Positions 1 through 64,000 of a DNA stretch of 64,000 nt are shown in pieces. A program made the translations under genes and the position numbers. Source of the stretch: Otariodibacter oris. Its GTDB lineage: Bacteria > Pseudomonadota > Gammaproteobacteria > Enterobacterales > Pasteurellaceae. The notes beneath the pieces are model-generated. The model did no database searches and had not been told where the DNA came from. It saw nothing but the letters and a program-made list of their open reading frames with translations. The stretch spans positions 511,262-575,261 of the forward strand of contig NZ_CP016604.1 in the NCBI RefSeq assembly GCF_009684715.1. Reading direction: 5' to 3'. Positions within the stretch are counted from its first letter, which is position 1. The number at the start of each line of letters is the position of its first letter.

Positions 1-2
1 GG

Positions 3-149
3 ATTTTGGGGACAGTCGGAATGTTATTGTCTGTTCCTCTCACAATGGCATTAAAAATTGCTTTAGAATCAAGCACAACCACAGTACGTTATGCATTATT
101 ACTAGGAGATGTTTCAGAAGAAAGGCTGACATTGCATGATAAATCTTAG
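3..149 (+). CDS. AI-2E family transporter, C-terminal fragment
   Basis: Only the last 48 codons are in the window; the frame is open from base 3 to a TAG at 147-149. The residues GTVGMLLSVPLTMALKIAL are the typical last membrane segment of the AI-2E/PerM family (TqsA, YdiK, PerM), multi-pass inner-membrane proteins; the soluble tail ends LHDKS. Family assignment rests on this short stretch, and which member it is cannot be told. A weak hairpin (181-186 with 189-194) followed by a T-rich run may end the transcript. Confidence 0.7.
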   Translation: MLGTVGMLLSVPLTMALKIALESSTTTVRYALLLGDVSEERLTLHDKS

Positions 150-285
150 CACAGGTATATGTGGTAAATAGTTATATTGTTTCTCTAAAGAGAATAATCT
201 TTTTATAAAATTGATATTTATTATTTAAGTATAAAGAGTTAACATTATAAACTCAATTTTTTAAGTAAAAGCTAGGGAGAATAGA

Positions 286-1269
286 ATGGGATTATTAGTT
301 GATGGTAAATGGGAAGATAAGTGGTATGACACATCTGCAACAGGTGGACGCTTTCAAAGAGATATTTCAAGATTCAGAAATTGGGTAACTGCTGATGGTA
401 GTGCTGGTCCAAGTGGTGTAGGTGGTTTTAAAGCAGAACCTAACCGTTATCATTTATATGTTTCTTTAGCTTGTCCTTGGGCCCATCGCACATTAATTTA
501 TCGTAAATTAAAAGGCCTCGAAGATATGATTTCTGTTTCTGTGGTTAATCCTTATATGGCTAGCCATGGTTGGACTTTTGATGATGGTGAAGGTGTTGTT
601 GCTGATCCAATTTTTAATGCAAAATATTTACACGAAATCTATACGGCCGCAAAATCAGATTATAGTGGACGTGTTACAGTTCCTGTTTTATGGGATAAGA
701 AAACAAACACAATCGTGAGTAATGAATCATCTGAAATTATTCGTATGTTCAATTCTGCATTTGATGGTATCGGTGCAAATCCTGTTAATTTCTTACCTGC
801 AGAATTAGTGAAAGAAGTTGATGAATTAAATGAATTTATCTATCCAAATATTAACAATGGGGTATATCGTTCAGGTTTTGCTACAACACAAGAAGCATAC
901 GAAGAAGCTGTAGTTCAGTTATTCAATGCATTAGATAAAATTGAAGAGCGTTTATCTACTCGCCGTTACTTAACAGGTAGCCAAATTACTGAAGCAGACT
1001 GGCGTTTATTTACAACCTTAGTACGTTTCGATCCTGTATATGTAGGACATTTCAAATGTAACATTAAACGTATTGTTGATTATCCAAATCTTTGGGGATA
1101 TTTACGTGACTTATATCAAGTACCAGGTGTTGCTGATACTGTAAATATGGATCATATTAAGAAACACTATTATCAAAGTCACGATACGATCAACCCTACT
1201 GGTGTTGTACCAGTTGGTCCAGATATTGACTTTACTACATCACATGGTCGTGAAAAATTATCTGCATAA
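286..1269 (+). CDS. Glutathionyl-hydroquinone reductase, copy 1 (YqjG/Ecm4 family)
   Basis: A 327-residue member of the Xi-class glutathione transferases, which use glutathione to reduce glutathionyl-hydroquinones in the cytoplasm. The thioredoxin-fold N-terminal half carries the family motif CPWAHR with the catalytic cysteine at residue 63. The C-terminal helical half holds the conserved stretch TEADWRLFTTLVRFDPVY. The length matches the family (about 320-330). An AGGGA ribosome site sits 7-11 bases before the ATG. It is followed by a nearly identical paralogue at 1388-2371, with a terminator between, so the two are probably transcribed separately. Confidence 0.92.
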   Translation: MGLLVDGKWEDKWYDTSATGGRFQRDISRFRNWVTADGSAGPSGVGGFKAEPNRYHLYVSLACPWAHRTLIYRKLKGLEDMISVSVVNPYMASHGWTFDDGEGVVADPIFNAKYLHEIYTAAKSDYSGRVTVPVLWDKKTNTIVSNESSEIIRMFNSAFDGIGANPVNFLPAELVKEVDELNEFIYPNINNGVYRSGFATTQEAYEEAVVQLFNALDKIEERLSTRRYLTGSQITEADWRLFTTLVRFDPVYVGHFKCNIKRIVDYPNLWGYLRDLYQVPGVADTVNMDHIKKHYYQSHDTINPTGVVPVGPDIDFTTSHGREKLSA

Positions 1270-1303
1270 TAATTAGTACGTTAATATACTAATTAGTACC
1301 AAA

Positions 1304-1340
1304 AAGCCCACAGATGTAACTTGCTGTGGGCTTATTTTTA
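1304..1340 (+). terminator. Intrinsic terminator after copy 1 of the hydroquinone reductase
   Basis: AAGCCCACAG (1304-1313) pairs perfectly with CTGTGGGCTT (1324-1333) across a 10-base loop, followed by ATTTTTA. It separates the two tandem paralogues. Confidence 0.85.
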
Positions 1341-1387
1341 TGTTAGTTAGTTGAGTAATATAAGAATGAATTTAATAAGGAGCGAGT

Positions 1388-2371
1388 ATGGGAATTGTAA
1401 TTGATGGGAAATGGCACGATACAACGGTGAATCCAGCAATTGTAAATGGACGATATGAGAGAGCAACAACCCAATTTAGAAATTGGATCACTGCTGATGG
1501 TGAAGCAGGACCAATCGGTATAGGTGGATTTAAAGCTGAACCTAATCGTTATCATTTATATGTATCTTTAGCTTGTCCATGGGCGCATAGAACGTTGATA
1601 TATCGTAAGCTCAAAGGGTTAGAAGATATGATTTCAGTTTCTGTCGTGAATCCTTTTATGGGCGAATATGGTTGGACTTTTGAAGATGATGAGGGGGTGA
1701 TTCCTGATCCTATTTTGAATGTGAAATATATCCATCAAGTCTATATTGCCGCAAACGCAAATTATACAGGCAGAGCAAGCGTGCCAGTTTTATGGGATAA
1801 GAAGACCCATACGATCGTGAGCAACGAATCTTCAGAAATTATCCGAATGTTCAATTCTGCATTTGATGGTATTGGTGCAAATCCTGTTAATTTCTTACCC
1901 ACTGAATTAGTTGCAGAAATTGATGAACTTAATGCCTATATTTACCCAAATATTAACAATGGGGTATATCGTTCGGGTTTTGCTACGATACAAGAAGGCT
2001 ATGAAGAAGCGGTAACTGGCGTTTTTGAGGCATTAGATAAATTAGAAGAACGTTTATCGACTCGTCGTTATTTAACCGGCAATCAAATTACCGAAGCCGA
2101 TTGGCGTTTATTTACCACCTTAGTTCGTTTTGATCCCGTTTATTTTGGGCATTTTAAATGTAACGTTAGACGCATTATTGATTATCCAAATCTTTGGGGA
2201 TACCTGAGAGATTTATACCAAGTTCCAGGTATTGCGGAAACTGTTAATATGAAACATATAAAAGAACACTATTATCGAAGTCATAAGGCAGTAAATCCAA
2301 CTGGTGTTGTGCCAATTGGACCAGATATTGATTTTACGACACCACATGGTCGAGAAAAACTTTCTGCATAA
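1388..2371 (+). CDS. Glutathionyl-hydroquinone reductase, copy 2 (YqjG/Ecm4 family)
   Basis: A second 327-residue enzyme, colinear with copy 1 without gaps and identical over long stretches, including the catalytic CPWAHR (Cys63) and the substrate-domain segment ADWRLFTTLVRFDPVYFGHF. Most differences lie in the first 45 residues and in scattered surface positions. The start is supported by AGGAG at 1378-1382. It has the same predicted reaction as copy 1. The pair looks like a tandem duplication that has begun to diverge; whether the two differ in substrate or expression cannot be read from sequence. Confidence 0.92.
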   Translation: MGIVIDGKWHDTTVNPAIVNGRYERATTQFRNWITADGEAGPIGIGGFKAEPNRYHLYVSLACPWAHRTLIYRKLKGLEDMISVSVVNPFMGEYGWTFEDDEGVIPDPILNVKYIHQVYIAANANYTGRASVPVLWDKKTHTIVSNESSEIIRMFNSAFDGIGANPVNFLPTELVAEIDELNAYIYPNINNGVYRSGFATIQEGYEEAVTGVFEALDKLEERLSTRRYLTGNQITEADWRLFTTLVRFDPVYFGHFKCNVRRIIDYPNLWGYLRDLYQVPGIAETVNMKHIKEHYYRSHKAVNPTGVVPIGPDIDFTTPHGREKLSA

Positions 2372-2383
2372 TATAAGATAACT

Positions 2384-2422
2384 AAAAAGCCCATAGAGTT
2401 AATAATCTATGGGCTTTATTTT
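2384..2422. terminator. Bidirectional terminator between hydroquinone reductase 2 and htpX
   Basis: AAAGCCCATAG (2386-2396) pairs with CTATGGGCTTT (2407-2417). There are T-runs after the stem on the plus strand and A-runs before it, so it can end both converging transcripts. Confidence 0.85.
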
Positions 2423-2424
2423 TA

Positions 2425-3276
2425 TTAGTTATTACGCAATGCTTCAATGCGTTTTTCTAATGGTGGATGGCTCATAAAGAGTTCACTGCGTTTACCATTA
2501 ATCATAAAGGCATTTAAAGATCCGGTCATTTCTTGTGGTTCGTGGATAGATTGTAAACGTTGTAATGCAGCTATCATTTTTTCTTTGCCTACTAAGCTTG
2601 CCGATCCTGCATCCGCTCTGAATTCACGATAGCGAGAGAACCACATTGCAATGATACTGGCTAAAACGCCAAATACGATTTCTAGCACCATTGATACCAG
2701 AAAATAAATTCCAGAACTGTGGCTTTCTGAACCATCATCATTACGAGAGTTAGAAACCGCACTTGCAATCATTCGAGATAAGAAAATCACAAAAGTATTT
2801 AGTACGCCTTGTAATAAGGTCATAGTTACCATATCGCCATTGGCAATATGTGAAACTTCGTGAGCAATTACGGCTTCGGCTTCATCTTGGGTCATTGTAT
2901 TAAGTAATCCAGTGCTTACCGCAACAAGAGAGTTATTTTTGGTTGCTCCTGTTGCGAATGCATTCACATCGTGAGAATGATAGATCGCAACATCAGGCAT
3001 AGGTATCCCTGCTTGTTGGGCTTGATGTTGTACTGTATTGACTAGCCATCTTTCCGCATTATTTGTTGGGTTAGTGATAACTTCAGCACCAACAGAACGC
3101 AATGCCATTGTTTTTGATAGAAATAAAGAAATTAACGATCCTGCAAAACCAAACAGCAATGCCATAATTAGAATGCCACCAGTACTGTTCCCCGCAATAC
3201 CTGTAACGCTTAAAATTATGCCAAGTACAATCATCACTGCAAAGTTAGTGGCAAGAAAAAGTACGATTCGCATCAT
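2425..3276 (-). CDS. htpX: Protease HtpX (M48 family membrane metalloprotease)
   Basis: A 283-residue inner-membrane zinc protease that degrades misfolded membrane proteins alongside FtsH. Two N-terminal hydrophobic segments (about 4-26 and 34-54) precede the cytoplasmic catalytic domain with HEVSH at 139-143. The downstream glutamate lies in the FRADAGSA stretch near residue 220, after two further hydrophobic segments. The start is ATGATG with GGAG upstream; the second ATG is equally possible. The length is close to E. coli HtpX (293). The gene stands alone, convergent with the reductase pair. Confidence 0.95.
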
Positions 3277-3371
3277 AATAGGTAGTTCTCCAGATAATAA
3301 ATTTCATTAAAAGAATAAAGTAAGATACTGAAATAGTGGTACTTTATCAAAATTCAAGGGTAGGACTGTAA

Positions 3372-4442
3372 TTATTCCCATAAGTTTAACTGCTGAATAC
3401 GATTTTTCTCAGGAAGATGAATACTTAATCCAATAAGTCGTACTTTTCTTCCTTCTCTTCTTTGCCATATTTTATGCAATAATTGAATAAACCATTCAAA
3501 TGAGAGCCCATCAGTCGATTGTTCTAATGTCGTTTGTGTGAAATCATCAAATTTTAATTTAATACCTAATTTCTTAAATTCGTGTAATGGCTTATCTTCA
3601 TAATTACGTTGAATGCGATAAACCAGTTTATGAAATAAATCGCTAATGATTTTTTCTGCTTCGGCTAATGAATCAATATCTTTTAACAAGGTATTTTCAA
3701 CGGCTAATGATTTTCTAATACGATTAGGTTCAACGGGTCTTGGGTCGATCCCATGACTTAAATCCCACAATCGTTGTCCAAATTTACCAAAATGAAAAAC
3801 AAGGAATGGCAGATCACTTTTTTGAATATCGGCACAGGTTTTTAGTCCTAAATGGTTTAATTTTTCATTGGTAACTCGCCCAACACCGGGAATCTTTTTC
3901 AATGGTAAATTCAAAATAAATTGATCGACTTGTTCTGGAGCAATAATAAATTGCCCATTGGGTTTATTCTGATCTGAGGCGATTTTAGCAAGGAATTTGA
4001 GTGGAGCGATGCCTGCCGATGCAGTCAGTTTTAATTCTTCATAAATGGCTTGCCTAATCGCTTGTGCAATCCAAGTGGCAGATCCAGAATGTTGTTTGCA
4101 GTGAGTAACATCAAGATAGGCTTCATCTAATGAAATAGGCTCAATAATATCTGTATAACGTCTAAATATTTGATGAATTTGTTGTGAAACTTGTCGATAT
4201 AGGGGCATATTAACAGGAAGTAAAATCAAATTAGGGCAACGCTTCATTGCCTGCGCACTGGACATTGCACTATGTAACCCAAATTTTCTGGCTTCATAAT
4301 TGCAGGTAGTGAGGACACCTCGTCGCTCGGCACTTCCACCTACTGCAACGGCTTTTCCCTGTAATTGAGGATTTTCACGAATTTCAATTGCTGCATAGAA
4401 ACAATCCATATCAACATGAATAATTTTTCGTAATAAACTCAT
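3372..4442 (-). CDS. dinB: DNA polymerase IV (Y-family translesion polymerase)
   Basis: A 356-residue error-prone polymerase that copies past lesions. The start is the ATG at 4442 giving MSLLRKIIHVDMDCF; a TTG two codons upstream is unlikely. The first catalytic Asp is D11 in HVDMDCF. The SLDEAYLD motif supplies D106/E107, and Y16 occupies the steric-gate position. A helix-hairpin-helix stretch (GVGRVTNEKL) and the little-finger domain follow. I see no convincing LexA box in the short upstream region, and the C-terminus lacks an obvious QLxLF-type clamp-binding end apart from IQQLNLWE. Confidence 0.95.
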   Translation of the reverse strand: MSLLRKIIHVDMDCFYAAIEIRENPQLQGKAVAVGGSAERRGVLTTCNYEARKFGLHSAMSSAQAMKRCPNLILLPVNMPLYRQVSQQIHQIFRRYTDIIEPISLDEAYLDVTHCKQHSGSATWIAQAIRQAIYEELKLTASAGIAPLKFLAKIASDQNKPNGQFIIAPEQVDQFILNLPLKKIPGVGRVTNEKLNHLGLKTCADIQKSDLPFLVFHFGKFGQRLWDLSHGIDPRPVEPNRIRKSLAVENTLLKDIDSLAEAEKIISDLFHKLVYRIQRNYEDKPLHEFKKLGIKLKFDDFTQTTLEQSTDGLSFEWFIQLLHKIWQRREGRKVRLIGLSIHLPEKNRIQQLNLWE

Positions 4443-4558
4443 CTGCAAAATTATGTAAGAATCTGACCGCTTGTTAATATAACAAAATGCTGTATATAAA
4501 ACCAGTTTAATTGTTTTTATTTCCCGTTAGAATTCTTAAATAGGAGTGAGGAATAAAT

Positions 4559-5467
4559 ATGATTTATGGATTATTAATTGCGTTTGTACCGCTTTTTATT
4601 GGGTACCTATTTAAAGTTAGATCAAGTAGGATAATGAATATAGTAAATAAGCTGATGATGTATAGCCTTTACCTTATTCTACTGGCAATGGGAGTCGTGT
4701 TAGGACAATTAGACGATTTGGGCGAAATATTACCTAAAATTGGTGTCATTGCTTTAGGGTTAAGTGTTATCTTTCATTTATGTAACATTGGTAGCTTAAT
4801 CATTTTTGATAAATTCTATCCAATGAAAAGAGCCTCTTTTTCTGCACAAGTCATCTCTTCTCGATGGCAACAAATAGGGGAATCTCTTTTATTATTAGGG
4901 ATGGTATTAATTGGCGGAGTGATTGGCTTTTTATCCAAAACTTTTATTACATTCCCATCTAATATGAGTACCTATGCACTGGTTGTGATGATTTTTTGTG
5001 TTGGGGTGCAATTGAGAAATAGTGGCATTCCTCTACGAGAAGTCTTTTTCAATAAGAGAGGGTTATTTACTTCAGTCATTTTTATGCTGAGTGGATTATT
5101 TGGCGGGGTTATTGCGGCTTATATATTGAATCTACCTATGGCTCACGCTCTTGCATTAGCTTCAGGCTTTGGTTGGTATTCACTCTCTAGCGTATTGCTT
5201 AATGATGCTTGGGGACCTTTTTACGGCAGTATTGCTTTTTTTAATGATTTATCTCGGGAAATTTTTTGCTTATTTAGCATCCCTTTCTTTATGCGATTAT
5301 TTCCATCTACGGCGGTTGGTTTAGGCGGCGCAACATCATTAGATTGTATGTTGCCAGTTATTCAGAAATCAGGCGGAATGCAAGTTGTTCCTTTGGCGAT
5401 TAGCTTTGGATTTATTGTTAATTTAGTCGCTCCATTATTGCTAGCTTTTTTTATTGGGTTGGCTTAA
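4559..5467 (+). CDS. lysO: Lysine exporter LysO family (YbjE, DUF340)
   Basis: A 302-residue integral membrane protein with about eight to ten hydrophobic segments over its whole length. It matches the two-part LysO family: an N-terminal DUF340-like half (MGVVLGQLDDL region) and a C-terminal half with GFGWYSLSSVLLND and NDLSREIFCL, both family signatures. In E. coli, LysO exports L-lysine and toxic thialysine. GGAGTGAGGA lies just before the ATG. A shared terminator with lpxM follows at once. Confidence 0.88.
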   Translation: MIYGLLIAFVPLFIGYLFKVRSSRIMNIVNKLMMYSLYLILLAMGVVLGQLDDLGEILPKIGVIALGLSVIFHLCNIGSLIIFDKFYPMKRASFSAQVISSRWQQIGESLLLLGMVLIGGVIGFLSKTFITFPSNMSTYALVVMIFCVGVQLRNSGIPLREVFFNKRGLFTSVIFMLSGLFGGVIAAYILNLPMAHALALASGFGWYSLSSVLLNDAWGPFYGSIAFFNDLSREIFCLFSIPFFMRLFPSTAVGLGGATSLDCMLPVIQKSGGMQVVPLAISFGFIVNLVAPLLLAFFIGLA

Positions 5468-5471
5468 AAAG

Positions 5472-5508
5472 AAAAACCTGAATCACTTTCGTCATTCAGG
5501 TTTTTTTA
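5472..5508. terminator. Bidirectional terminator between lysO and lpxM
   Basis: AAACCTGAAT (5474-5483) pairs with ATTCAGGTTT (5494-5503), with T7 after it on the plus strand and an A-run before it. It sits in the 41-base gap between converging genes. Confidence 0.88.
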
Positions 5509-6465
5509 CTATTGATAGATGTCTTTTCCATCTCGTTGAGTTTTTAATAACCGAAGGATCCAAACATATTGTTCAGGATTTTTCTCTACAAAATACTCAA
5601 TGACACGATTCATTTCTCGAGCAGACTGCTCTAACGTACCATCAAATTCAATTTGTGGTAGCATCTCAATTTGATATACACCTTTTTCAGCATTATAAAT
5701 TGGGAACATCGGGATCACGACTGAATTTGTGATCTTTGCCATTTTATCTAATCCCGGTAATGTTGCTTTTTCTGTCGCAAAAAAAGGAGAATAGATACTT
5801 AATTCCTCACCATAATCTTCATCAGGCAAGAAATAACCCATATTCCCTTTACGCACATCAATTAAAAATGGCTTAATTCCATTTTGACGGGTATGCATTT
5901 TCCCACCAAATCGTTCTCTCGTTGTATTCCACAACCAATCAACTAAGCGATTAGCATGAGGGTTATACATAGAAACCATCGGAATATTATAGGTATGTAA
6001 TACAATACCAGAAGCATCAATAGACCAAGTATGAGGCACGAGTAATATTATATTTTTACCCTTTTCTCTTGCTTCTCTCAATAAATTGAGATCTGAAAAT
6101 TCACTGCGTTTCTGAATATGCTTTACAGAACGTAACGCAATCTCGCCAATCCCCAACATTGTTTGAGAAACGGTGATGAACATATTTTCAATCACTTCTT
6201 CACGTTTTTCTTGAGACCAGTCTGGAAAGCAATAGCGTAAATTGATATCTGAACGGCGATACTGTTTTTTATTTTTTGCTTTCATATACTTGGTAACAAG
6301 TTTGCCAATTCCTACACCAAGTTTATCTCGTAAACGAAAGGGAACATAAGCAAGAATAGCTAATATTAAAACACCAATCCATACACCCCAATATTTAGGG
6401 TATAAAAATTCTTTAGAAAAGTGATGTCGGTAATTCACTTGTTGGGTAAATCTGTCGTCAGTCAT
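5509..6465 (-). CDS. lpxM: Lipid A biosynthesis acyltransferase LpxM (MsbB)
   Basis: A 318-residue inner-membrane enzyme that adds the last secondary acyl chain (myristoyl in E. coli) to lipid A. It has an N-terminal membrane anchor (about residues 27-46) and the HX4D catalytic motif in [11 protein letters not shown]. Family segments include [20 protein letters not shown] and [17 protein letters not shown]. It resembles E. coli LpxM more than LpxL, especially the N-terminal [10 protein letters not shown] and C-terminal [10 protein letters not shown]. Its ATG overlaps the rsxE stop by 4 bases, so it is probably translated with the rsx operon, an unusual partner. Confidence 0.92.
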
Positions 6466-7169
6466 AATTTTTTCTTCTTTCGATAGTCAATGCCATTTTT
6501 TATTGCTAAAACAAATCCTAGTCCAATAAAAGCGCCAGGAGGTAAAATAGCAAAGAGTAGTCCGGAATCTAAATGTAATAGGTCAATTCGCCAAGATTTT
6601 GCCCATTCTCCAAATAATAAATCTAATCCATCAAATAATGTACCATTACCAAGGATTTCACGCAATGCTCCAAGTATGACTAGGCTGAATAGCATACCCA
6701 AACCGGTAGCAAATCCATCAAACGCCGAATGTAATACGCTATTTCTGGAAGCAAAGGCTTCGGATCTTCCAATCACGATACAGTTTGTCACAATTAAGGG
6801 GATGAAAATACCTAAAGACTGATAAACAGAATAAGCAAAAGCATTCATCAATAATTGGATCGCCGTTACAGCGGTAGCAATAATCATCACATAAATTGGA
6901 ATCCGAATATCGTGAGGGATAACTTTACGAAATGAAGATACCACTGTATTTGTTGTGATCAGGACAAACAAGGTTGCTATACCTAAGCCTAATGCATTAG
7001 TGACATTATTCGATACAGCAAGTAATGGACACAATCCTAACAATTGGACTAATGCACCATTGTTTGACCAGACTCCTTGTGTAAATAGTGTTTTCCAAAT
7101 AGAAGGTTCCACTATTTTTACTGGTTCTATTTCAATTTGTTTAATTGGAATTTGATTTTCTTTTGTCAT
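6462..7169 (-). CDS. rsxE: Rsx/Rnf electron transport complex subunit E
   Basis: A 235-residue integral membrane subunit of the Rsx (Rnf-type) complex, homologous to RsxA and to NqrD. It has about six hydrophobic segments. The conserved motifs [20 protein letters not shown] and [12 protein letters not shown] include the cysteines that, in related Rnf/Nqr subunits, hold an intramembrane iron-sulfur centre. The soluble N-terminal 25 residues (rich in I, E and K) are less conserved. It starts 3 bases after the rsxG stop and ends overlapping lpxM. Confidence 0.95.
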
Positions 7170-7172
7170 TTC

Positions 7173-7805
7173 TTACCCACAATTAACAAAACTGTTGATT
7201 ATTTCAGGATGTTGTTTAAGTTCGGTGACTGTCCACTTTGCACTTTGACGAACATTATTGACAACGGCTCGTGGTGTAATGGTTGCGCCTGTAAATTGGT
7301 CAAATTGCCCACCGTCTTTCTTCACTTTCCAACTTGATTCAGTTTCTTCGTTGAATAGTATACCAGTAAATTGGGTTACCCAGTCTGAAATACGTATTTC
7401 AATTTTATCGCCCAGGCCTGGCGTTTCTTGATGCTCAAGAGTTCGAACCCCCAATATTGTACCTACTGGCGTAATACCAATAAGCAATACAATATTGCCT
7501 GAATAACCATCAGGCGCGGTCGCTTGAATTGCGTAAGCGGTAAGATTATCGGCTTTTTTTGCAATATAAATTTTATTTAAAAAAGGCGCTTCTGGTAGAT
7601 CAATAATTTTGCACGTTGCTAAAAAATCATTATCAAAATGTGCTTGAGGAACCACTTCTAACAATAAGGATCGTTGTTGTTTTTCTACCACATCATTGAT
7701 CGTTCCTCTTGTTAATAAATACACGCCCACTAAAATTGCAGTACAAATTAAAGCGATTGCACCTAAAATCAAAGCATAGCGAGTGGTAATGACGGATGCT
7801 TTCAT
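7173..7805 (-). CDS. rsxG: Rsx/Rnf electron transport complex subunit G
   Basis: A 210-residue subunit with one N-terminal membrane helix (about residues 10-31) and a periplasmic FMN-binding domain. The motif TGATITPRAVV near residue 175-185 carries the threonine to which FMN is attached by a phosphoester bond in RnfG. GVRTLEHQETPGLGDKIE is a second family hallmark. Its ATG shares a base with the rsxD stop, indicating coupled translation. Confidence 0.95.
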   Translation of the reverse strand: MKASVITTRYALILGAIALICTAILVGVYLLTRGTINDVVEKQQRSLLLEVVPQAHFDNDFLATCKIIDLPEAPFLNKIYIAKKADNLTAYAIQATAPDGYSGNIVLLIGITPVGTILGVRTLEHQETPGLGDKIEIRISDWVTQFTGILFNEETESSWKVKKDGGQFDQFTGATITPRAVVNNVRQSAKWTVTELKQHPEIINSFVNCG

Positions 7806-8872
7806 TAACGTTTTCCTCCTCTTGTGCCATATAATCGAGGTTGCGTATAGTGATCAATAAGGGGAACACAAATATTCGCCAACAACACGGCAAAAGCAAC
7901 ACCATCAGGATAATTACCGTAATAACGAATCAAATAAACGAGCAAACCAACTAATGCACCAAAAATTAATTTTCCTCTTGGTGTAATTGAGGCAGAAACA
8001 GGATCCGTTGCAATAAAAAATGCCCCAAACATCATCGCCCCACTGAATAATTGTAATGGCATATTCCAAGTTTCAGTTTGAGAAAATAAATCTGTCGCCA
8101 CACTAAACAGAGCAAAGCAGGCTAGCATTGAAACAGGTATTTGCCAATGAATGATACGTTTATAAGTGAGGAATAAACCTCCGCAAAGAAAAGCGATATT
8201 GACTTGTACCCAACCGCCCCAAAAAATATTATCCAAGAGTGTATTAAACACAGTCGTAATACTTTCGGGTGTTTGTCCTGTTAAAGTCAGGGTGGTTTTC
8301 GTGCCGTCCAATACGGTAGCTTGAGAAATACCATCTACACTTTGAATTAATTGATGAATGGTAAAGCCATCGGTTGTTACGCTTGAAAAAATCAGAGAGA
8401 AACTGTCCGCTAATGTTGGCGGTTCACTGAGTAATTCCACAGGTGGCAGCCAAGCTGTCATTTGCACAGGGTATGAAACAAGTAACAACGCATAGCCCAC
8501 CATAGCAGGATTAAATATATTTTGTCCTAACCCGCCATAAACGTGTTTCGCTAGAATTAACCCGACAATTAGCCCAATAATAATTAACCAATAGGGCGAG
8601 TACGGGGGAATTGCCATCGCTAAAATTACCGCAGATAAAATGCCAGACATATCAGCTAAGTAAAACGTCATCGGCTTTTTACGGAGTTTTGCCACCAGTA
8701 GCTCGATCACAATTGTAAAAACAACTGCAATGCCTATCTGAATAAGTACACCATAGCCAAAGAAGTACCATTGCACAACAAGTGCAGGTAACATAGCAAC
8801 AATAACCCACCACATAATTTTGGCAGTTAAATTGCTAGAATGGGTATGGGGTGAACTGATCATTCTAAACAT
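7805..8872 (-). CDS. rsxD: Rsx/Rnf electron transport complex subunit D
   Basis: A 355-residue integral membrane subunit, related to NqrB, with about nine hydrophobic segments. [11 protein letters not shown] near residue 180 contains the threonine expected to carry covalent FMN (S-x-A-T motif). Other family stretches are [19 protein letters not shown] and [20 protein letters not shown]. Its ATG overlaps the rsxC stop by one base. The last residues (GTRGGKR) are basic and cytoplasmic. Confidence 0.95.
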
Positions 8873-11349
8873 TAGCTTAATCCCTTATGATTTTCATCAT
8901 TATCTTTATTTTGTAATTGTGCTGCTTTCTTTGCCTTAGCCCGAGCAATAGCAGCAGCCACAGCCGCTTTTCTTGGATCTTCAGGCTCTGGATTTACATT
9001 ATTTTGTTCAGAACCGACCGCTTGTTCTTGAGTGTTTTGCTGACTTTGTTGTGCTGCTTTTTTAGCTTTAGCTTTAGCTCGAGCGATAGCCGCAGCTACA
9101 GCGGCTTTTCTTGGATCTTCGGGTTCTGAATTTGTATTATTTTGCTCAGAACTGACTGCTTGTTCTTGAGTGTGTTGCTGACTTTGCTGTGCAGCTTTTT
9201 TAGCTTTAGCACGGGCAATAGCGGCAGCTACAGCGGCTTTTCTTGGATCTTCGGGTTCAGAATTTGCATTATTTTGTGCAGAACTGACCGCTTGTGTATT
9301 TGTTTGTCCTGCTTGTTGGGTTTCTTTCTTGGCTTTAGCCCGAGCAATAGCAGCTGCTACAGCGGCTTTTCTTGGATCTTCGGGTTCTGAATTTGCATGA
9401 TTTTGCTCAGAACTGACCGCTTGTGCATTTGTTTGTTCTATTTGTTGCGTTGTTGCTTTTTTCGCTTTAGCCCGAGCAATAGCAGCAGCTACAGCAGCTT
9501 TTCTCGGATCTTCGGGGGCAGAATTTGCATGATTTTGCTCAGAACCGACCGCTTGTGTATTTGTTTGTCCAGCTTGCTGAGCTTCTTTTTTCGCTTTAGC
9601 TCGAGCGAGAGCCGCAGCTACAGCGGCTTTTCTTGGATCTTCGGGTGCAGAATTTGCATTATTTTGTGCAGAACCGACCACTTGTGCATTTGTTTGTTCT
9701 GTTTGTTGATCGGCTTGTTTAGCTAGTCGTCTAGCACGACGTTGTGCCATTAACTCACTGTTATCTGGTGTTCCATCTGCTTTGATATCTGTTGGTTTCA
9801 CTGCATTTTCAGCTTTTTTCGCTTTAAGACGAGCCATTGCCGCTTTTACAGGATCTTCGCCTGCTGAACTTGATACTTCTTCACGGCGTTTTTCAGCGGC
9901 TTGTTGAATACGGGCTGCTCGAGCTTCTTTCTCTTTATTTAAGCGAGCTTCCCTTGCTTCAAAGCGAATTTTAGCTTCTTCGGCTTTACGTGCTTTTTCA
10001 TCTATTTCTGCAATTTTTGCTTTTTCTTGGCGGAAATATTGCACAAGCGGAATGTAACTTGGGCAGACATAAGCACAAATTCCACATTCGATACAGGCAT
10101 CAAGATGATACTCTCTTGATTTATCGTGATCTTCCGATCTGGCGTACCAATAGAGTTGTTGGGGTAGCAAGCTAACAGGGCAAGCATCTGAACAGGCAGA
10201 ACAACGAATACAACTTCTTTCTGGTTGTGGCGGCGCATATTCAAAATGATCTGGGGCGATAATACAGTTCGCTGTTTTGGTTACCGGCGCTTGTAATGAA
10301 GGGAGAATAAATCCCATCATTGGCCCCCCCAAGAAAACAGGAAAACGTTCATCGGGCTGATAATCCACTTGCTCTAATAAATGCAGAATCGGAGTACCAA
10401 GTCTTGCCCATACATTCCCTTTATTGCGAATTTTATCACCTGTGAGGGTTACAACACGCTCAATTAATGGCTCATCATCCATAATGGCACGTTTTACCGC
10501 AAATGCTGTTCCCACATTTTGCATCACAATGCCAAGCTCAATGGTGCGTTTACCTTGTGGAATTTCTAATCCAGTCAAAACTTGGACTAGCTGATCGCTT
10601 GCACCTGAAGGATATTTAGTAGGGATGACTCGTAATGAAATATCATTCGCCCCTTTTAATGCTTTTTTTATGGCTTTAATGGCATGGGGTTTATTATCCT
10701 CCACTGCCAGTACAACTTCTTCTGGACGAAGTATGTAACGTAGAATACGGATACCTTCGATCATTTCGTTGGTATAGTCTTGCATTAACCGATCATCACA
10801 AGTGATATAGGGCTCACATTCTGCCCCATTCATAATCAAGACCTTACAACGATTTTCAGCAAATTGTAATTTGCTAGAAGTGGGGAATACTGCTCCACCA
10901 AGTCCTGCGATTCCTGCTCGATAAATTTTTTCAATAATTTCTTCAGCACTGAGTGAAAGAAAATCATCAATAGGGTGGCGTTCGATCCACTGATCTTCAC
11001 CATCAGTTTCAATGACAATGGTTTGTTCTGCCATGCCTGATGGGTGACAAGAAACGTAAGGCTGAATAGCAACCACTTTACCTGACGTTGGGCTATGCAC
11101 GGGTAATTGACGATAATTATCGCCTTGGGTAAGCGGTTGCCCTTTAAGTACTTGATCGCCAATTTGAACGATAATATTACCTGCGCTTCCTGAGTGTTGC
11201 ACTACTGGCACATAGAAATGTTTAGGTAAGTGTAAGGTTCGAATCGGTTTTTGATTCGATTGTTTTTTCATTTCTGGTGGATGGACACCACCAGGAAATT
11301 CCCATAACTTGCCTTCTCGGATACGACTTAATACATTATTTTGTAGCAT
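8872..11349 (-). CDS. rsxC: Rsx/Rnf electron transport complex subunit C with long repeat tail
   Basis: An 825-residue peripheral subunit that accepts electrons from NADH. Order: N-terminal lipoyl-like domain; Rossmann-type NADH/FMN-binding domain with [15 protein letters not shown] and [13 protein letters not shown]; a SLBB segment; then two 4Fe-4S clusters, [12 protein letters not shown] near 380 and [12 protein letters not shown] near 419. After a charged coiled-coil-like stretch (about 440-520), residues about 557-808 form six near-copies of [20 protein letters not shown] joined by Q/N/T-rich linkers. Such alanine/lysine-rich tails occur in other gammaproteobacterial RsxC. Its start overlaps rsxB by 14 bases. 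Confidence 0.95.
8925..9680 (-). repeat. Six tandem about 105-120 bp repeats coding the RsxC tail, carrying uptake sequences
   Basis: Each unit encodes a basic alanine-rich block ([20 protein letters not shown] or close variant) plus a linker such as [16 protein letters not shown]. Four of the six linkers contain the exact uptake core (ACCGCTTGT on the plus strand at 9017, 9287, 9416 and 9548); two have one mismatch (9155, 9677). In the protein the core encodes the QAV or QAVSS part of the linker. The units are similar enough at DNA level to recombine or slip, so copy number may vary between strains. Confidence 0.85.
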
Positions 11350-11950
11350 TGCTGTCGTCTCCTACTACCATTTTAGGCTGAATTTCAGTGGTATTTAAAA
11401 TGGGAATAACTAAACTTTGATCAAATTTCCAATTCCAGTTTTTAATCGTCGGTTTTTGAGAAATCATTTCAATACAATCGGTTGGACAAGGAGCTACACA
11501 TAATTCACAGCCCGTACATAAATCAGCAACGACGGTATGCATTGCTTTATTTGTACCAATAATGGCATCAACAGGGCAGGCTTGGATACATTTGGTGCAA
11601 CCAATACACATATCCTCATGAATTAAGGCAACTTTGACTTCGGGAGTTTCAGCGTCCATATCAGGTGCATCAACACCCATTAAATCAGCGAGTTTGACTA
11701 CGAGCGGTTGTCCGCCAGGTACGCACTTAGTAATATCATCTCCATTCGCAACGGCTTCGGCATAAGGCTTACAGCCGGGATAGCCACATTGCCCACATTG
11801 ACTTTGCGGTAAGAGTGCATCAATTTGTTCAACAATCGGGTCGGCTTCCACTTTTAACTTAAGTGATGAATAGCCTAAAATCGCCCCAAAAATAAGCGCG
11901 ATAATAGCCACGATGATGATAACGTAAAAAATAATAGGTTGATCTAACAT
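11336..11950 (-). CDS. rsxB: Rsx/Rnf electron transport complex subunit B (ferredoxin subunit)
   Basis: A 204-residue iron-sulfur subunit: an N-terminal membrane anchor (about 5-27), then a four-cysteine cluster domain ([15 protein letters not shown]), then two 4Fe-4S ferredoxin motifs, [12 protein letters not shown] and [12 protein letters not shown]. It passes electrons between RsxC and the membrane subunits. The ATG overlaps the rsxA stop by one base, and the 3' end overlaps rsxC by 14 bases. Confidence 0.96.
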
Positions 11951-12531
11951 TAAATTCTGACTAAACCAGTAAAGCCCATAAAGGCTAAAGACATTAAACC
12001 TGCGGTAATCAAGGCGATAGATGCACCTTGAAATATTTGAGGCACATCGGCTGCCGCTAAACGCTCACGTAGCGCAGAGAACAGTATTAAAACAAGAGAA
12101 AATCCAGCTGCTGCACCAAATCCATATAATACAGATTGAATAAGATTATTGGCTAAGTTGACATTCAATAACGCCACACCAAGCACGGCACAGTTTGTTG
12201 TAATTAAGGGTAAATAAATACCTAATAGACGATAAAGTGTTGGGCTTGTTTTATGGACGATCATTTCAGTAAGCTGAACAATCACTGCAATGACTAAGAT
12301 AAAAACAAGTGTACGTAGAAAAGACACATTTAATGGACCAAGAATATAATTTTCAATCAGGTACGCCGAAAGCGAGGCAACCGTTAATACGAAGGTTGTT
12401 GCCATTCCCATACCGATCGCTGTTTCTACTTTTTTGGACACGCCCATAAATGGACAAATTCCAAGAAACTTTACCAGTACAAAGTTATTGATTAACGCCG
12501 TACTGATAACTAATAAAATATATTCAATCAT
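11950..12531 (-). CDS. rsxA: Rsx/Rnf electron transport complex subunit A
   Basis: A 193-residue membrane subunit with about six hydrophobic segments, first gene of the operon. [20 protein letters not shown] and [17 protein letters not shown] supply the conserved cysteines of the family. In E. coli the complex keeps SoxR reduced; in organisms with Rnf it couples NADH-ferredoxin electron flow to an ion gradient. Which role applies here is not readable from sequence. Transcription probably starts from the site at 12563-12591, divergent from fbpA. Confidence 0.96.
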
Positions 12532-12562
12532 GTCTCATCTAACTATTCACAAAATGTTGGAC

Positions 12563-12591
12563 ATTATCCGTTTTTTCGGGCTAATGAACAA
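12563..12591 (-). promoter_or_regulatory. Candidate rsxA promoter
   Basis: On the minus strand, TTGTTC (12591-12586) and GATAAT (12568-12563) are separated by exactly 17 bases, 32 bases ahead of the rsxA ATG. The -10 matches 5/6; the -35 only 3/6. Confidence 0.4.
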
Positions 12592-12663
12592 CCATATTTA
12601 GCCATATCGTTCATTAACTCATCTTTTTTTACAAAAAAATTGAGAAATTATTATATAAATAAA

Positions 12664-12703
12664 AATGCTTCTCATTGACATTAACAGTGTATCACTCTAG
12701 AAT
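12664..12703 (+). promoter_or_regulatory. fbpA promoter with overlapping Fur-box candidate
   Basis: TTGACA (12675-12680, perfect -35), a 17-base spacer and TAGAAT (12698-12703, 5/6 -10) form a strong sigma-70 promoter. AATGCTTCTCATT at 12664-12676 is, on the other strand, 12/13 identical to the usual Fur core AATGAGAATCATT and touches the -35 box, so iron-bound Fur would block polymerase. A 6-bp inverted repeat CTATCA/TGATAG lies further down at 12721-12735. Confidence 0.75.
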
Positions 12704-12772
12704 TCTCACACTTATTTTGCCTATCATACTGATAGATAATTTTTAATTAACTCTTCAATTTTAGGAGCTTAC

Positions 12773-13792
12773 ATGAAAAAAGCACTTTCTACCCTTGCAA
12801 TAGCAACATCTGCGATCTTAGCAAATTCTTCTGCATTTGCAGCTAATGAGGTCAATGTTTATTCATACCGCCAGCCATACCTAATTGAGCCAATGCTCAA
12901 AGATTTTGAAAAAGAAACTGGTGTTAAAGTAAATGTTATCTTTGCAGATAAAGGATTATTTGAACGTGTTAAGAAAGAAGGAGAATTAAGCCCTGCTGAT
13001 GTTCTTTTAACAGTAGATATCCAACGCGTCAAAGAACTCGTGGATGCAGGTTTAGCACAGAAGGTTGATTCTAAAATTTTAGAGAAAAATATTCCAGCTC
13101 AATTCCGTGATTCAAATGACGAATGGTTTGCTTTAACTAAACGTGCTCGTGTTATCTACACATCTAAAGATCGTGTCGGTAAATTACCAGCAGGTTTTGA
13201 TTATTTAGATTTAGCAAAACCTGAATATAAAGGTAAAGTATGTGTACGCTCAGGTAAAAACTCGTATAACATCTCATTATTTGCTGCAATGATTGAACAC
13301 TACGGTGAAGAAAAAACAAGAGAATTTCTTAAAGGTTTGAAAGCAAATTTAGCACAAAAACCACAAGGTGGCGACCGTGATCAGGTTAAAGCAATTAAAG
13401 ATGGTATTTGTGACTATGCATTAGGTAATAGCTATTATTACGGTAAAATGTTAGATGATGAAAAACAAAAATCATGGGCTGAAGCGGCTGTAATCAATTT
13501 CCCTGATGGTCAATTTGGTACTCACTTCAACATTAGTGGCGTTGCTATCGCTAAATATGCACCAAATAAAGCAAATGCTATCAAGTTAGTTGAATATTTA
13601 AGTAATGATAGAGCACAAGCTCTTTATGCTGAATTAAATCATGAGTATCCAGTAAAACCAGGCATTGATCCATCAAAATTAGTTAAAAGTTGGGGAGAAT
13701 ATACTGTTGATGCAATAAAACTTGAAGATATAGCAAAACATTCCTCAGAAGCATTAAAACTTGTTGATGAAGTAAAATTTGATGAGTTTTAA
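12773..13792 (+). CDS. fbpA: Periplasmic iron(III)-binding protein FbpA
   Basis: A 339-residue ABC-transporter binding protein that carries ferric iron across the periplasm. It has a signal peptide of about 23 residues ending SSAFA before ANEVNVYSYRQPYL. The iron-ligand tyrosine cluster is GNSYYYGKML near residue 221. VCVRSGKNSYNISLFAAMIEH and PQGGDRDQVKAIKDGICDYA match Mannheimia-type FbpA and the wider FutA/IdiA group. The promoter and Fur-like site upstream support iron repression. fbpB and fbpC follow on the same strand. Confidence 0.93.
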   Translation: MKKALSTLAIATSAILANSSAFAANEVNVYSYRQPYLIEPMLKDFEKETGVKVNVIFADKGLFERVKKEGELSPADVLLTVDIQRVKELVDAGLAQKVDSKILEKNIPAQFRDSNDEWFALTKRARVIYTSKDRVGKLPAGFDYLDLAKPEYKGKVCVRSGKNSYNISLFAAMIEHYGEEKTREFLKGLKANLAQKPQGGDRDQVKAIKDGICDYALGNSYYYGKMLDDEKQKSWAEAAVINFPDGQFGTHFNISGVAIAKYAPNKANAIKLVEYLSNDRAQALYAELNHEYPVKPGIDPSKLVKSWGEYTVDAIKLEDIAKHSSEALKLVDEVKFDEF

Positions 13793-13816
13793 AGATTATT
13801 ATTGAGGTAGATATGT

Positions 13817-13873
13817 GATAAATACGATCGTATTTATCGCATAATATTACATAGTGGACGCTCTGTGGCGTCC
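13817..13873 (+). promoter_or_regulatory. 22-bp perfect palindrome and GC-rich hairpin between fbpA and fbpB
   Basis: GATAAATACGA (13817-13827) is followed directly by its exact reverse complement (13828-13838). A second stem, GGACGC (13856-13861) with GCGTCC (13868-13873) and a 6-base loop, lies 17 bases further. Together they may protect the fbpA 3' end or reduce read-through into fbpB, as often seen after binding-protein genes; alternatively the palindrome is an operator. Confidence 0.55.
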
Positions 13874-13904
13874 TATTCTGTTTATAATGATAGTTTCTGA
13901 ATTA

Positions 13905-15557
13905 ATGAAAAATCAATATCTTTCTTGGCAAACATTTGCTTGTATTACCACATCTTTAGTTTTGCTTCCATTACTGGCTGTGATCTACCATGCTTTTGAT
14001 GGTAACCTCCAAAACTTGGCTCATTTTTGGAATACTACATTAAGTACTTATGTTCTTCATTCAAGTTTATTGGTTTTAGGTACTGTTTTTTTAGCTCTAT
14101 TTTTTGCATTACCTTCTGCTTGGATTGTTGCAAATTATCAGTTTTGGGGACAAAAGACATTACAGTGGTTATTATGCCTCCCTCTTGCAATGCCAGCCTA
14201 CCTTATTGCTTATTTATATACTGACTTATTAGATTATTCGGGCTCGTTGCAACAGCTTTTACGTGCTATTTTTGGTTGGGAAATGCCTCAGGATTACTGG
14301 TTTCCTCAAATTCGAACTTTATACGGGGCTTGTTTTGTCTTGGCGCTTGTTTTGTATCCCTATATTTTTCTTTTAGCTCGTGTTGCTTTGTTAGAACAAT
14401 CAGAAAATCTAGTGCAAAGTGCTAAATTATTAGGAGCAAGTTCGACACAAATTTTTCGTCGAGTTACTTTTCCCCTTATTCGTCCAGCAATAGCTATAGG
14501 AATTGCTCTTGTTGCAATGGAAACATTAGGGGATTTTGGTACAGTCTCTTATTTTGCAGTTACGACACTCACGACAGCCATTTATGATTCTTGGCTAGGT
14601 TTTCAAGATTTAGGTACCGCTAGTCAGATTTCTGTATTTATGTTGCTATTTATTTTTTTCTTTATCTTATTAGAACAATATAGCCGTCGTAAGCAGAAAC
14701 ATTATCAAAGAGGATATGAAAAGAAAAAATCCTTTAAGAAACTTGTGGGTTGGAAATTAGGATTAGCTTACTTTTGGTGTGGTAGTTTATTGTCATTGGC
14801 TTTCTTTATTCCCTTGGGACGACTATTATATTGGTCTTATGACTATTTTGAACAATCTTGGAATTTAGATTTTGTTGAATTTGCAGTTAATAGTTTAAAA
14901 GTGTCGATTATTGCTTCTCTTGTAACCATTGCTTTAGCATTAATTTTACACTTCGCATATAGATTATCGAAAAATAATAAACTTTGGCAATCGATTACAA
15001 AATTATCATTACAATTTTCATCACTAGGATACGCTATTCCTGGAACAGTATTAGCCATAGGATTGCTTTCACCACTTTCATTTGCAGATCATAGTCTACA
15101 CTCAATCTTAAAATATTTTGAATTACCTACCGTTGGGTTAATTTTTTCTGGTTCATTGTTTGCGTTAGTCTTGGCGTACACTATTCGCTTTTTAGCCATG
15201 GCAATTGGAAGCCTTGAGAGTTCACTTAACCGAGTTTCTCCTTCATTAGATATGGCAAGTCAAACAATGGGAAAAAATGGATTTTCGATGTTTAGAAAAA
15301 TCCATTTGCCATTAATATCTAAAGGTATCATCACCGCAGGACTAATGGTATTTATTGAAAGTATGAAAGAACTCAATGCCTCATTATTACTACGCCCATT
15401 TAATTTTGATACGCTTGCCACGCACGTGTTTACCTTTACCTCTGATGAGCAATTAGAACGAGCAGCACTTCCTGCTATTGTATTAGTCTTAGTGGGATTA
15501 ATTCCCGTTATTTGGCTTACTCGCTCATTAATTTCCCAATCTGAAAAAGAACGTTAA
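13905..15557 (+). CDS. fbpB: Iron(III) ABC transporter permease FbpB (fused two-domain)
   Basis: An inner-membrane permease of about 550 residues with two fused permease domains and about twelve membrane segments. Each half has an ABC-docking loop (AKLLGASSTQIFRRVTFPLI in the first, SQTMGKNGFSMFRKIHLPLI in the second). The start is uncertain: ATG 13905 is chosen because it puts the first helix near residue 7; ATG 13887 and GTG 13854 are in frame, but the latter lies just ahead of a hairpin stem and none has a good ribosome site. It works with FbpA and FbpC. Confidence 0.9.
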   Translation: MKNQYLSWQTFACITTSLVLLPLLAVIYHAFDGNLQNLAHFWNTTLSTYVLHSSLLVLGTVFLALFFALPSAWIVANYQFWGQKTLQWLLCLPLAMPAYLIAYLYTDLLDYSGSLQQLLRAIFGWEMPQDYWFPQIRTLYGACFVLALVLYPYIFLLARVALLEQSENLVQSAKLLGASSTQIFRRVTFPLIRPAIAIGIALVAMETLGDFGTVSYFAVTTLTTAIYDSWLGFQDLGTASQISVFMLLFIFFFILLEQYSRRKQKHYQRGYEKKKSFKKLVGWKLGLAYFWCGSLLSLAFFIPLGRLLYWSYDYFEQSWNLDFVEFAVNSLKVSIIASLVTIALALILHFAYRLSKNNKLWQSITKLSLQFSSLGYAIPGTVLAIGLLSPLSFADHSLHSILKYFELPTVGLIFSGSLFALVLAYTIRFLAMAIGSLESSLNRVSPSLDMASQTMGKNGFSMFRKIHLPLISKGIITAGLMVFIESMKELNASLLLRPFNFDTLATHVFTFTSDEQLERAALPAIVLVLVGLIPVIWLTRSLISQSEKER

Positions 15558-15561
15558 TAAA

Positions 15562-16578
15562 ATGAAAGTACTTGAAATTGAAAAATTAAGTTATCAATTT
15601 GATAAAACAGTCGTCTTACAATCTCTTGATTTAGAAGTCAGTGAGAATGAAATTGTCTGTTTACTTGGGGCGAGTGGGTGTGGAAAAACAACCTTATTAA
15701 AAGCTATTGCGGGTTTATTACCTGTTGAACAAGGCAAAATTGAATTATCAGGACAAGATCTTCGCACTAAAGCGGTAGAAGAGAGAAAAATAGGTTTAAT
15801 CTTTCAAGATTATGCTCTTTTCCCACATTTAACTGTTTGGGACAATATTCAGTTTGGCTTGTCGAATTTATCTAAATCAGATAAACAAACGATCACAAAG
15901 CAAATGTTGGCGGTAGTCCAATTACAAGAATTCGAGCAACGTTATCCTCACGAATTATCAGGTGGACAGCAACAACGTGTAGCGATTGCTAGAGCATTAG
16001 CTTGTAAGCCACAATTGCTTTTATTAGATGAACCTTTTTCGAATATTGATAGCCAAACTCGCTATGAAATGATTCAAGAAATTAAGACCATTTTGAAAAG
16101 CCAAAATGTACCAGCAATTTTTGTTACACATAGTAAAGAAGAAGCCTTTGCTTTTGCTGATAAAGTTGCGGTGATGGATCAGGGTAAAATTATTCAATTT
16201 GGTACATCAATGGAATTATATTATTCTCCAGTCAATCGGTTTGTTGCTGATTTTCTAGGAGGAACGAATTATGTTACGTGTAATGTTGATGAAAATCAGT
16301 GTATTCATAGTCTAATTGGCAACTATCATTTCCCAGAAATGCGATATGCAAAAGGTAGTTATCAGTGGCTATTACGACCAGAGCAAATTTTACTTACAGA
16401 AAATGAGTTAAATGGGCAAGGTATTATTATAGAGAAATTATTTTTAGGGCAGTTTTTCCGATACAAAATTGCAATCAATGATACTGAACTGACCGCTTAC
16501 CAAACACTAGACTACAAAATTGGGAGTAAAGTTGCTGTGAGCTTTAACATTAGCCGGCCAGTGTTATTTGCACAATAA
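15562..16578 (+). CDS. fbpC: Iron(III) ABC transporter ATP-binding protein FbpC
   Basis: A 338-residue ATPase that powers FbpB. Walker A GASGCGKT at 36-43, Q-loop in IFQDYALFPHLT, signature LSGGQQQR at 132-139, Walker B LLLLDEPF ending at E157, and a switch histidine in FVTHSKEEA. The C-terminal part (about 240-338) is a TOBE-like regulatory domain. It starts 4 bases after the fbpB stop, so it is co-transcribed with it. Confidence 0.94.
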   Translation: MKVLEIEKLSYQFDKTVVLQSLDLEVSENEIVCLLGASGCGKTTLLKAIAGLLPVEQGKIELSGQDLRTKAVEERKIGLIFQDYALFPHLTVWDNIQFGLSNLSKSDKQTITKQMLAVVQLQEFEQRYPHELSGGQQQRVAIARALACKPQLLLLDEPFSNIDSQTRYEMIQEIKTILKSQNVPAIFVTHSKEEAFAFADKVAVMDQGKIIQFGTSMELYYSPVNRFVADFLGGTNYVTCNVDENQCIHSLIGNYHFPEMRYAKGSYQWLLRPEQILLTENELNGQGIIIEKLFLGQFFRYKIAINDTELTAYQTLDYKIGSKVAVSFNISRPVLFAQ

Positions 16579-16587
16579 ATATCAATA

Positions 16588-16628
16588 AAAAAGTTGCTAA
16601 AGATTGATCATCAATAGCAACTTTTATT
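16588..16628. terminator. Terminator between fbpC and gyrA
   Basis: AAAAGTTGCT (16589-16598) pairs with AGCAACTTTT (16616-16625), enclosing a nested ATTGAT/ATCAAT stem. It lies between converging genes and can serve both. Confidence 0.8.
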
Positions 16629-16651
16629 TAATAACTTATTGAATATAGAAG

Positions 16652-19312
16652 TTATTCTTCTTCACTATGAACTTCTTCTGAGTCTTCATCATCAATATCA
16701 CAGATGCGTTCTAAACTTACTACGTTTTCATCTTCAGCGGTTCGAATAATTCTCACACCTTGGGTATTTCTACCTACAAGACTTACTTCATTCACACGAG
16801 TACGTACTAAAGTCCCTGCATCTGTAATCAACATAATTTGGTCAGTTTCTTCCACTTGTACCGCAGCGACAACCTTACCATTACGTTCATTCACTTTAAT
16901 GGATACCACACCTTTTGTATTACGTGATTTTGTCGGATACTCCGTAAGTAAAGTACGTTTACCATAACCATTTTGAGTCACAGTTAAGATATCGCCTTCG
17001 TTATGTGGAATAACAAGCGAAACGACTTTATCGGTATTTAAATCCACACTTGAATCCGTATTTTCATCATCTTCAGTCGATTCAATCTCTGCTTCCTCAA
17101 CTTCTTCTAAGACATCGGTTAAGGCTAATTTCATACCTCGAACACCTGTCGCAATTCGTCCCATTCCACGTACACCACTTTCATTGAAACGAACTACACG
17201 ACCTTGTGCTGAGAACAGCATAATTTCACATTCGCCATTGGTAATATCGACTCCGATTAATTCATCACCTTCGCGAAGTTTTAATGCGATCAGACCGCTT
17301 GATCGAATATTGCTGAATGCATCTAAAGATACTTTCTTAACGATACCACTCGCTGTTGCCATAAAGATAAACTTATCGGCACTAAATTCACCATTTGGAA
17401 TTGGGAGAATAGCCGTAATTCGTTCATTTTCCTCTTTAACTAATGGCAGAATATTAACAATTGGTGTACCTCTTGCACCACGACTCGCTTGTGGTAATTG
17501 GAATACTTTTAATTGATATAAGCGACCTCGGCTAGAGAAACACAGAATCGTATCGTGCGTGTTAGCAACTAAAAGACGTTCGATAAAATCATCTTCCTTC
17601 ATTTTTGTTGCAGATTTACCTTTACCACCACGACGTTGTGCTTCGTAGTCTGAAAGTGGTTGATACTTAACATAACCCGCGTGAGATAATGTTACCACTA
17701 CATCTTCTTGAGCAATAAGATCTTCTAAATTGATATCGCCCGATGCGGCTGTGATTTCTGTGCGACGTTCATCGCCAAATTCACTTTTAACTTTTTCTAG
17801 CTCTTCGCGAATTACTTCCATTAAGCGTTCTGGGCTATTGAGAATATGCAATAATTCACCGATAGTATCGAGAAGTTCTTTGTATTCATCGAGAATTTTT
17901 TCGTGTTCTAAACCTGTTAAGCGGTGTAAACGAAGTTCTAGAATCGCTTTTGCTTGCGCTTCTGATAAATAATATTGTCCATCACGTACGCCAAATTCTT
18001 CCTCAAGTTCATCTGGTCTTGCTGCATCAACACCTGCTGCTTCTAGCATAGCTGCAACATTGCCTAAACTCCAAGGACGAGCAAGTAAGCCTTCTCTTGC
18101 TTCTTCTGCGGTTTTAGATTTGCGGATTAATTCGATTACAGGATCAATATTGGCTAAAGCAATCGCTAACCCTTCTAAAATATGGGCTCTATCACGGGCT
18201 TTACGTAATTCAAAAATAGTACGACGTGTAACCACTTCACGACGGTGTAATACGAAAGCTTCGATAATTTGTTTTAGGTTTAAAACCTTTGGTTGACCAT
18301 GATCTAATGCGACCATATTGATACCAAAAGTAACTTGCATTTGAGTGAGCGCATAGAGGTTATTTAAAACCACTTCGCCTACAGCATCACGTTTAATTTC
18401 AATCACAATACGTAATCCATCTTTATCAGATTCATCACGTAATTCACTGATCCCTTCGACTTTTTTATCTTTAACTAATTCGGCAATTTTTTCGATCAGT
18501 TTGGCTTTATTCACTTGATATGGAATTTCGGTCACGATAATTTGCTCACGACCTTTAGCGGTAGTTTCTACGCTCGCTTTTGCACGCACATAGATTTTGC
18601 CTCGCCCCGTACGATATGCTTCTTCAATTCCTTTACGACCATTAATGATTGCAGCCGTTGGGAAATCAGGTCCCGGAATATGTTGCATTAACTCTTCCAA
18701 AGTAATCTGATCATTTTCAATGTAGGCCAAACAACCATTTAATACTTCGTTTAAATTATGTGGTGGAATGTTTGTTGCCATCCCTACTGCAATGCCTGAT
18801 GAACCATTTACTAATAAAGCAGGGATTTTGGTTGGTAATACATCAGGAATCATCTCTTTGCCATCATAGTTTGGCGAAAAATCGACAGTTTCTTTATCTA
18901 AATCTGTCAATAATTCCTGTGTAATTTTTTGCATACGGACTTCGGTATAACGCATTGCCGCAGGTGCATCGCCATCAATTGAACCAAAGTTACCTTGCCC
19001 ATCGACCAACATATAACGTAATGAGAATGGTTGTGCCATACGCACGATAGTATCGTAAACAGCAGAATCTCCGTGCGGGTGGTATTTACCGATTACGTCA
19101 CCGACAACACGTGCTGATTTTACATAAGGTTTACTGGCGGTATTACCACTCTGATCCATAGAGAATAGTACTCGACGATGAACAGGTTTTAAACCGTCAC
19201 GAACATCCGGCAATGCACGCCCCACAATTACTGACATTGCATAATCGAGATAAGATGTTTTGAGTTCTTCTTCAATACTGATGGGGGTAATATCTTTGGC
19301 TAATTCGCTCAT
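16652..19312 (-). CDS. gyrA: DNA gyrase subunit A
   Basis: An 886-residue type II topoisomerase subunit that breaks and rejoins DNA during negative supercoiling. The catalytic tyrosine is Y122 in AAMRYTEVR. The quinolone-determining positions are the susceptible type: Ser83 and Asp87 in [10 protein letters not shown], in E. coli numbering. The C-terminal beta-pinwheel begins near residue 530 and carries the GyrA box QRRGGKG. Residues about 730-762 are an acidic insertion absent from E. coli GyrA between pinwheel blades, and the tail is also acidic ([13 protein letters not shown]). It is transcribed alone. Confidence 0.98.
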
Positions 19313-19373
19313 TGAAATTTCCTAATCATGTTACAAAAAATGTCCTGATAAATTAGGACGAAAATTGTTTTTT

Positions 19374-19382
19374 AGTATAGCA
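19374..19382 (-). promoter_or_regulatory. Candidate extended -10 promoter of gyrA
   Basis: On the minus strand TGCTATACT is an extended -10 (TGn plus TATACT), about 60 bases ahead of the ATG. No good -35 is visible. The leader contains a GTCCT/AGGAC stem. Confidence 0.45.
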
Positions 19383-19503
19383 TAAAAGCTGTTATTCGGG
19401 GGAAAGTATCCATATATATTTACTAAATATGGGCTTTAAAATGTAATAAATTCAGTTAGAATCAGTCTAATATCAAAATGATGTTTTGTGGGGAAATAAA
19501 AAG

Positions 19504-19896
19504 ATGAAAGAATTAAATGAATTAACTGATGCGCAAGTTGAAATTTGTATAAATAGTGGGACAGAAAGACCCTTTACAGGTAAATTTTTGAACGAAGAGC
19601 GAGTTGGGACTTATCGTTGTGTCCGTTGTCATAATCCACTATTCCGTTCAGATACTAAATTTGATGCGGGATGTGGGTGGCCTAGTTTTTATGAAACCAT
19701 TTCAAAGGACTCATTACGCTATTTAGATGATTACAGTTTAGGACATCATCGTACAGAAATTCGTTGTGGTCATTGCGATGCCCATATGGGACATGTTTTC
19801 CCTGATGGCCCAGCACCAACAGGATTGCGTTTTTGTTTAAACTCAGTCGCCCTCAATTTTAAATGGGATGAGACAGGTGAGGAAATTGACGGATAA
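19504..19896 (+). CDS. msrB: Peptide-methionine (R)-S-oxide reductase MsrB
   Basis: A 130-residue enzyme that repairs the R form of methionine sulfoxide. The zinc-binding cysteine pairs are CVRC and CGHC. The catalytic cysteine is in [11 protein letters not shown] and the substrate stretch is [10 protein letters not shown]. The start is the ATG at 19504 with GGGGA about 9 bases upstream; an in-frame TTG at 19486 would overlap that ribosome site. It is free-standing, not fused to MsrA. Confidence 0.95.
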
Positions 19897-19977
19897 GTTC
19901 CCCAGATTGCAAAATGTCAGAATGCACGTACAATGGTATGCGAAAGCGCAACAAATTTGTCTATGAATCAACTTATT

Positions 19978-20008
19978 AACCGCCTTAACTGGCGGTTTTA
20001 TTTTTTAA
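19978..20008 (+). terminator. Intrinsic terminator after msrB
   Basis: AACCGCC (19978-19984) pairs with GGCGGTT (19991-19997) across a 6-base loop, followed by TTATTTTTT. It ends 10 bases before the CPBP protease start. Confidence 0.75.
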
Positions 20009-20017
20009 GGAAACCTT

Positions 20018-20881
20018 ATGTTTACATCCCATGTAGAATCCATTCAAGCAACATCTAAAGTTAAATTGATTGTGATTCCACTTATTATCGCTTTACTTTG
20101 TGTCGTACTTATCCCTTTAATTGCTGGAATAGGTATCGTATTGCTTATGCCACAAACTGAAGAAGCGATGATTAGCCCATCAAGTACATTATCTATGATT
20201 TTGAATGTGCTTTTATCCTTATTAGTCATTCGCTTTATGGGTAAAGTGAAATTATCCACATTAGGTTTAACCACCAACAAACTTGTTAAGAATATATTGA
20301 TTGGTATCTTTGGTGGATTTTTAGCAATTACTGTTGTCACTTTGCTTATAGCTGCTTTGGGCGGAATTGATTTAATCTTTAATTTTAAGCCTGAATATCT
20401 AGGTACACTAATCCTAGGCGTTATCTTCTTTGCTTTTCAAGGAACTTTTGAAGAATTGATATATCGAGGTTATCTTATGCCTTATTTTTCAAAAGCCATG
20501 AAACAATTCTGGGCAATTATTATAACCAGTATTTTGTTTATGCTGATGCATGGTTTAAACCCAAATATGACAGCTTTGCCTGTGATTAACTTAATGTTAG
20601 CAAGTGTTGTTTTTTCTCTAATTTATGTCTTGTCTGGAAATTTATTACTCGTAGGCTTCGCACACGGTACGTGGAATTATCTACAAGGTTTTTTCTATGG
20701 TTCAGAAGTATCGGGTAACCATATTCAAGAGTCAGTATTCACTGCAATAGCTCAACCAAATAAAGATTTAATTTCTGGTGGTGGATTTGGATTCGAGGGG
20801 GGAATCATTACTAGCCTACTGGGCGTTATCTTAATTATTCTTCTGGGTGTAGCGATAAAGAAAAAACATCTTCCATCATAA
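20018..20881 (+). CDS. CPBP family intramembrane glutamic protease
   Basis: A 287-residue membrane protein with about eight hydrophobic segments and all motifs of the CPBP/Abi (CAAX protease-like) family: EELIYR at 145-150 (paired catalytic Glu and Arg), the histidine in FMLMHG (H178), and GFAHGTWN (H216, N220). Related proteins cleave prenylated or bacteriocin-type peptides or act as bacteriocin immunity proteins; the substrate here is unknown. It stands alone between two terminators. Confidence 0.85.
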   Translation: MFTSHVESIQATSKVKLIVIPLIIALLCVVLIPLIAGIGIVLLMPQTEEAMISPSSTLSMILNVLLSLLVIRFMGKVKLSTLGLTTNKLVKNILIGIFGGFLAITVVTLLIAALGGIDLIFNFKPEYLGTLILGVIFFAFQGTFEELIYRGYLMPYFSKAMKQFWAIIITSILFMLMHGLNPNMTALPVINLMLASVVFSLIYVLSGNLLLVGFAHGTWNYLQGFFYGSEVSGNHIQESVFTAIAQPNKDLISGGGFGFEGGIITSLLGVILIILLGVAIKKKHLPS

Positions 20882-20907
20882 AATGTATTAAGAAACCAGA
20901 AATAAAT

Positions 20908-20944
20908 AAAAGACCTTAATGTTTCAATGTTAAGGTCTTTTTAG
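20908..20944. terminator. Bidirectional terminator between the CPBP gene and aspA
   Basis: AAAGACCTTAA (20909-20919) pairs with TTAAGGTCTTT (20930-20940), with T-runs on both sides as read on each strand. Confidence 0.85.
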
Positions 20945-20970
20945 TTTAGTGTAGATTAAAGTATTAATTC

Positions 20971-22395
20971 TTACTCTTCTTCAAATTTTTTTGCTTTATA
21001 TTTCGGATTCATTAAATTTTCAACAGAAAGAATATCGTCTAATTCAGCTTCTGTGAGCAATCCTCTTTCTAAAACAACTTCTCGTACACTCTTACCTGTT
21101 TTAGCACAGATTTTACCGACGACATCACCTTCGTGGTGACCAATGAATGGATTGAGGTAGGTAACGATACCGATAGAATTAAATACGTAGTTCTCACACA
21201 CTTCTTTATTCACAGTAATACCATCAATACATTTATCACGAAGATTGACGCAAGCATTGGATAAAATCTCAATAGATTCAAACATTGCTTGCCCAATAAC
21301 AGGCTCCATTACATTTAATTGTAACTGCCCTGCTTCAGCTGCAAAGGTAATCGTCGCATCGTTTCCGATCACTTTAAAGCAAACTTGATTAACCACTTCA
21401 GGCACCACTGGATTGACTTTAGCTGGCATAATTGATGAGCCTGCTTGCAATTCAGGTAAATTAATTTCATTTAAGCCAGCACGAGGACCAGAAGAGAGCA
21501 GACGTAAATCGTTACAGACTTTGGAAAGTTTTACCGCGGTGCGTTTTAATGCACCATGCACCATGACATAAGCACCACAGTCTGAGGTTGCCTCAATTAA
21601 ATTTTCAGATAGTACACAAGGAAGTTGAGTAACTTCAGAGAGATATTTAACAGCAAGTTCAGAATAACCTTCTGGAGTATTCACACCTGTACCAATTGCA
21701 GTTGCACCTAAATTGACTTCTAATAATAACTCAGCAGTACGTTTTAGATTTTTGATTTCTTCATCAAGTAAAACAGAAAATGCTTTAAATTCTTGTCCTA
21801 CTGTCATTGGTACTGCATCTTGTAGCTGTGTTCTTCCCATTTTTAAAATTTTTGAGAATTCTTCTGCTTTATTATCAAATGCTTGTTGTAGATAGAGGAC
21901 TTTAACAATCAATTGCATAATGCTGTTGTACACAGCAATTCGGAATCCCGTAGGGTAAGCATCATTAGTCGATTGGCTTGCGTTAACATGATCCATTGGA
22001 TTAATGTATTGATATTCACCTTTTTGATGCCCCATAATTTCAAGGGCTAAATTTGCCACCACTTCATTGGTATTCATATTAACAGAAGTACCTGCACCAC
22101 CTTGATAGACATCTGAAGGGAACTGATCCATACAACGCCCATTTACGAGAATTTCATCACAAGCTTGAACAATCGCTTTAGCTATTTTCTTTGGAATTGC
22201 ACCAAGTTCTCCATTGGCTAAGGCAGTCGCCTTTTTTACCATTACCATACCGCGCACAAATTCGGGAACGTCGGAAATGACATTTTTCGATATATTGAAA
22301 TTTTCAATCGCTCTTAGTGTATGGATTCCCCAATAAACATCATTTGGTACTTCACGTTCGCCGAGTAGATCAACTTCAATTCTTGTATTATTCAC
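20971..22395 (-). CDS. aspA: Aspartate ammonia-lyase (aspartase)
   Basis: A 474-residue enzyme converting L-aspartate to fumarate and ammonia, feeding anaerobic fumarate respiration. It carries the fumarase/aspartase signature [11 protein letters not shown] with the catalytic serine loop, plus [17 protein letters not shown]. The start codon is GTG at 22395, placed by GAAGGA 9 bases upstream; no better ATG exists nearby. The length agrees with E. coli AspA (478). A CRP-like site lies about 70 bases upstream, consistent with its known catabolite control. Confidence 0.97.
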
Positions 22396-22460
22396 GATAT
22401 ATTCCTTCTATTAATAGTGACAATTTTGGGCGGATCATACTGGCTTACACCGAGAAAAAA

Positions 22461-22476
22461 TGCGATCTAGATCATA
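22461..22476 (-). promoter_or_regulatory. CRP-binding site candidate upstream of aspA
   Basis: TGCGA-N6-TCATA, with the symmetric centre TCTAGA, matches the CRP consensus TGTGA-N6-TCACA at 8 of 10 positions. It lies 66-81 bases ahead of the GTG start. Confidence 0.6.
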
Positions 22477-22545
22477 TTTTGGGGATGAGTGGGCTGATAT
22501 AAATTGTCATCTCAGATTAGTTTTTTTTATGAATAATCAGGATGA

Positions 22546-22568
22546 AAGCACACAAGCGTTGTGTGCTT
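22546..22568 (-). terminator. Hairpin downstream of purN (possible terminator)
   Basis: AAGCACACAA (22546-22555) pairs with TTGTGTGCTT (22559-22568) around a 3-base loop. The U-tract on the minus strand is poor, so it may instead stabilise the 3' end. Confidence 0.45.
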
Positions 22569-22592
22569 ATCAAAATTGAGAGGAGCGTAAAG

Positions 22593-23234
22593 CTAATCGA
22601 TGGCATAGCCTTGTTTTGATAGTAGTTCTCCATCTAAGTAAGCTTTACCATCAATACAAGATAAACGATCCGAACAGAACCATTCCACAACGAGCGGATA
22701 GCATCGATGTTCTTGTTCATGTACTCGTTGTATAACATCCTCTAATGTATCATCAGGATAAATCGGCACTTTTGCTTGTAACACAACAGACCCACCATCC
22801 ACTTCTTCATTAACAAAATGAATACTCATACCATGTTCAGTATCCCCTGCTTCCATTGCGCGTTGATGAGTATGTAGCCCTGCATATTTAGGTAATAAAG
22901 AAGGATGAATATTGAGGATTTTTCCTTCAAAGTGTTGGGTGAATTGAGCGGTTAAAATTTTCATGTAGCCAGCTAAAACAATCAAATCAGCGCCAAGCTC
23001 ATCAATTTTTGATGCAATTGCACTATCCATCGATTGATTGCTATCGAAATCTTTACGCGAAAAAACGAAATGTGGAATATTGGCTTTTTCTGCTCTGACT
23101 AACCCATAAGCATCAGCTTTATTGGATATGACTGCACAAATTTGACCGTTAATTTTGCCACGCTCAATCGTATCCATAATGGATTGTAAGTTGGTACCAT
23201 TACCTGAAATGAGTACAACAATATTTTTTTTCAT
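22593..23234 (-). CDS. purN: Phosphoribosylglycinamide formyltransferase PurN
   Basis: A 213-residue enzyme that transfers a formyl group from 10-formyltetrahydrofolate to GAR, step three of purine synthesis. The start MKKNIVVLISGNGTNLQSI is the usual one; upstream in-frame codons run through the inverted-repeat spacer and are rejected. Active-site stretches are NIHPSLLPKY (Asn, His) and HFVNEEVDGG (the D of the DGG loop). It lies downstream of purM, separated by a hairpin of two uptake sequences. Confidence 0.96.
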   Translation of the reverse strand: MKKNIVVLISGNGTNLQSIMDTIERGKINGQICAVISNKADAYGLVRAEKANIPHFVFSRKDFDSNQSMDSAIASKIDELGADLIVLAGYMKILTAQFTQHFEGKILNIHPSLLPKYAGLHTHQRAMEAGDTEHGMSIHFVNEEVDGGSVVLQAKVPIYPDDTLEDVIQRVHEQEHRCYPLVVEWFCSDRLSCIDGKAYLDGELLSKQGYAID

Positions 23235-23251
23235 AATTCTATTAAAAACTA

Positions 23252-23281
23252 ACCGCTTGTATCTTATCAGGTACAAGCGGT
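23252..23281 (-). terminator. Terminator or attenuator made of two inverted uptake sequences (purM/purN)
   Basis: ACCGCTTGTA (23252-23261) and TACAAGCGGT (23272-23281) are perfect inverted copies of the uptake core with a 10-base loop. Read on the minus strand the stem is followed by TAGTTTTTAA, so it can terminate or attenuate transcription after purM. Confidence 0.75.
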
Positions 23282-23298
23282 CAGTTCATTTGCCTTAT

Positions 23299-24330
23299 TT
23301 AAACAATTTCAACTTGTTCAGAACCTGATTCTAAGTTCTCAATTTTACCGATAACCCAAGCGTCTTCACCCGCTTGTTTTAGAAGGGTGAGTGCTGTATC
23401 TACATCTGCTTCTGGTAATGCAATTACCATACCTACACCACAGTTAAAGGTGCGATACATTTCATAACGGCTGATGTTACCTTTATCTTGTAGCCATTTG
23501 AATGCAGGTTGCCATTCCCAGCTTTTCTCATCGATCACAGCTTTAACATTCTTCGGTAATACACGAGGGATATTCTCCCAGAATCCACCACCCGTAAGAT
23601 GAGCAATGGCATGAACCTCAACTTTTTTGATTAATTGAAGGACTGATTTAACATAAATTTTAGTTGGAGAAAGGAGATGCTCGCTTAATGATTTGCCTTC
23701 AAGCAGATCGTCAGCTTTTGCGCCACTGACTTCTAACACTTTACGAATTAATGAATAGCCGTTTGAATGAGGACCACTTGATCCAAGAGCAATTAAAGTA
23801 TCGCCTACTTTAACATTTGAACCATCAATAATTTCTGATTTTTCAACGACACCAACACAGAAACCCGCAAGGTCATAATCGCCTTCATGGTACATTCCTG
23901 GCATTTCTGCTGTTTCACCGCCAACTAATGCACATCCAGATTGTTCACAACCATCAGCAATCCCTTTAATTACAGAGCTAGCTACATCGACATTGAGTTT
24001 ACCTGTTGCATAGTAATCAAGAAAGAATAATGGTTCAGCGCCTTGAACAACTAAATCGTTAACACACATCGCCACCAAGTCGATACCAATGGTGTCATGT
24101 TTATTCAAATCAATCGCAAGGCGTAATTTAGTTCCAACCCCATCAGTACCCGAAACTAAAATAGGTTCTTTGTATTTAGTTGGCAAAGCACATAAAGCAC
24201 CAAAACCGCCTAATCCCCCCATTACTTCTGGACGATGAGTACGTTTTACGTCACCTTTGATACGTTCGACCAATTCATTACCAGCGTGAATATCTACGCC
24301 TGCATCCTTATAACTTAGTTGTGTTGTCAC
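23299..24330 (-). CDS. purM: Phosphoribosylformylglycinamidine cyclo-ligase PurM (AIR synthetase)
   Basis: A 343-residue ATP-dependent enzyme that makes aminoimidazole ribotide. The start is the GTG at 24330 ([14 protein letters not shown]), with GAGG 8 bases upstream and a length equal to E. coli PurM; further upstream codons would run through the promoter. Family motifs: [21 protein letters not shown] and [16 protein letters not shown] PurR box lies just upstream. purN follows, with an uptake-sequence hairpin between. Confidence 0.96.
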
Positions 24331-24364
24331 AGAAAAGACCTCAATGAAATAAAAAATTTTTCGA

Positions 24365-24391
24365 ATTATAACATTAAGCAAACGGTTGCGA
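24365..24391 (-). promoter_or_regulatory. purM promoter -10 and PurR operator
   Basis: AAGCAAACGGTTGCGA (24376-24391) matches the PurR consensus ACGCAAACGTTTGCGT at 13 of 16 positions and keeps its dyad. On the minus strand a perfect TATAAT lies at 24370-24365, so the operator sits between the -10 and -35 regions. Confidence 0.75.
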
Positions 24392-24568
24392 TAGGGAATA
24401 AGCGTAAATCTAGTATTCATATGAAAGGATAACAATAATGCACTAAATAAAAAAATAATTTGCTAAAAGGTTGAAGTTCTGATATTTATACGCGCTTTTA
24501 AAAAGCCATAACCCTAAAAGAGCTTTAGATGTACTCTTAAGGAAGATCACAAAAACAGGAGTGACCTT

Positions 24569-25018
24569 ATGACACAAGCGTCAAATACAAATTCGCTTAG
24601 TTTGTTAGCCATTGCAGGCGTAACCCCTTACCAATTAGGTAAAGATGAAGAGTATATGAATGATGCTCAGATTGAGCATTTTCGTAAAATTTTAAAGGCG
24701 TGGCATGCTCAAATTATAGAAGAAGCGGAGCGTACTAAAATCCAAATGCAGGATGATGTAACAAATTTTGCGGATCCATCAGATAGAGCAACTCAAGAAG
24801 AAGAATTTAGCTTAGAGTTACGTAATCGTGATCGTGAACGTAGATTGCTTAAAAAAATTGAACAAACTCTAGTAAAACTGGATTCTGGTGATTATGGATA
24901 TTGCGATGCTTGTGGTATTGAAATTGGCTTAAAACGTTTAGAAGCTCGCCCAACCGCTGATCTATGTATTGATTGTAAAACACTCGCAGAAATCCGTGAA
25001 AAACAAATGGGCGGTTAA
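24569..25018 (+). CDS. dksA: RNA polymerase-binding transcription factor DksA
   Basis: A 149-residue regulator that binds the RNA polymerase secondary channel and, with ppGpp, represses rRNA genes and activates amino-acid genes. The coiled coil (about residues 35-110) has the tip [13 protein letters not shown] with the conserved DPSDRA. The zinc finger is CDACGIEIG...CIDC. GGAGTGACC precedes the ATG. A terminator separates it from pcnB. Confidence 0.97.
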
Positions 25019-25027
25019 TTAATGATG

Positions 25028-25060
25028 ATGTGGTGTTTAGATAAGCACCACATTTCTTGT
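25028..25060 (+). terminator. Intrinsic terminator after dksA
   Basis: ATGTGGTG (25028-25035) pairs with CACCACAT (25046-25053), followed by TTCTTGTTTAAT. The T-tract is interrupted, so part of the transcription may continue into pcnB. Confidence 0.6.
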
Positions 25061-25088
25061 TTAATTAGCATAAAATTTGAGGTGTACT

Positions 25089-26645
25089 ATTTTTAATTAC
25101 ATTAAATCTCTTCTTTCTCGACAAAAAAAGGAAAGAAAACAACCGCTTGTTGAAACAACAAGTTATCCAAATAAAAATAAGGTTGAGATTTCGGAGTCTA
25201 AACCATCAGTCTTAAAGAGTGCTGATAAGGCGGTATCTTCGCCAAAGAAAAAATACAAATCAAAATCTTCTTCAAAATCTCAAGCTTCTCAATCCCACAT
25301 TATTCATAAGCAGTTTACTGTAGATGCAAAAAAATATGGTATCACGGTAAAAAATTTTCCTAGTAATGCGATTACGGTAGTCAATAAACTGCAAAGAGCA
25401 GGTTATGAAGCTTATTTAGTTGGTGGCTGTATTCGTGATCTGTTGTCAGGAGAAAAAGCAAAAGATGTTGATATTGCAACAAATGCAAAACCTGAAGAGA
25501 TCCAGAAAGTTTTTGGTCGTCAATGTCGTTTAATTGGTAGACGATTCCGTTTAGCCCACATTATGTTTGGGCGTGAAATTTATGAAGTCGCGACATTCCG
25601 AGCAGATCATGCAGAAAATGCCTCTGAAAAAATTTATAAGACGAGTGAATCAGGCTTAGTCCTTCGTGATAATGTGTATGGTACATTGCGTGAAGATGCT
25701 GAACGTCGTGATTTTAGCGTGAATGCACTCTACTACGATGTCAAAAATCAACTTATTTTTGATTTTTACCATGGAATAGACGATCTAAAAGCAGGGCGTT
25801 TGCGTTTAATTGGTGAACCAAAGATTCGTTACCAAGAAGATCCTGTCAGAATGCTTAGAGCGATTCGCTTTATGGCAAAATTGGATATGTTTTTAGATAA
25901 AGCCAGCGATGAACCAATTAAATCCATGGCACCTTTATTACAATCGATTCCAGCAGCTCGATTATTTGAAGAATCATTAAAGTTATTGCAATCTGGCTAT
26001 GGCTTAAAAACTTATGAATTATTACGCCAGTATGGTTTATTCGAACAGCTTTTCCCAACCTTAGCTGTTCATTTTACTGAAAAGCAAGATTCAAATGCTG
26101 AACGCATGATTGTGAAAGCATTGGGTTCAACGGATGATCGTATTCGTGATAATTTACGAATTAATCCAGCATTCTTATTTGCGGCGTTATTCTGGTATCC
26201 ATTGCGTGAAAAAATTGATGAATTGAAAAATGAAGGTGGATTAAATACTCATGATGCAATGCTTTTGGCGGCAAATGAGATTTTATCCGAGGCTTGTCGT
26301 AGAGTAGCGTTACATCGCAGACATACCGCCGTTATTCGTGATATTTGGGCATTACAATTCCAATTCCCTAAACGTACAGGTAAACGTCCTCAACAAACTC
26401 TAGGGCATATCAAATTCAGAGCAGGATTTGACTTGTTAGTGATGCGTGCAGAATTAGAAGGTGGTGACTTAGTTGAGTTAAGTGCTTGGTGGCATGAATA
26501 TCAATTAAGTAATGAATCACAGCGTTCAACCTTGCTTAATGGTGTTAAAACTGCACATTCTCATTCAGATGATGAACCGAAGAAGAAACGTAAACCTCGT
26601 CGTCGTTTCCATCGTAAGAAAAAAGCGAAAAAAGTAGAGGAATAG
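25089..26645 (+). CDS. pcnB: Poly(A) polymerase I, apparent AUU start
   Basis: A 518-residue enzyme that polyadenylates RNA 3' ends and promotes decay. The nucleotidyltransferase core has GGCIRDLL and the DVDIAT aspartate pair, followed by the RNA-binding regions RRDFSVNALYY and REDAERRD. The N-terminus (about residues 5-70) is a K/S-rich linker and the C-terminus is very basic (KKKRKPRRRFHRKKK). No ATG precedes the conserved region. TGAGGTG at 25078-25084 points to the ATT at 25089 (ATT TTT AAT), exactly like E. coli pcnB (ATT TTT, protein MFTRV). TTG 25077 is the alternative, but it overlaps that ribosome site. folK follows 6 bases later. Confidence 0.93.
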   Translation: MFNYIKSLLSRQKKERKQPLVETTSYPNKNKVEISESKPSVLKSADKAVSSPKKKYKSKSSSKSQASQSHIIHKQFTVDAKKYGITVKNFPSNAITVVNKLQRAGYEAYLVGGCIRDLLSGEKAKDVDIATNAKPEEIQKVFGRQCRLIGRRFRLAHIMFGREIYEVATFRADHAENASEKIYKTSESGLVLRDNVYGTLREDAERRDFSVNALYYDVKNQLIFDFYHGIDDLKAGRLRLIGEPKIRYQEDPVRMLRAIRFMAKLDMFLDKASDEPIKSMAPLLQSIPAARLFEESLKLLQSGYGLKTYELLRQYGLFEQLFPTLAVHFTEKQDSNAERMIVKALGSTDDRIRDNLRINPAFLFAALFWYPLREKIDELKNEGGLNTHDAMLLAANEILSEACRRVALHRRHTAVIRDIWALQFQFPKRTGKRPQQTLGHIKFRAGFDLLVMRAELEGGDLVELSAWWHEYQLSNESQRSTLLNGVKTAHSHSDDEPKKKRKPRRRFHRKKKAKKVEE

Positions 26646-26651
26646 CGAAAA

Positions 26652-27125
26652 ATGCAAACGGTGTATGTTGCTCTGGGTTCAAATTTAGATAATCCGCAGG
26701 AACAATTAAAGCAAGCGGTCAGATCATTGCAGAGTTTTGCACATAATTTTGAGGTTAGCCCTTTTTATAGTAGTAAACCTTTAGGTCCACAAGATCAGCC
26801 TGATTATGTCAATGCAGTTGCAAAATTTGATACGGAACTGACCGCTATTCAATTGTTAGATAAGCTGCAATCTATTGAGAATGAACAGGGTAGGGTACGT
26901 TTGCGTCGTTGGGGTGAAAGAACCCTAGACTTAGATATTTTGCTCTATGGTAATGAGCAGATAAATTCAGAACGTTTGGTTGTTCCCCATTATGATATGC
27001 ATAATCGTGAATTTGTGATTGTGCCACTTTACGATCTTTCGCCCGATCTGATTTTACCGACAGGGCAATCTTTGACTTCTCTTTATCAGAACTTTGCACA
27101 CCATACAATGCATAGATTAGCATGA
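26652..27125 (+). CDS. folK: 6-hydroxymethyl-7,8-dihydropterin pyrophosphokinase
   Basis: A 157-residue enzyme of folate synthesis that transfers pyrophosphate from ATP to the pterin. The signature GERTLDLDILLYG near residue 89-101 holds the two magnesium-binding aspartates, and VALGSNLDNP is the N-terminal motif. It follows pcnB by 6 bases, the same pairing as in E. coli (pcnB-folK), so they are one transcription unit. Confidence 0.96.
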   Translation: MQTVYVALGSNLDNPQEQLKQAVRSLQSFAHNFEVSPFYSSKPLGPQDQPDYVNAVAKFDTELTAIQLLDKLQSIENEQGRVRLRRWGERTLDLDILLYGNEQINSERLVVPHYDMHNREFVIVPLYDLSPDLILPTGQSLTSLYQNFAHHTMHRLA

Positions 27126-27174
27126 TTGTATTTCTTTAAATTTTTAGAATGCGATAAGTTTTGTGGATTAAGAA

Positions 27175-27209
27175 AAAAGGCATGATAGTGAATACCATGC
27201 CTTTTCTGT
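27175..27209. terminator. Terminator between folK and htpG
   Basis: AAAAGGCATG (27175-27184) pairs with CATGCCTTTT (27196-27205), with T-rich sequence after it and an A-run before it, so it can serve both convergent genes. Confidence 0.8.
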
Positions 27210-27228
27210 TAGTAAGATTATAAAGTAA

Positions 27229-29112
27229 TTAACCCAATAATTTATTCATACGCTTAATAAACGCACTTGGATTTTCTAAAGTACCACGTTCTGCAAGTAA
27301 TGCTTGTTCAAATAACAATTCAATCCAATCGGTAAATTGATCTTCATCAGCCACATCTGCAACACGTTTTACCATTGCGTGATCAGGGTTAAGCTCAAAG
27401 GTATATTTCACTTCTGGTGCTTGTTGTCCCATAGCTGCAAAGAGTTTCGCCATTTGTGTACCCATTTCATCGCTGTCCGTTGAAACGACCGCTGGTGTGT
27501 CTGTTAAGCGGTGAGTTAATACCACTTTTTTGACACGATCGCCTAAGTAGTTTTTGGCACGTTCGATGAAAGATGCAAATTCTTGCTCTTGAGCTTTTTG
27601 GCTTTCTTCTTCCTCTTTATCCGCTAAATCGCCTAAATCTAAATCTGATTTAGTGATGCTTTGGAGTGGTTTACCATCAAATTCAGTTAGGTAGCTTAAC
27701 ATCCATTCATCAATACGATCAGAAAGTAATAAGACTTCGATCTCTTTTTTGTTGAATAATTCTAAATGCGGGCTATTTTTTGCCGCTTGATAGCTATCAG
27801 CCGTTAAGACGTAAATCGCTTTTTGTCCTTCTTTCATTCTTGCAACATAATCACTTAAACTGACCGCTTGTTCACTGCTATCAGTGTGTGTTGAAGCAAA
27901 ACGGAGTAATCCAGCCACTTGATCTTTATTGCTAAAGTCTTCACCAACCCCTTCTTTTAAGACTAAACCGAATTCTTTCCAGAATTGTTGATATTGTTCT
28001 GGGCTATCTTTTGCTAATTTTTCTAACATTTGAAGCGTGCGTTTAGTTAATGCTGAACGTAATGCTGCTGTTGTTTTGTTATCTTGTAAGATTTCACGAG
28101 ATACATTTAATGGCAAGTCGTTAGAGTCGAGCAAACCACGCATAAAGCGTAAGTAATTTGGCATAAAGACTTCGGCATCATCCATAATGAAGACACGTTG
28201 TACATAAAGTTTTAAACCGTGTTTTTGATCACGATTGAACATATCCCACGGTGCTTTACTTGGGATATAAAGTAGGCTCGTGTATTCTTGCTTACCTTCT
28301 ACTTTGTTATGAGACCATAAAAGTGGATCGGAGAAATCGTGGCTAATGTGTTTATAGAATTCTTTATATTCTTCGTCAGTGATTTCATTTTTTGCACGAG
28401 TCCAAAGGGCTTGAGCTTTATTGATTTTTTCCCATTTTTTACCTGTTTCTTTGCCTTCGTCATCGTATTCTTTGGTTTCGATTTCTACTGGTAAACCGAT
28501 ATGATCAGAATATTTACCAATGATTTCACGCAAACGCCATTCGCCTAAAAATTCTTTTTCATCTTCACGAAGGTAAAGAATAACGTCAGTACCACGATCT
28601 GCTTTTTCAATATCTGAAACAGTGTAATCGCCTTCGCCTGCTGATTCCCATTCTACCCCTTGAGATTTATCTAAACCTGCACCACGAGTGCGGACAACCA
28701 CTTTGTCTGCAACGATAAATGATGAATAGAAACCTACCCCAAATTGCCCGATAAGTTGGCTATCTTTCGCTTGATCTGAGCCTAACGCGTTTAAAAATTC
28801 TTTTGTACCTGATTTTGCGATAGTACCGAGGTGATCGATAACTTGTTCACGGCTCATACCGATACCATTATCGCTGATGGTAATTGTGCCAAGAGTTTCA
28901 TCTACACTAATACGTACACGCAATTCGCCATTGCCTTCGTAAAGTTCTGGATTTGAAAGGGCTTTAAAGCGAAGTTTATCGGCAGCGTCCGATGCGTTAG
29001 AGATTAATTCACGTAAGAAAATTTCTTTGTTGGAGTAAAGTGAGTGGATCATTAATTGAAGTAATTGTTTTACTTCCGATTGAAAACTGTGTGTTTGTTG
29101 ATTTGTACTCAT
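27229..29112 (-). CDS. htpG: Chaperone protein HtpG (Hsp90)
   Basis: A 627-residue ATP-dependent dimeric chaperone. The N-terminal GHKL ATPase domain shows [21 protein letters not shown] and [11 protein letters not shown]. The middle domain includes RVFIMDD and [11 protein letters not shown]. The C-terminal dimer domain ends LLG. The length equals the bacterial family (about 625). A textbook sigma-32 promoter lies upstream, so it is heat-inducible. The leader also contains an uptake sequence at 29151-29159. Confidence 0.98.
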
Positions 29113-29181
29113 ATAATCCTCTTAATTTTGCAAAAAATAAGCGGGATCTCACCGCTTGTTGTTTATCTGAAAACGTTGGAT

Positions 29182-29209
29182 AGATGGGGGATAAAAACTA
29201 GAATTCAAG
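29182..29209 (-). promoter_or_regulatory. Sigma-32 (heat-shock) promoter of htpG
   Basis: On the minus strand CTTGAAT (29209-29203), a 13-base spacer and CCCCATCT (29189-29182) match the sigma-32 consensus CTTGAAA-N11-16-CCCCATNT at 14 of 14 defined positions but one. It lies about 70-97 bases ahead of the ATG. Confidence 0.85.
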
Positions 29210-29316
29210 AGAGAAATTGTTGGATCTTTAGCAATTTGAGTTAGGGCAAGTGAAACTATATACATTATACTGTGTCTGTTACAAAGTTCTATTTAGTTAT
29301 AAAAAAGGAAAATAAA

Positions 29317-29940
29317 ATGAATAATAATTTTGAAGATATTGCTTTTAATCGTAGATCAATTAAAGTCTTTGATGAAAATGTGAAAATTAGTCATGAAGAA
29401 ATGCTTGAGATGATTACAAAGGCAACAAAAGCCCCATCTTCTGTCAATATGCAACCATGGCGATTTGTTGTAGTTGACAGTGAAAAAGGTAAAGACACCT
29501 TAAGACCACTAGTTCGTTTTAATACAAGACAGAATGATACTTCTGCTGCGATGGTTGTGATTTTCGGGGATATGCAGTGTTATGAAAAAGGTGAGCAAAT
29601 TTATTCTCAAGCAGTACAAGAAGGAATAATGCCAGAATCAGTTAAAACTGAATTGCTAGGTTTATTTATGCCTTTCTATAAAAATGCACCGAAGCAAAAA
29701 ATGAATGATATTGTGAAAATAGATTCTAGTTTAGCAGCAATGCAATTTATGTTAGTCGCAAGATCTCATGGCTATGACACTAACCCGATCGGTGGTTTTG
29801 AAGAAGATAAAATTGCAGCAGCGTTAGGTTTAGATGCAGAAAGATATGTTCCCATTATGATTGTAGCAATTGGTAAAGCAAATTATGAATCACATGGATC
29901 TGTGAGACTTGATGCAAAAGAAGTAACTCAGTTTATTTAA
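29317..29940 (+). CDS. Nitroreductase family protein (FMN-dependent oxidoreductase)
   Basis: A 207-residue NAD(P)H- and FMN-dependent reductase. The start is ATG 29317 with AAGGA at 29306-29310; codons upstream of it are rejected. The FMN-binding N-terminal motif is FNRRSIKVFDEN, followed by KAPSSVNMQPWRFVVV, where the PSS-x-N-x-QPW pattern is the family hallmark. GFEEDKIAAALGL near residue 165 is the C-terminal motif. It is closest in style to the YdgI/YodC subgroup of short nitroreductases. The physiological substrate is unknown. A strong terminator follows and no operon partner is seen. Confidence 0.88.
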   Translation: MNNNFEDIAFNRRSIKVFDENVKISHEEMLEMITKATKAPSSVNMQPWRFVVVDSEKGKDTLRPLVRFNTRQNDTSAAMVVIFGDMQCYEKGEQIYSQAVQEGIMPESVKTELLGLFMPFYKNAPKQKMNDIVKIDSSLAAMQFMLVARSHGYDTNPIGGFEEDKIAAALGLDAERYVPIMIVAIGKANYESHGSVRLDAKEVTQFI

Positions 29941-29962
29941 GATAAAAATAGGTAGTATTTTT

Positions 29963-30000
29963 AAAAACAGGCGAAAGATTATATCTTCGCCTGTTTTTTA
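29963..30000 (+). terminator. Intrinsic terminator after the nitroreductase
   Basis: AAACAGGCGAA (29965-29975) pairs with TTCGCCTGTTT (29986-29996), followed by TTTT. The inner GAT/ATC pairs extend the stem past one bulged A. Confidence 0.85.
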
Positions 30001-30105
30001 TTAGCACAGTTCTAGCTTACTAAGATAATTTGTAGGAATTAAAACTCATCAGAACAACTTTGATTTACGCATCAAATCACTAAACAACACTTGTCAGCTT
30101 GTTTA

Positions 30106-30151
30106 TTGCTCAATTTTAGATTTTGAGCAATATGTCACTCAGTTATATAAT
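30106..30151 (+). promoter_or_regulatory. mcrBC promoter with inverted repeat over the -35 box
   Basis: TTGAGC (30123-30128), a 17-base spacer and a perfect TATAAT (30146-30151) form a good promoter. TTGCTCAA (30106-30113) and TTGAGCAA (30123-30130) are perfect inverted copies 9 bases apart, and the right arm covers the -35 hexamer. A dimeric repressor bound there would block transcription. The regulator is unknown. The ATG of mcrB is about 67 bases beyond the expected start point. Confidence 0.65.
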
Positions 30152-30224
30152 GAGGTCCTTTTATCAGAGATATTATGCAAAATTTATATAACTCCCCCCA
30201 GAGATGAAAATAGATAGGTGAAGT

Positions 30225-32606
30225 ATGAGTGTAAATAATGAACAAGGCTATACATGGATACCTACATTTAAAGCTATCGCAGATTGGCTAGTAGATTATA
30301 AGGATAGACAGGAAGAGCTAATCGATATTTTGATTGAAATTGGTGTTGGTAATGGACTTAAAGATGTTGATAGTGATGGTAAAAAGAGCACATTAAAAGA
30401 AATAGATCCTTTTACATTCATTGCTTTAATTTTAAAATTTGGAGATGAAAAGAGAAAAACATTTATTAGTAATCTAATTAAGAAAATGGGTATACAGATC
30501 CCCATACCTAAGGATTTTTATGGTGTACCGAAATCTCAACAAGTAAATGCCTGGCTATTTCCTTCAAAAGATCAACGTTCTGATGATTCAATACCATTAC
30601 TTTGGAAGTTTTTTGAGCAAATAAGAAATGGTAAGATTGATGATGATACCTTCGATAAAGTTCTTAAAATCAAAAAAGTGGGTTTCGATAAACTGACTCA
30701 AAATATCTTCTATATTAATCCTTCTAAGTATTTACCCATAGACTCTCAAACCAGACCTTTTTTAATCTCCCTAAGGCTAAATGTCCCCAAGAACAATAAA
30801 AATGAAAAACTTGCTAATTATCAACGATGTCTAGATGAAGTTAGAATCAAAACTAACAATAAGCCATTTTGGGAAATATCCTATGAAGCATGGATTGAAA
30901 ACCAAAATAGTAAAAAATACAAAAAACAAGTTCAGTCACCACAGGTAAACACTCAAATGAAACAAAATTCAAAATCAAATAATACCACAACAATACCTCT
31001 AAATCGCATCTTATACGGACCTCCTGGCACGGGTAAAACCTATAAAACGACGGAACTTGCCGTAGAATGTGTAGATCCTAATTGGTACGCTAAGCTAACA
31101 CAGCAATATCCTGAACCAGAACAGTATAGTGTAGAGAGAAGAAATAAGTTGAAAGTTAGGTATGATGAGCTAACTGCTGAGGGGCGTATTGCTTTTACAA
31201 CGTTTCATCAAAGTTTTGCTTATGAGGACTTTATAGAGGGTATCCGAGCAGAAATTGATGAAGAAACTAAGCAAGTTTATTATAGTGTAGAAGATGGGGT
31301 TTTTAAAAGGTTAGCAAATGCATCTCTTAATGAAACAATGAGGGAGCGTTTAGTCGACTTATCTAAAGAACCCAATATTTGGAAAATATCCTTAGGTAGA
31401 AGAGAGGAAGCTGAGTTTCGTAAAGCATGTATAGAGGCTGGAGAAGCAAGGATTGGCTGGAAAGAAGTAGGCGATCTAAATATTGATATTAATGACAAAA
31501 CAGAGGCTGAAAAAAAGTATTTTTATGATCAGAGTTCACAGAACCAAAATTCAATTACTAACTTTCATGAAAATATTCAAATCGGGGATATAATTGTTTG
31601 CTTACAAACGAGAAAATCTATAGAGGCAGTAGGTATAGTTACCTCTGACTACTTTTATGACAAGAATAGCATCGATAAATTTTCTTGTTACCCACATGTT
31701 CGTAAAGTTAATTGGTTTTTAAAAAATGTATCAATAGATATATATAGTTTAAACCATAACAAACTATTAGAAATTCCGACATGTGTACCCTTAAAACATT
31801 TAAAATGGAGTTCATTATTAGATGAGCTGGAAAGACAAGATTACTTTAAAGATAGATCTGCTCTAGATACCTCTAGACCGAGGGAAAATAATTACATGTT
31901 AATTATAGATGAAATCAACCGAGGTAATATTTCCCGTATCTTTGGTGAGCTAATTACATTGCTTGAACCAGATAAGAGAAAAGGTGGCAGTGATGCACGT
32001 GAAGTAACGCTTCCTTATTCTAAGGAGAAATTTTCGGTACCATCTAACCTTTATATTTTGGGTACAATGAATACCGCAGATAAATCATTGACTCAATTAG
32101 ACCTTGCTTTGCGTCGACGTTTTGAATTTAGTGAATTATTGCCTAATCCTCGCTTATTAGAAGGTATTACTGTGCATGGTGTGGATGTATCTGAACTGTT
32201 ATCGACTATAAATGCCCGTATTGAAGTCTTATTAGATAGAGAACATACAATAGGTCACTCATACTTTTGGACATTAAAAAATTTAGAAAAAGAAGAACAG
32301 AAAGAAAAGGAACTAGCTAATATTTTTGAAAAACGCATTATTCCTTTATTACAAGAGTACTTCTTTTCAGATTGGGAGCGTATCGGTTGGGTGTTAAATG
32401 ATTCTAATAAACAAGCTGATGAGAAATTTATACAAACTGAGAGTTTATCGCCAAAACTAAGTGAGCTGTTTGGTAGTGATATTGAGGGCTTAGTGAACGA
32501 CCGCCGTTATAAAATTAATGAACGTGCTTTTTCTAAGCCTGAATCGTATCAAAAAATATTGATGCCTCACACCCAACTACCTGAATCATCGGATAGTCAA
32601 GAATGA
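30225..32606 (+). CDS. mcrB: McrB-like AAA+ GTPase with inserted EVE-like domain
   Basis: A 793-residue protein, the NTPase half of a McrBC-type modification-dependent restriction system. The N-terminal region (1 to about 230) is an all-alpha-looking module (WLVDYKDRQEELIDIL; DPFTFIALILKF) found in McrB-like proteins and probably used for recognition. The AAA+ core has Walker A GPPGTGKT at 265-272, Walker B MLIIDEINRG at 558-567, the McrB signature MNTADKS at 615-621 and RRR at 630-632. About 290 residues separate Walker A and B because residues about 385-527 (WKISLGRREEAEF, IQIGDIIVCLQ) form an EVE/PUA-like insert expected to read modified bases. AGGTGA precedes the ATG, and mcrC overlaps by 4 bases. 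Confidence 0.88.
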   Translation: MSVNNEQGYTWIPTFKAIADWLVDYKDRQEELIDILIEIGVGNGLKDVDSDGKKSTLKEIDPFTFIALILKFGDEKRKTFISNLIKKMGIQIPIPKDFYGVPKSQQVNAWLFPSKDQRSDDSIPLLWKFFEQIRNGKIDDDTFDKVLKIKKVGFDKLTQNIFYINPSKYLPIDSQTRPFLISLRLNVPKNNKNEKLANYQRCLDEVRIKTNNKPFWEISYEAWIENQNSKKYKKQVQSPQVNTQMKQNSKSNNTTTIPLNRILYGPPGTGKTYKTTELAVECVDPNWYAKLTQQYPEPEQYSVERRNKLKVRYDELTAEGRIAFTTFHQSFAYEDFIEGIRAEIDEETKQVYYSVEDGVFKRLANASLNETMRERLVDLSKEPNIWKISLGRREEAEFRKACIEAGEARIGWKEVGDLNIDINDKTEAEKKYFYDQSSQNQNSITNFHENIQIGDIIVCLQTRKSIEAVGIVTSDYFYDKNSIDKFSCYPHVRKVNWFLKNVSIDIYSLNHNKLLEIPTCVPLKHLKWSSLLDELERQDYFKDRSALDTSRPRENNYMLIIDEINRGNISRIFGELITLLEPDKRKGGSDAREVTLPYSKEKFSVPSNLYILGTMNTADKSLTQLDLALRRRFEFSELLPNPRLLEGITVHGVDVSELLSTINARIEVLLDREHTIGHSYFWTLKNLEKEEQKEKELANIFEKRIIPLLQEYFFSDWERIGWVLNDSNKQADEKFIQTESLSPKLSELFGSDIEGLVNDRRYKINERAFSKPESYQKILMPHTQLPESSDSQE

Positions 32607-33889
32607 TACAGGTAGAAGAATATGCGGAGTTAACCACAAACAGAGATGTTGTGACTAACTCAAAGTTAGCCATCATAAAAAAAGAAACATTTGATTGGTT
32701 AGTACAGTTAAGCGAACGTGAAGGGTACGGACGCTTTATTATTTATAAGCGCCCGCAATGGCTTCAATTGCAGTCCTATGTTGGCTATTTACAAAGCCCT
32801 CATGGAGAAGCTATTGAAGTACTACCGAAGACAGGATTAGGTTCTAATAATCCATCATTGGCAAGACAAGTTTTGTGTAAAATGCTGTGTTCATCAATGG
32901 GGATCTCTCCAAAAGAAATGCATTCGGCAGATTTACAACGTATGAAGTTACCTATCCATGAATGGATATTCAATCAGTTTTTACAAGCATTGAATGATTT
33001 AGTCGCATCAGGGTTACGTTTTGATTACCTGAGAATTGCAGAAGAAAGCAATTTTATTCGTGGTCAACTTGATATTGCTAAATAGCAACGACAACCTATT
33101 GGGCAGGCTCATCGTTTTCATATTCGCCATGATGTTTATCATCCAGATCGCCTAGAAAATAGACTAATTAAAACAGCCCTTAATTATGTGCAAAGGCTTT
33201 GTAAAACTTCGAATAACTGGCGATTGGCAAATGAGCTGTCGCATATTCTTACTCCCATTCACAGTCTAATTAATCCGTTGATAGATTTCCCTAAATGGGA
33301 GGATAGCAAAATATTACAATCGTATCGTACGATAAAGCCTTGGTGTAAGCTTATATTAGAGCAAATGAATCCTAATTTTCAAAAGGGTATGCATCAAGGT
33401 ATTGCCTTATTATTTCCTATGGAAACCCTTTTTGAGAAGCACGTTGCTTATTGTTTAAACGCTAAGATTAAAGCGCCTTTTAATTTGGTATCACAAGCAA
33501 AGAACCAATACATGATTTATAGTCGACATACCAAAAATCACTCTCAAAAACGATTTGCCTTAAAGCCTGATTTATTGATTAAAAACTCAAGATTAAATGT
33601 ATGTGTTATGGATACTAAATGGAAGCTTTTAGACTCTGGTATTAATAAAGACTTTGGTATCAGTCAATCTGATATTTATCAAATGTTTGCCTATGGACAT
33701 AAGTATCTAAATGCACAGGGTGATATGATGCTTATTTATCCTAAGCATACTAATTTTACTCGTCCCCTAGAATGTTTTTATTTCAATGATGAATTAAGAT
33801 TGTGGGTAGTACCATTTTGCATAGAACAAGATGAGTTGGTAATTGGAGATTGGCAGAGCCTTTTTTTAAGTTTAGGTATTAACATTTAG
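32603..33889 (+). pseudogene. mcrC: McrC-like nuclease subunit interrupted by an in-frame TAG
   Basis: The reading frame is continuous over 428 codons except for one TAG at 33083-33085 (codon 161). Before the stop the protein reads RGQLDIAK; after it the same frame continues QRQPIGQAHRFHIRHDVYH without a gap, so a single CAG to TAG change is the simplest explanation. The N-terminal part resembles the McrC beta-barrel domain. The distal part carries the PD-(D/E)xK nuclease motif (KPDLLIKN then VMDTKWK). As written, the nuclease domain is lost unless the stop is read through or a GTG at 33188 restarts translation. The ATG overlaps the mcrB stop. Confidence 0.85.
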
Positions 33890-33922
33890 GGGATGTTTTG
33901 GTTATTTATCAAATATAATAAA

Positions 33923-33984
33923 TTTAACTATCAATATTTAATTTTTAATAGTTAAAGTTTATTGATTTGATAGTTTCACAATGG
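33923..33984 (+). promoter_or_regulatory. Possible OxyR half-sites upstream of katA
   Basis: ATAGTT occurs at 33948 and again at 33970, exactly 22 bases apart, the spacing between dyads of the OxyR site ATAGntnnnanCTAT-N7-repeat. The first dyad ends TTAT where CTAT is expected; the second right arm is poor. A TTTAACTAT/ATAGTTAAA inverted repeat (33923-33956) overlaps. OxyR control of katA is known in relatives; this site is inferred. Confidence 0.4.
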
Positions 33985-34046
33985 ATGATGTTTACTCTAG
34001 AATTCGCCTCACAAAACCAATAACCTATTATTCGAGGAGAATATTT

Positions 34047-35498
34047 ATGTCTAAATGTCCATTTGATCATAATTCAAAAACATTAACAACAGCAGCAGGT
34101 GCGCCTGTTGTAGATAACGACAATACTATGTCAGCAGGTCCAAAAGGACCATTACTTTTACAAGATGTTTGGTTTCAAGAAAAACTAGCACATTTCGCCC
34201 GTGAGCGTATTCCTGAGCGTGTTGTACATGCTAAAGGCTCAGCAGCATTTGGTACTTTTACCGTTACTCATGATATTACTAAATACACTAAAGCAGCATT
34301 ATTTAGTGAAGTAGGTAAACAAACCGAAGTCTTATTACGTTTTTCTACTGTAGCTGGTGAGCGTGGGGCAGCCGATGCAGAAAGAGACGTACGTGGTTTT
34401 TCATTAAAATTCTATACAGAACAAGGTAACTGGGATTTAGTGGGAAATAACACACCAGTGTTCTTTATTCGTGATCCATTAAAATTCCCTGATTTTATTC
34501 ATACGCAAAAACGTAATCCGCAAACAAATTTACGTGATGCAAATGCTGCATGGGATTTCTGGTCACGTCACCCTGAATCAATGCACCAAATTATGACGTT
34601 ATTCAGTGATCGTGGTATTCCTGCAACATTACGTCATATGAATGGTTACGGTAGCCATACATATAGCTTTGTAAATGCAGATAATGAACGTTTTTGGGTG
34701 AAATTCCACTTTAAAACTCAACAAGGTCATAAATTCTTTACTAATGAAGAAGCTGCTAAAGTTGTGGGTGAAAACCGTGAATCAAGTCAGCAAGATTTGT
34801 ATGAGTCTATCGAAAAAGGCGATTTCCCTCGCTGGACTGTACAAGTTCAAATTATGCCTGAAGCAGATGCACACAAGCATAATTATAGTTTTGACTTAAC
34901 AAAAGTATGGCCACATGCTGATTATCCAGTTATTGAAGTTGGTGTATTAGAGCTAAACCGTAATCCGTCTAACTATTTTGCACAAGTAGAGCAAGCGGCA
35001 TTTGCACCAAGTAATATCGTACCGGGAATTGGTTTCTCACCAGACCGTATGTTACAAGGTCGTCTGTTCTCTTATCAAGATGCACAGCGTTACCGTTTAG
35101 GTGTGAATCATCATCAGATTCCAGTAAACGCACCAAAATGCCCATATCACACAACTCATCGTGATGGTGCAATGCGTATGGATGAAAATGGTGGCGAGCA
35201 TCCTAACTATGCGCCAAATCGTTTTGACACTTACGTACCAACACATGATCAATTACCATTACAAATTGAACGTGAAGCGGCACATTTTGATTTCCGTGAA
35301 TATGATGAAGATTACTATTCACAACCAGCTGCACTTTATAATGTGTTTACAGCTGAAGAAAAAGATCGTTTGGCATCAAACTTTGCAGCTGGATTATCAG
35401 GTGTAACAGTGCCTGAGATTGTTGAAAGACAAATGACTCATTTTGAAAAAGTGAGTGCAGAATTAGCTAACGCAATTCGTACAAAATTAGCCAAATAA
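34047..35498 (+). CDS. katA: Catalase KatA (small-subunit monofunctional haem catalase)
   Basis: A 483-residue enzyme that splits hydrogen peroxide to water and oxygen. The start is ATG 34047 with GAGGAGA upstream (MSKCPFDHN); earlier in-frame codons lie in the promoter region. The distal haem histidine is H61 in [14 protein letters not shown], the asparagine lies in [10 protein letters not shown] (134-135), and the proximal haem-ligand tyrosine is Y343 in [12 protein letters not shown]. The length fits clade-3 small-subunit catalases such as H. influenzae HktE. It is transcribed alone with a strong terminator. Confidence 0.97.
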
Positions 35499-35527
35499 TT
35501 AAAATAAAATTTCCTCTGTCGTAAATA

Positions 35528-35571
35528 AAAGCCCCATTTTGAGATCAGCTCAAATTTGGGGCTTTCTTTTG
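35528..35571. terminator. Bidirectional terminator between katA and the sialidase gene
   Basis: AAAGCCCCA (35528-35536) pairs with TGGGGCTTT (35557-35565); inner TTTGAG/CTCAAA extends the stem. T-rich sequence follows and an A-run precedes. Confidence 0.88.
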
Positions 35572-35593
35572 TATTAAAATAAAATCTTTCTAA

Positions 35594-38500
35594 TTAAAAT
35601 TTATATTCTAATCTTCCTCCGAACTGGGTTTGTTTCAATTTAGCATCAGAAATATCATGTCTATGCTCAACTTTTAAACCTAAAGATAATTGCTCAGTTA
35701 TTGTAAATTCGCTATCTATTTTCATTAAGAATGCATCACCTTGTTTTCCTGTCATGAAGTCAGAATGTTGTCTTCCATCAGAGATGAGTACATCTTTTCT
35801 ATCGAGATTGCTATTTTCATAAAATGCGCCAAGATTAAGTGCAACAATTTCATTTTTCCAACCTACATTAGCTCCCATATATTGACTGAATACATTGTAT
35901 GGCTTCATTGATATATTCCAATCATTACTATGGTCATTTACTTTAGTTTTGATTCTTTGATAATTTATTCCAATTGTTGGTGTTATAGTAATATCATTTA
36001 ACGGTATTGCATAACCAACTTCACTACCAATTTGGAATTGTTTTGCATTAATACTTGCTATATTTCTTTGTTCAGCAGTGGAAACCTTACCATGATGAAT
36101 GTGGTATCCAATATGAGAATTAAGAATAATATTATTCCATCTATTGTGTAGCCCTGCTAAGAACGATGTAGATTTGTAGCGAGTTTCACTATAACCATCA
36201 GGTGAGCGAGGAGTAACATCTTGTTTGCTAAATCCAATTCCAGCATGCAATTCCATATTTTCTGTTATTGGAGTAAACCCACCAATTAATGTACTGCTTT
36301 GTGTAGCCTTATAACCATACCCATAATTGTTGAAGCTCACATCAGATGTATATCTAGAATTACCATTTTGTTGATTAATATAAAAGCCTTTCTTATTTAT
36401 AGACCAGATATTATCCATAAATTGTCTGCGAATTGTATCTCCTTGATTCAGGATAGCGTTATTTGCCACAAGATAAGATGGAACTTTTTGATTAATAGCA
36501 ACACGATATTCTTGTCCTGCTAAATTGAGTGCATCTTCTGTAGATAATGTAGGTTTGTCTTCTGTTGAAATAGAAGAGCCTGTGTCAGTTGCTACTTTGA
36601 TTATTGGGTCTGGGTTTTCTCCATTTTCATTAACAAGTAAGGTTTGTAAACGATAATCAAAGAATCTAGCATTTGGATCATCAAGTTTACTTTGAGCAGT
36701 ATTTGATACAGATTTGTCCACACCAACAAGAGTATATTGGAATAGATCTGTTTCATCTTTATTTGAATTAAGTCTTTTACCTAAAACAAATTGCTCAGCC
36801 GTTGAGTCTCCAAGTACCTGTATTAATGAAATACCCTCATCAGGATCATATTTACCATTATTATTGGTGTCGGAATTGGACTGTCCTTCTCCTAGGAATT
36901 GAACATTTACCGGTATTGCTTTTCTTGAAACAACATCGCCATTAATTAATACTTGATCATGTTCCCAAGTAGAAATATCTTCATTTGCATTATTTACTCG
37001 TAGTAATAAATTCGCACCTCCATTGAGTACATTAGCAAATTTCATCACTCTACTGCCAAAATTGCCTTCATTTTGTGCAATTCCTGGTTGAATAACACTA
37101 TTATTTTTCCATGTGCTCTCTGACGTAATAATTGCATTTCCCCCTAAAATTGAATTTTCATCAATTAATAATGCACCGTTGGATAAACTTCCATTTAATT
37201 CCACTGCTCCTGATTGAATGTGAGTTTGTCCAGAATGCGATAATGCACCAGTTAGTTTAAGTAGACCATCACCTGATTTGATTAATTCACCTGTACCCGA
37301 TGAGTTTATATTCAACTGGGTGAGTGAGTTACTATCAGATTGCACACGAATTTTTCCTGTTACATCACTTGATTTAATCGTTGTATTTGTACCACTATCA
37401 AGTATAAAGTTGGCATCCTTTGCAATTTGAAGATCATTAATTAGATGTTCAGTATTAGAAGCATAAGTGATAGACCCAGATTTAATATCAACAACATTAA
37501 GAATAGAGTTACCATTTAAAGTAAAATTAGAACTATGATCTTCTGGTGTATAGATAAAATCTAAATTTCCCGATTCACTTCCTAAATTACCAGTTAGACT
37601 ATTTTCACCATTGAGTGTATAAGTTAATTCAGATGGTTTAGTATTATCTTCATTGATAATATTACCTAAAATATCTGAACTTCTAAGACCTGTCGCTGCT
37701 TCTGAATCAAGAGATAAAGTAATTGAATTGCCATTTAAATCTAATGTACCATTATTTAAGTTTATATTACTTAAATTAACCTGATCAGGTGAGCCTAATC
37801 TGACTTTACCATCTTGTTCTACTGTAACAGAATTAAATGCGGATAATTTCCCATTATTATCAGCTTGTTGGTTTAATGTGGCAGTTCCTTCTTTGACGAC
37901 AAGATTTGCTAAATTCTCTCCTTTCCCAACTTTAACCATCTCTCCATCACCAATTTTATAGAAAGTTTCTGCAATATTAGAATCTAAAGAGAACTCTTTT
38001 TTATCTTCATTATCAGCTCTTATATCTCTATAAATAAGGTTATCGTGCCATACAAGTTCCTGTAAATTCAACCGAACATAGTTAATAGAAGACGCACTCT
38101 CTTCGTAAAGTAATCCAATATCTCCATTAGGTAATTCAGTTAAACTATTGTAGGCATAGCTACCCGTAGTAATAGTCGTATTAAATTTCCATTCAATGGT
38201 ACCATCATCTTGAACCTCACCTAGCCAAACTTTCCCATTACTTCGATTTGAGGCGTGAGGATTAGCAAAAATAACGATTTCTTTACCATCGATTTTTTTT
38301 GAATATTTGATAACAGATAGTTGAGAGTATGGTTCTAATAAAACATCATCAATTTGTCTGGTATTTTGCCAAGTATATCCGCCATCTTTACTGGTAGAAA
38401 TTACAACATAATTATCCATTAGATTTCTAGAGAACATTTTTAGATCGCCATTATCTAACTCGATTACTTGTGACTCAGTCATTTGTTTATTTCGAGTATT

Positions 38501-40090
38501 TAATTCTCTAGTTCCACCATTTTGATACTCCCATCGATCTATTGGCGATTCTCCACGTGTCCAAGTTTTACCGCCATCATTACTAATTATGACCGCAGGA
38601 GATTGTGAATTTAATCCGCCTACATTATTTGTATAATAAACAGGGACGACTAAATTGCCATTTTTGAGTTGAATACCATTACCTGGGCCAGTACCTAAAA
38701 ATTGCATCCAATCTGCTTTTACTTGTGGGGTAATATCAACAGGACTAGACCATGTTTTTCCATTATCATCACTATGAATCATCCATAGATAACTAGTTAT
38801 TTTTGCCATTAATGGCGCACTCTGATTTCCTTCATTTTGAGTGTTTAAAAATATATTACCAACCTTGTTGTCACCTCGATATAAATCACCAAGATCTTGA
38901 TAAGATTTGCTTATATCCCCCTCAACAACTACTTTATAGTCTGTTGGTTGATTACTTTCATCATAGACAATTCCATCATCTCTAACAGTATATTGATTAT
39001 TGTTTGCATCTGTTAGTAAACGATAGTTTTTACCATCTATATTCTTATAGCCAGTCCCTTCGCTATTAGTTGTTAAACCAAATAGTCCTCGCATTTCTGG
39101 GAACATATCTACAATCATAAATATACGCCCTGTATTTTTATCTTGTACTATTTGAGGGTCAATTAAAAATGCAGAATTTTGATTACCATAAGGTTGTGAG
39201 ATTAAATCAATTAAAACTTGATCATCTTCCCATGTTTTTCCTCCATCCAAACTTCGACGAATAACGGTATCAATATTGCCCCAGTCGTTTGGATGTTGAT
39301 GACGCTTATCAATAGCGGCGATAACCACATTATCTTTTGTTGTAAATAGAGACGGGATTCTGTAATTATTAGCCCCATTCTGACCAGATATAAATAAAGG
39401 CGTAGCTGTCGTTTTATATGTATTAAAGTATTGTTTCTTTCCTAAAGAATAGCTTTGGAATTCTGTTAAATATTTATGCTTTTCTGCAACTTCTTCTGGA
39501 GTTAGTACATTTTTATCAAAATCAGCATAAAATATATCACCATTAAAACGCATGGTATTAAAGCCACCAACGGTAGAACGTCTTGTTTCCCCTAAAAATG
39601 CATTGGATATATTAGGTATATCTGTAAAAAAGTTAGAATTATTATTAGACAATAATTTTTCACCATCAATATACATCTCAACCTTATTATTGGTTTTATC
39701 AAACGTGTAAGTAATATTTCTATATTCATTTGATGATGTTGGGACATTTGTACGAATAACTTCGCTACCTCCATTTCTAATTTCAATTCCGTAGGTGTCT
39801 TTCCCAATAGGATTATTAACATATGAATAAAAACTTAGATATTTAGTACTGGAATCAGGATCAGCAACTCCTAGAAATGTGCCAAAGTCACTACCATTTT
39901 TAAATCTAAATGTGATTGAGCCATTTTCTAGATTTAGTGTGTTATGGTTTGTAAATTGTGAAGTAAGATCTAAAGGCTTAAATAAGCCTTTAGTACTTGA
40001 ATATTCAAAAATATAATTATCACTTTCTATTGAAAAAGTATAATTTGTTGTGAATGATGTAATTAACATAGCCAATATTGTTTTTTTCAT
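35594..40090 (-). CDS. Autotransporter sialidase (GH33 with N-terminal lectin domain)
   Basis: A 1498-residue surface enzyme releasing sialic acid from host glycans. Signal peptide about 1-20; lectin-like CBM40-type domain about 25-205; six-bladed GH33 catalytic domain about 215-680 with YRIPS at 243-247 and four Asp boxes (SLDGGKTW 280, SDDNGKTW 440, SNDGGKTW 503, SKDGGYTW 567). The arginine triad is probably R244, R555 and R616, and the nucleophile tyrosine lies in SYAYNSLTEL near 645. A beta-helix-like passenger with GELIKSGDGLLKLTG follows. The last about 270 residues form an autotransporter barrel ending GGRLEYKF with the terminal Phe needed for insertion. It resembles NanB of Pasteurella multocida in plan. 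No other nan genes are nearby. Confidence 0.92.
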   Translation of the reverse strand: MKKTILAMLITSFTTNYTFSIESDNYIFEYSSTKGLFKPLDLTSQFTNHNTLNLENGSITFRFKNGSDFGTFLGVADPDSSTKYLSFYSYVNNPIGKDTYGIEIRNGGSEVIRTNVPTSSNEYRNITYTFDKTNNKVEMYIDGEKLLSNNNSNFFTDIPNISNAFLGETRRSTVGGFNTMRFNGDIFYADFDKNVLTPEEVAEKHKYLTEFQSYSLGKKQYFNTYKTTATPLFISGQNGANNYRIPSLFTTKDNVVIAAIDKRHQHPNDWGNIDTVIRRSLDGGKTWEDDQVLIDLISQPYGNQNSAFLIDPQIVQDKNTGRIFMIVDMFPEMRGLFGLTTNSEGTGYKNIDGKNYRLLTDANNNQYTVRDDGIVYDESNQPTDYKVVVEGDISKSYQDLGDLYRGDNKVGNIFLNTQNEGNQSAPLMAKITSYLWMIHSDDNGKTWSSPVDITPQVKADWMQFLGTGPGNGIQLKNGNLVVPVYYTNNVGGLNSQSPAVIISNDGGKTWTRGESPIDRWEYQNGGTRELNTRNKQMTESQVIELDNGDLKMFSRNLMDNYVVISTSKDGGYTWQNTRQIDDVLLEPYSQLSVIKYSKKIDGKEIVIFANPHASNRSNGKVWLGEVQDDGTIEWKFNTTITTGSYAYNSLTELPNGDIGLLYEESASSINYVRLNLQELVWHDNLIYRDIRADNEDKKEFSLDSNIAETFYKIGDGEMVKVGKGENLANLVVKEGTATLNQQADNNGKLSAFNSVTVEQDGKVRLGSPDQVNLSNINLNNGTLDLNGNSITLSLDSEAATGLRSSDILGNIINEDNTKPSELTYTLNGENSLTGNLGSESGNLDFIYTPEDHSSNFTLNGNSILNVVDIKSGSITYASNTEHLINDLQIAKDANFILDSGTNTTIKSSDVTGKIRVQSDSNSLTQLNINSSGTGELIKSGDGLLKLTGALSHSGQTHIQSGAVELNGSLSNGALLIDENSILGGNAIITSESTWKNNSVIQPGIAQNEGNFGSRVMKFANVLNGGANLLLRVNNANEDISTWEHDQVLINGDVVSRKAIPVNVQFLGEGQSNSDTNNNGKYDPDEGISLIQVLGDSTAEQFVLGKRLNSNKDETDLFQYTLVGVDKSVSNTAQSKLDDPNARFFDYRLQTLLVNENGENPDPIIKVATDTGSSISTEDKPTLSTEDALNLAGQEYRVAINQKVPSYLVANNAILNQGDTIRRQFMDNIWSINKKGFYINQQNGNSRYTSDVSFNNYGYGYKATQSSTLIGGFTPITENMELHAGIGFSKQDVTPRSPDGYSETRYKSTSFLAGLHNRWNNIILNSHIGYHIHHGKVSTAEQRNIASINAKQFQIGSEVGYAIPLNDITITPTIGINYQRIKTKVNDHSNDWNISMKPYNVFSQYMGANVGWKNEIVALNLGAFYENSNLDRKDVLISDGRQHSDFMTGKQGDAFLMKIDSEFTITEQLSLGLKVEHRHDISDAKLKQTQFGGRLEYKF

Positions 40091-40178
40091 ATACTTTCCT
40101 TGTTTAATAATGTGGCAAATAAATTTAATCTTAAATAATGTAACTTATTTGTAAGGTAGAGTAAATTATTTTCTAAAT

Positions 40179-40194
40179 TTTGATTTAGGTTACA
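40179..40194 (-). promoter_or_regulatory. Weak CRP-site candidate upstream of the sialidase gene
   Basis: On the minus strand TGTAA-N6-TCAAA matches the CRP consensus at 8 of 10 half-site positions, 89-104 bases ahead of the ATG. The surrounding 270-base gap is very AT-rich and no convincing -35/-10 pair could be chosen. Confidence 0.3.
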
Positions 40195-40312
40195 AGAGAT
40201 GATTATTTTACTTATTATTAGCTAATTATATTTAAGGCTTGTTATTTATGAGAAAATTGGTTAAGAATGTGGTTAATTGACTTGGAAATTAGTTTTTTTA
40301 AATATCGAAACA

Positions 40313-40345
40313 GAAAATCGGAGAATGATAGTTTCTCCGATTTTC
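40313..40345 (-). terminator. Intrinsic terminator after pntB
   Basis: GAAAATCGGAGAA (40313-40325) pairs with TTCTCCGATTTTC (40333-40345) around a 7-base loop. A TGTTTCG run follows on the minus strand. Confidence 0.75.
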
Positions 40346-40363
40346 AAGTTATGTTAATTAAAA

Positions 40364-41788
40364 TTAAAGTGCTTTCAAAATATCTTCAACACGATCTTTC
40401 GCATCACCAAATAGCATTTGCGTATTATCTTTGAAGAATAATGGGTTTTGTACCCCAGCATAACCTACAGCCATTGAACGTTTAAACACAACAACATTTT
40501 GTGCTTTCCACACTTCTAAAACTGGCATTCCTGCGATTGGACTGTTTGGATCGTCCATTGCAGCTGGGTTTACGGTATCATTTGCACCGATAACCAATAC
40601 AACGTCAGTATCAGGGAAATCATTATTGATTTCATCCATTTCTAATACGACATCATAAGGCACTTTTGCTTCAGCAAGTAATACGTTCATATGACCAGGT
40701 AAACGACCTGCAACTGGGTGAATACCAAAGCGGACATTTACACCACGTTCACGTAATTTTTGAGTGATTTCTGCAACAGGGTATTGAGCTTGTGCAACCG
40801 CCATTCCGTATCCTGGAGTAATGATTACAGAGCTTGCTCCTTTAAGCATTTCAGCCACTTCTTCAGCAGTTGTTTCTCTATGTTCACCTTGTTCAGCATC
40901 TGAACTAACTTGAACATCGTTACCAAATCCACCAGCAATGACACTGATAAATGAGCGGTTCATTGCTTTACACATAATGTAAGAAAGAATTGCACCTGAT
41001 GAACCTACTAATGCGCCGGTAACGATCAATAAATCATTATTTAGCATGAAACCAGCAGCTGCAGCAGCCCAACCAGAGTAAGAGTTTAGCATTGATACTA
41101 CAACGGGCATATCGGCACCACCAATAGATGCCACTAAGTGCCAACCGAATGCTAATGCGATTATAGTCATAATTAATACAGGGAAAATATTATGTGTATT
41201 ATTTAAGAATACGATAAGTAACAATGCAGATACGATCAACGCCGCTAAATTTAACTTATGGCGATGTGGTAGCATTAGGGCTTTTGAATTAATCTTTCCG
41301 CTAAGTTTACCAAAAGCAACAATTGAACCTGTAAATGTTACTGCGCCAATGAAAATTCCTAAAAATACTTCAACGTTATGAATAGTTGCAAGAGTTGCTT
41401 GTTCTGCGAGAAATGCTGTTTGTGCCACTGTATCTAAATGAGCAGGCATTATAGCTTCTTGGTGCAAACCATAGCTGTTGAAACCAACTAATACGGCAGC
41501 TAGACCTACAAAACTATGTAGAATAGCGACTAGTTCAGGCATTTCTGTCATTTCAACCTTTAATGCTTTGCGTATACCAAGATAACCACCGATAGCCATC
41601 GCGATTAAAATAAAGAAAGTCCCTTCTGATTGTGGACCAAAGATTGTGGTAACTAATGCAATCGCCATACCGACAATTCCGTACCAACAACCGGCTTTAG
41701 CAGTTTCATGTTTGGATAAACCTGCTAAGCTCATGATAAAGAGAAGTGCAGCGATAACATATGCACCTTGTACGAGACCTAAAGACAT
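40364..41788 (-). CDS. pntB: NAD(P) transhydrogenase subunit beta
   Basis: A 474-residue subunit of the proton-translocating transhydrogenase, which drives hydride transfer from NADH to NADP+ with the proton gradient. About nine membrane segments fill residues 1-270. The soluble NADP(H)-binding domain III follows (about 290-474) with [31 protein letters not shown] and [14 protein letters not shown] precedes the ATG. It follows pntA by 11 bases, the standard operon order. Confidence 0.97.
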
Positions 41789-41799
41789 TGATTTTCTCC

Positions 41800-43329
41800 T
41801 TAACCTTTTCTGAACATAGCAAGCATACGTTGGGTTACTTTGAATCCACCGAAGATATTAATACTTGCAACTAAGATAGCAATAAAGGCAAGGATACTGA
41901 TAAAGAATCCGCCTTGTGCGATTTGTAGTAATGCACCAACAATAATAATGCCTGAAATTGCGTTAGTTACAGCCATTAAAGGGGTATGCAAGGCATGACT
42001 TACATTCCATACAACATAATATCCGACAACACAAGAAAGGACGAATACAGTGAAGTGTTCGAGGAAAGATGCTGGTGCAACGGAAGTGATTAATAGAAAG
42101 AGAATACCTACTAATGCAAATAAGCCATATTTCACTTTTGGATTAGTCGGCTTTTCTTCTTTTTTCTCTACAGGTGTACTTGGTTTTTGTTGTGGTTGTG
42201 CAGAGACTTTAATTGGTGGCGCTGGCCACGTAATTTCACCATCACGGATTACTGTTACCCCACGTAAAACAACATCTTCAAAATCAATATTGATTTTGCC
42301 GTCTTTTTCCTTACAAAGTAGTTTAAGTAAATTAACTAAGTTTGTGCCGTAAAGTTGAGATGATTGTGTTGGTAAACGGCTTGGTAAATCAGTATAGCCA
42401 ATAATTTTAACTTGATTGTCGGTAACAACCACTTCACCTGCTTTTGATAACTCACAGTTACCACCAGTTGCAGCCGCTAAATCGACGATTACACTACCTG
42501 GTTTCATGCTTTCAACCATTTCCTTGGTAATTAATCGAGGAGCAGGTTTACCTGGAATTAACGCTGTAGTGATAATAATATCAACTTCTTTGGCTTGCTC
42601 AGCATAGAGAGCTAAAGCTCGTTTATTAAATTCTTCTGACATCACTTTAGCATAGCCATCACCACTACCGCCTTCTTCTTTGAAATCAATTTCTAAGAAG
42701 CTAGCGCCCATACTTTCAACTTGTTCTTTTACTTCAGGGCGGGAGTCAAATGCACGAACAATAGCACCTAAGCTATTTGCCGCACCTATAGCTGCCAATC
42801 CAGCCACACCAGCACCAATAACTAACACTTTAGCTGGCGGAACTTTACCGGCAGCAGTGATTTGGCCAGTGAAGAAACTACCAAATTCATGGGCAGCTTC
42901 AACTACTGCACGGTAACCTGCAATATTTGCCATTGAGCTTAATGCGTCAAGGGATTGTGCTCTAGAAATACGAGGAACAGCATCCATTGCTAATACATTA
43001 ATTTTTTTGGCAGAAAGTTTATCCATTAACTCCTTATTTTGACCAGGCCAAATAAAGCTAACTAAGGTTGCTCCTTCTTTTATTAATTGAATTTCCTCAT
43101 CTGTAGGTGGATTTACTTTAAAAATAATGTCTGCATTCCAAACTGACTTTGTATTTCCAATGGTGGCGCCAGCTTCAGTATAAGCACTATCTTCAAAGCT
43201 TGCTTTAAATCCTGCATTGTTTTCTACAACAATCTCAAAGCCAAGCTTGAGGATTTGCTGAATGGTCTTGGGCGTTGCTGCTATACGACTTTCATTGTCC
43301 AGCAACTCTTTTGGTACACCAATAAGCAT
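41800..43329 (-). CDS. pntA: NAD(P) transhydrogenase subunit alpha
   Basis: A 509-residue subunit. The NAD(H)-binding domain I (about 1-380) is alanine-dehydrogenase-like, with [20 protein letters not shown] as the nucleotide-binding glycine loop and [17 protein letters not shown]-rich linker (about 383-400) leads to four membrane helices (about 400-505). AGGAG precedes the ATG. It is first in the pntAB unit and divergent from mreB across a 319-base gap. Confidence 0.97.
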
Positions 43330-44701
<1,372 letters not shown>

Positions 44702-44715
44702 TTTCTGATAAATTG

Positions 44716-44757
44716 GAAATGGGCGGAAATATAGGATTCTCGTCCATTTTCTTTTTG
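44716..44757 (+). terminator. Hairpin with T-tract between mreB and mreC (attenuator candidate)
   Basis: GAAATGGGCG (44716-44725) pairs with CGTCCATTTT (44741-44750) with wobble or mismatch at two positions, followed by CTTTTTGTT. As mreCD have no obvious promoter of their own, partial termination would set the MreB:MreC ratio. Confidence 0.6.
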
Positions 44758-44798
44758 TTGATTCCTTTCACTTATTTTCAGATTTCTCTGTACAAAAT

Positions 44799-45839
44799 AT
44801 GAAACAGATTTTTGCTAAATCACCTCCATTAGGACTTCGCCTATTTGTTGCTATTGTTGTTTCAGTAACATTTATTTTTTTTGATGGGCGAAGCTCTGCT
44901 ATGTTACAAGTAAGAGGGGTATTGGAAACAGCAGTGAGTGGCTTATATTATTTTGCCAATACTCCACGTTTAGTATTAGATGGAGTGAGTAATAATTTTA
45001 TTGATAGTCAAAAATTAAAACTAGAAAATGACGTATTAAAGGAGCAAGTTAGAGAAAAAAATGCTGAATTATTGTTGTTAGATCAATTAAAAGTAGAAAA
45101 TCAACGTTTACGTTTATTATTAAGTTCCCCTCTTAGACAAGATGAATATAAAAAAATAGCAGAAGTGTTGACAGCTGAAATGGATGCTTATCGACAGCAA
45201 ATCATTATCAATCAGGGTAGGAAAGATGGGGCATTTGTAGGCCAACCTGTAATTGATGAACGAGGTGTTGTTGGACAAGTGATTTCAGTTGGTGAAAATA
45301 GTAGCCGAGTTCTTTTGATAACAGATGTAACTCACTCTGTTCCTGTTCAAGTATTACGTAATGATGTAAGGGGAATTGCAAGTGGTACGGGACATAATGA
45401 GGAACTTATTTTGGATAATTTACCACGCATGGTTGATTTGATGAAAGGTGATGTATTAGTTACTTCAGGATTGGGTGGAGTATTTCCAGAAGGTTATCCC
45501 GTAGCGATAGTCGAAACAGTTATTAATGATGGTTCAAGTCATTTTGCTAGAGTAACATCTAAGCCCTTGGCATCTTTAGACCACCTAAGGTATGTTCTTC
45601 TTTTATGGCCAACAGAGGAAGGTAGAGGAGCACAAAGAATCTCTCCTCAAGATGTACGTAATGCCGTTGAAGAACGTCGTAATATGTTGAATCCATTAGA
45701 TCTCTTAAAAGCAAATAAAAAAGAGCAGGTACGAGAAGATGATCTAAATTATAGTCTTGATGTGTCAAAAGATAATAATGAAGATGTTTTAGAGCAAGAG
45801 CTACCTGAAAATAATACTGAGATAGGAGGAGATGAGTGA
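44799..45839 (+). CDS. mreC: Cell shape-determining protein MreC
   Basis: A 346-residue periplasmic protein anchored by one N-terminal helix (about 12-29) that links MreB filaments to the wall-synthesis enzymes. A coiled coil (about 67-105) follows, then the two-barrel MreC core with INQGRKDGAFVGQPVIDERG and VLVTSGLGGVFPEGYPVAIV. The C-terminal 60 residues are charged and low-complexity. The stop overlaps the mreD ATG by one base. Confidence 0.96.
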   Translation: MKQIFAKSPPLGLRLFVAIVVSVTFIFFDGRSSAMLQVRGVLETAVSGLYYFANTPRLVLDGVSNNFIDSQKLKLENDVLKEQVREKNAELLLLDQLKVENQRLRLLLSSPLRQDEYKKIAEVLTAEMDAYRQQIIINQGRKDGAFVGQPVIDERGVVGQVISVGENSSRVLLITDVTHSVPVQVLRNDVRGIASGTGHNEELILDNLPRMVDLMKGDVLVTSGLGGVFPEGYPVAIVETVINDGSSHFARVTSKPLASLDHLRYVLLLWPTEEGRGAQRISPQDVRNAVEERRNMLNPLDLLKANKKEQVREDDLNYSLDVSKDNNEDVLEQELPENNTEIGGDE

Positions 45840-46327
45840 TGAAGCAAAATCTTATTTTTCAGTTTTTAGTATTAGTTTTTATTTTTGTTGTTGCTCTTGT
45901 TTTAGAACTTATGCCTTGGCCTGTTGGTTTTCAAGGCTTTAGACCAGCTTGGTGTGTATTAGTCTTAACCTATTGGGTATTGGCATTACCTGATAAAATT
46001 AGTGTTGGTACAGCATTTATTATTGGGATTATTTGGGATGTCATTTTAGGTTCTGTTCTAGGAACACATGCATTAGTTCTTTCTGTTATGATTTATTTCG
46101 TAGCAAAATATCATCTTATCTTACGTAATTTATCACTCTGGTTACAAAGTCTTCTCATTATTGCTTATATTGCATTGATTCGTTTTGCTATTTTCTTTAT
46201 TGAATTGATTCTACACAGTGGAGAGTTCAATACACAGGAATTATTTGGAGCTGTAGTCAGTGGGATTCTATGGCCTTGGATCTTCTTACTGATGCGACAT
46301 ATTCGTCGAGGATTAAGACTTCGCTAA
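45839..46327 (+). CDS. mreD: Rod shape-determining protein MreD
   Basis: A 162-residue membrane protein with about five helices, part of the elongasome with MreBC, RodA and PBP2. [22 protein letters not shown] and [17 protein letters not shown] are family motifs. AGGAGGA at 45824-45830 gives ideal spacing to the ATG at 45839, favoured over the GTG one codon earlier. The stop overlaps the rarA ATG (TAATG), implying coupled translation. Confidence 0.95.
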
Positions 46328-47667
46328 TGAACACTCTTTCCTTTGATTTTGCAGATGATTTCAGACCACTTTCTGCCCGTATGCGTCCACATACACTAGA
46401 TGAATATGTGGGGCAATCTCATTTAATTGGCGAAGGGAAACCTCTTCGACGAGCCATTCAAGCTAAACACGCTCACTCAATGATCTTTTGGGGACCACCT
46501 GGAACAGGTAAAACAACCTTAGCTGAATTGATTGCAAATAGTTTAGACGCTGATGTCGAGCGATTGTCAGCGGTCACTTGTGGAATCAAGGAGATCCGAG
46601 AGTCCATTGAAAAAGCTAAACAAAATAAACAGATGGGACGAAGAACACTCCTTTTTGTGGATGAAGTTCATCGTTTTAATAAAAGCCAGCAAGATGCTTT
46701 TTTACCTCATATCGAAGATGGTACGATAATTTTTATTGGTGCAACAACCGAAAATCCCTCTTTTGAATTAAATAATGCATTACTCTCTCGAGCTAGAATC
46801 TACATTTTAAAGCCCTTACAAGCGGTCGATATTTTACATATTTTGCAAAATGCGATTAGCGATAAAGAGAGAGGTTTAGGTAATGAAACCTTTATCTTAC
46901 AAGATGATGTCTTAAATCTATTAGCCGATTATGTCAATGGTGATGCACGTTTTGCGTTAAATTGCTTAGAACTGATGAGCGATATGGCGGAGATTTTACC
47001 GCAAGGAAAACTTCTCAATTTATCACTCTTAACAGAAGTGTTAGGCGAAAGACAGGCTCGCTTTGATAAAGGCGGCGATCGTTTTTACGATCTGATTTCT
47101 GCGTTACATAAATCGGTACGAGGTTCATCGCCTGATGGGGCGTTATATTGGTATGTGAGAATTTTGACCGCAGGTGGCGATCCGTTATATGTAGCAAGAC
47201 GTTTATTAGCCATTGCTTCAGAAGATATAGGTAATGCCGATCCTAGAGCAATGCAAGTCGCCTTAGCTGCTTGGGATTGTTATACACGAGTCGGTGCTTA
47301 TGAAGGCGAAAGAGCTATTGCTCAAGCGATTATCTACTTGGCGGTCGCACCAAAAAGTAATGCCGTTTATACTGCATTTAACCAAGCTAAACAGCTCGTT
47401 AAAGAAACGAAAGATTATGATGTGCCAGAACATTTACGTAATGCCCCAACGCAATTAATGAAATCCTTGGGCTATGGCGAAGAATACCGATACGCCCATA
47501 ATGAACCCAATGCTTATGCAGCAGGTGAAAATTATTTCCCTGAAGAATTACGTGATACCCACTTTTATTTCCCAACCGAACGAGGCATGGAAAAGCAAAT
47601 TAAAGAAAAAATGGCTTGGTTAAAATCTCAAGACGAACAAAGTATTCAACAGCGCTATAAAAAATAA
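46327..47667 (+). CDS. rarA: Replication-associated recombination protein RarA (MgsA)
   Basis: A 446-residue AAA+ ATPase acting at stalled replication forks, related to clamp loaders. Walker A is [10 protein letters not shown] and Walker [19 protein letters not shown]; sensor 1 is [12 protein letters not shown], and the family C-terminal stretches [20 protein letters not shown] and [13 protein letters not shown] follow. The start chosen ([12 protein letters not shown]) matches E. coli RarA. In E. coli rarA lies by lolA and serS; here it is coupled to mreD. An uptake sequence lies in the gene at 46818-46826. Confidence 0.95.
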
Positions 47668-47746
47668 ATCATTATCAAGCGGTCAGATTAACCTGATTTT
47701 TTGCAAAATTTAGCGAAGATCTCACCGCTTGTGTATATTGGATAAA

Positions 47747-49666
47747 ATGAACTATCAAGAAAAAATCAAGCAAGCCTTTGGTACAGAAGGGAAACTGAGT
47801 AAAAATATTCAAGGATTTCGCCCTCGTGAAGCGCAATTAGTGATGGCACAAGCGGTCGGAAAAGCTGTGGAATTTGCAAAAAATAGTGTGATTGAAGCGG
47901 GAACAGGGACGGGGAAAACGTTTGCTTATTTAGTGCCAGCTTTACTTTCACGCAAAAAAACGATCATTTCCACAGGATCCAAAAATTTACAGGATCAGTT
48001 ATTCAAACGAGATCTTCCCACCATACAGAAAGCGTTAAATTACACTGGCAAGATCGCTTTATTAAAAGGACGAGCCAATTATTTGTGTTTAGAACGTTTA
48101 GATCAAGTGATTGCAATGGGCGTTTTGGGCGATAAATCGGTACTTGCTGATTTAAAAAAAGTGAGGAAATGGCATACAGGCACGCAATCGGGCGATTTGA
48201 GTGAGTGTATTACCATTGCCGAGGATAGTCCAATTTTACCTCAATTAGTCAGTACGACTGATAGCTGTTTAGGTTCTGATTGCCCCAATTATAAAGAGTG
48301 CTATGTTGTTAAAGCTCGTAAGCAGGCTTTAGAATCTGATGTTGTTGTCGTAAATCACCATCTATTTTGTGCTGATATGGCAGTGAAAGAGAGTGGATTT
48401 GGGGAGTTAATTCCTCAAGCTGAACTGGTGATTTTTGATGAAGCCCATCAGTTGCCTGATATTGCTAGTCAATATTTTGGTCAATCTCTCACTTCTCGTC
48501 AGTTATTTGATATCTGCAAAGATGCCAATATTGTTTATCGCACGGAATTAAAAGACTTAGCCCAATTAGGCAAAGCTTCCGATCATCTCCAAAAAATTAT
48601 TCAAGATTTTAGGTTATTGATGGGAAGTGGGACGGTGAGAGGAAATTTAAGAGATTTATTAAGTGATCCCAAAGTCGTTGAAGGCTTAACTAAGCTCAAG
48701 GAAAATTTAGACTTTTTAATTGAGGTGGTTAAAAAATCACTAGGGCGTTCGGAAACATTAGATAAAATTTTTGAACGTTTAGCAGAAGTCAAAGTTTTGC
48801 TGAATAAATTGAGCGATACTAATGTTATGGGTTATTGCTATTGGTATGAAGCCAATGGACGCTCGTTTGGATTGCATATTACTCCTCTAACTGTGGCAGA
48901 TAAATTTGGTGAACAACTTAAAAGCCAAAATATTGGTTGGGTGTTTACTTCTGCAACGTTAGAAGTGGGCGGAAAATTTGATCACTTTTGTAATCGTTTG
49001 GGCATTGATGATGCCGATACAATGGTGTTACAAAGTCCATTTGACTATGCAAATCAATCGCTACTTTGTGTACCTCGCTACCTACCAGATACAAATAAAG
49101 CCCATACTTTAACGGCATTAGGACAACTTCTTCAACCAGTTATCGAGGCAAATGAAGGACGTTGTTTTTTACTGTGTACCTCATATTTTATGATGCGTGG
49201 CTTGGCAGATTTTCTGCGTGAACATAGCAATCTAAGCGTATTGTTACAAGGGGAAACCAGTAAAAGCCGATTACTCGAGAAATTCGTTGCAGAACCGAAT
49301 AGTGTGTTAGTTGCAACCCAAAGTTTTTGGGAAGGCATTGATGTGCGAGGTGATGCGCTTTCTTTAGTGATTATTGATAAATTACCTTTTTCTGCTCCCG
49401 ATGAACCGCTATTAAAAGCGAGAATGGACGATTGCAAATTACAAGGTGGCGATCCTTTTAATGCAATTCAGATTCCAGAAGCTGTGATTACTTTAAAACA
49501 AGGGGTTGGGCGTTTAATTCGAGATGTCACAGATAAAGGTGTGGTGATTATTTGTGATTCTCGTTTGGTAATGCGTGGCTATGGTTCAACTTTCCTCAAG
49601 AGTTTACCACCTTCCACCCGTACTCGAGATCTCAATAAAGTGATCAACTTTCTTCACAAGCGGTAA
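47747..49666 (+). CDS. yoaA: YoaA/DinG-type ATP-dependent DNA helicase
   Basis: A 639-residue XPD-like superfamily 2 helicase. Motif I is IEAGTGTGKTFAYL, motif II FDEAHQLPD, and the C-terminal motifs are VATQSFWEGIDVRG and QGVGRLIRD. Four cysteines (YLCLER, then SCLGSDCPNYKEC) are positioned for the 4Fe-4S cluster. The length agrees with YoaA (636) rather than DinG (716). YoaA aids survival of replication blocks with the polymerase subunit chi. The start is ATG 47747; a TTG six codons earlier lies in an uptake sequence and is rejected. Confidence 0.92.
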   Translation: MNYQEKIKQAFGTEGKLSKNIQGFRPREAQLVMAQAVGKAVEFAKNSVIEAGTGTGKTFAYLVPALLSRKKTIISTGSKNLQDQLFKRDLPTIQKALNYTGKIALLKGRANYLCLERLDQVIAMGVLGDKSVLADLKKVRKWHTGTQSGDLSECITIAEDSPILPQLVSTTDSCLGSDCPNYKECYVVKARKQALESDVVVVNHHLFCADMAVKESGFGELIPQAELVIFDEAHQLPDIASQYFGQSLTSRQLFDICKDANIVYRTELKDLAQLGKASDHLQKIIQDFRLLMGSGTVRGNLRDLLSDPKVVEGLTKLKENLDFLIEVVKKSLGRSETLDKIFERLAEVKVLLNKLSDTNVMGYCYWYEANGRSFGLHITPLTVADKFGEQLKSQNIGWVFTSATLEVGGKFDHFCNRLGIDDADTMVLQSPFDYANQSLLCVPRYLPDTNKAHTLTALGQLLQPVIEANEGRCFLLCTSYFMMRGLADFLREHSNLSVLLQGETSKSRLLEKFVAEPNSVLVATQSFWEGIDVRGDALSLVIIDKLPFSAPDEPLLKARMDDCKLQGGDPFNAIQIPEAVITLKQGVGRLIRDVTDKGVVIICDSRLVMRGYGSTFLKSLPPSTRTRDLNKVINFLHKR

Positions 49667-49715
49667 GTTCCTCACAACGTTTTACTCTTTTTAATGGCTT
49701 GTTGTGGATTGCAGT

Positions 49716-50099
49716 ATGTTAATTAAAGCATTGCGTTTTATTGTCGGATTAGCATTATTATTCTTAATGTTGTATTTGGGTAAACTCCTTAGCCTATTGA
49801 TTCCAATAGGTATTCCTGAAAGTATTTGGGGAATGTTAATTCTCTTTACCTCTATGGTAATAGGATTAATTAAAGTGACGTGGGTATTACCTGCCTCTAC
49901 CCCTTTAACTCGTTATATGACGCTGTTCTTTTTACCCATTTGTGCGGGTGTCGTCGATCAATTTGATATGCTTAATCAGCATGTAGATTCATTAATTTTT
50001 GCTAATTTTTTTAGCACTATGTTGTCTCTAATTCTTTTAGGCTATTTGGCTCAAAAATTATTTACACATAAAGCAGAAAATGGAGAAGAAGATGAATAG
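49716..50099 (+). CDS. CidA/LrgA family holin-like membrane protein (YohJ type)
   Basis: A 127-residue protein with four hydrophobic helices. LLSLLIPIGIPESIWGMLILF and FFLPICAGVVDQFD are family motifs. CidA/LrgA proteins form oligomeric pores and, with LrgB-type partners, affect murein hydrolase export or metabolite (pyruvate) transport. A GTG at 49704 is in frame, but MLIKALRF fits the family start. The gene overlaps the LrgB-like gene by 8 bases. Confidence 0.88.
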   Translation: MLIKALRFIVGLALLFLMLYLGKLLSLLIPIGIPESIWGMLILFTSMVIGLIKVTWVLPASTPLTRYMTLFFLPICAGVVDQFDMLNQHVDSLIFANFFSTMLSLILLGYLAQKLFTHKAENGEEDE

Positions 50100-50790
50100 C
50101 TCACTGATTTATTTTTACTCTCTTTTTACGCTAATCGTGTTTATTATCAGCCGAAAATTAAGCAAACGCTTAAAAGTTTCTTTGTTAAATCCATTTATTC
50201 TTTCACTGATTTTTCTTGTTGCCATTCTTTATTTCTTTCATATTCCGTTTAAAAGTTATTACCAAGGCAATTTAGTTGTAAATAATTTATTAGGAGTGTC
50301 TATCGTTGCTTTGGCTGTGCCTTTTTATGAGCAACTGCCACAATTAACCAAGCATTGGCGAAAAATTATGATAATAGTAGGCTGTTCAACGTTATTTACT
50401 ATGCTGTCAGGTTTATGTTTTGCTTGGTTATTAGGGGCTAATCAAGAAATTTTGATTGCGATGTTACCTAAATCTGTCACCACAGCGATTGCAGTATCAA
50501 TTACTGAAGAATTGGGAGGAAATCCTGCCATTACTGCGGTAGCCGTAACTATCGCTGGAATATTTGGATCTGCCTTTGGAATAGGCTTTTTAAAATGGGC
50601 AAAAGTAACGAGAACGCACGCTATTGGATTAAGCTTAGGTGCAGTTTCTCACGCATTAGGCACTGCTCGTGCGATGGATTATAGTATCAAAGCAGGGAGT
50701 TATGCTTCTGTCGCATTAGTCTTATGTGGGGTTTTATCTTCAATTATTGCCCCTTTTATGCTCCATTTTGTTTTAAAATACTTGTATTAG
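50092..50790 (+). CDS. LrgB family membrane protein (YohK type)
   Basis: A 232-residue membrane protein with about seven helices and the LrgB hallmark LPKSVTTAIAVSITEELGGN followed by AVAVTIAGIFGSAFG and GAVSHALGTARAM. The start is ATG 50092, with GGAGAAG just upstream inside the previous gene; the two genes overlap by 8 bases and form a classic LrgA-LrgB pair. The first helix block is longer than in YohK. It probably acts together with its partner. Confidence 0.9.
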   Translation: MNSSLIYFYSLFTLIVFIISRKLSKRLKVSLLNPFILSLIFLVAILYFFHIPFKSYYQGNLVVNNLLGVSIVALAVPFYEQLPQLTKHWRKIMIIVGCSTLFTMLSGLCFAWLLGANQEILIAMLPKSVTTAIAVSITEELGGNPAITAVAVTIAGIFGSAFGIGFLKWAKVTRTHAIGLSLGAVSHALGTARAMDYSIKAGSYASVALVLCGVLSSIIAPFMLHFVLKYLY

Positions 50791-50883
50791 TTGGGTTATT
50801 TTATGGTAAATAGAATAGTTATTTGGTATAAATGAAATTACCCTTTACAATACTTTATCTTTTATTTTAACTAAAGAGAAATT

Positions 50884-52662
50884 ATGTCTAAAGATTCATT
50901 CTCACTTGATGCAATGACGAAAGATCAATCCACTTTGAAGACATTTAAACGTTTGTGGCCAATGATATCTCCTTTTAAGTTGGGAATTATTGTGGCTATG
51001 ATTGCAATGATATTAAATGCAGCATCTGATGCTTATTTAATAACAATGATTAAGCCCCTGATCGATGAGGGTTTTGGTAATAGTGCAGATCGGTCGTTCT
51101 TACGAGAAATGGCATTTATTGTCGTTGGTCTATTTTTTGCTCGGGGATTAACTAGCTTTACTTCTGCGTATTGTTTAGCATGGGTATCAGGTAAAGTTGT
51201 GATGGTAATGAGGCAGCGTGTTTTTAAACACTTTATGTTTATGCCAGTCACTTTTTTTGATCAAAACTCTTCTGGAAAATTGCTTTCACGTATTACTTAT
51301 GATTCTGAACAAATTGCTTCATCTTCAGCAGATGCACTACAAAGTGTTGTACGAGAGGGGGTATATGTCATATTCCTAGTCTGTGCTATGTTCTACTATA
51401 GTTGGCGTCTATCTCTTGTTCTTTTCTTAATAGCGCCAGTAATTGCTATTCTTATTAGGGTCATTTCTAAGCGTTTTCGTCGGTTAGCGCGTAATATGCA
51501 AGAGTCTATGGGAACAATGACCGAAAGTGCTGAGCAGATGTTAAGAGGGCATAAGGTTGTACTTTCTTTTGGTGGGCAATCTGTGGAAGAGGAACGTTTT
51601 AATCATAAAAGTAATGATATGCGTCGTAAAGGGATGAAAATGATGGCAGCAACAGCCATTACAAATCCGATTATACAATTAATTGCCTCTTTGGCCCTTG
51701 CTGTCGTCTTATTTATTGCAGGCTCTCCAAGTATCATTGGGAATGAACTAACAGCGGGAGAGTTCGCTGCTGTTATTAGTGCATTAATGGGTATTCTTCG
51801 TCCTTTAAAAACATTAACTAATGTGAATGCACAGTTCCAACGAGGAATGGCGGCTTGTCAGACTTTATTTACATTATTTGATCTTCCTGGAGAGAAAGAT
51901 ACCGGAACTTATCAAGTTAGTAGGGCTAAAGGTAATATCCGTTTTGAAGATGTTTCTTTTACTTATTTAGGTAAAGATCATCCTGCGTTAAAACATATTT
52001 CCTTTGAGTTACCAGCAGGGAAAACATTAGCGTTAGTCGGTCGTTCTGGATCAGGGAAATCGACTATTGCTAACTTAATTACCCGTTTTTATGACGTAGA
52101 TTCAGGTAATATCTATTTAGATGATAAAAAAATTAGTGACTATACGCTGAATAATTTACGTGCACAGTGTGCAATTGTCTCACAGCAAGTTCATTTATTT
52201 AATGATACCATTGCCAATAATATAGCTTATGCTGCAACTGAAAAATACACAAGAAAGGAAATTGAGGATGCAGCGAAAGCGGCTTATGCAATGGAATTTA
52301 TTGAAAAATTGCCAGATGGGTTAGATACAGTTATTGGTGAGAATGGAATCAGTTTATCTGGCGGACAACGTCAACGTTTAGCTATTGCTAGAGCGTTATT
52401 ACGTGATTCTCCAGTCTTGGTTCTGGATGAAGCAACATCTGCATTAGATACAGAATCAGAAAGAGCAATTCAGGCAGCTCTAGAAGAGCTACAGAAAAAT
52501 CGTACAGTACTCGTTATTGCACACCGATTATCGACCATTGAAAAAGCTGATGAAATTTTGGTTATAGATGATGGTGAAATTGTAGAATGCGGTACTCATT
52601 CTGATTTATTAGCCAAACAAGGTGCCTATAAACAGCTTTATAGCTTACAGTTTGGTGCCTAA
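50884..52662 (+). CDS. msbA: Lipid A export ATP-binding/permease protein MsbA
   Basis: A 592-residue ABC half-transporter that flips core lipid A across the inner membrane. Six helices (about 30-320) precede the nucleotide-binding domain with Walker [11 protein letters not shown], signature SGGQRQR, Walker [14 protein letters not shown] and switch His IAHRLS. The length is slightly above E. coli MsbA (582). lpxK, often next to msbA, is not present here. A bidirectional terminator follows. Confidence 0.95.
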
Positions 52663-52684
52663 TATTAGATTCTCAGACAAATAA

Positions 52685-52714
52685 AAAAACCTGCAATAAT
52701 GCAGGTTTTTTTAT
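52685..52714. terminator. Bidirectional terminator between msbA and the metQ array
   Basis: AAAAACCTGCA (52685-52695) pairs with TGCAGGTTTTT (52700-52710) around a 4-base loop, with T7 after it and A7 before it. Confidence 0.9.
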
Positions 52715-52733
52715 GTTTATAGAAATGGTTATC

Positions 52734-53528
52734 TTACCAACCTTTAATCATAGAACCCTTAAAGACTTCATCTGCTTTTTGGAATACTTCATCTGTTTGA
52801 TAAGCTTTGATGAAGTTTTTAATATCTTCGCTATCTTTATTATCTTCACGGGCTACAATTAAATTTACGTAAGGTGAATCTTTATCTTCGACAAAGATAC
52901 CATCTGTTGCAGGTGTTAAGCCAATATGTCCAGCATAGATTGTATTAATGATCGCAAATGTTACATCATCTAAGGTACGAGGAAGTAATTCAGCATTCAC
53001 TTCTTGAATGGTTAAATTTTTAGGATTCTCAATAATATCAGCTGTTGTTGAAAGAAGGTTAGTACTATCTTGTAGTTTAATTAAACCTTGTTTCTCTAAT
53101 AAAATTAACGCACGACCTAAATTAGTTGGATCATTAGGCACAGCAATGGTATCGCCATCTTTTACTTCGGCCGCTGATTTGATCTTATTTGAGTAAGCGG
53201 CAATAGGAAAGACAAAAGTATTTGCCAAAGGTGTTAATTTATATCCTTTGTCTGCAATTTGTTTATCTAAAAATGGTTTGTGTTGGAATGCATTGATATC
53301 TAAATCACCATTATTTAATGCTTCATTTGGTGTTGAGAAATCGGTAAATCCAACAAGTTCTACATCAAGATTGTATCTTTCTTTAGCTAGTTTTGCTGCA
53401 ACTTCTGCAACTTCTTGTTCTGGACCAGACATGGTGCCGACTTTCAATGCTTTAGGCGCATCATTGCAAGCTGTTAATATAAATGCCGAGAGTACAGCAG
53501 TAGCTGTAAGTAATTTTTTTAAATTCAT
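52734..53528 (-). CDS. metQ: MetQ-family methionine-binding lipoprotein, distal copy
   Basis: A 264-residue substrate-binding lipoprotein of the NLPA/MetQ family. Signal peptide with lipobox LTAC (Cys21), then NDAPKALKVGTMSGPEQE. Ligand-domain hallmarks: ALNNGDLDINAFQHKPFLDK, AVPNDPTNLGRAL and SPYVNLIVAREDNKD. It is the third and most distal of three successive copies behind metNI. Highly similar to the middle copy, including the same MIKGW ending, so they arose by recent duplication. In Mannheimia the equivalents are PlpABC outer-surface lipoproteins. Confidence 0.93.
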   Translation of the reverse strand: MNLKKLLTATAVLSAFILTACNDAPKALKVGTMSGPEQEVAEVAAKLAKERYNLDVELVGFTDFSTPNEALNNGDLDINAFQHKPFLDKQIADKGYKLTPLANTFVFPIAAYSNKIKSAAEVKDGDTIAVPNDPTNLGRALILLEKQGLIKLQDSTNLLSTTADIIENPKNLTIQEVNAELLPRTLDDVTFAIINTIYAGHIGLTPATDGIFVEDKDSPYVNLIVAREDNKDSEDIKNFIKAYQTDEVFQKADEVFKGSMIKGW

Positions 53529-53559
53529 AATTATTCCTTTTTATATATCTATTGTGTAT

Positions 53560-53611
53560 AGCGGTTACTTTTGTGTGAAATTTCGCAAAATTAGAGTCTA
53601 ATGTAACCGCT
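53560..53611 (-). terminator. Imperfect hairpin between the distal and middle metQ copies
   Basis: AGCGGTTAC (53560-53568) pairs exactly with GTAACCGCT (53603-53611) around a 34-base loop; the right arm is part of an uptake sequence (53606-53614). It may trim transcription between copies. Confidence 0.45.
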
Positions 53612-53625
53612 TGTTATAAAGTTTA

Positions 53626-54420
53626 TTACCAACCTTTAATCATCGAGCCTTTAAAGACTTCATTTGCTTTTTCGAAGACTTCATCTGTTTGGTAAGATTT
53701 AATAAAGTCTTTAATTGCTTCATTATCTTTATTATCTTCACGAGATACGATCAGATTGACATAAGGGGAGTCTTTATCTTCAACAAATAACCCATCTTTA
53801 GTTGGTGTTAATCCAATCTGCCCCGCATATCCCGTATTAATAACAGCAAATGCCACATCATCTAAGGTCCGAGGCAGTAATTGAGCTTCAATCTCTTGAA
53901 TATCTAAATTTTTAGGGTTTTCAACAATATTTACCGTTGTAGCAAGAAGATTAGTGCTGTCATCTAATTTAATTAAGCCCTGTTTTTCTAGTAAAAGTAA
54001 AGAACGACCTAAATTTGTTGGATCATTTGGTAATGCAATCGTATCGCCATCTTTTAATTCATCAATTGATTTAATTTTGTTTGAATAAGCGGCAATAGGG
54101 AAAACAAAGGTATTTGCTAAAGGCGTTAATTTATAGCCTTTATCTTCAATTTGTTTATCTAAATACGGTTTATGTTGGAATGCATTGATATCTAAATCAC
54201 CATTATTTAATGCTTCATTAGGTGTTGCATAATCGGTAAAAAGCACGATCTCCACATCACGATTGTATTTTTCTTTTGCTATTTTTGCTGCAACTTCTAT
54301 GACTTCATGTTCAGGACCTGACATCGCACCAACTTTGAGTGGTTTTGCTACATCGTTACAAGCCGTTAATATAAATGCAGAGATAACAGCAGTGGCGGTG
54401 AGTAATTTTTTGAAATTCAT
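53626..54420 (-). CDS. metQ: MetQ-family methionine-binding lipoprotein, middle copy
   Basis: A 264-residue lipoprotein colinear with the distal copy. Signal peptide MNFKKLLTATAVISAFI with lipobox LTAC (Cys21); ALNNGDLDINAFQHKPYLDK, ALPNDPTNLGRSL and YVNLIVSREDNKDNE are conserved. Differences from the distal copy are concentrated in residues 21-70 and around the binding-pocket strands (VNTGYAGQ here, INTIYAGH there), which might tune ligand choice (L-Met, D-Met or a peptide). Flanked on both sides by hairpins built on the AGCGGTTAC stem. Confidence 0.93.
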   Translation of the reverse strand: MNFKKLLTATAVISAFILTACNDVAKPLKVGAMSGPEHEVIEVAAKIAKEKYNRDVEIVLFTDYATPNEALNNGDLDINAFQHKPYLDKQIEDKGYKLTPLANTFVFPIAAYSNKIKSIDELKDGDTIALPNDPTNLGRSLLLLEKQGLIKLDDSTNLLATTVNIVENPKNLDIQEIEAQLLPRTLDDVAFAVINTGYAGQIGLTPTKDGLFVEDKDSPYVNLIVSREDNKDNEAIKDFIKSYQTDEVFEKANEVFKGSMIKGW

Positions 54421-54468
54421 ATCTATTCCTTTTATATCTTCCTTTTTTACTACTGGTGAGGTAGATAT

Positions 54469-54520
54469 AGCGGTTACTTCTTGATAAGAATTTGCAAAAT
54501 TCTTATCTAATGTAACCGCT
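54469..54520 (-). terminator. Long hairpin between the middle and proximal metQ copies
   Basis: AGCGGTTAC (54469-54477) pairs with GTAACCGCT (54512-54520). Inside, GATAAGAATTT (54483-54493) pairs with AAATTCTTATC (54497-54507). The right arm overlaps an uptake sequence (54515-54523). This is a stronger structure than the hairpin after the middle copy. Confidence 0.6.
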
Positions 54521-54535
54521 TGTCATAGCCAGTAA

Positions 54536-55339
54536 TTACCAGCCTTTTACTACACCACCCTCAAAATATTTTAGCGCTTCTTGATAGACTTCTTCAGATT
54601 GGAATGCTTTAACGAAGTCTTTAATTGCTGGATCATCTTTATTGTCTTCACGGCTTACAACAAGATTTACATATGGTGATTCTTTTGATTCAACAAAGAT
54701 CCCATCTTTCTCTGGGGATAAACCTACTTGCCCTGCATAAGTATTATTGATAATCGCTAAATCGACATCATCTAAAGTACGAGGTAGTAATGAAGAATCA
54801 ACTTCTTGAATTTCGATATTTTTCGGATTTTCAACAATATCAAGTGGTGTTGCTAACAAATTAGAAGAATCTTTTAGTTTAATAACGCCTTGTTTTTCTA
54901 GTAGGATGAGTGAACGTCCTAAATTACTTGGGCTATTAGGTACAGCAACAATTGCTCCTTCTTGTAGTTCAGATACATTCTTGATTTTCTTTGAGTAACC
55001 AGCAATTGGGAACACAAAAGTATTGCCTATAATCGCTAGTTTATAACCTCTATGTTTTACTTCATCATCCATATATGGTTTGTGTTGAAATGCATTTGCA
55101 TCTAATTCACCTGTACTGAGTGCTTGGTTTGGTCCTGTATATTCAGTGAATTCAACAAGCTTAACATCAAGGTTAAATTTTTCTTTTGCTAATAGTGCAG
55201 CCACTTCGGTTACCTGTGCTTCTGGTCCTGACATTACCCCTACAGTAATTTGACGAGCTTCATCTGCTGCTTGAGCGTTATAACCAGTTAATGCTAATGC
55301 AGAAACTACTGCAACTTTGAGTGTTTGTTTTAAGTTCAT
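54536..55339 (-). CDS. metQ: MetQ-family binding protein lacking the lipobox cysteine, metI-proximal copy
   Basis: A 267-residue paralogue and the first after metI. The signal peptide ends ALALTGYNAQAADEARQ. Where the other copies have LTAC, this one has LTGY (codon TAT), so lipidation is not possible, but the AQA-A site suits signal peptidase I. The mature protein keeps SGPEAQVTEVAALLAKEKF, AFQHKPYMDDEVKHRGYKL and SPYVNLVVSREDNKDDP. It is therefore predicted to be a soluble periplasmic binding protein delivering ligand to MetNI. It is more divergent than the other two copies. Confidence 0.92.
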   Translation of the reverse strand: MNLKQTLKVAVVSALALTGYNAQAADEARQITVGVMSGPEAQVTEVAALLAKEKFNLDVKLVEFTEYTGPNQALSTGELDANAFQHKPYMDDEVKHRGYKLAIIGNTFVFPIAGYSKKIKNVSELQEGAIVAVPNSPSNLGRSLILLEKQGVIKLKDSSNLLATPLDIVENPKNIEIQEVDSSLLPRTLDDVDLAIINNTYAGQVGLSPEKDGIFVESKESPYVNLVVSREDNKDDPAIKDFVKAFQSEEVYQEALKYFEGGVVKGW

Positions 55340-55385
55340 GAGTAAATCCTCTTATTAAATTAAATGATGTTGTGTTTGTTTTTAT

Positions 55386-56063
55386 TTATCGGTGATCGTA
55401 ACGTTTTGCGAGAGTATCACCTATTTTTTGGCTAATCATCACGATAGCGACAATGATGATTGTTGAAACCCATTTTACGTAGACCATATTACGATGTTCT
55501 CCGTAACTGATAGCAAGGTTACCCAAGCCACCACCACCAACAGCACCAGCCATTGCAGAGTAACCAATGAGAGAAACTAAGGTTAGCGTAATGCCGTTGA
55601 TTAAAATTGGTAAAGATTCTGGTAAATAAAATTTATTAACGACTTGCCAGTTGGTTGCACCCATTGACTTCGCAGCTTCAGTAAGACCGCTTGGAATTTC
55701 CAACAATGCGTTTGCAGTTAAACGTGCAAAGAATGGAATCGCAGTAATACTTAATGGCACGATTGCCGCCGTTGTACCTAATGTTGTCCCTACAATTAAG
55801 CGGGTAAAAGGTAATAAAATAACAAGTAAAATAATAAATGGAATTGAACGTCCAATATTAATGATCACATCTAACACTTGATGAGACGTTTTGTGTTCTA
55901 AAATTTGTCCTTTACCTGTTAAAAAAGCAAGGAACCCAATCGGTAATCCAAATACGACAGCCATTAGCGTACCAATAAATCCCATGTAAATTGTCTCTAG
56001 CGTGGACTGCCCAACTAATTCCCATATTCTCGGTGTTAATTCATTTAAAAGATCAGCCCACAT
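55386..56063 (-). CDS. metI: Methionine ABC transporter permease MetI
   Basis: A 225-residue permease with five hydrophobic helices. The ABC-docking loop is [20 protein letters not shown]. The start [16 protein letters not shown] (ATG at 56063, GAGG 10 bases upstream) fits the family; an upstream TTG is rejected. It overlaps metN by 11 bases, so the two are translationally coupled. MetI forms a dimer with MetN. Confidence 0.94.
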
Positions 56064-57087
56064 AGCCAAGTACCTCAACTTTTACATTATTATCAATTAA
56101 AAAAGATTTTGCTTGTGCAATAGAATCTGATTCTCCTTCAACTTCAGCAATCACAAACCCAAATTTTACGCCACCTGCATAATCAATTTGTGAGATTAAT
56201 ATGCTGAAATCAATACCAAATTTTTTCGATGCATGTGAAAGTAATGGTGCATCGACAGATTGCCCAGTGAATTCAAATTGAATGATTGGGAAACTCTTTT
56301 CGCTTGGTGTTGCTGAGAGTTTTTCTGCATATTCAGCGGGTAATTCAATATGGAATGTTGATTGAATAAAACGCTGAGCAAGTTCTGTTTTTGGATTTGA
56401 GAAAATTTCACTTACAGAACCACTTTCAATTAATTTACCTTTATCGATTACCGCAACACGATCACAAATACGTTTAACGACATCCATTTCATGGGTAATA
56501 AGTAAAATTGTTAAGCCTAATCGAACATTAATTTCTTTTAATAGTTGTAAAATTGATTGTGTTGTTGCTGGGTCTAAAGCACTGGTTGCTTCATCACAAA
56601 GTAACACTTTAGGATCATTCGCTAAGGCTCTTGCGATTGCAACACGTTGTTTTTGCCCACCAGATAAGTTGCTTGGGTAAGCATCTCTTTTATCTGTAAG
56701 CCCGACTAATCCTAAAAGCTCGTTTACTTTTTTCTCTATATGTTCTTTACTTGAGTTGCTTAATTTCAATGGTAATGCAATATTTTCAAACACAGTAGCT
56801 GATGAAAGTAAGTTAAAGTGTTGGAAAATCATTGCAATATCACGACGCGCGATAATTAATTCTTTTTCTGAAAATGCGGTAAGATCTTTGCCATCAACAA
56901 TGACTTGCCCTGATGTTGGATGCTCAAGTAAATTGACACAACGGATTAATGTACTTTTACCTGCACCAGAGGCACCAATTACTCCGTAAATCGTACCTTT
57001 AGGTACTTCGAGATCAACATTATCTAATGCGGTAATGATTTTTCCTGATACCTCGAATTGTTTGCTGATTTGTTTCAGCTCTATCAT
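56053..57087 (-). CDS. metN: Methionine ABC transporter ATP-binding protein MetN
   Basis: A 344-residue ATPase. Walker [10 protein letters not shown] at 38-46, signature LSGGQKQR, Walker [14 protein letters not shown] and switch His LLITHEMDV. The C-terminal NIL/ACT-like domain (about 265-344) binds methionine in E. coli MetN and causes trans-inhibition. It is the first gene of the metNIQQQ unit, behind a promoter whose spacer is filled with MetJ boxes. Confidence 0.96.
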
Positions 57088-57121
57088 TGTTCTATTCCTA
57101 ACTAATACAAAATGGATGTTT

Positions 57122-57152
57122 GGGATTCTAGACGTCTAGATTTCTATGTCAA
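57122..57152 (-). promoter_or_regulatory. metN promoter overlapped by MetJ boxes
   Basis: On the minus strand, TTGACA (57152-57147), a 16-base spacer and TAGAAT (57130-57125) form a strong promoter. The region 57122-57145 divides into 8-mers: AGACGTCT at 57130-57137 is a perfect Met box, AGATTTCT (57138-57145) matches 6 of 8 and GGGATTCT (57122-57129) about half. Methionine/SAM-bound MetJ would cover the promoter. Confidence 0.82.
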
Positions 57153-57285
57153 TCAAAAAATATAAAATTTCGGCAAAAAAATAGGTGTTTGAATTCGATC
57201 GTTGAAAAAATAAACTTTAGTCCCCATATTCAGACACTAATCTAGATAGAATAGCTATCACTATGAAAATTTAACGGAGAAAAAT

Positions 57286-57597
57286 ATGAAACAAGAAACC
57301 AGAAAATATATCAATGAAGTAGAAGCAGCCATGAAAAAACATCATCTATGGGAGGCAACACCGCCTTCGGAGGAAGCGTTGGCAAGTACCGATCCATTTT
57401 GTGTTAACGCACTTTCTCCATCCCAGTGGTTGCAATGGATTTTTATTCCTAAAATGAATGCCTTATTAGATGCGAATGCGGATTTACCGAGAGATTTTGC
57501 GATTACACCTTATTTAGAAGAGGCATTAAAAGAAGAAGCCTATTTAATGGATTTGCATGATCCATTACTTAAACTTGAACAATTGCTAAAAAGTTAA
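57286..57597 (+). CDS. yqcC: YqcC family protein (DUF446)
   Basis: A 103-residue small acidic cytoplasmic protein of unknown function, all-helical in appearance. The LSPSQWLQWIFIPKMNALLD stretch and the N-terminal LWEATPPS match the YqcC family. GGAG lies just before the ATG. It precedes truC by 13 bases, as yqcC precedes truC in E. coli, which suggests a tRNA- or ribosome-linked role that has not been defined. Confidence 0.88.
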   Translation: MKQETRKYINEVEAAMKKHHLWEATPPSEEALASTDPFCVNALSPSQWLQWIFIPKMNALLDANADLPRDFAITPYLEEALKEEAYLMDLHDPLLKLEQLLKS

Positions 57598-57610
57598 TTC
57601 ATCTTATTTT

Positions 57611-58339
57611 ATGTTAGAGATTATTTATCGAGATGAGGAACTTATTGCAATTAACAAGCCAGCAGGAATGTTAGTTCATCGAAGTTGGTTGGATAAACAT
57701 GAAACAGTTTTTGCAATGCAAACCTTACGAGATCAAATTGGGCAACACGTTTACCCAATTCATCGTTTAGATCGACCAACTTCGGGTGTACTATTATTTG
57801 CGTTGAATAGTGATGTGGCTCGTATTATGAGCTTGTTATTTGAACAGCATGAAATGGAGAAACAATATCTTGCAATTGTAAGAGGGCATCTGAAGGATCA
57901 AGAGGGTAGAATAGACTATCCCCTTAAAGTCAAATTAGATAAGATTGCAGATAAATTTTCACAGGCTAAAGAGCCTCAAGACGCAATTACTGATTATCAG
58001 GTAATTGCTCAAGTTGAAAAACCTTATCCTGCGGGTAAGTTTGCAACAGCTCGTTATAGCTTGATCAAATTATTTCCCCAAACAGGGCGGAAACATCAGA
58101 TTAGACGTCATTTGAAGCATATTTTTCATCCTATTATCGGGGATACAAATTATGGTGATCTACATCAAAATCGGGCTTTCTCTGCAAATATTGGGCATGG
58201 GAGACTATTTTTACATGCTTATGAATTAACATTTACTCATCCTAAAAAATTGCAAAAGATTTCAATTAAAGCACCGCTTGATAGTAGCTGGAAAGGAGTC
58301 GCTGAGTCTTTCGAATGGGAGCTTTCAGATTTTTATTAG
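57611..58339 (+). CDS. truC: tRNA pseudouridine(65) synthase TruC
   Basis: A 242-residue RluA-family pseudouridine synthase that modifies U65 in the T-stem of some tRNAs. The catalytic aspartate is D54 in [19 protein letters not shown] is motif I and [17 protein letters not shown] the RNA-contact motif. No S4 domain is present, as expected for TruC. Expressed with yqcC and followed closely by yoaH. Confidence 0.95.
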
Positions 58340-58356
58340 ACATTGAAGGGATAACT

Positions 58357-58518
58357 ATGGATAATATTTTACTTTGCTTAACTCATGAGCAACAGCAACA
58401 AGCCGTTGAAAAAATTCAGAGACTTATGCAAGAAGGAATTGGTAGCGGTGAAGCTATTGCAATAGTCGCAAAAGAGTTACGTGAAACATATCAAACAAGT
58501 GAACCATTGGAGAAATAA
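58357..58518 (+). CDS. yoaH: YoaH family protein (UPF0181)
   Basis: A 53-residue protein. [20 protein letters not shown] followed by [15 protein letters not shown] is the UPF0181 signature. The start MDNILLCL with GAAGG upstream is preferred to an in-frame ATG inside truC. Function unknown. It lies 17 bases after truC and 1 base before the next gene, so all four are probably one transcript. Confidence 0.9.
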
Positions 58519-58519
58519 A

Positions 58520-58984
58520 ATGAAAAATTTATTAGCTATTGCATTAGGTGTTGTATTTACCACATCTGTTGTTTGTGCAGCCGAGCAACAAATATCTGTT
58601 CCTCAAGATATTCAGCCTATGTTACGTTTTGGTGTTTTTGATACTAGCAATACAGTAGCACAAGAGGTTGAGAAATATTCTCTTGGTAATCCATCTCATA
58701 AACTTTGTTGGGTTGCATTTAATATGCCATTTCAACCACTTAATCAAGTTAAGGAGATATTTAATGCTCCTCAAAAGACAACTTTTATTGATGGGCCATC
58801 AAAGATCACAACATCTGAAGATGGGAAAACACATACACTAGAGGTAAGTTTACCAAGTAATAATGGTGAATTTATTGAAAGATGTTGGTCTTTTGGTGAA
58901 AATGATCCAATTGGAAAATATAGTGTAGATGTTCAAGTAAATGATGTTACCTACCCAACTCAATATTTTGAAGTTGTTAAGTAG
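58520..58984 (+). CDS. Small secreted protein of unknown function
   Basis: A 154-residue protein I do not recognise. The start is ATG 58520 with GGAGAAA upstream. It has a signal peptide of about 20 residues (MKNLLAIALGVVFTTSVVC, then AAEQQ); the cleavage may follow CA-A, and the cysteine context SVVCAA is not a good lipobox. The mature part has two cysteines (KLCWVAF, ERCWSFG) that could form a disulphide and looks beta-rich, Ig-like, ending TQYFEVVK. Its 3' end overlaps the convergent CYTH gene by 25 bases. Confidence 0.75.
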   Translation: MKNLLAIALGVVFTTSVVCAAEQQISVPQDIQPMLRFGVFDTSNTVAQEVEKYSLGNPSHKLCWVAFNMPFQPLNQVKEIFNAPQKTTFIDGPSKITTSEDGKTHTLEVSLPSNNGEFIERCWSFGENDPIGKYSVDVQVNDVTYPTQYFEVVK

Positions 58985-59826
58985 AACTTTTGAAGTAATG
59001 TAATTTGATGAGATAGATAGTCAGCACTATCTATCTCATTTTTTATATTTTTAATATCGCTATGTTGATAGTTTGTTACTGAATAATATTTTTCTGTAAG
59101 TATATTATTGTCGGTTAAACGGATAAAATCAGCTATCGTTTGGGTGATTTGATATTTTTGTAGATCAGATAAATCTTCTAATTTACAAGCGGTCAGTTTA
59201 TCTAATTCTTTTGCAATTTTTTCTGCATTACCCACCCAATAACCTCTTTGTGCTTTGCTTAGACTACTTAGCCACATTCCATCAACTTTAGGCATTATTG
59301 TTAATAGGTTGAATAAGTCAGCGATAGATCCTTCTTTTAATTCAAATTCAATTTCACAAATAGGGGATTCATCATCTTTATTCTTGATGATGCCTTGGTC
59401 GATAGCAATTTCAATTTCTGAATTTTGAAAGGATATGAGGTAGGTTTTACGGGTAAAATCAGTACTAAAAATAGGCACTAAATTATTATGTAAATTCTCA
59501 GTTTCAGGAATATCTAAATTAAAGTAAGAGACAAGTGATTTAAGATCAGGCTTATTATTTGTTAGCGGTAGATTATATTCAGGTCTAACGTGTAATCCTC
59601 CTACAATTTCGCCTTTCATTTTTAAGGTAAATTCATAAGTATTATTTTTGTTACGAATTCTCAAGCCCATTTGATTTTTTTCAAAATAGAAATCATTGGA
59701 ATCATAATAGGTATTGCCTAGTATATCGATGGATTGAGATATAACATTAAGGGATTGAAACCATGTTTCTATTGTAGAGATATTTTCTGGTTTCAGCATG
59801 ATTTTTAATTCAATTTCATTTTCCAT
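58960..59826 (-). CDS. CYTH domain protein, probable inorganic triphosphatase (YgiF-like, no CHAD)
   Basis: A 288-residue protein. The CYTH signature ExExK is E4-E6-K8 in MENEIELKIM; LRIRNKNNTYEFTLK and CEIEFELKEG supply further tunnel residues that bind metal and triphosphate. E. coli YgiF has a C-terminal CHAD domain and 433 residues. Here only about 80 residues without clear CHAD histidines follow the CYTH domain. Activity on tripolyphosphate is likely by family. The last codons overlap the convergent secreted-protein gene and contain its terminator hairpin. Confidence 0.85.
   Translation of the reverse strand: MENEIELKIMLKPENISTIETWFQSLNVISQSIDILGNTYYDSNDFYFEKNQMGLRIRNKNNTYEFTLKMKGEIVGGLHVRPEYNLPLTNNKPDLKSLVSYFNLDIPETENLHNNLVPIFSTDFTRKTYLISFQNSEIEIAIDQGIIKNKDDESPICEIEFELKEGSIADLFNLLTIMPKVDGMWLSSLSKAQRGYWVGNAEKIAKELDKLTACKLEDLSDLQKYQITQTIADFIRLTDNNILTEKYYSVTNYQHSDIKNIKNEIDSADYLSHQITLLQKFYLTTSKY
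59008..59046 (+). terminator. Terminator of the secreted-protein gene lying inside the CYTH coding sequence
   Basis: ATGAGATAGATAGT (59008-59021) pairs perfectly with ACTATCTATCTCAT (59026-59039) around a 4-base loop, followed by TTTTTTAT. It is 24 bases after the secreted-protein stop but within codons of the minus-strand CYTH gene. Confidence 0.85.
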
Positions 59827-59901
59827 ATGTTTATCGTTCCCTAGAATTTACAATGACCTTTTGCTATATTTTATAAAGTTTTTCTCTAATGAGTATATAA
59901 A

Positions 59902-61308
59902 ATGTTTAATCAAATTCAAAATCAGCTCCATAAATTCGTGCAAAGAGGGTTGGACAACCATCTTCGCCTTGCGGTAACAGGGTTAAGTCGTAGTGGCAAA
60001 ACAGCATTTATTACCAGTTTGGTTGATCAACTTTTACACGTGAATATCAATGATAATGCCCATTTGAATTTATTTTTTCCTGCTAAAAGTGGACAAATTA
60101 TTTCTGTAAAAAGAGTTGAGCAACATGATCTGACAATTCCTCGTTTTGAATATGATAAAAATCGCCAAGGATTTGAAATGGATCCGCCTGAATGGTCTCC
60201 TTCTACAACGGGGATTAGTGAAATTAGATTGGCAATTAAATATCAAAGAAGGGATAGCCTATTACGTTATTTAAAAGAAACAAATACGTTGTATCTTGAT
60301 ATTTTTGATTATCCAGGAGAATGGTTACTTGATCTTCCCTTACTTTCTCAATCATTTAAAGAATGGTCTCAAGCACAGCAATTAGTTCATCATGGCAAAA
60401 GGGCAGAGCTTGCTCAAAATTGGTTGGAACAAGTTAAAAAACTTGATTTAACTTCAAAGGTCGATGAAAACCAATTAGCAAAACTGAGTGAAGATTTCAC
60501 CGCTTATTTACTGGAATGTAAAGCTATTGGCATGCAGTATATTCAACCCGGAAGGTTTGTTCTTCCAAGTAGTGAAAGAGGAGCGCCTGTTTATCAATTT
60601 TTCCCATTATTAGATTTATCGGAATCAGCTTGGGAGCAGTTAGAACAGAGTCCTAAAAATAGTATTTTTCATACACTAAAAAAACGGTATTCACATTATC
60701 AACAGAAAATAGTGAAACCTTTTTATGAAGATTATTTTTCACAATTTGATCGTCAAGTCATTCTGGCTGATTGTTTAACTCCGCTCAATCATAGTCAGCA
60801 GGCTTTTTTAGAAATGAAAATCGGATTACAGCAATTATTTAAACATTTCCATTATGGAAATAGATCACTATTTACCCGATTATTTTCTTCAAATATCGAT
60901 AAATTACTTTTTATTGCAACTAAGGCTGATCATATTACGACAGATCAGTTACCTAATTTAGAAGGATTAATGAAACAATTAGTTCAAGAAGGTGGGCGAC
61001 ACGCTGAATTTGCTGGTATTGAAACGGCTTATCAGGCTATTTCATCCATTAGAGCTACCGATCCTGTGATTGTGACTCAGCATGATAAGCAATTTAAGGC
61101 AATCAGAGGGGTTAGATCTTCTGACAAAAAGATGGTTACTATTTTTCCAGGTAGTGTACCAAGCCGATTACCTGATAGCAGATTTTGGGAAAATAACCAT
61201 TTCGCCTTTGATCAATTTGAACCTAAAAAAATAGATTTTGATCAGCCGATTCCTCATTTGAGAATGGATTCGGTTTTACAGTTTATTTTAGGAGATAAAT
61301 TGGCTTAA
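59902..61308 (+). CDS. ycjX: YcjX family P-loop protein (DUF463)
   Basis: A 468-residue cytoplasmic nucleotide-binding protein of the YcjX family. Walker A is GLSRSGKT at 27-34. The family stretch YLDIFDYPGEWLLDLPLL supplies the Walker B-like DYPGEW, and IATKADHITTDQLPNLE a base-binding-type loop. In enterobacteria ycjX lies with ycjF in the phage-shock (sigma-54) regulon; no ycjF or psp genes are adjacent here. The role is poorly known, possibly a stress-linked GTPase. Confidence 0.92.
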   Translation: MFNQIQNQLHKFVQRGLDNHLRLAVTGLSRSGKTAFITSLVDQLLHVNINDNAHLNLFFPAKSGQIISVKRVEQHDLTIPRFEYDKNRQGFEMDPPEWSPSTTGISEIRLAIKYQRRDSLLRYLKETNTLYLDIFDYPGEWLLDLPLLSQSFKEWSQAQQLVHHGKRAELAQNWLEQVKKLDLTSKVDENQLAKLSEDFTAYLLECKAIGMQYIQPGRFVLPSSERGAPVYQFFPLLDLSESAWEQLEQSPKNSIFHTLKKRYSHYQQKIVKPFYEDYFSQFDRQVILADCLTPLNHSQQAFLEMKIGLQQLFKHFHYGNRSLFTRLFSSNIDKLLFIATKADHITTDQLPNLEGLMKQLVQEGGRHAEFAGIETAYQAISSIRATDPVIVTQHDKQFKAIRGVRSSDKKMVTIFPGSVPSRLPDSRFWENNHFAFDQFEPKKIDFDQPIPHLRMDSVLQFILGDKLA

Positions 61309-61423
61309 AAAATTTTATGCAAATAATAAATTTTATTTTTCACTGACTTAAGTTTACTCTTAGCATGATAGACTCGGGACGTTTATATAAATTTTAACAA
61401 ACGACAAAAGAGGAATCATTATT

Positions 61424-64000
61424 ATGAATAAAATATTTCGTGTAATTTGGAATAAGTCAACTCAAACTTGGATTGCTGTATCTGAACTAGCAAAAGGTAG
61501 AGTGAAATCAAGTAGTAATAATGCAAACTCTAATGTATCTTTATCCTTAGTATCTATTAGTTTATTAGCTTCATTCCCAATATTATCGGAATATAGTTAT
61601 GCGGCAAGATCTATTTCTTCAGTAGGGGCTAATAATGTCCATATTGAAACAAATGACTTTGGAAAATCTAATATTTTAATTGGTAATACAGCAAAAATAG
61701 AGAGAACAAACTATAAAGGGACGGATGGTTCATTTCTGCCTAACACTGCCAAATATAATGTTGTTATAGGAGAGAATGCAGTTTCTCCAGGAAGAAATAA
61801 TATAGTGATAGGACTTAATGCCACAGCATTTGGTAGTAAACCGAGAACTGGAGGTGATACAGATGCCTCACGAAATCAAATTGCTATCGGCTCTAATGCA
61901 TTTGCAGCAGGAACAAACAGTATTGCATTTGGTAAAGATACATTTACCAATTCTGAAGAGGGTGTTGCAATAGGTGATTCAGCAAGAACAGATGCAGTTG
62001 GAGGTACTGCTATTGGTACAAGAGCTAGAGCGAGGTATGCTGATTCAATTGCCCTTGGTTCAAATTCTGAAACTAATGAAGCGGCTACTAAAGAAGGGAA
62101 TATTGAAGTTAATGGCGTTACATATAACCCAGCAAACGGTGAAGTTGAAGAAGTAAGCTATGCCGTTTCCGTTGGTAGTGCAACTATAAAACGCCAAATA
62201 AAGAACGTTGCTCCAGGGAAAATTGCGTCTGATTCAACAGATGCCATCAACGGATCTCAATTATATAGCATTACTAGTAAGTTACAGCAAGGTTGGAAAC
62301 TAGGGGTAAATAATGAGACAGAAGCTAATGCAAGTAGTGTAGATACGCAAACGAATCTTGTCCGAGTTAAAGAAGATACGAATATTGATGTTTCTCGTGA
62401 TGGAAATGATATTACGATTAAAACCGTAGATTCTCCCGTCTTTACCTCTGTTAATGCAGGAGCTTTAACTGCTACAACAGCCAATTTCTCTGGTAAAATT
62501 GATGCTAATGCAGGAATAGATCTTCATAATCAAAAAATCACTAACCTTCAAAATGGAACAGCAGATAAAGATGCTGTGAATTTTAGCCAGTTAGAAGGGG
62601 TAAAATCTATTGCAGATAATGCGAATAACGTAGCGAATGCAGCTAATACTACAGCAAATGATGCGAATAGCACTGCCAATGCAGCTAACACCACCGCAAA
62701 TACGGCGAATAATACAGCCAACACAGCCAATACCACCGCAAATACGGCGAATAATACAGCCAACACAGCCAATACCACCGCAAATACGGCAAATAATACA
62801 GCCAACACAGCCAATACCACCGCAAATACGGCGAATAGTACTGCCAATACAGCCAATACTACAGCGAATACCGCGAACAGTACGGCTAACACTGCCAATA
62901 GCACAGCAAATAATGTTAAAACATTAGTAGGTAAAGGTTGGAACCTTACAACGGCTAAAACAGCTAGTGGTACAAATTCAGGGAGTGATTCAAATGTAAA
63001 ATTAGGTGAAACTGTCACTGTTACCGCAGGTAATAACATCGATGTTAAGTTAAGTGATAAGAATATTACTATTGCAACTTCCATGAATCCTACTTTTACA
63101 AATGTAAAAGCGACAGATGTTAATACAACGACGTTAAGTACCACAGACACTGCAACGATTGGAGGCATGCTGAATGCAAAAGGAGGCTTAACTGTTGCTC
63201 CAAATCAAGCAGTAAGCATGGGTAATAATCCAGTTCATAATGTAGCAAATGGTACAGCAGATACGGATGCAGTAAACCTAAGTCAATTAAATGCGACTAA
63301 ATCTAATGTAGTAGCAGGGACAAATGTACATAGTGTTGCTGAAACGGATAACACTAATGGTGGCAAAACATATACTGTCAATGCAAATGGTACAACGGTA
63401 AGTACTGAGGGTACGGGTTTAAAATTATCTACTACACCTAATGATACAACACATACTACAGATTATAAATTGGGCTTAAGTGATGCGACTGTTCAATCCT
63501 TAGAACAAGCTGATTCTGCATTGCAATCATGGAAAGCTCAGGTTAATGGCAGTGATGCAAAAACATTAACTAAAGATGTAAATACTTTAAATTTTGTTAA
63601 TGGAACAAATACAGTAGCAGAGAATAAAAATGGATCCATTGCATTTTCAACAGCACCTGAAGTAAGTTTTGATAAAGTCACGGTTGGTTCAGTAACGCTA
63701 GATAAAACAGATGGAATTAATGCTGGAAACTCCGTAATTCAAGGCGTAGCGAATGGTATTGAGGGTACAGATGCAGTTAACTTAAACCAATTAAATGCGA
63801 CGACCTCAGGATTAACGGATAAAGGGTTAGATTTTACGGGTAATGCAGGTTTGGATAAGACCCACCGTAATTTAGGTCAAACACTGAATATCACAGGTAC
63901 AGCAAGCACAGCGGGTAACTATACCTCATCGAATGTGAAGACTGTGGTAAGTGATGGCAAAGTTGAGATTCAAATAGCGGAAGACCCGACATTTAATAAT
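61424..64000 (+). CDS. Trimeric autotransporter adhesin (YadA/Hia type), N-terminal part
   Basis: Open for 859 codons to the window edge, so the C-terminal anchor is missing. AGAGGA precedes the ATG. Residues 1-30 (MNKIFRVIWNKSTQTWIAVS) are the extended signal peptide region typical of large autotransporters; the hydrophobic core and SYAA cleavage site follow near 60. Next come YadA-head repeats (NQIAIGSNAFAAG, NSIAFGKDTF, GTAIGTRARA, SIALGSNSE) and four neck motifs (DAINGSQLY, DAVNFSQLEG, DAVNLSQLNATK, DAVNLNQLNATT). A heptad-like TANTANN stalk at about 408-498 is encoded by DNA repeats. It is a surface fibre for host adhesion; the target is unknown. Confidence 0.93.
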   Translation, partial: MNKIFRVIWNKSTQTWIAVSELAKGRVKSSSNNANSNVSLSLVSISLLASFPILSEYSYAARSISSVGANNVHIETNDFGKSNILIGNTAKIERTNYKGTDGSFLPNTAKYNVVIGENAVSPGRNNIVIGLNATAFGSKPRTGGDTDASRNQIAIGSNAFAAGTNSIAFGKDTFTNSEEGVAIGDSARTDAVGGTAIGTRARARYADSIALGSNSETNEAATKEGNIEVNGVTYNPANGEVEEVSYAVSVGSATIKRQIKNVAPGKIASDSTDAINGSQLYSITSKLQQGWKLGVNNETEANASSVDTQTNLVRVKEDTNIDVSRDGNDITIKTVDSPVFTSVNAGALTATTANFSGKIDANAGIDLHNQKITNLQNGTADKDAVNFSQLEGVKSIADNANNVANAANTTANDANSTANAANTTANTANNTANTANTTANTANNTANTANTTANTANNTANTANTTANTANSTANTANTTANTANSTANTANSTANNVKTLVGKGWNLTTAKTASGTNSGSDSNVKLGETVTVTAGNNIDVKLSDKNITIATSMNPTFTNVKATDVNTTTLSTTDTATIGGMLNAKGGLTVAPNQAVSMGNNPVHNVANGTADTDAVNLSQLNATKSNVVAGTNVHSVAETDNTNGGKTYTVNANGTTVSTEGTGLKLSTTPNDTTHTTDYKLGLSDATVQSLEQADSALQSWKAQVNGSDAKTLTKDVNTLNFVNGTNTVAENKNGSIAFSTAPEVSFDKVTVGSVTLDKTDGINAGNSVIQGVANGIEGTDAVNLNQLNATTSGLTDKGLDFTGNAGLDKTHRNLGQTLNITGTASTAGNYTSSNVKTVVSDGKVEIQIAEDPTFNN
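62645..62917 (+). repeat. 42-bp tandem repeats encoding the adhesin coiled-coil stalk
   Basis: Six consecutive 42-bp units (62645-62896) and a half unit. The units from 62687 to 62812 are almost identical at DNA level; outer units differ at several third positions. Each encodes 14 residues, two heptads of the TANTANN/TANTTAN type. Units are multiples of three, so gain or loss changes stalk length without a frameshift. Confidence 0.9.

Follow-up and report, generated by a model that had tools for sequence, protein, structure and literature searches.

The window, that is, the whole 64,000-nucleotide stretch of DNA that was analysed, carries an mcrBC gene pair whose mcrC frame is interrupted by an in-frame amber codon. 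The features of the locus are as follows.

29948..33924 (no strand assigned): probably acquired segment holding the mcrBC pair, delimited by blastn of its flanks against the sister species
30225..32606 (+): mcrB, gene for the GTP-dependent AAA+ motor, 793 aa, uninterrupted (ORF; Pfam AAA_5; sequence match to McrB structures 6ut3/6hz4)
31374..31754 (+): stretch inserted into the GTPase domain of McrB at residues about 384-510 (PADLOC PDC-S02 profiles, E 5e-12 to 1e-5)
32603..33085 (+): 5' part of mcrC, encoding the scaffold and the first part of the finger domain; 160 codons, then the premature TAG (mapped on Thermococcus gammatolerans McrC)
33083..33085 (+): in-frame amber TAG, codon 161, at contig position 544344-544346 (translation; Gln column in 17 of 22 relatives)
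33086..33889 (+): remainder of mcrC, encoding the rest of the finger domain with K236 and the PD-(D/E)xK nuclease domain with D323, D337 and K339; 267 codons and a TAG
33188..33889 (+): mechanically called ORF of 233 aa with a GTG start, proposed as a restart and not regarded as a separate gene

Direct translation of 32603-33889 (+) gives a complete McrC frame of 429 triplets, in which the TAG at codon 161 is the sole internal stop and a second TAG closes the frame at its natural end. This agrees with the original prediction, which had described a frame of 428 codons intact except at 33083-33085, and the frame bears no other disabling change. It had also been proposed that both sides of the stop belong to one McrC, with the PD-(D/E)xK motif beyond the stop. 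The Pfam McrBC profile PF10117 is indeed matched in two consecutive stretches, positions 1-102 before the amber codon (E=1e-25) and 106-318 after it (E=3e-63), so that coverage continues over the stop, and D323, D337 and K339 all lie downstream. The 267 codons that stay open beyond the stop, together with the conserved catalytic residues that they encode, are far beyond chance.

The start of mcrC overlaps the end of mcrB by 4 bases (ATGA). As had been stated from the sequence alone, mcrB itself is intact. Its product has the Walker A motif GPPGTGKT, DEINRGN and NTADKS of an McrB-type AAA+ GTPase, and it matches NCBIfam PRK11331 with a score below the cut-off of that model. Directly 3' of mcrB lies a frame for a finger and PD-(D/E)xK McrC, as expected of McrBC, although this frame is interrupted by the TAG of codon 161 (33083-33085), for which no suppressor tRNA was found. 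The locus is therefore McrBC by descent and not an intact system.

The insert of the McrB GTPase domain, about 125 residues long, is placed between the Walker A and Walker B parts and is possibly an EVE-like reader of modified bases. McrB GTPase domains with inserts, and also EVE fusions, are on record (PMC11090510). The N-terminal region of McrB (30225-30720) aligns with those of Psychrobacter piscatorii and Psychrobacter sp. Cmf 22.2. Residues 1-164, which precede residue 165, gave no alignment to P. frigidicola, which suggests an exchange of specificity domains among otherwise similar systems.

Genomes of the same order yielded 4 intact homologues of the mcrC gene (39-41% identity), and scanning of species genomes yielded 18 loci. 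The gene was aligned with 22 relatives, the second mcrC of this genome among them. The relatives' mcrC genes are single uninterrupted ORFs, with one exception that is clipped by a contig end. The closest are from Psychrobacter, which are intact and about 60-65% identical (60-64% over the downstream part), and from a Kangiella metagenome genome (55%). D323, D337 and K339 are conserved in all 22 relatives, and the column of K236 holds R or K in all 22. At the column of codon 161, none of the 22 has a stop; 17 have Gln (CAA or CAG), 4 have His and 1 has Ser, and Gln is found in all 4 closest relatives. It is therefore almost certain that the ancestral codon specified glutamine, from which a single transition leads to amber, and the comparison bears out the origin that had been proposed from the flanking residues.

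A profile search of solved structures with McrC matched McrC of T. gammatolerans (6ut5) and of E. coli (6hz4). In the profile alignment to the former, the amber column aligns with Q188. In T. gammatolerans McrC, the finger domain spans residues 99-288 and the endonuclease domain residues 299-458, and Arg263 enters the McrB active site and stimulates GTP hydrolysis (PMC7680126). By homology, the amber codon of the window thus lies inside the finger domain, ahead of the GTPase-activating residue and of the whole nuclease domain; K236, the equivalent of that residue, and D323, D337 and K339 are all 3' of the stop. The cut does not fall on any domain boundary. Translation of mcrC would end after 160 residues, within the finger domain that enters the McrB ring. 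To judge from the aligned structure, the truncated product would retain the scaffold and some of the finger while lacking both the residue that stimulates the McrB GTPase and the nuclease domain, which would leave the system without activity in the strain. Production of McrB may continue.

These features suggest that the break in mcrC is most likely an ordinary loss of function, and more precisely that the acquired McrBC system of the sequenced strain has very probably been inactivated by a recent change of a glutamine codon to a nonsense codon. The original prediction had left five explanations unranked. Among these, the fresh loss of the nuclease is the one that gains support, from the 22 stop-free relatives, from the lack of further damage and from where the stop falls in the fold; suppression by a tRNA and restart at GTG 33188 are not supported. 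As for the age of the loss, protein identity to the nearest relative (L058) is 0.67 before the stop and 0.65 after it. Such similar values indicate that selection was acting on the downstream part until recently, and nothing in them points to long decay. A further stop would arise from about 5% of random substitutions in the mcrC frame. If 1 indel per 10 substitutions is assumed, the probability that no second disabling change has occurred falls from 0.14 at 1% neutral divergence to 0.02 at 2%; when nonsense changes alone are counted, it is 0.5 at 1% and 0.25 at 2%, so the bound is a soft one. Neutral decay past about 1-2% is therefore unlikely under that indel rate, and the loss is probably recent.

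The main rival to a recent nonsense mutation is that mcrC is intact and its TAG an error of sequencing or assembly. The break is a one-base change in a frame that is otherwise undamaged, as such an error would be, and the TAG is known from one strain: this mcrC is the single copy of its kind in the genome, and the base at 33083-33085 is known from one assembly. That assembly consists of one contig with an estimated completeness of 100%, and no evident break is seen in the remaining long frames of the window, as judged from the gene layout and not gene by gene. In finished single-contig genomes, substitution errors are rare compared with indel errors, which also counts against a wrong base call. 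We consider such an error unlikely and the amber codon probably real.

It is less likely still that the amber codon is usefully read through, by a suppressor tRNA or in a leaky context, with low-dose full-length McrC serving as a regulatory device. The codon after the TAG is CAA, which had been pointed out as a leaky context in some other systems, and the residue put in at UAG by mistranslation is Gln, which suits the mcrC site (PMC9481147). In E. coli, read-through can be strongly raised by stress in some contexts, in the order TGA > TAG > TAA (PMC11126739). Measured levels at UAG are nevertheless low, about 0.005-0.02% in published reporters, with about 0.01% in P. putida and 1 in 20,000 in P. 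aeruginosa, and E. coli UAG read-through is 500-fold under the 12% of UGA (PMC9481147).

As regards suppression by a tRNA, a search of the whole genome gave 52 tRNA candidates with anticodons called by ARAGORN, none of which has a CUA anticodon; 28 of 178 first-look candidates were unscored and no His tRNA was found, so the list is incomplete. A CUA anticodon loop with a T-loop after it was also sought in two pattern scans, which hit 7 places; the only tRNA among these is the gene for Arg-UCU. The glutamine tRNAs that were found have the UUG anticodon only, which needs an additional non-canonical pair to read UAG (PMC9481147). Release factor RF1 is intact in the genome. TAG terminates at least 7 other genes of the window besides the two mcrC frames, so the genetic code is the standard one. 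Taken together, the missing CUA tRNA, the intact RF1 and the ordinary use of TAG as a terminator make recoding or suppression unlikely, and with them the tRNA option raised earlier. A stop shared with relatives, as expected of a read-through gene, occurs in 0 of 22, which argues against a conserved recoding. Trace read-through could yield a few full-length McrC molecules. That a glutamine tRNA reads a tolerated amber codon at a low, condition-dependent level, keeping a harmful nuclease at a trace dose that goes up under stress, is a slightly more improbable form of this idea.

The least credible proposal is a restart at GTG 33188, yielding a nuclease split into two fragments or leaving the N-terminal fragment alone to regulate McrB: a 233-codon ORF with the nuclease domain does start 102 bases past the stop, but no Shine-Dalgarno sequence is visible ahead of it, the relatives have single ORFs and none has a split mcrC, the cut inside the finger domain leaves about 35 finger residues (161-195) out of both fragments, the GTG product would be a headless fragment, and the N-terminal one, without the GTPase-activating residue, would have no activator role by the known mechanism.

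The inactivating nonsense mutation, if real, struck a segment that was probably gained from outside. In the sister species (G001), the nitroreductase and catalase genes adjoin and mcrBC is absent; by blastn the flanks are 89-90% identical, and the gap between them is about 75 bp there versus about 4 kb here. No other copy of this mcrC was found in the family among 140 genomes (one per species), and no relative of it in the phage, plasmid and viral collections. Its absence from the sister species, its lone occurrence among the 140 genomes and the position of its nearest relatives outside the family indicate that the segment was probably acquired horizontally. No transposase and no clear target duplication were seen at the edges of the segment. 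The same absence from the sister species and from the family genomes is as expected of a dispensable acquired system, and the pair is best read as an acquired, dispensable type IV (modification-dependent) restriction system.

Elsewhere in the window, positions 35594-40090 (-) encode a sialidase-like protein of 1498 aa with BNR repeats, whose C-terminal end resembles an autotransporter barrel. This region is skipped when the sister species is compared by blastn, so the sialidase-like gene also looks gained or lost between the two species. Three consecutive paralogues resembling MetQ/NlpA-type lipoproteins are encoded at 52734-55339 (-), beside ABC transporter genes.

A second McrBC-like locus lies near 1.84 Mb of the genome (G000:C1 about 1.839-1.842 Mb; L088:5131-7521). 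Its mcrC is uninterrupted, encodes 346 aa and is of the E. coli type, scoring 337.4 bits with NCBIfam against a cut-off of 338, and its GTPase core has 344 aa. A small ORF lies upstream of the GTPase gene and overlaps it by ATGA; this ORF could be an N-terminal part of McrB that is encoded separately or has been shifted out of frame. The genome presents one case of the probable loss of an acquired restriction system, in which the nuclease is broken, the motor gene is uninterrupted and a second mcrBC-like locus is present elsewhere. An uninterrupted mcrB considered alone could imply a working system, which calls for caution in the annotation of defence systems.

The systems of P. frigidicola, P. 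piscatorii, Psychrobacter sp. Cmf 22.2 and the Kangiella metagenome genome likewise have mcrB beside mcrC. Compared with the window, their mcrC is 52-69% identical in either half and their mcrB 46-54% over the main matched stretch, and the P. frigidicola operon has the same ATGA overlap between mcrB and mcrC; in all of them, however, mcrC is uninterrupted. The McrC proteins of T. gammatolerans and E. coli K-12 are remote homologues of the one in the window, and of the three the window gene alone is interrupted. For T. gammatolerans McrBC (6ut5, 6ut7, 6ut8), the profile match extends across most of McrC. For E. coli K-12 McrBC (6hz4, 6ut6), it is confined to the finger and nuclease regions of McrC, and E. 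coli McrC, unlike that of the window, has no N-terminal scaffold. The catalytic D, D and K are common to all three proteins, and Lys157 of E. coli McrC has the role of K236. Our searches of the literature on mcrC genes broken by a nonsense mutation found nothing directly relevant. Acquired restriction genes inactivated by nonsense mutations form a general class, whose pattern the mcrC of the window shares, in that one change disables an acquired gene with no other damage; no difference in kind from that class was seen.
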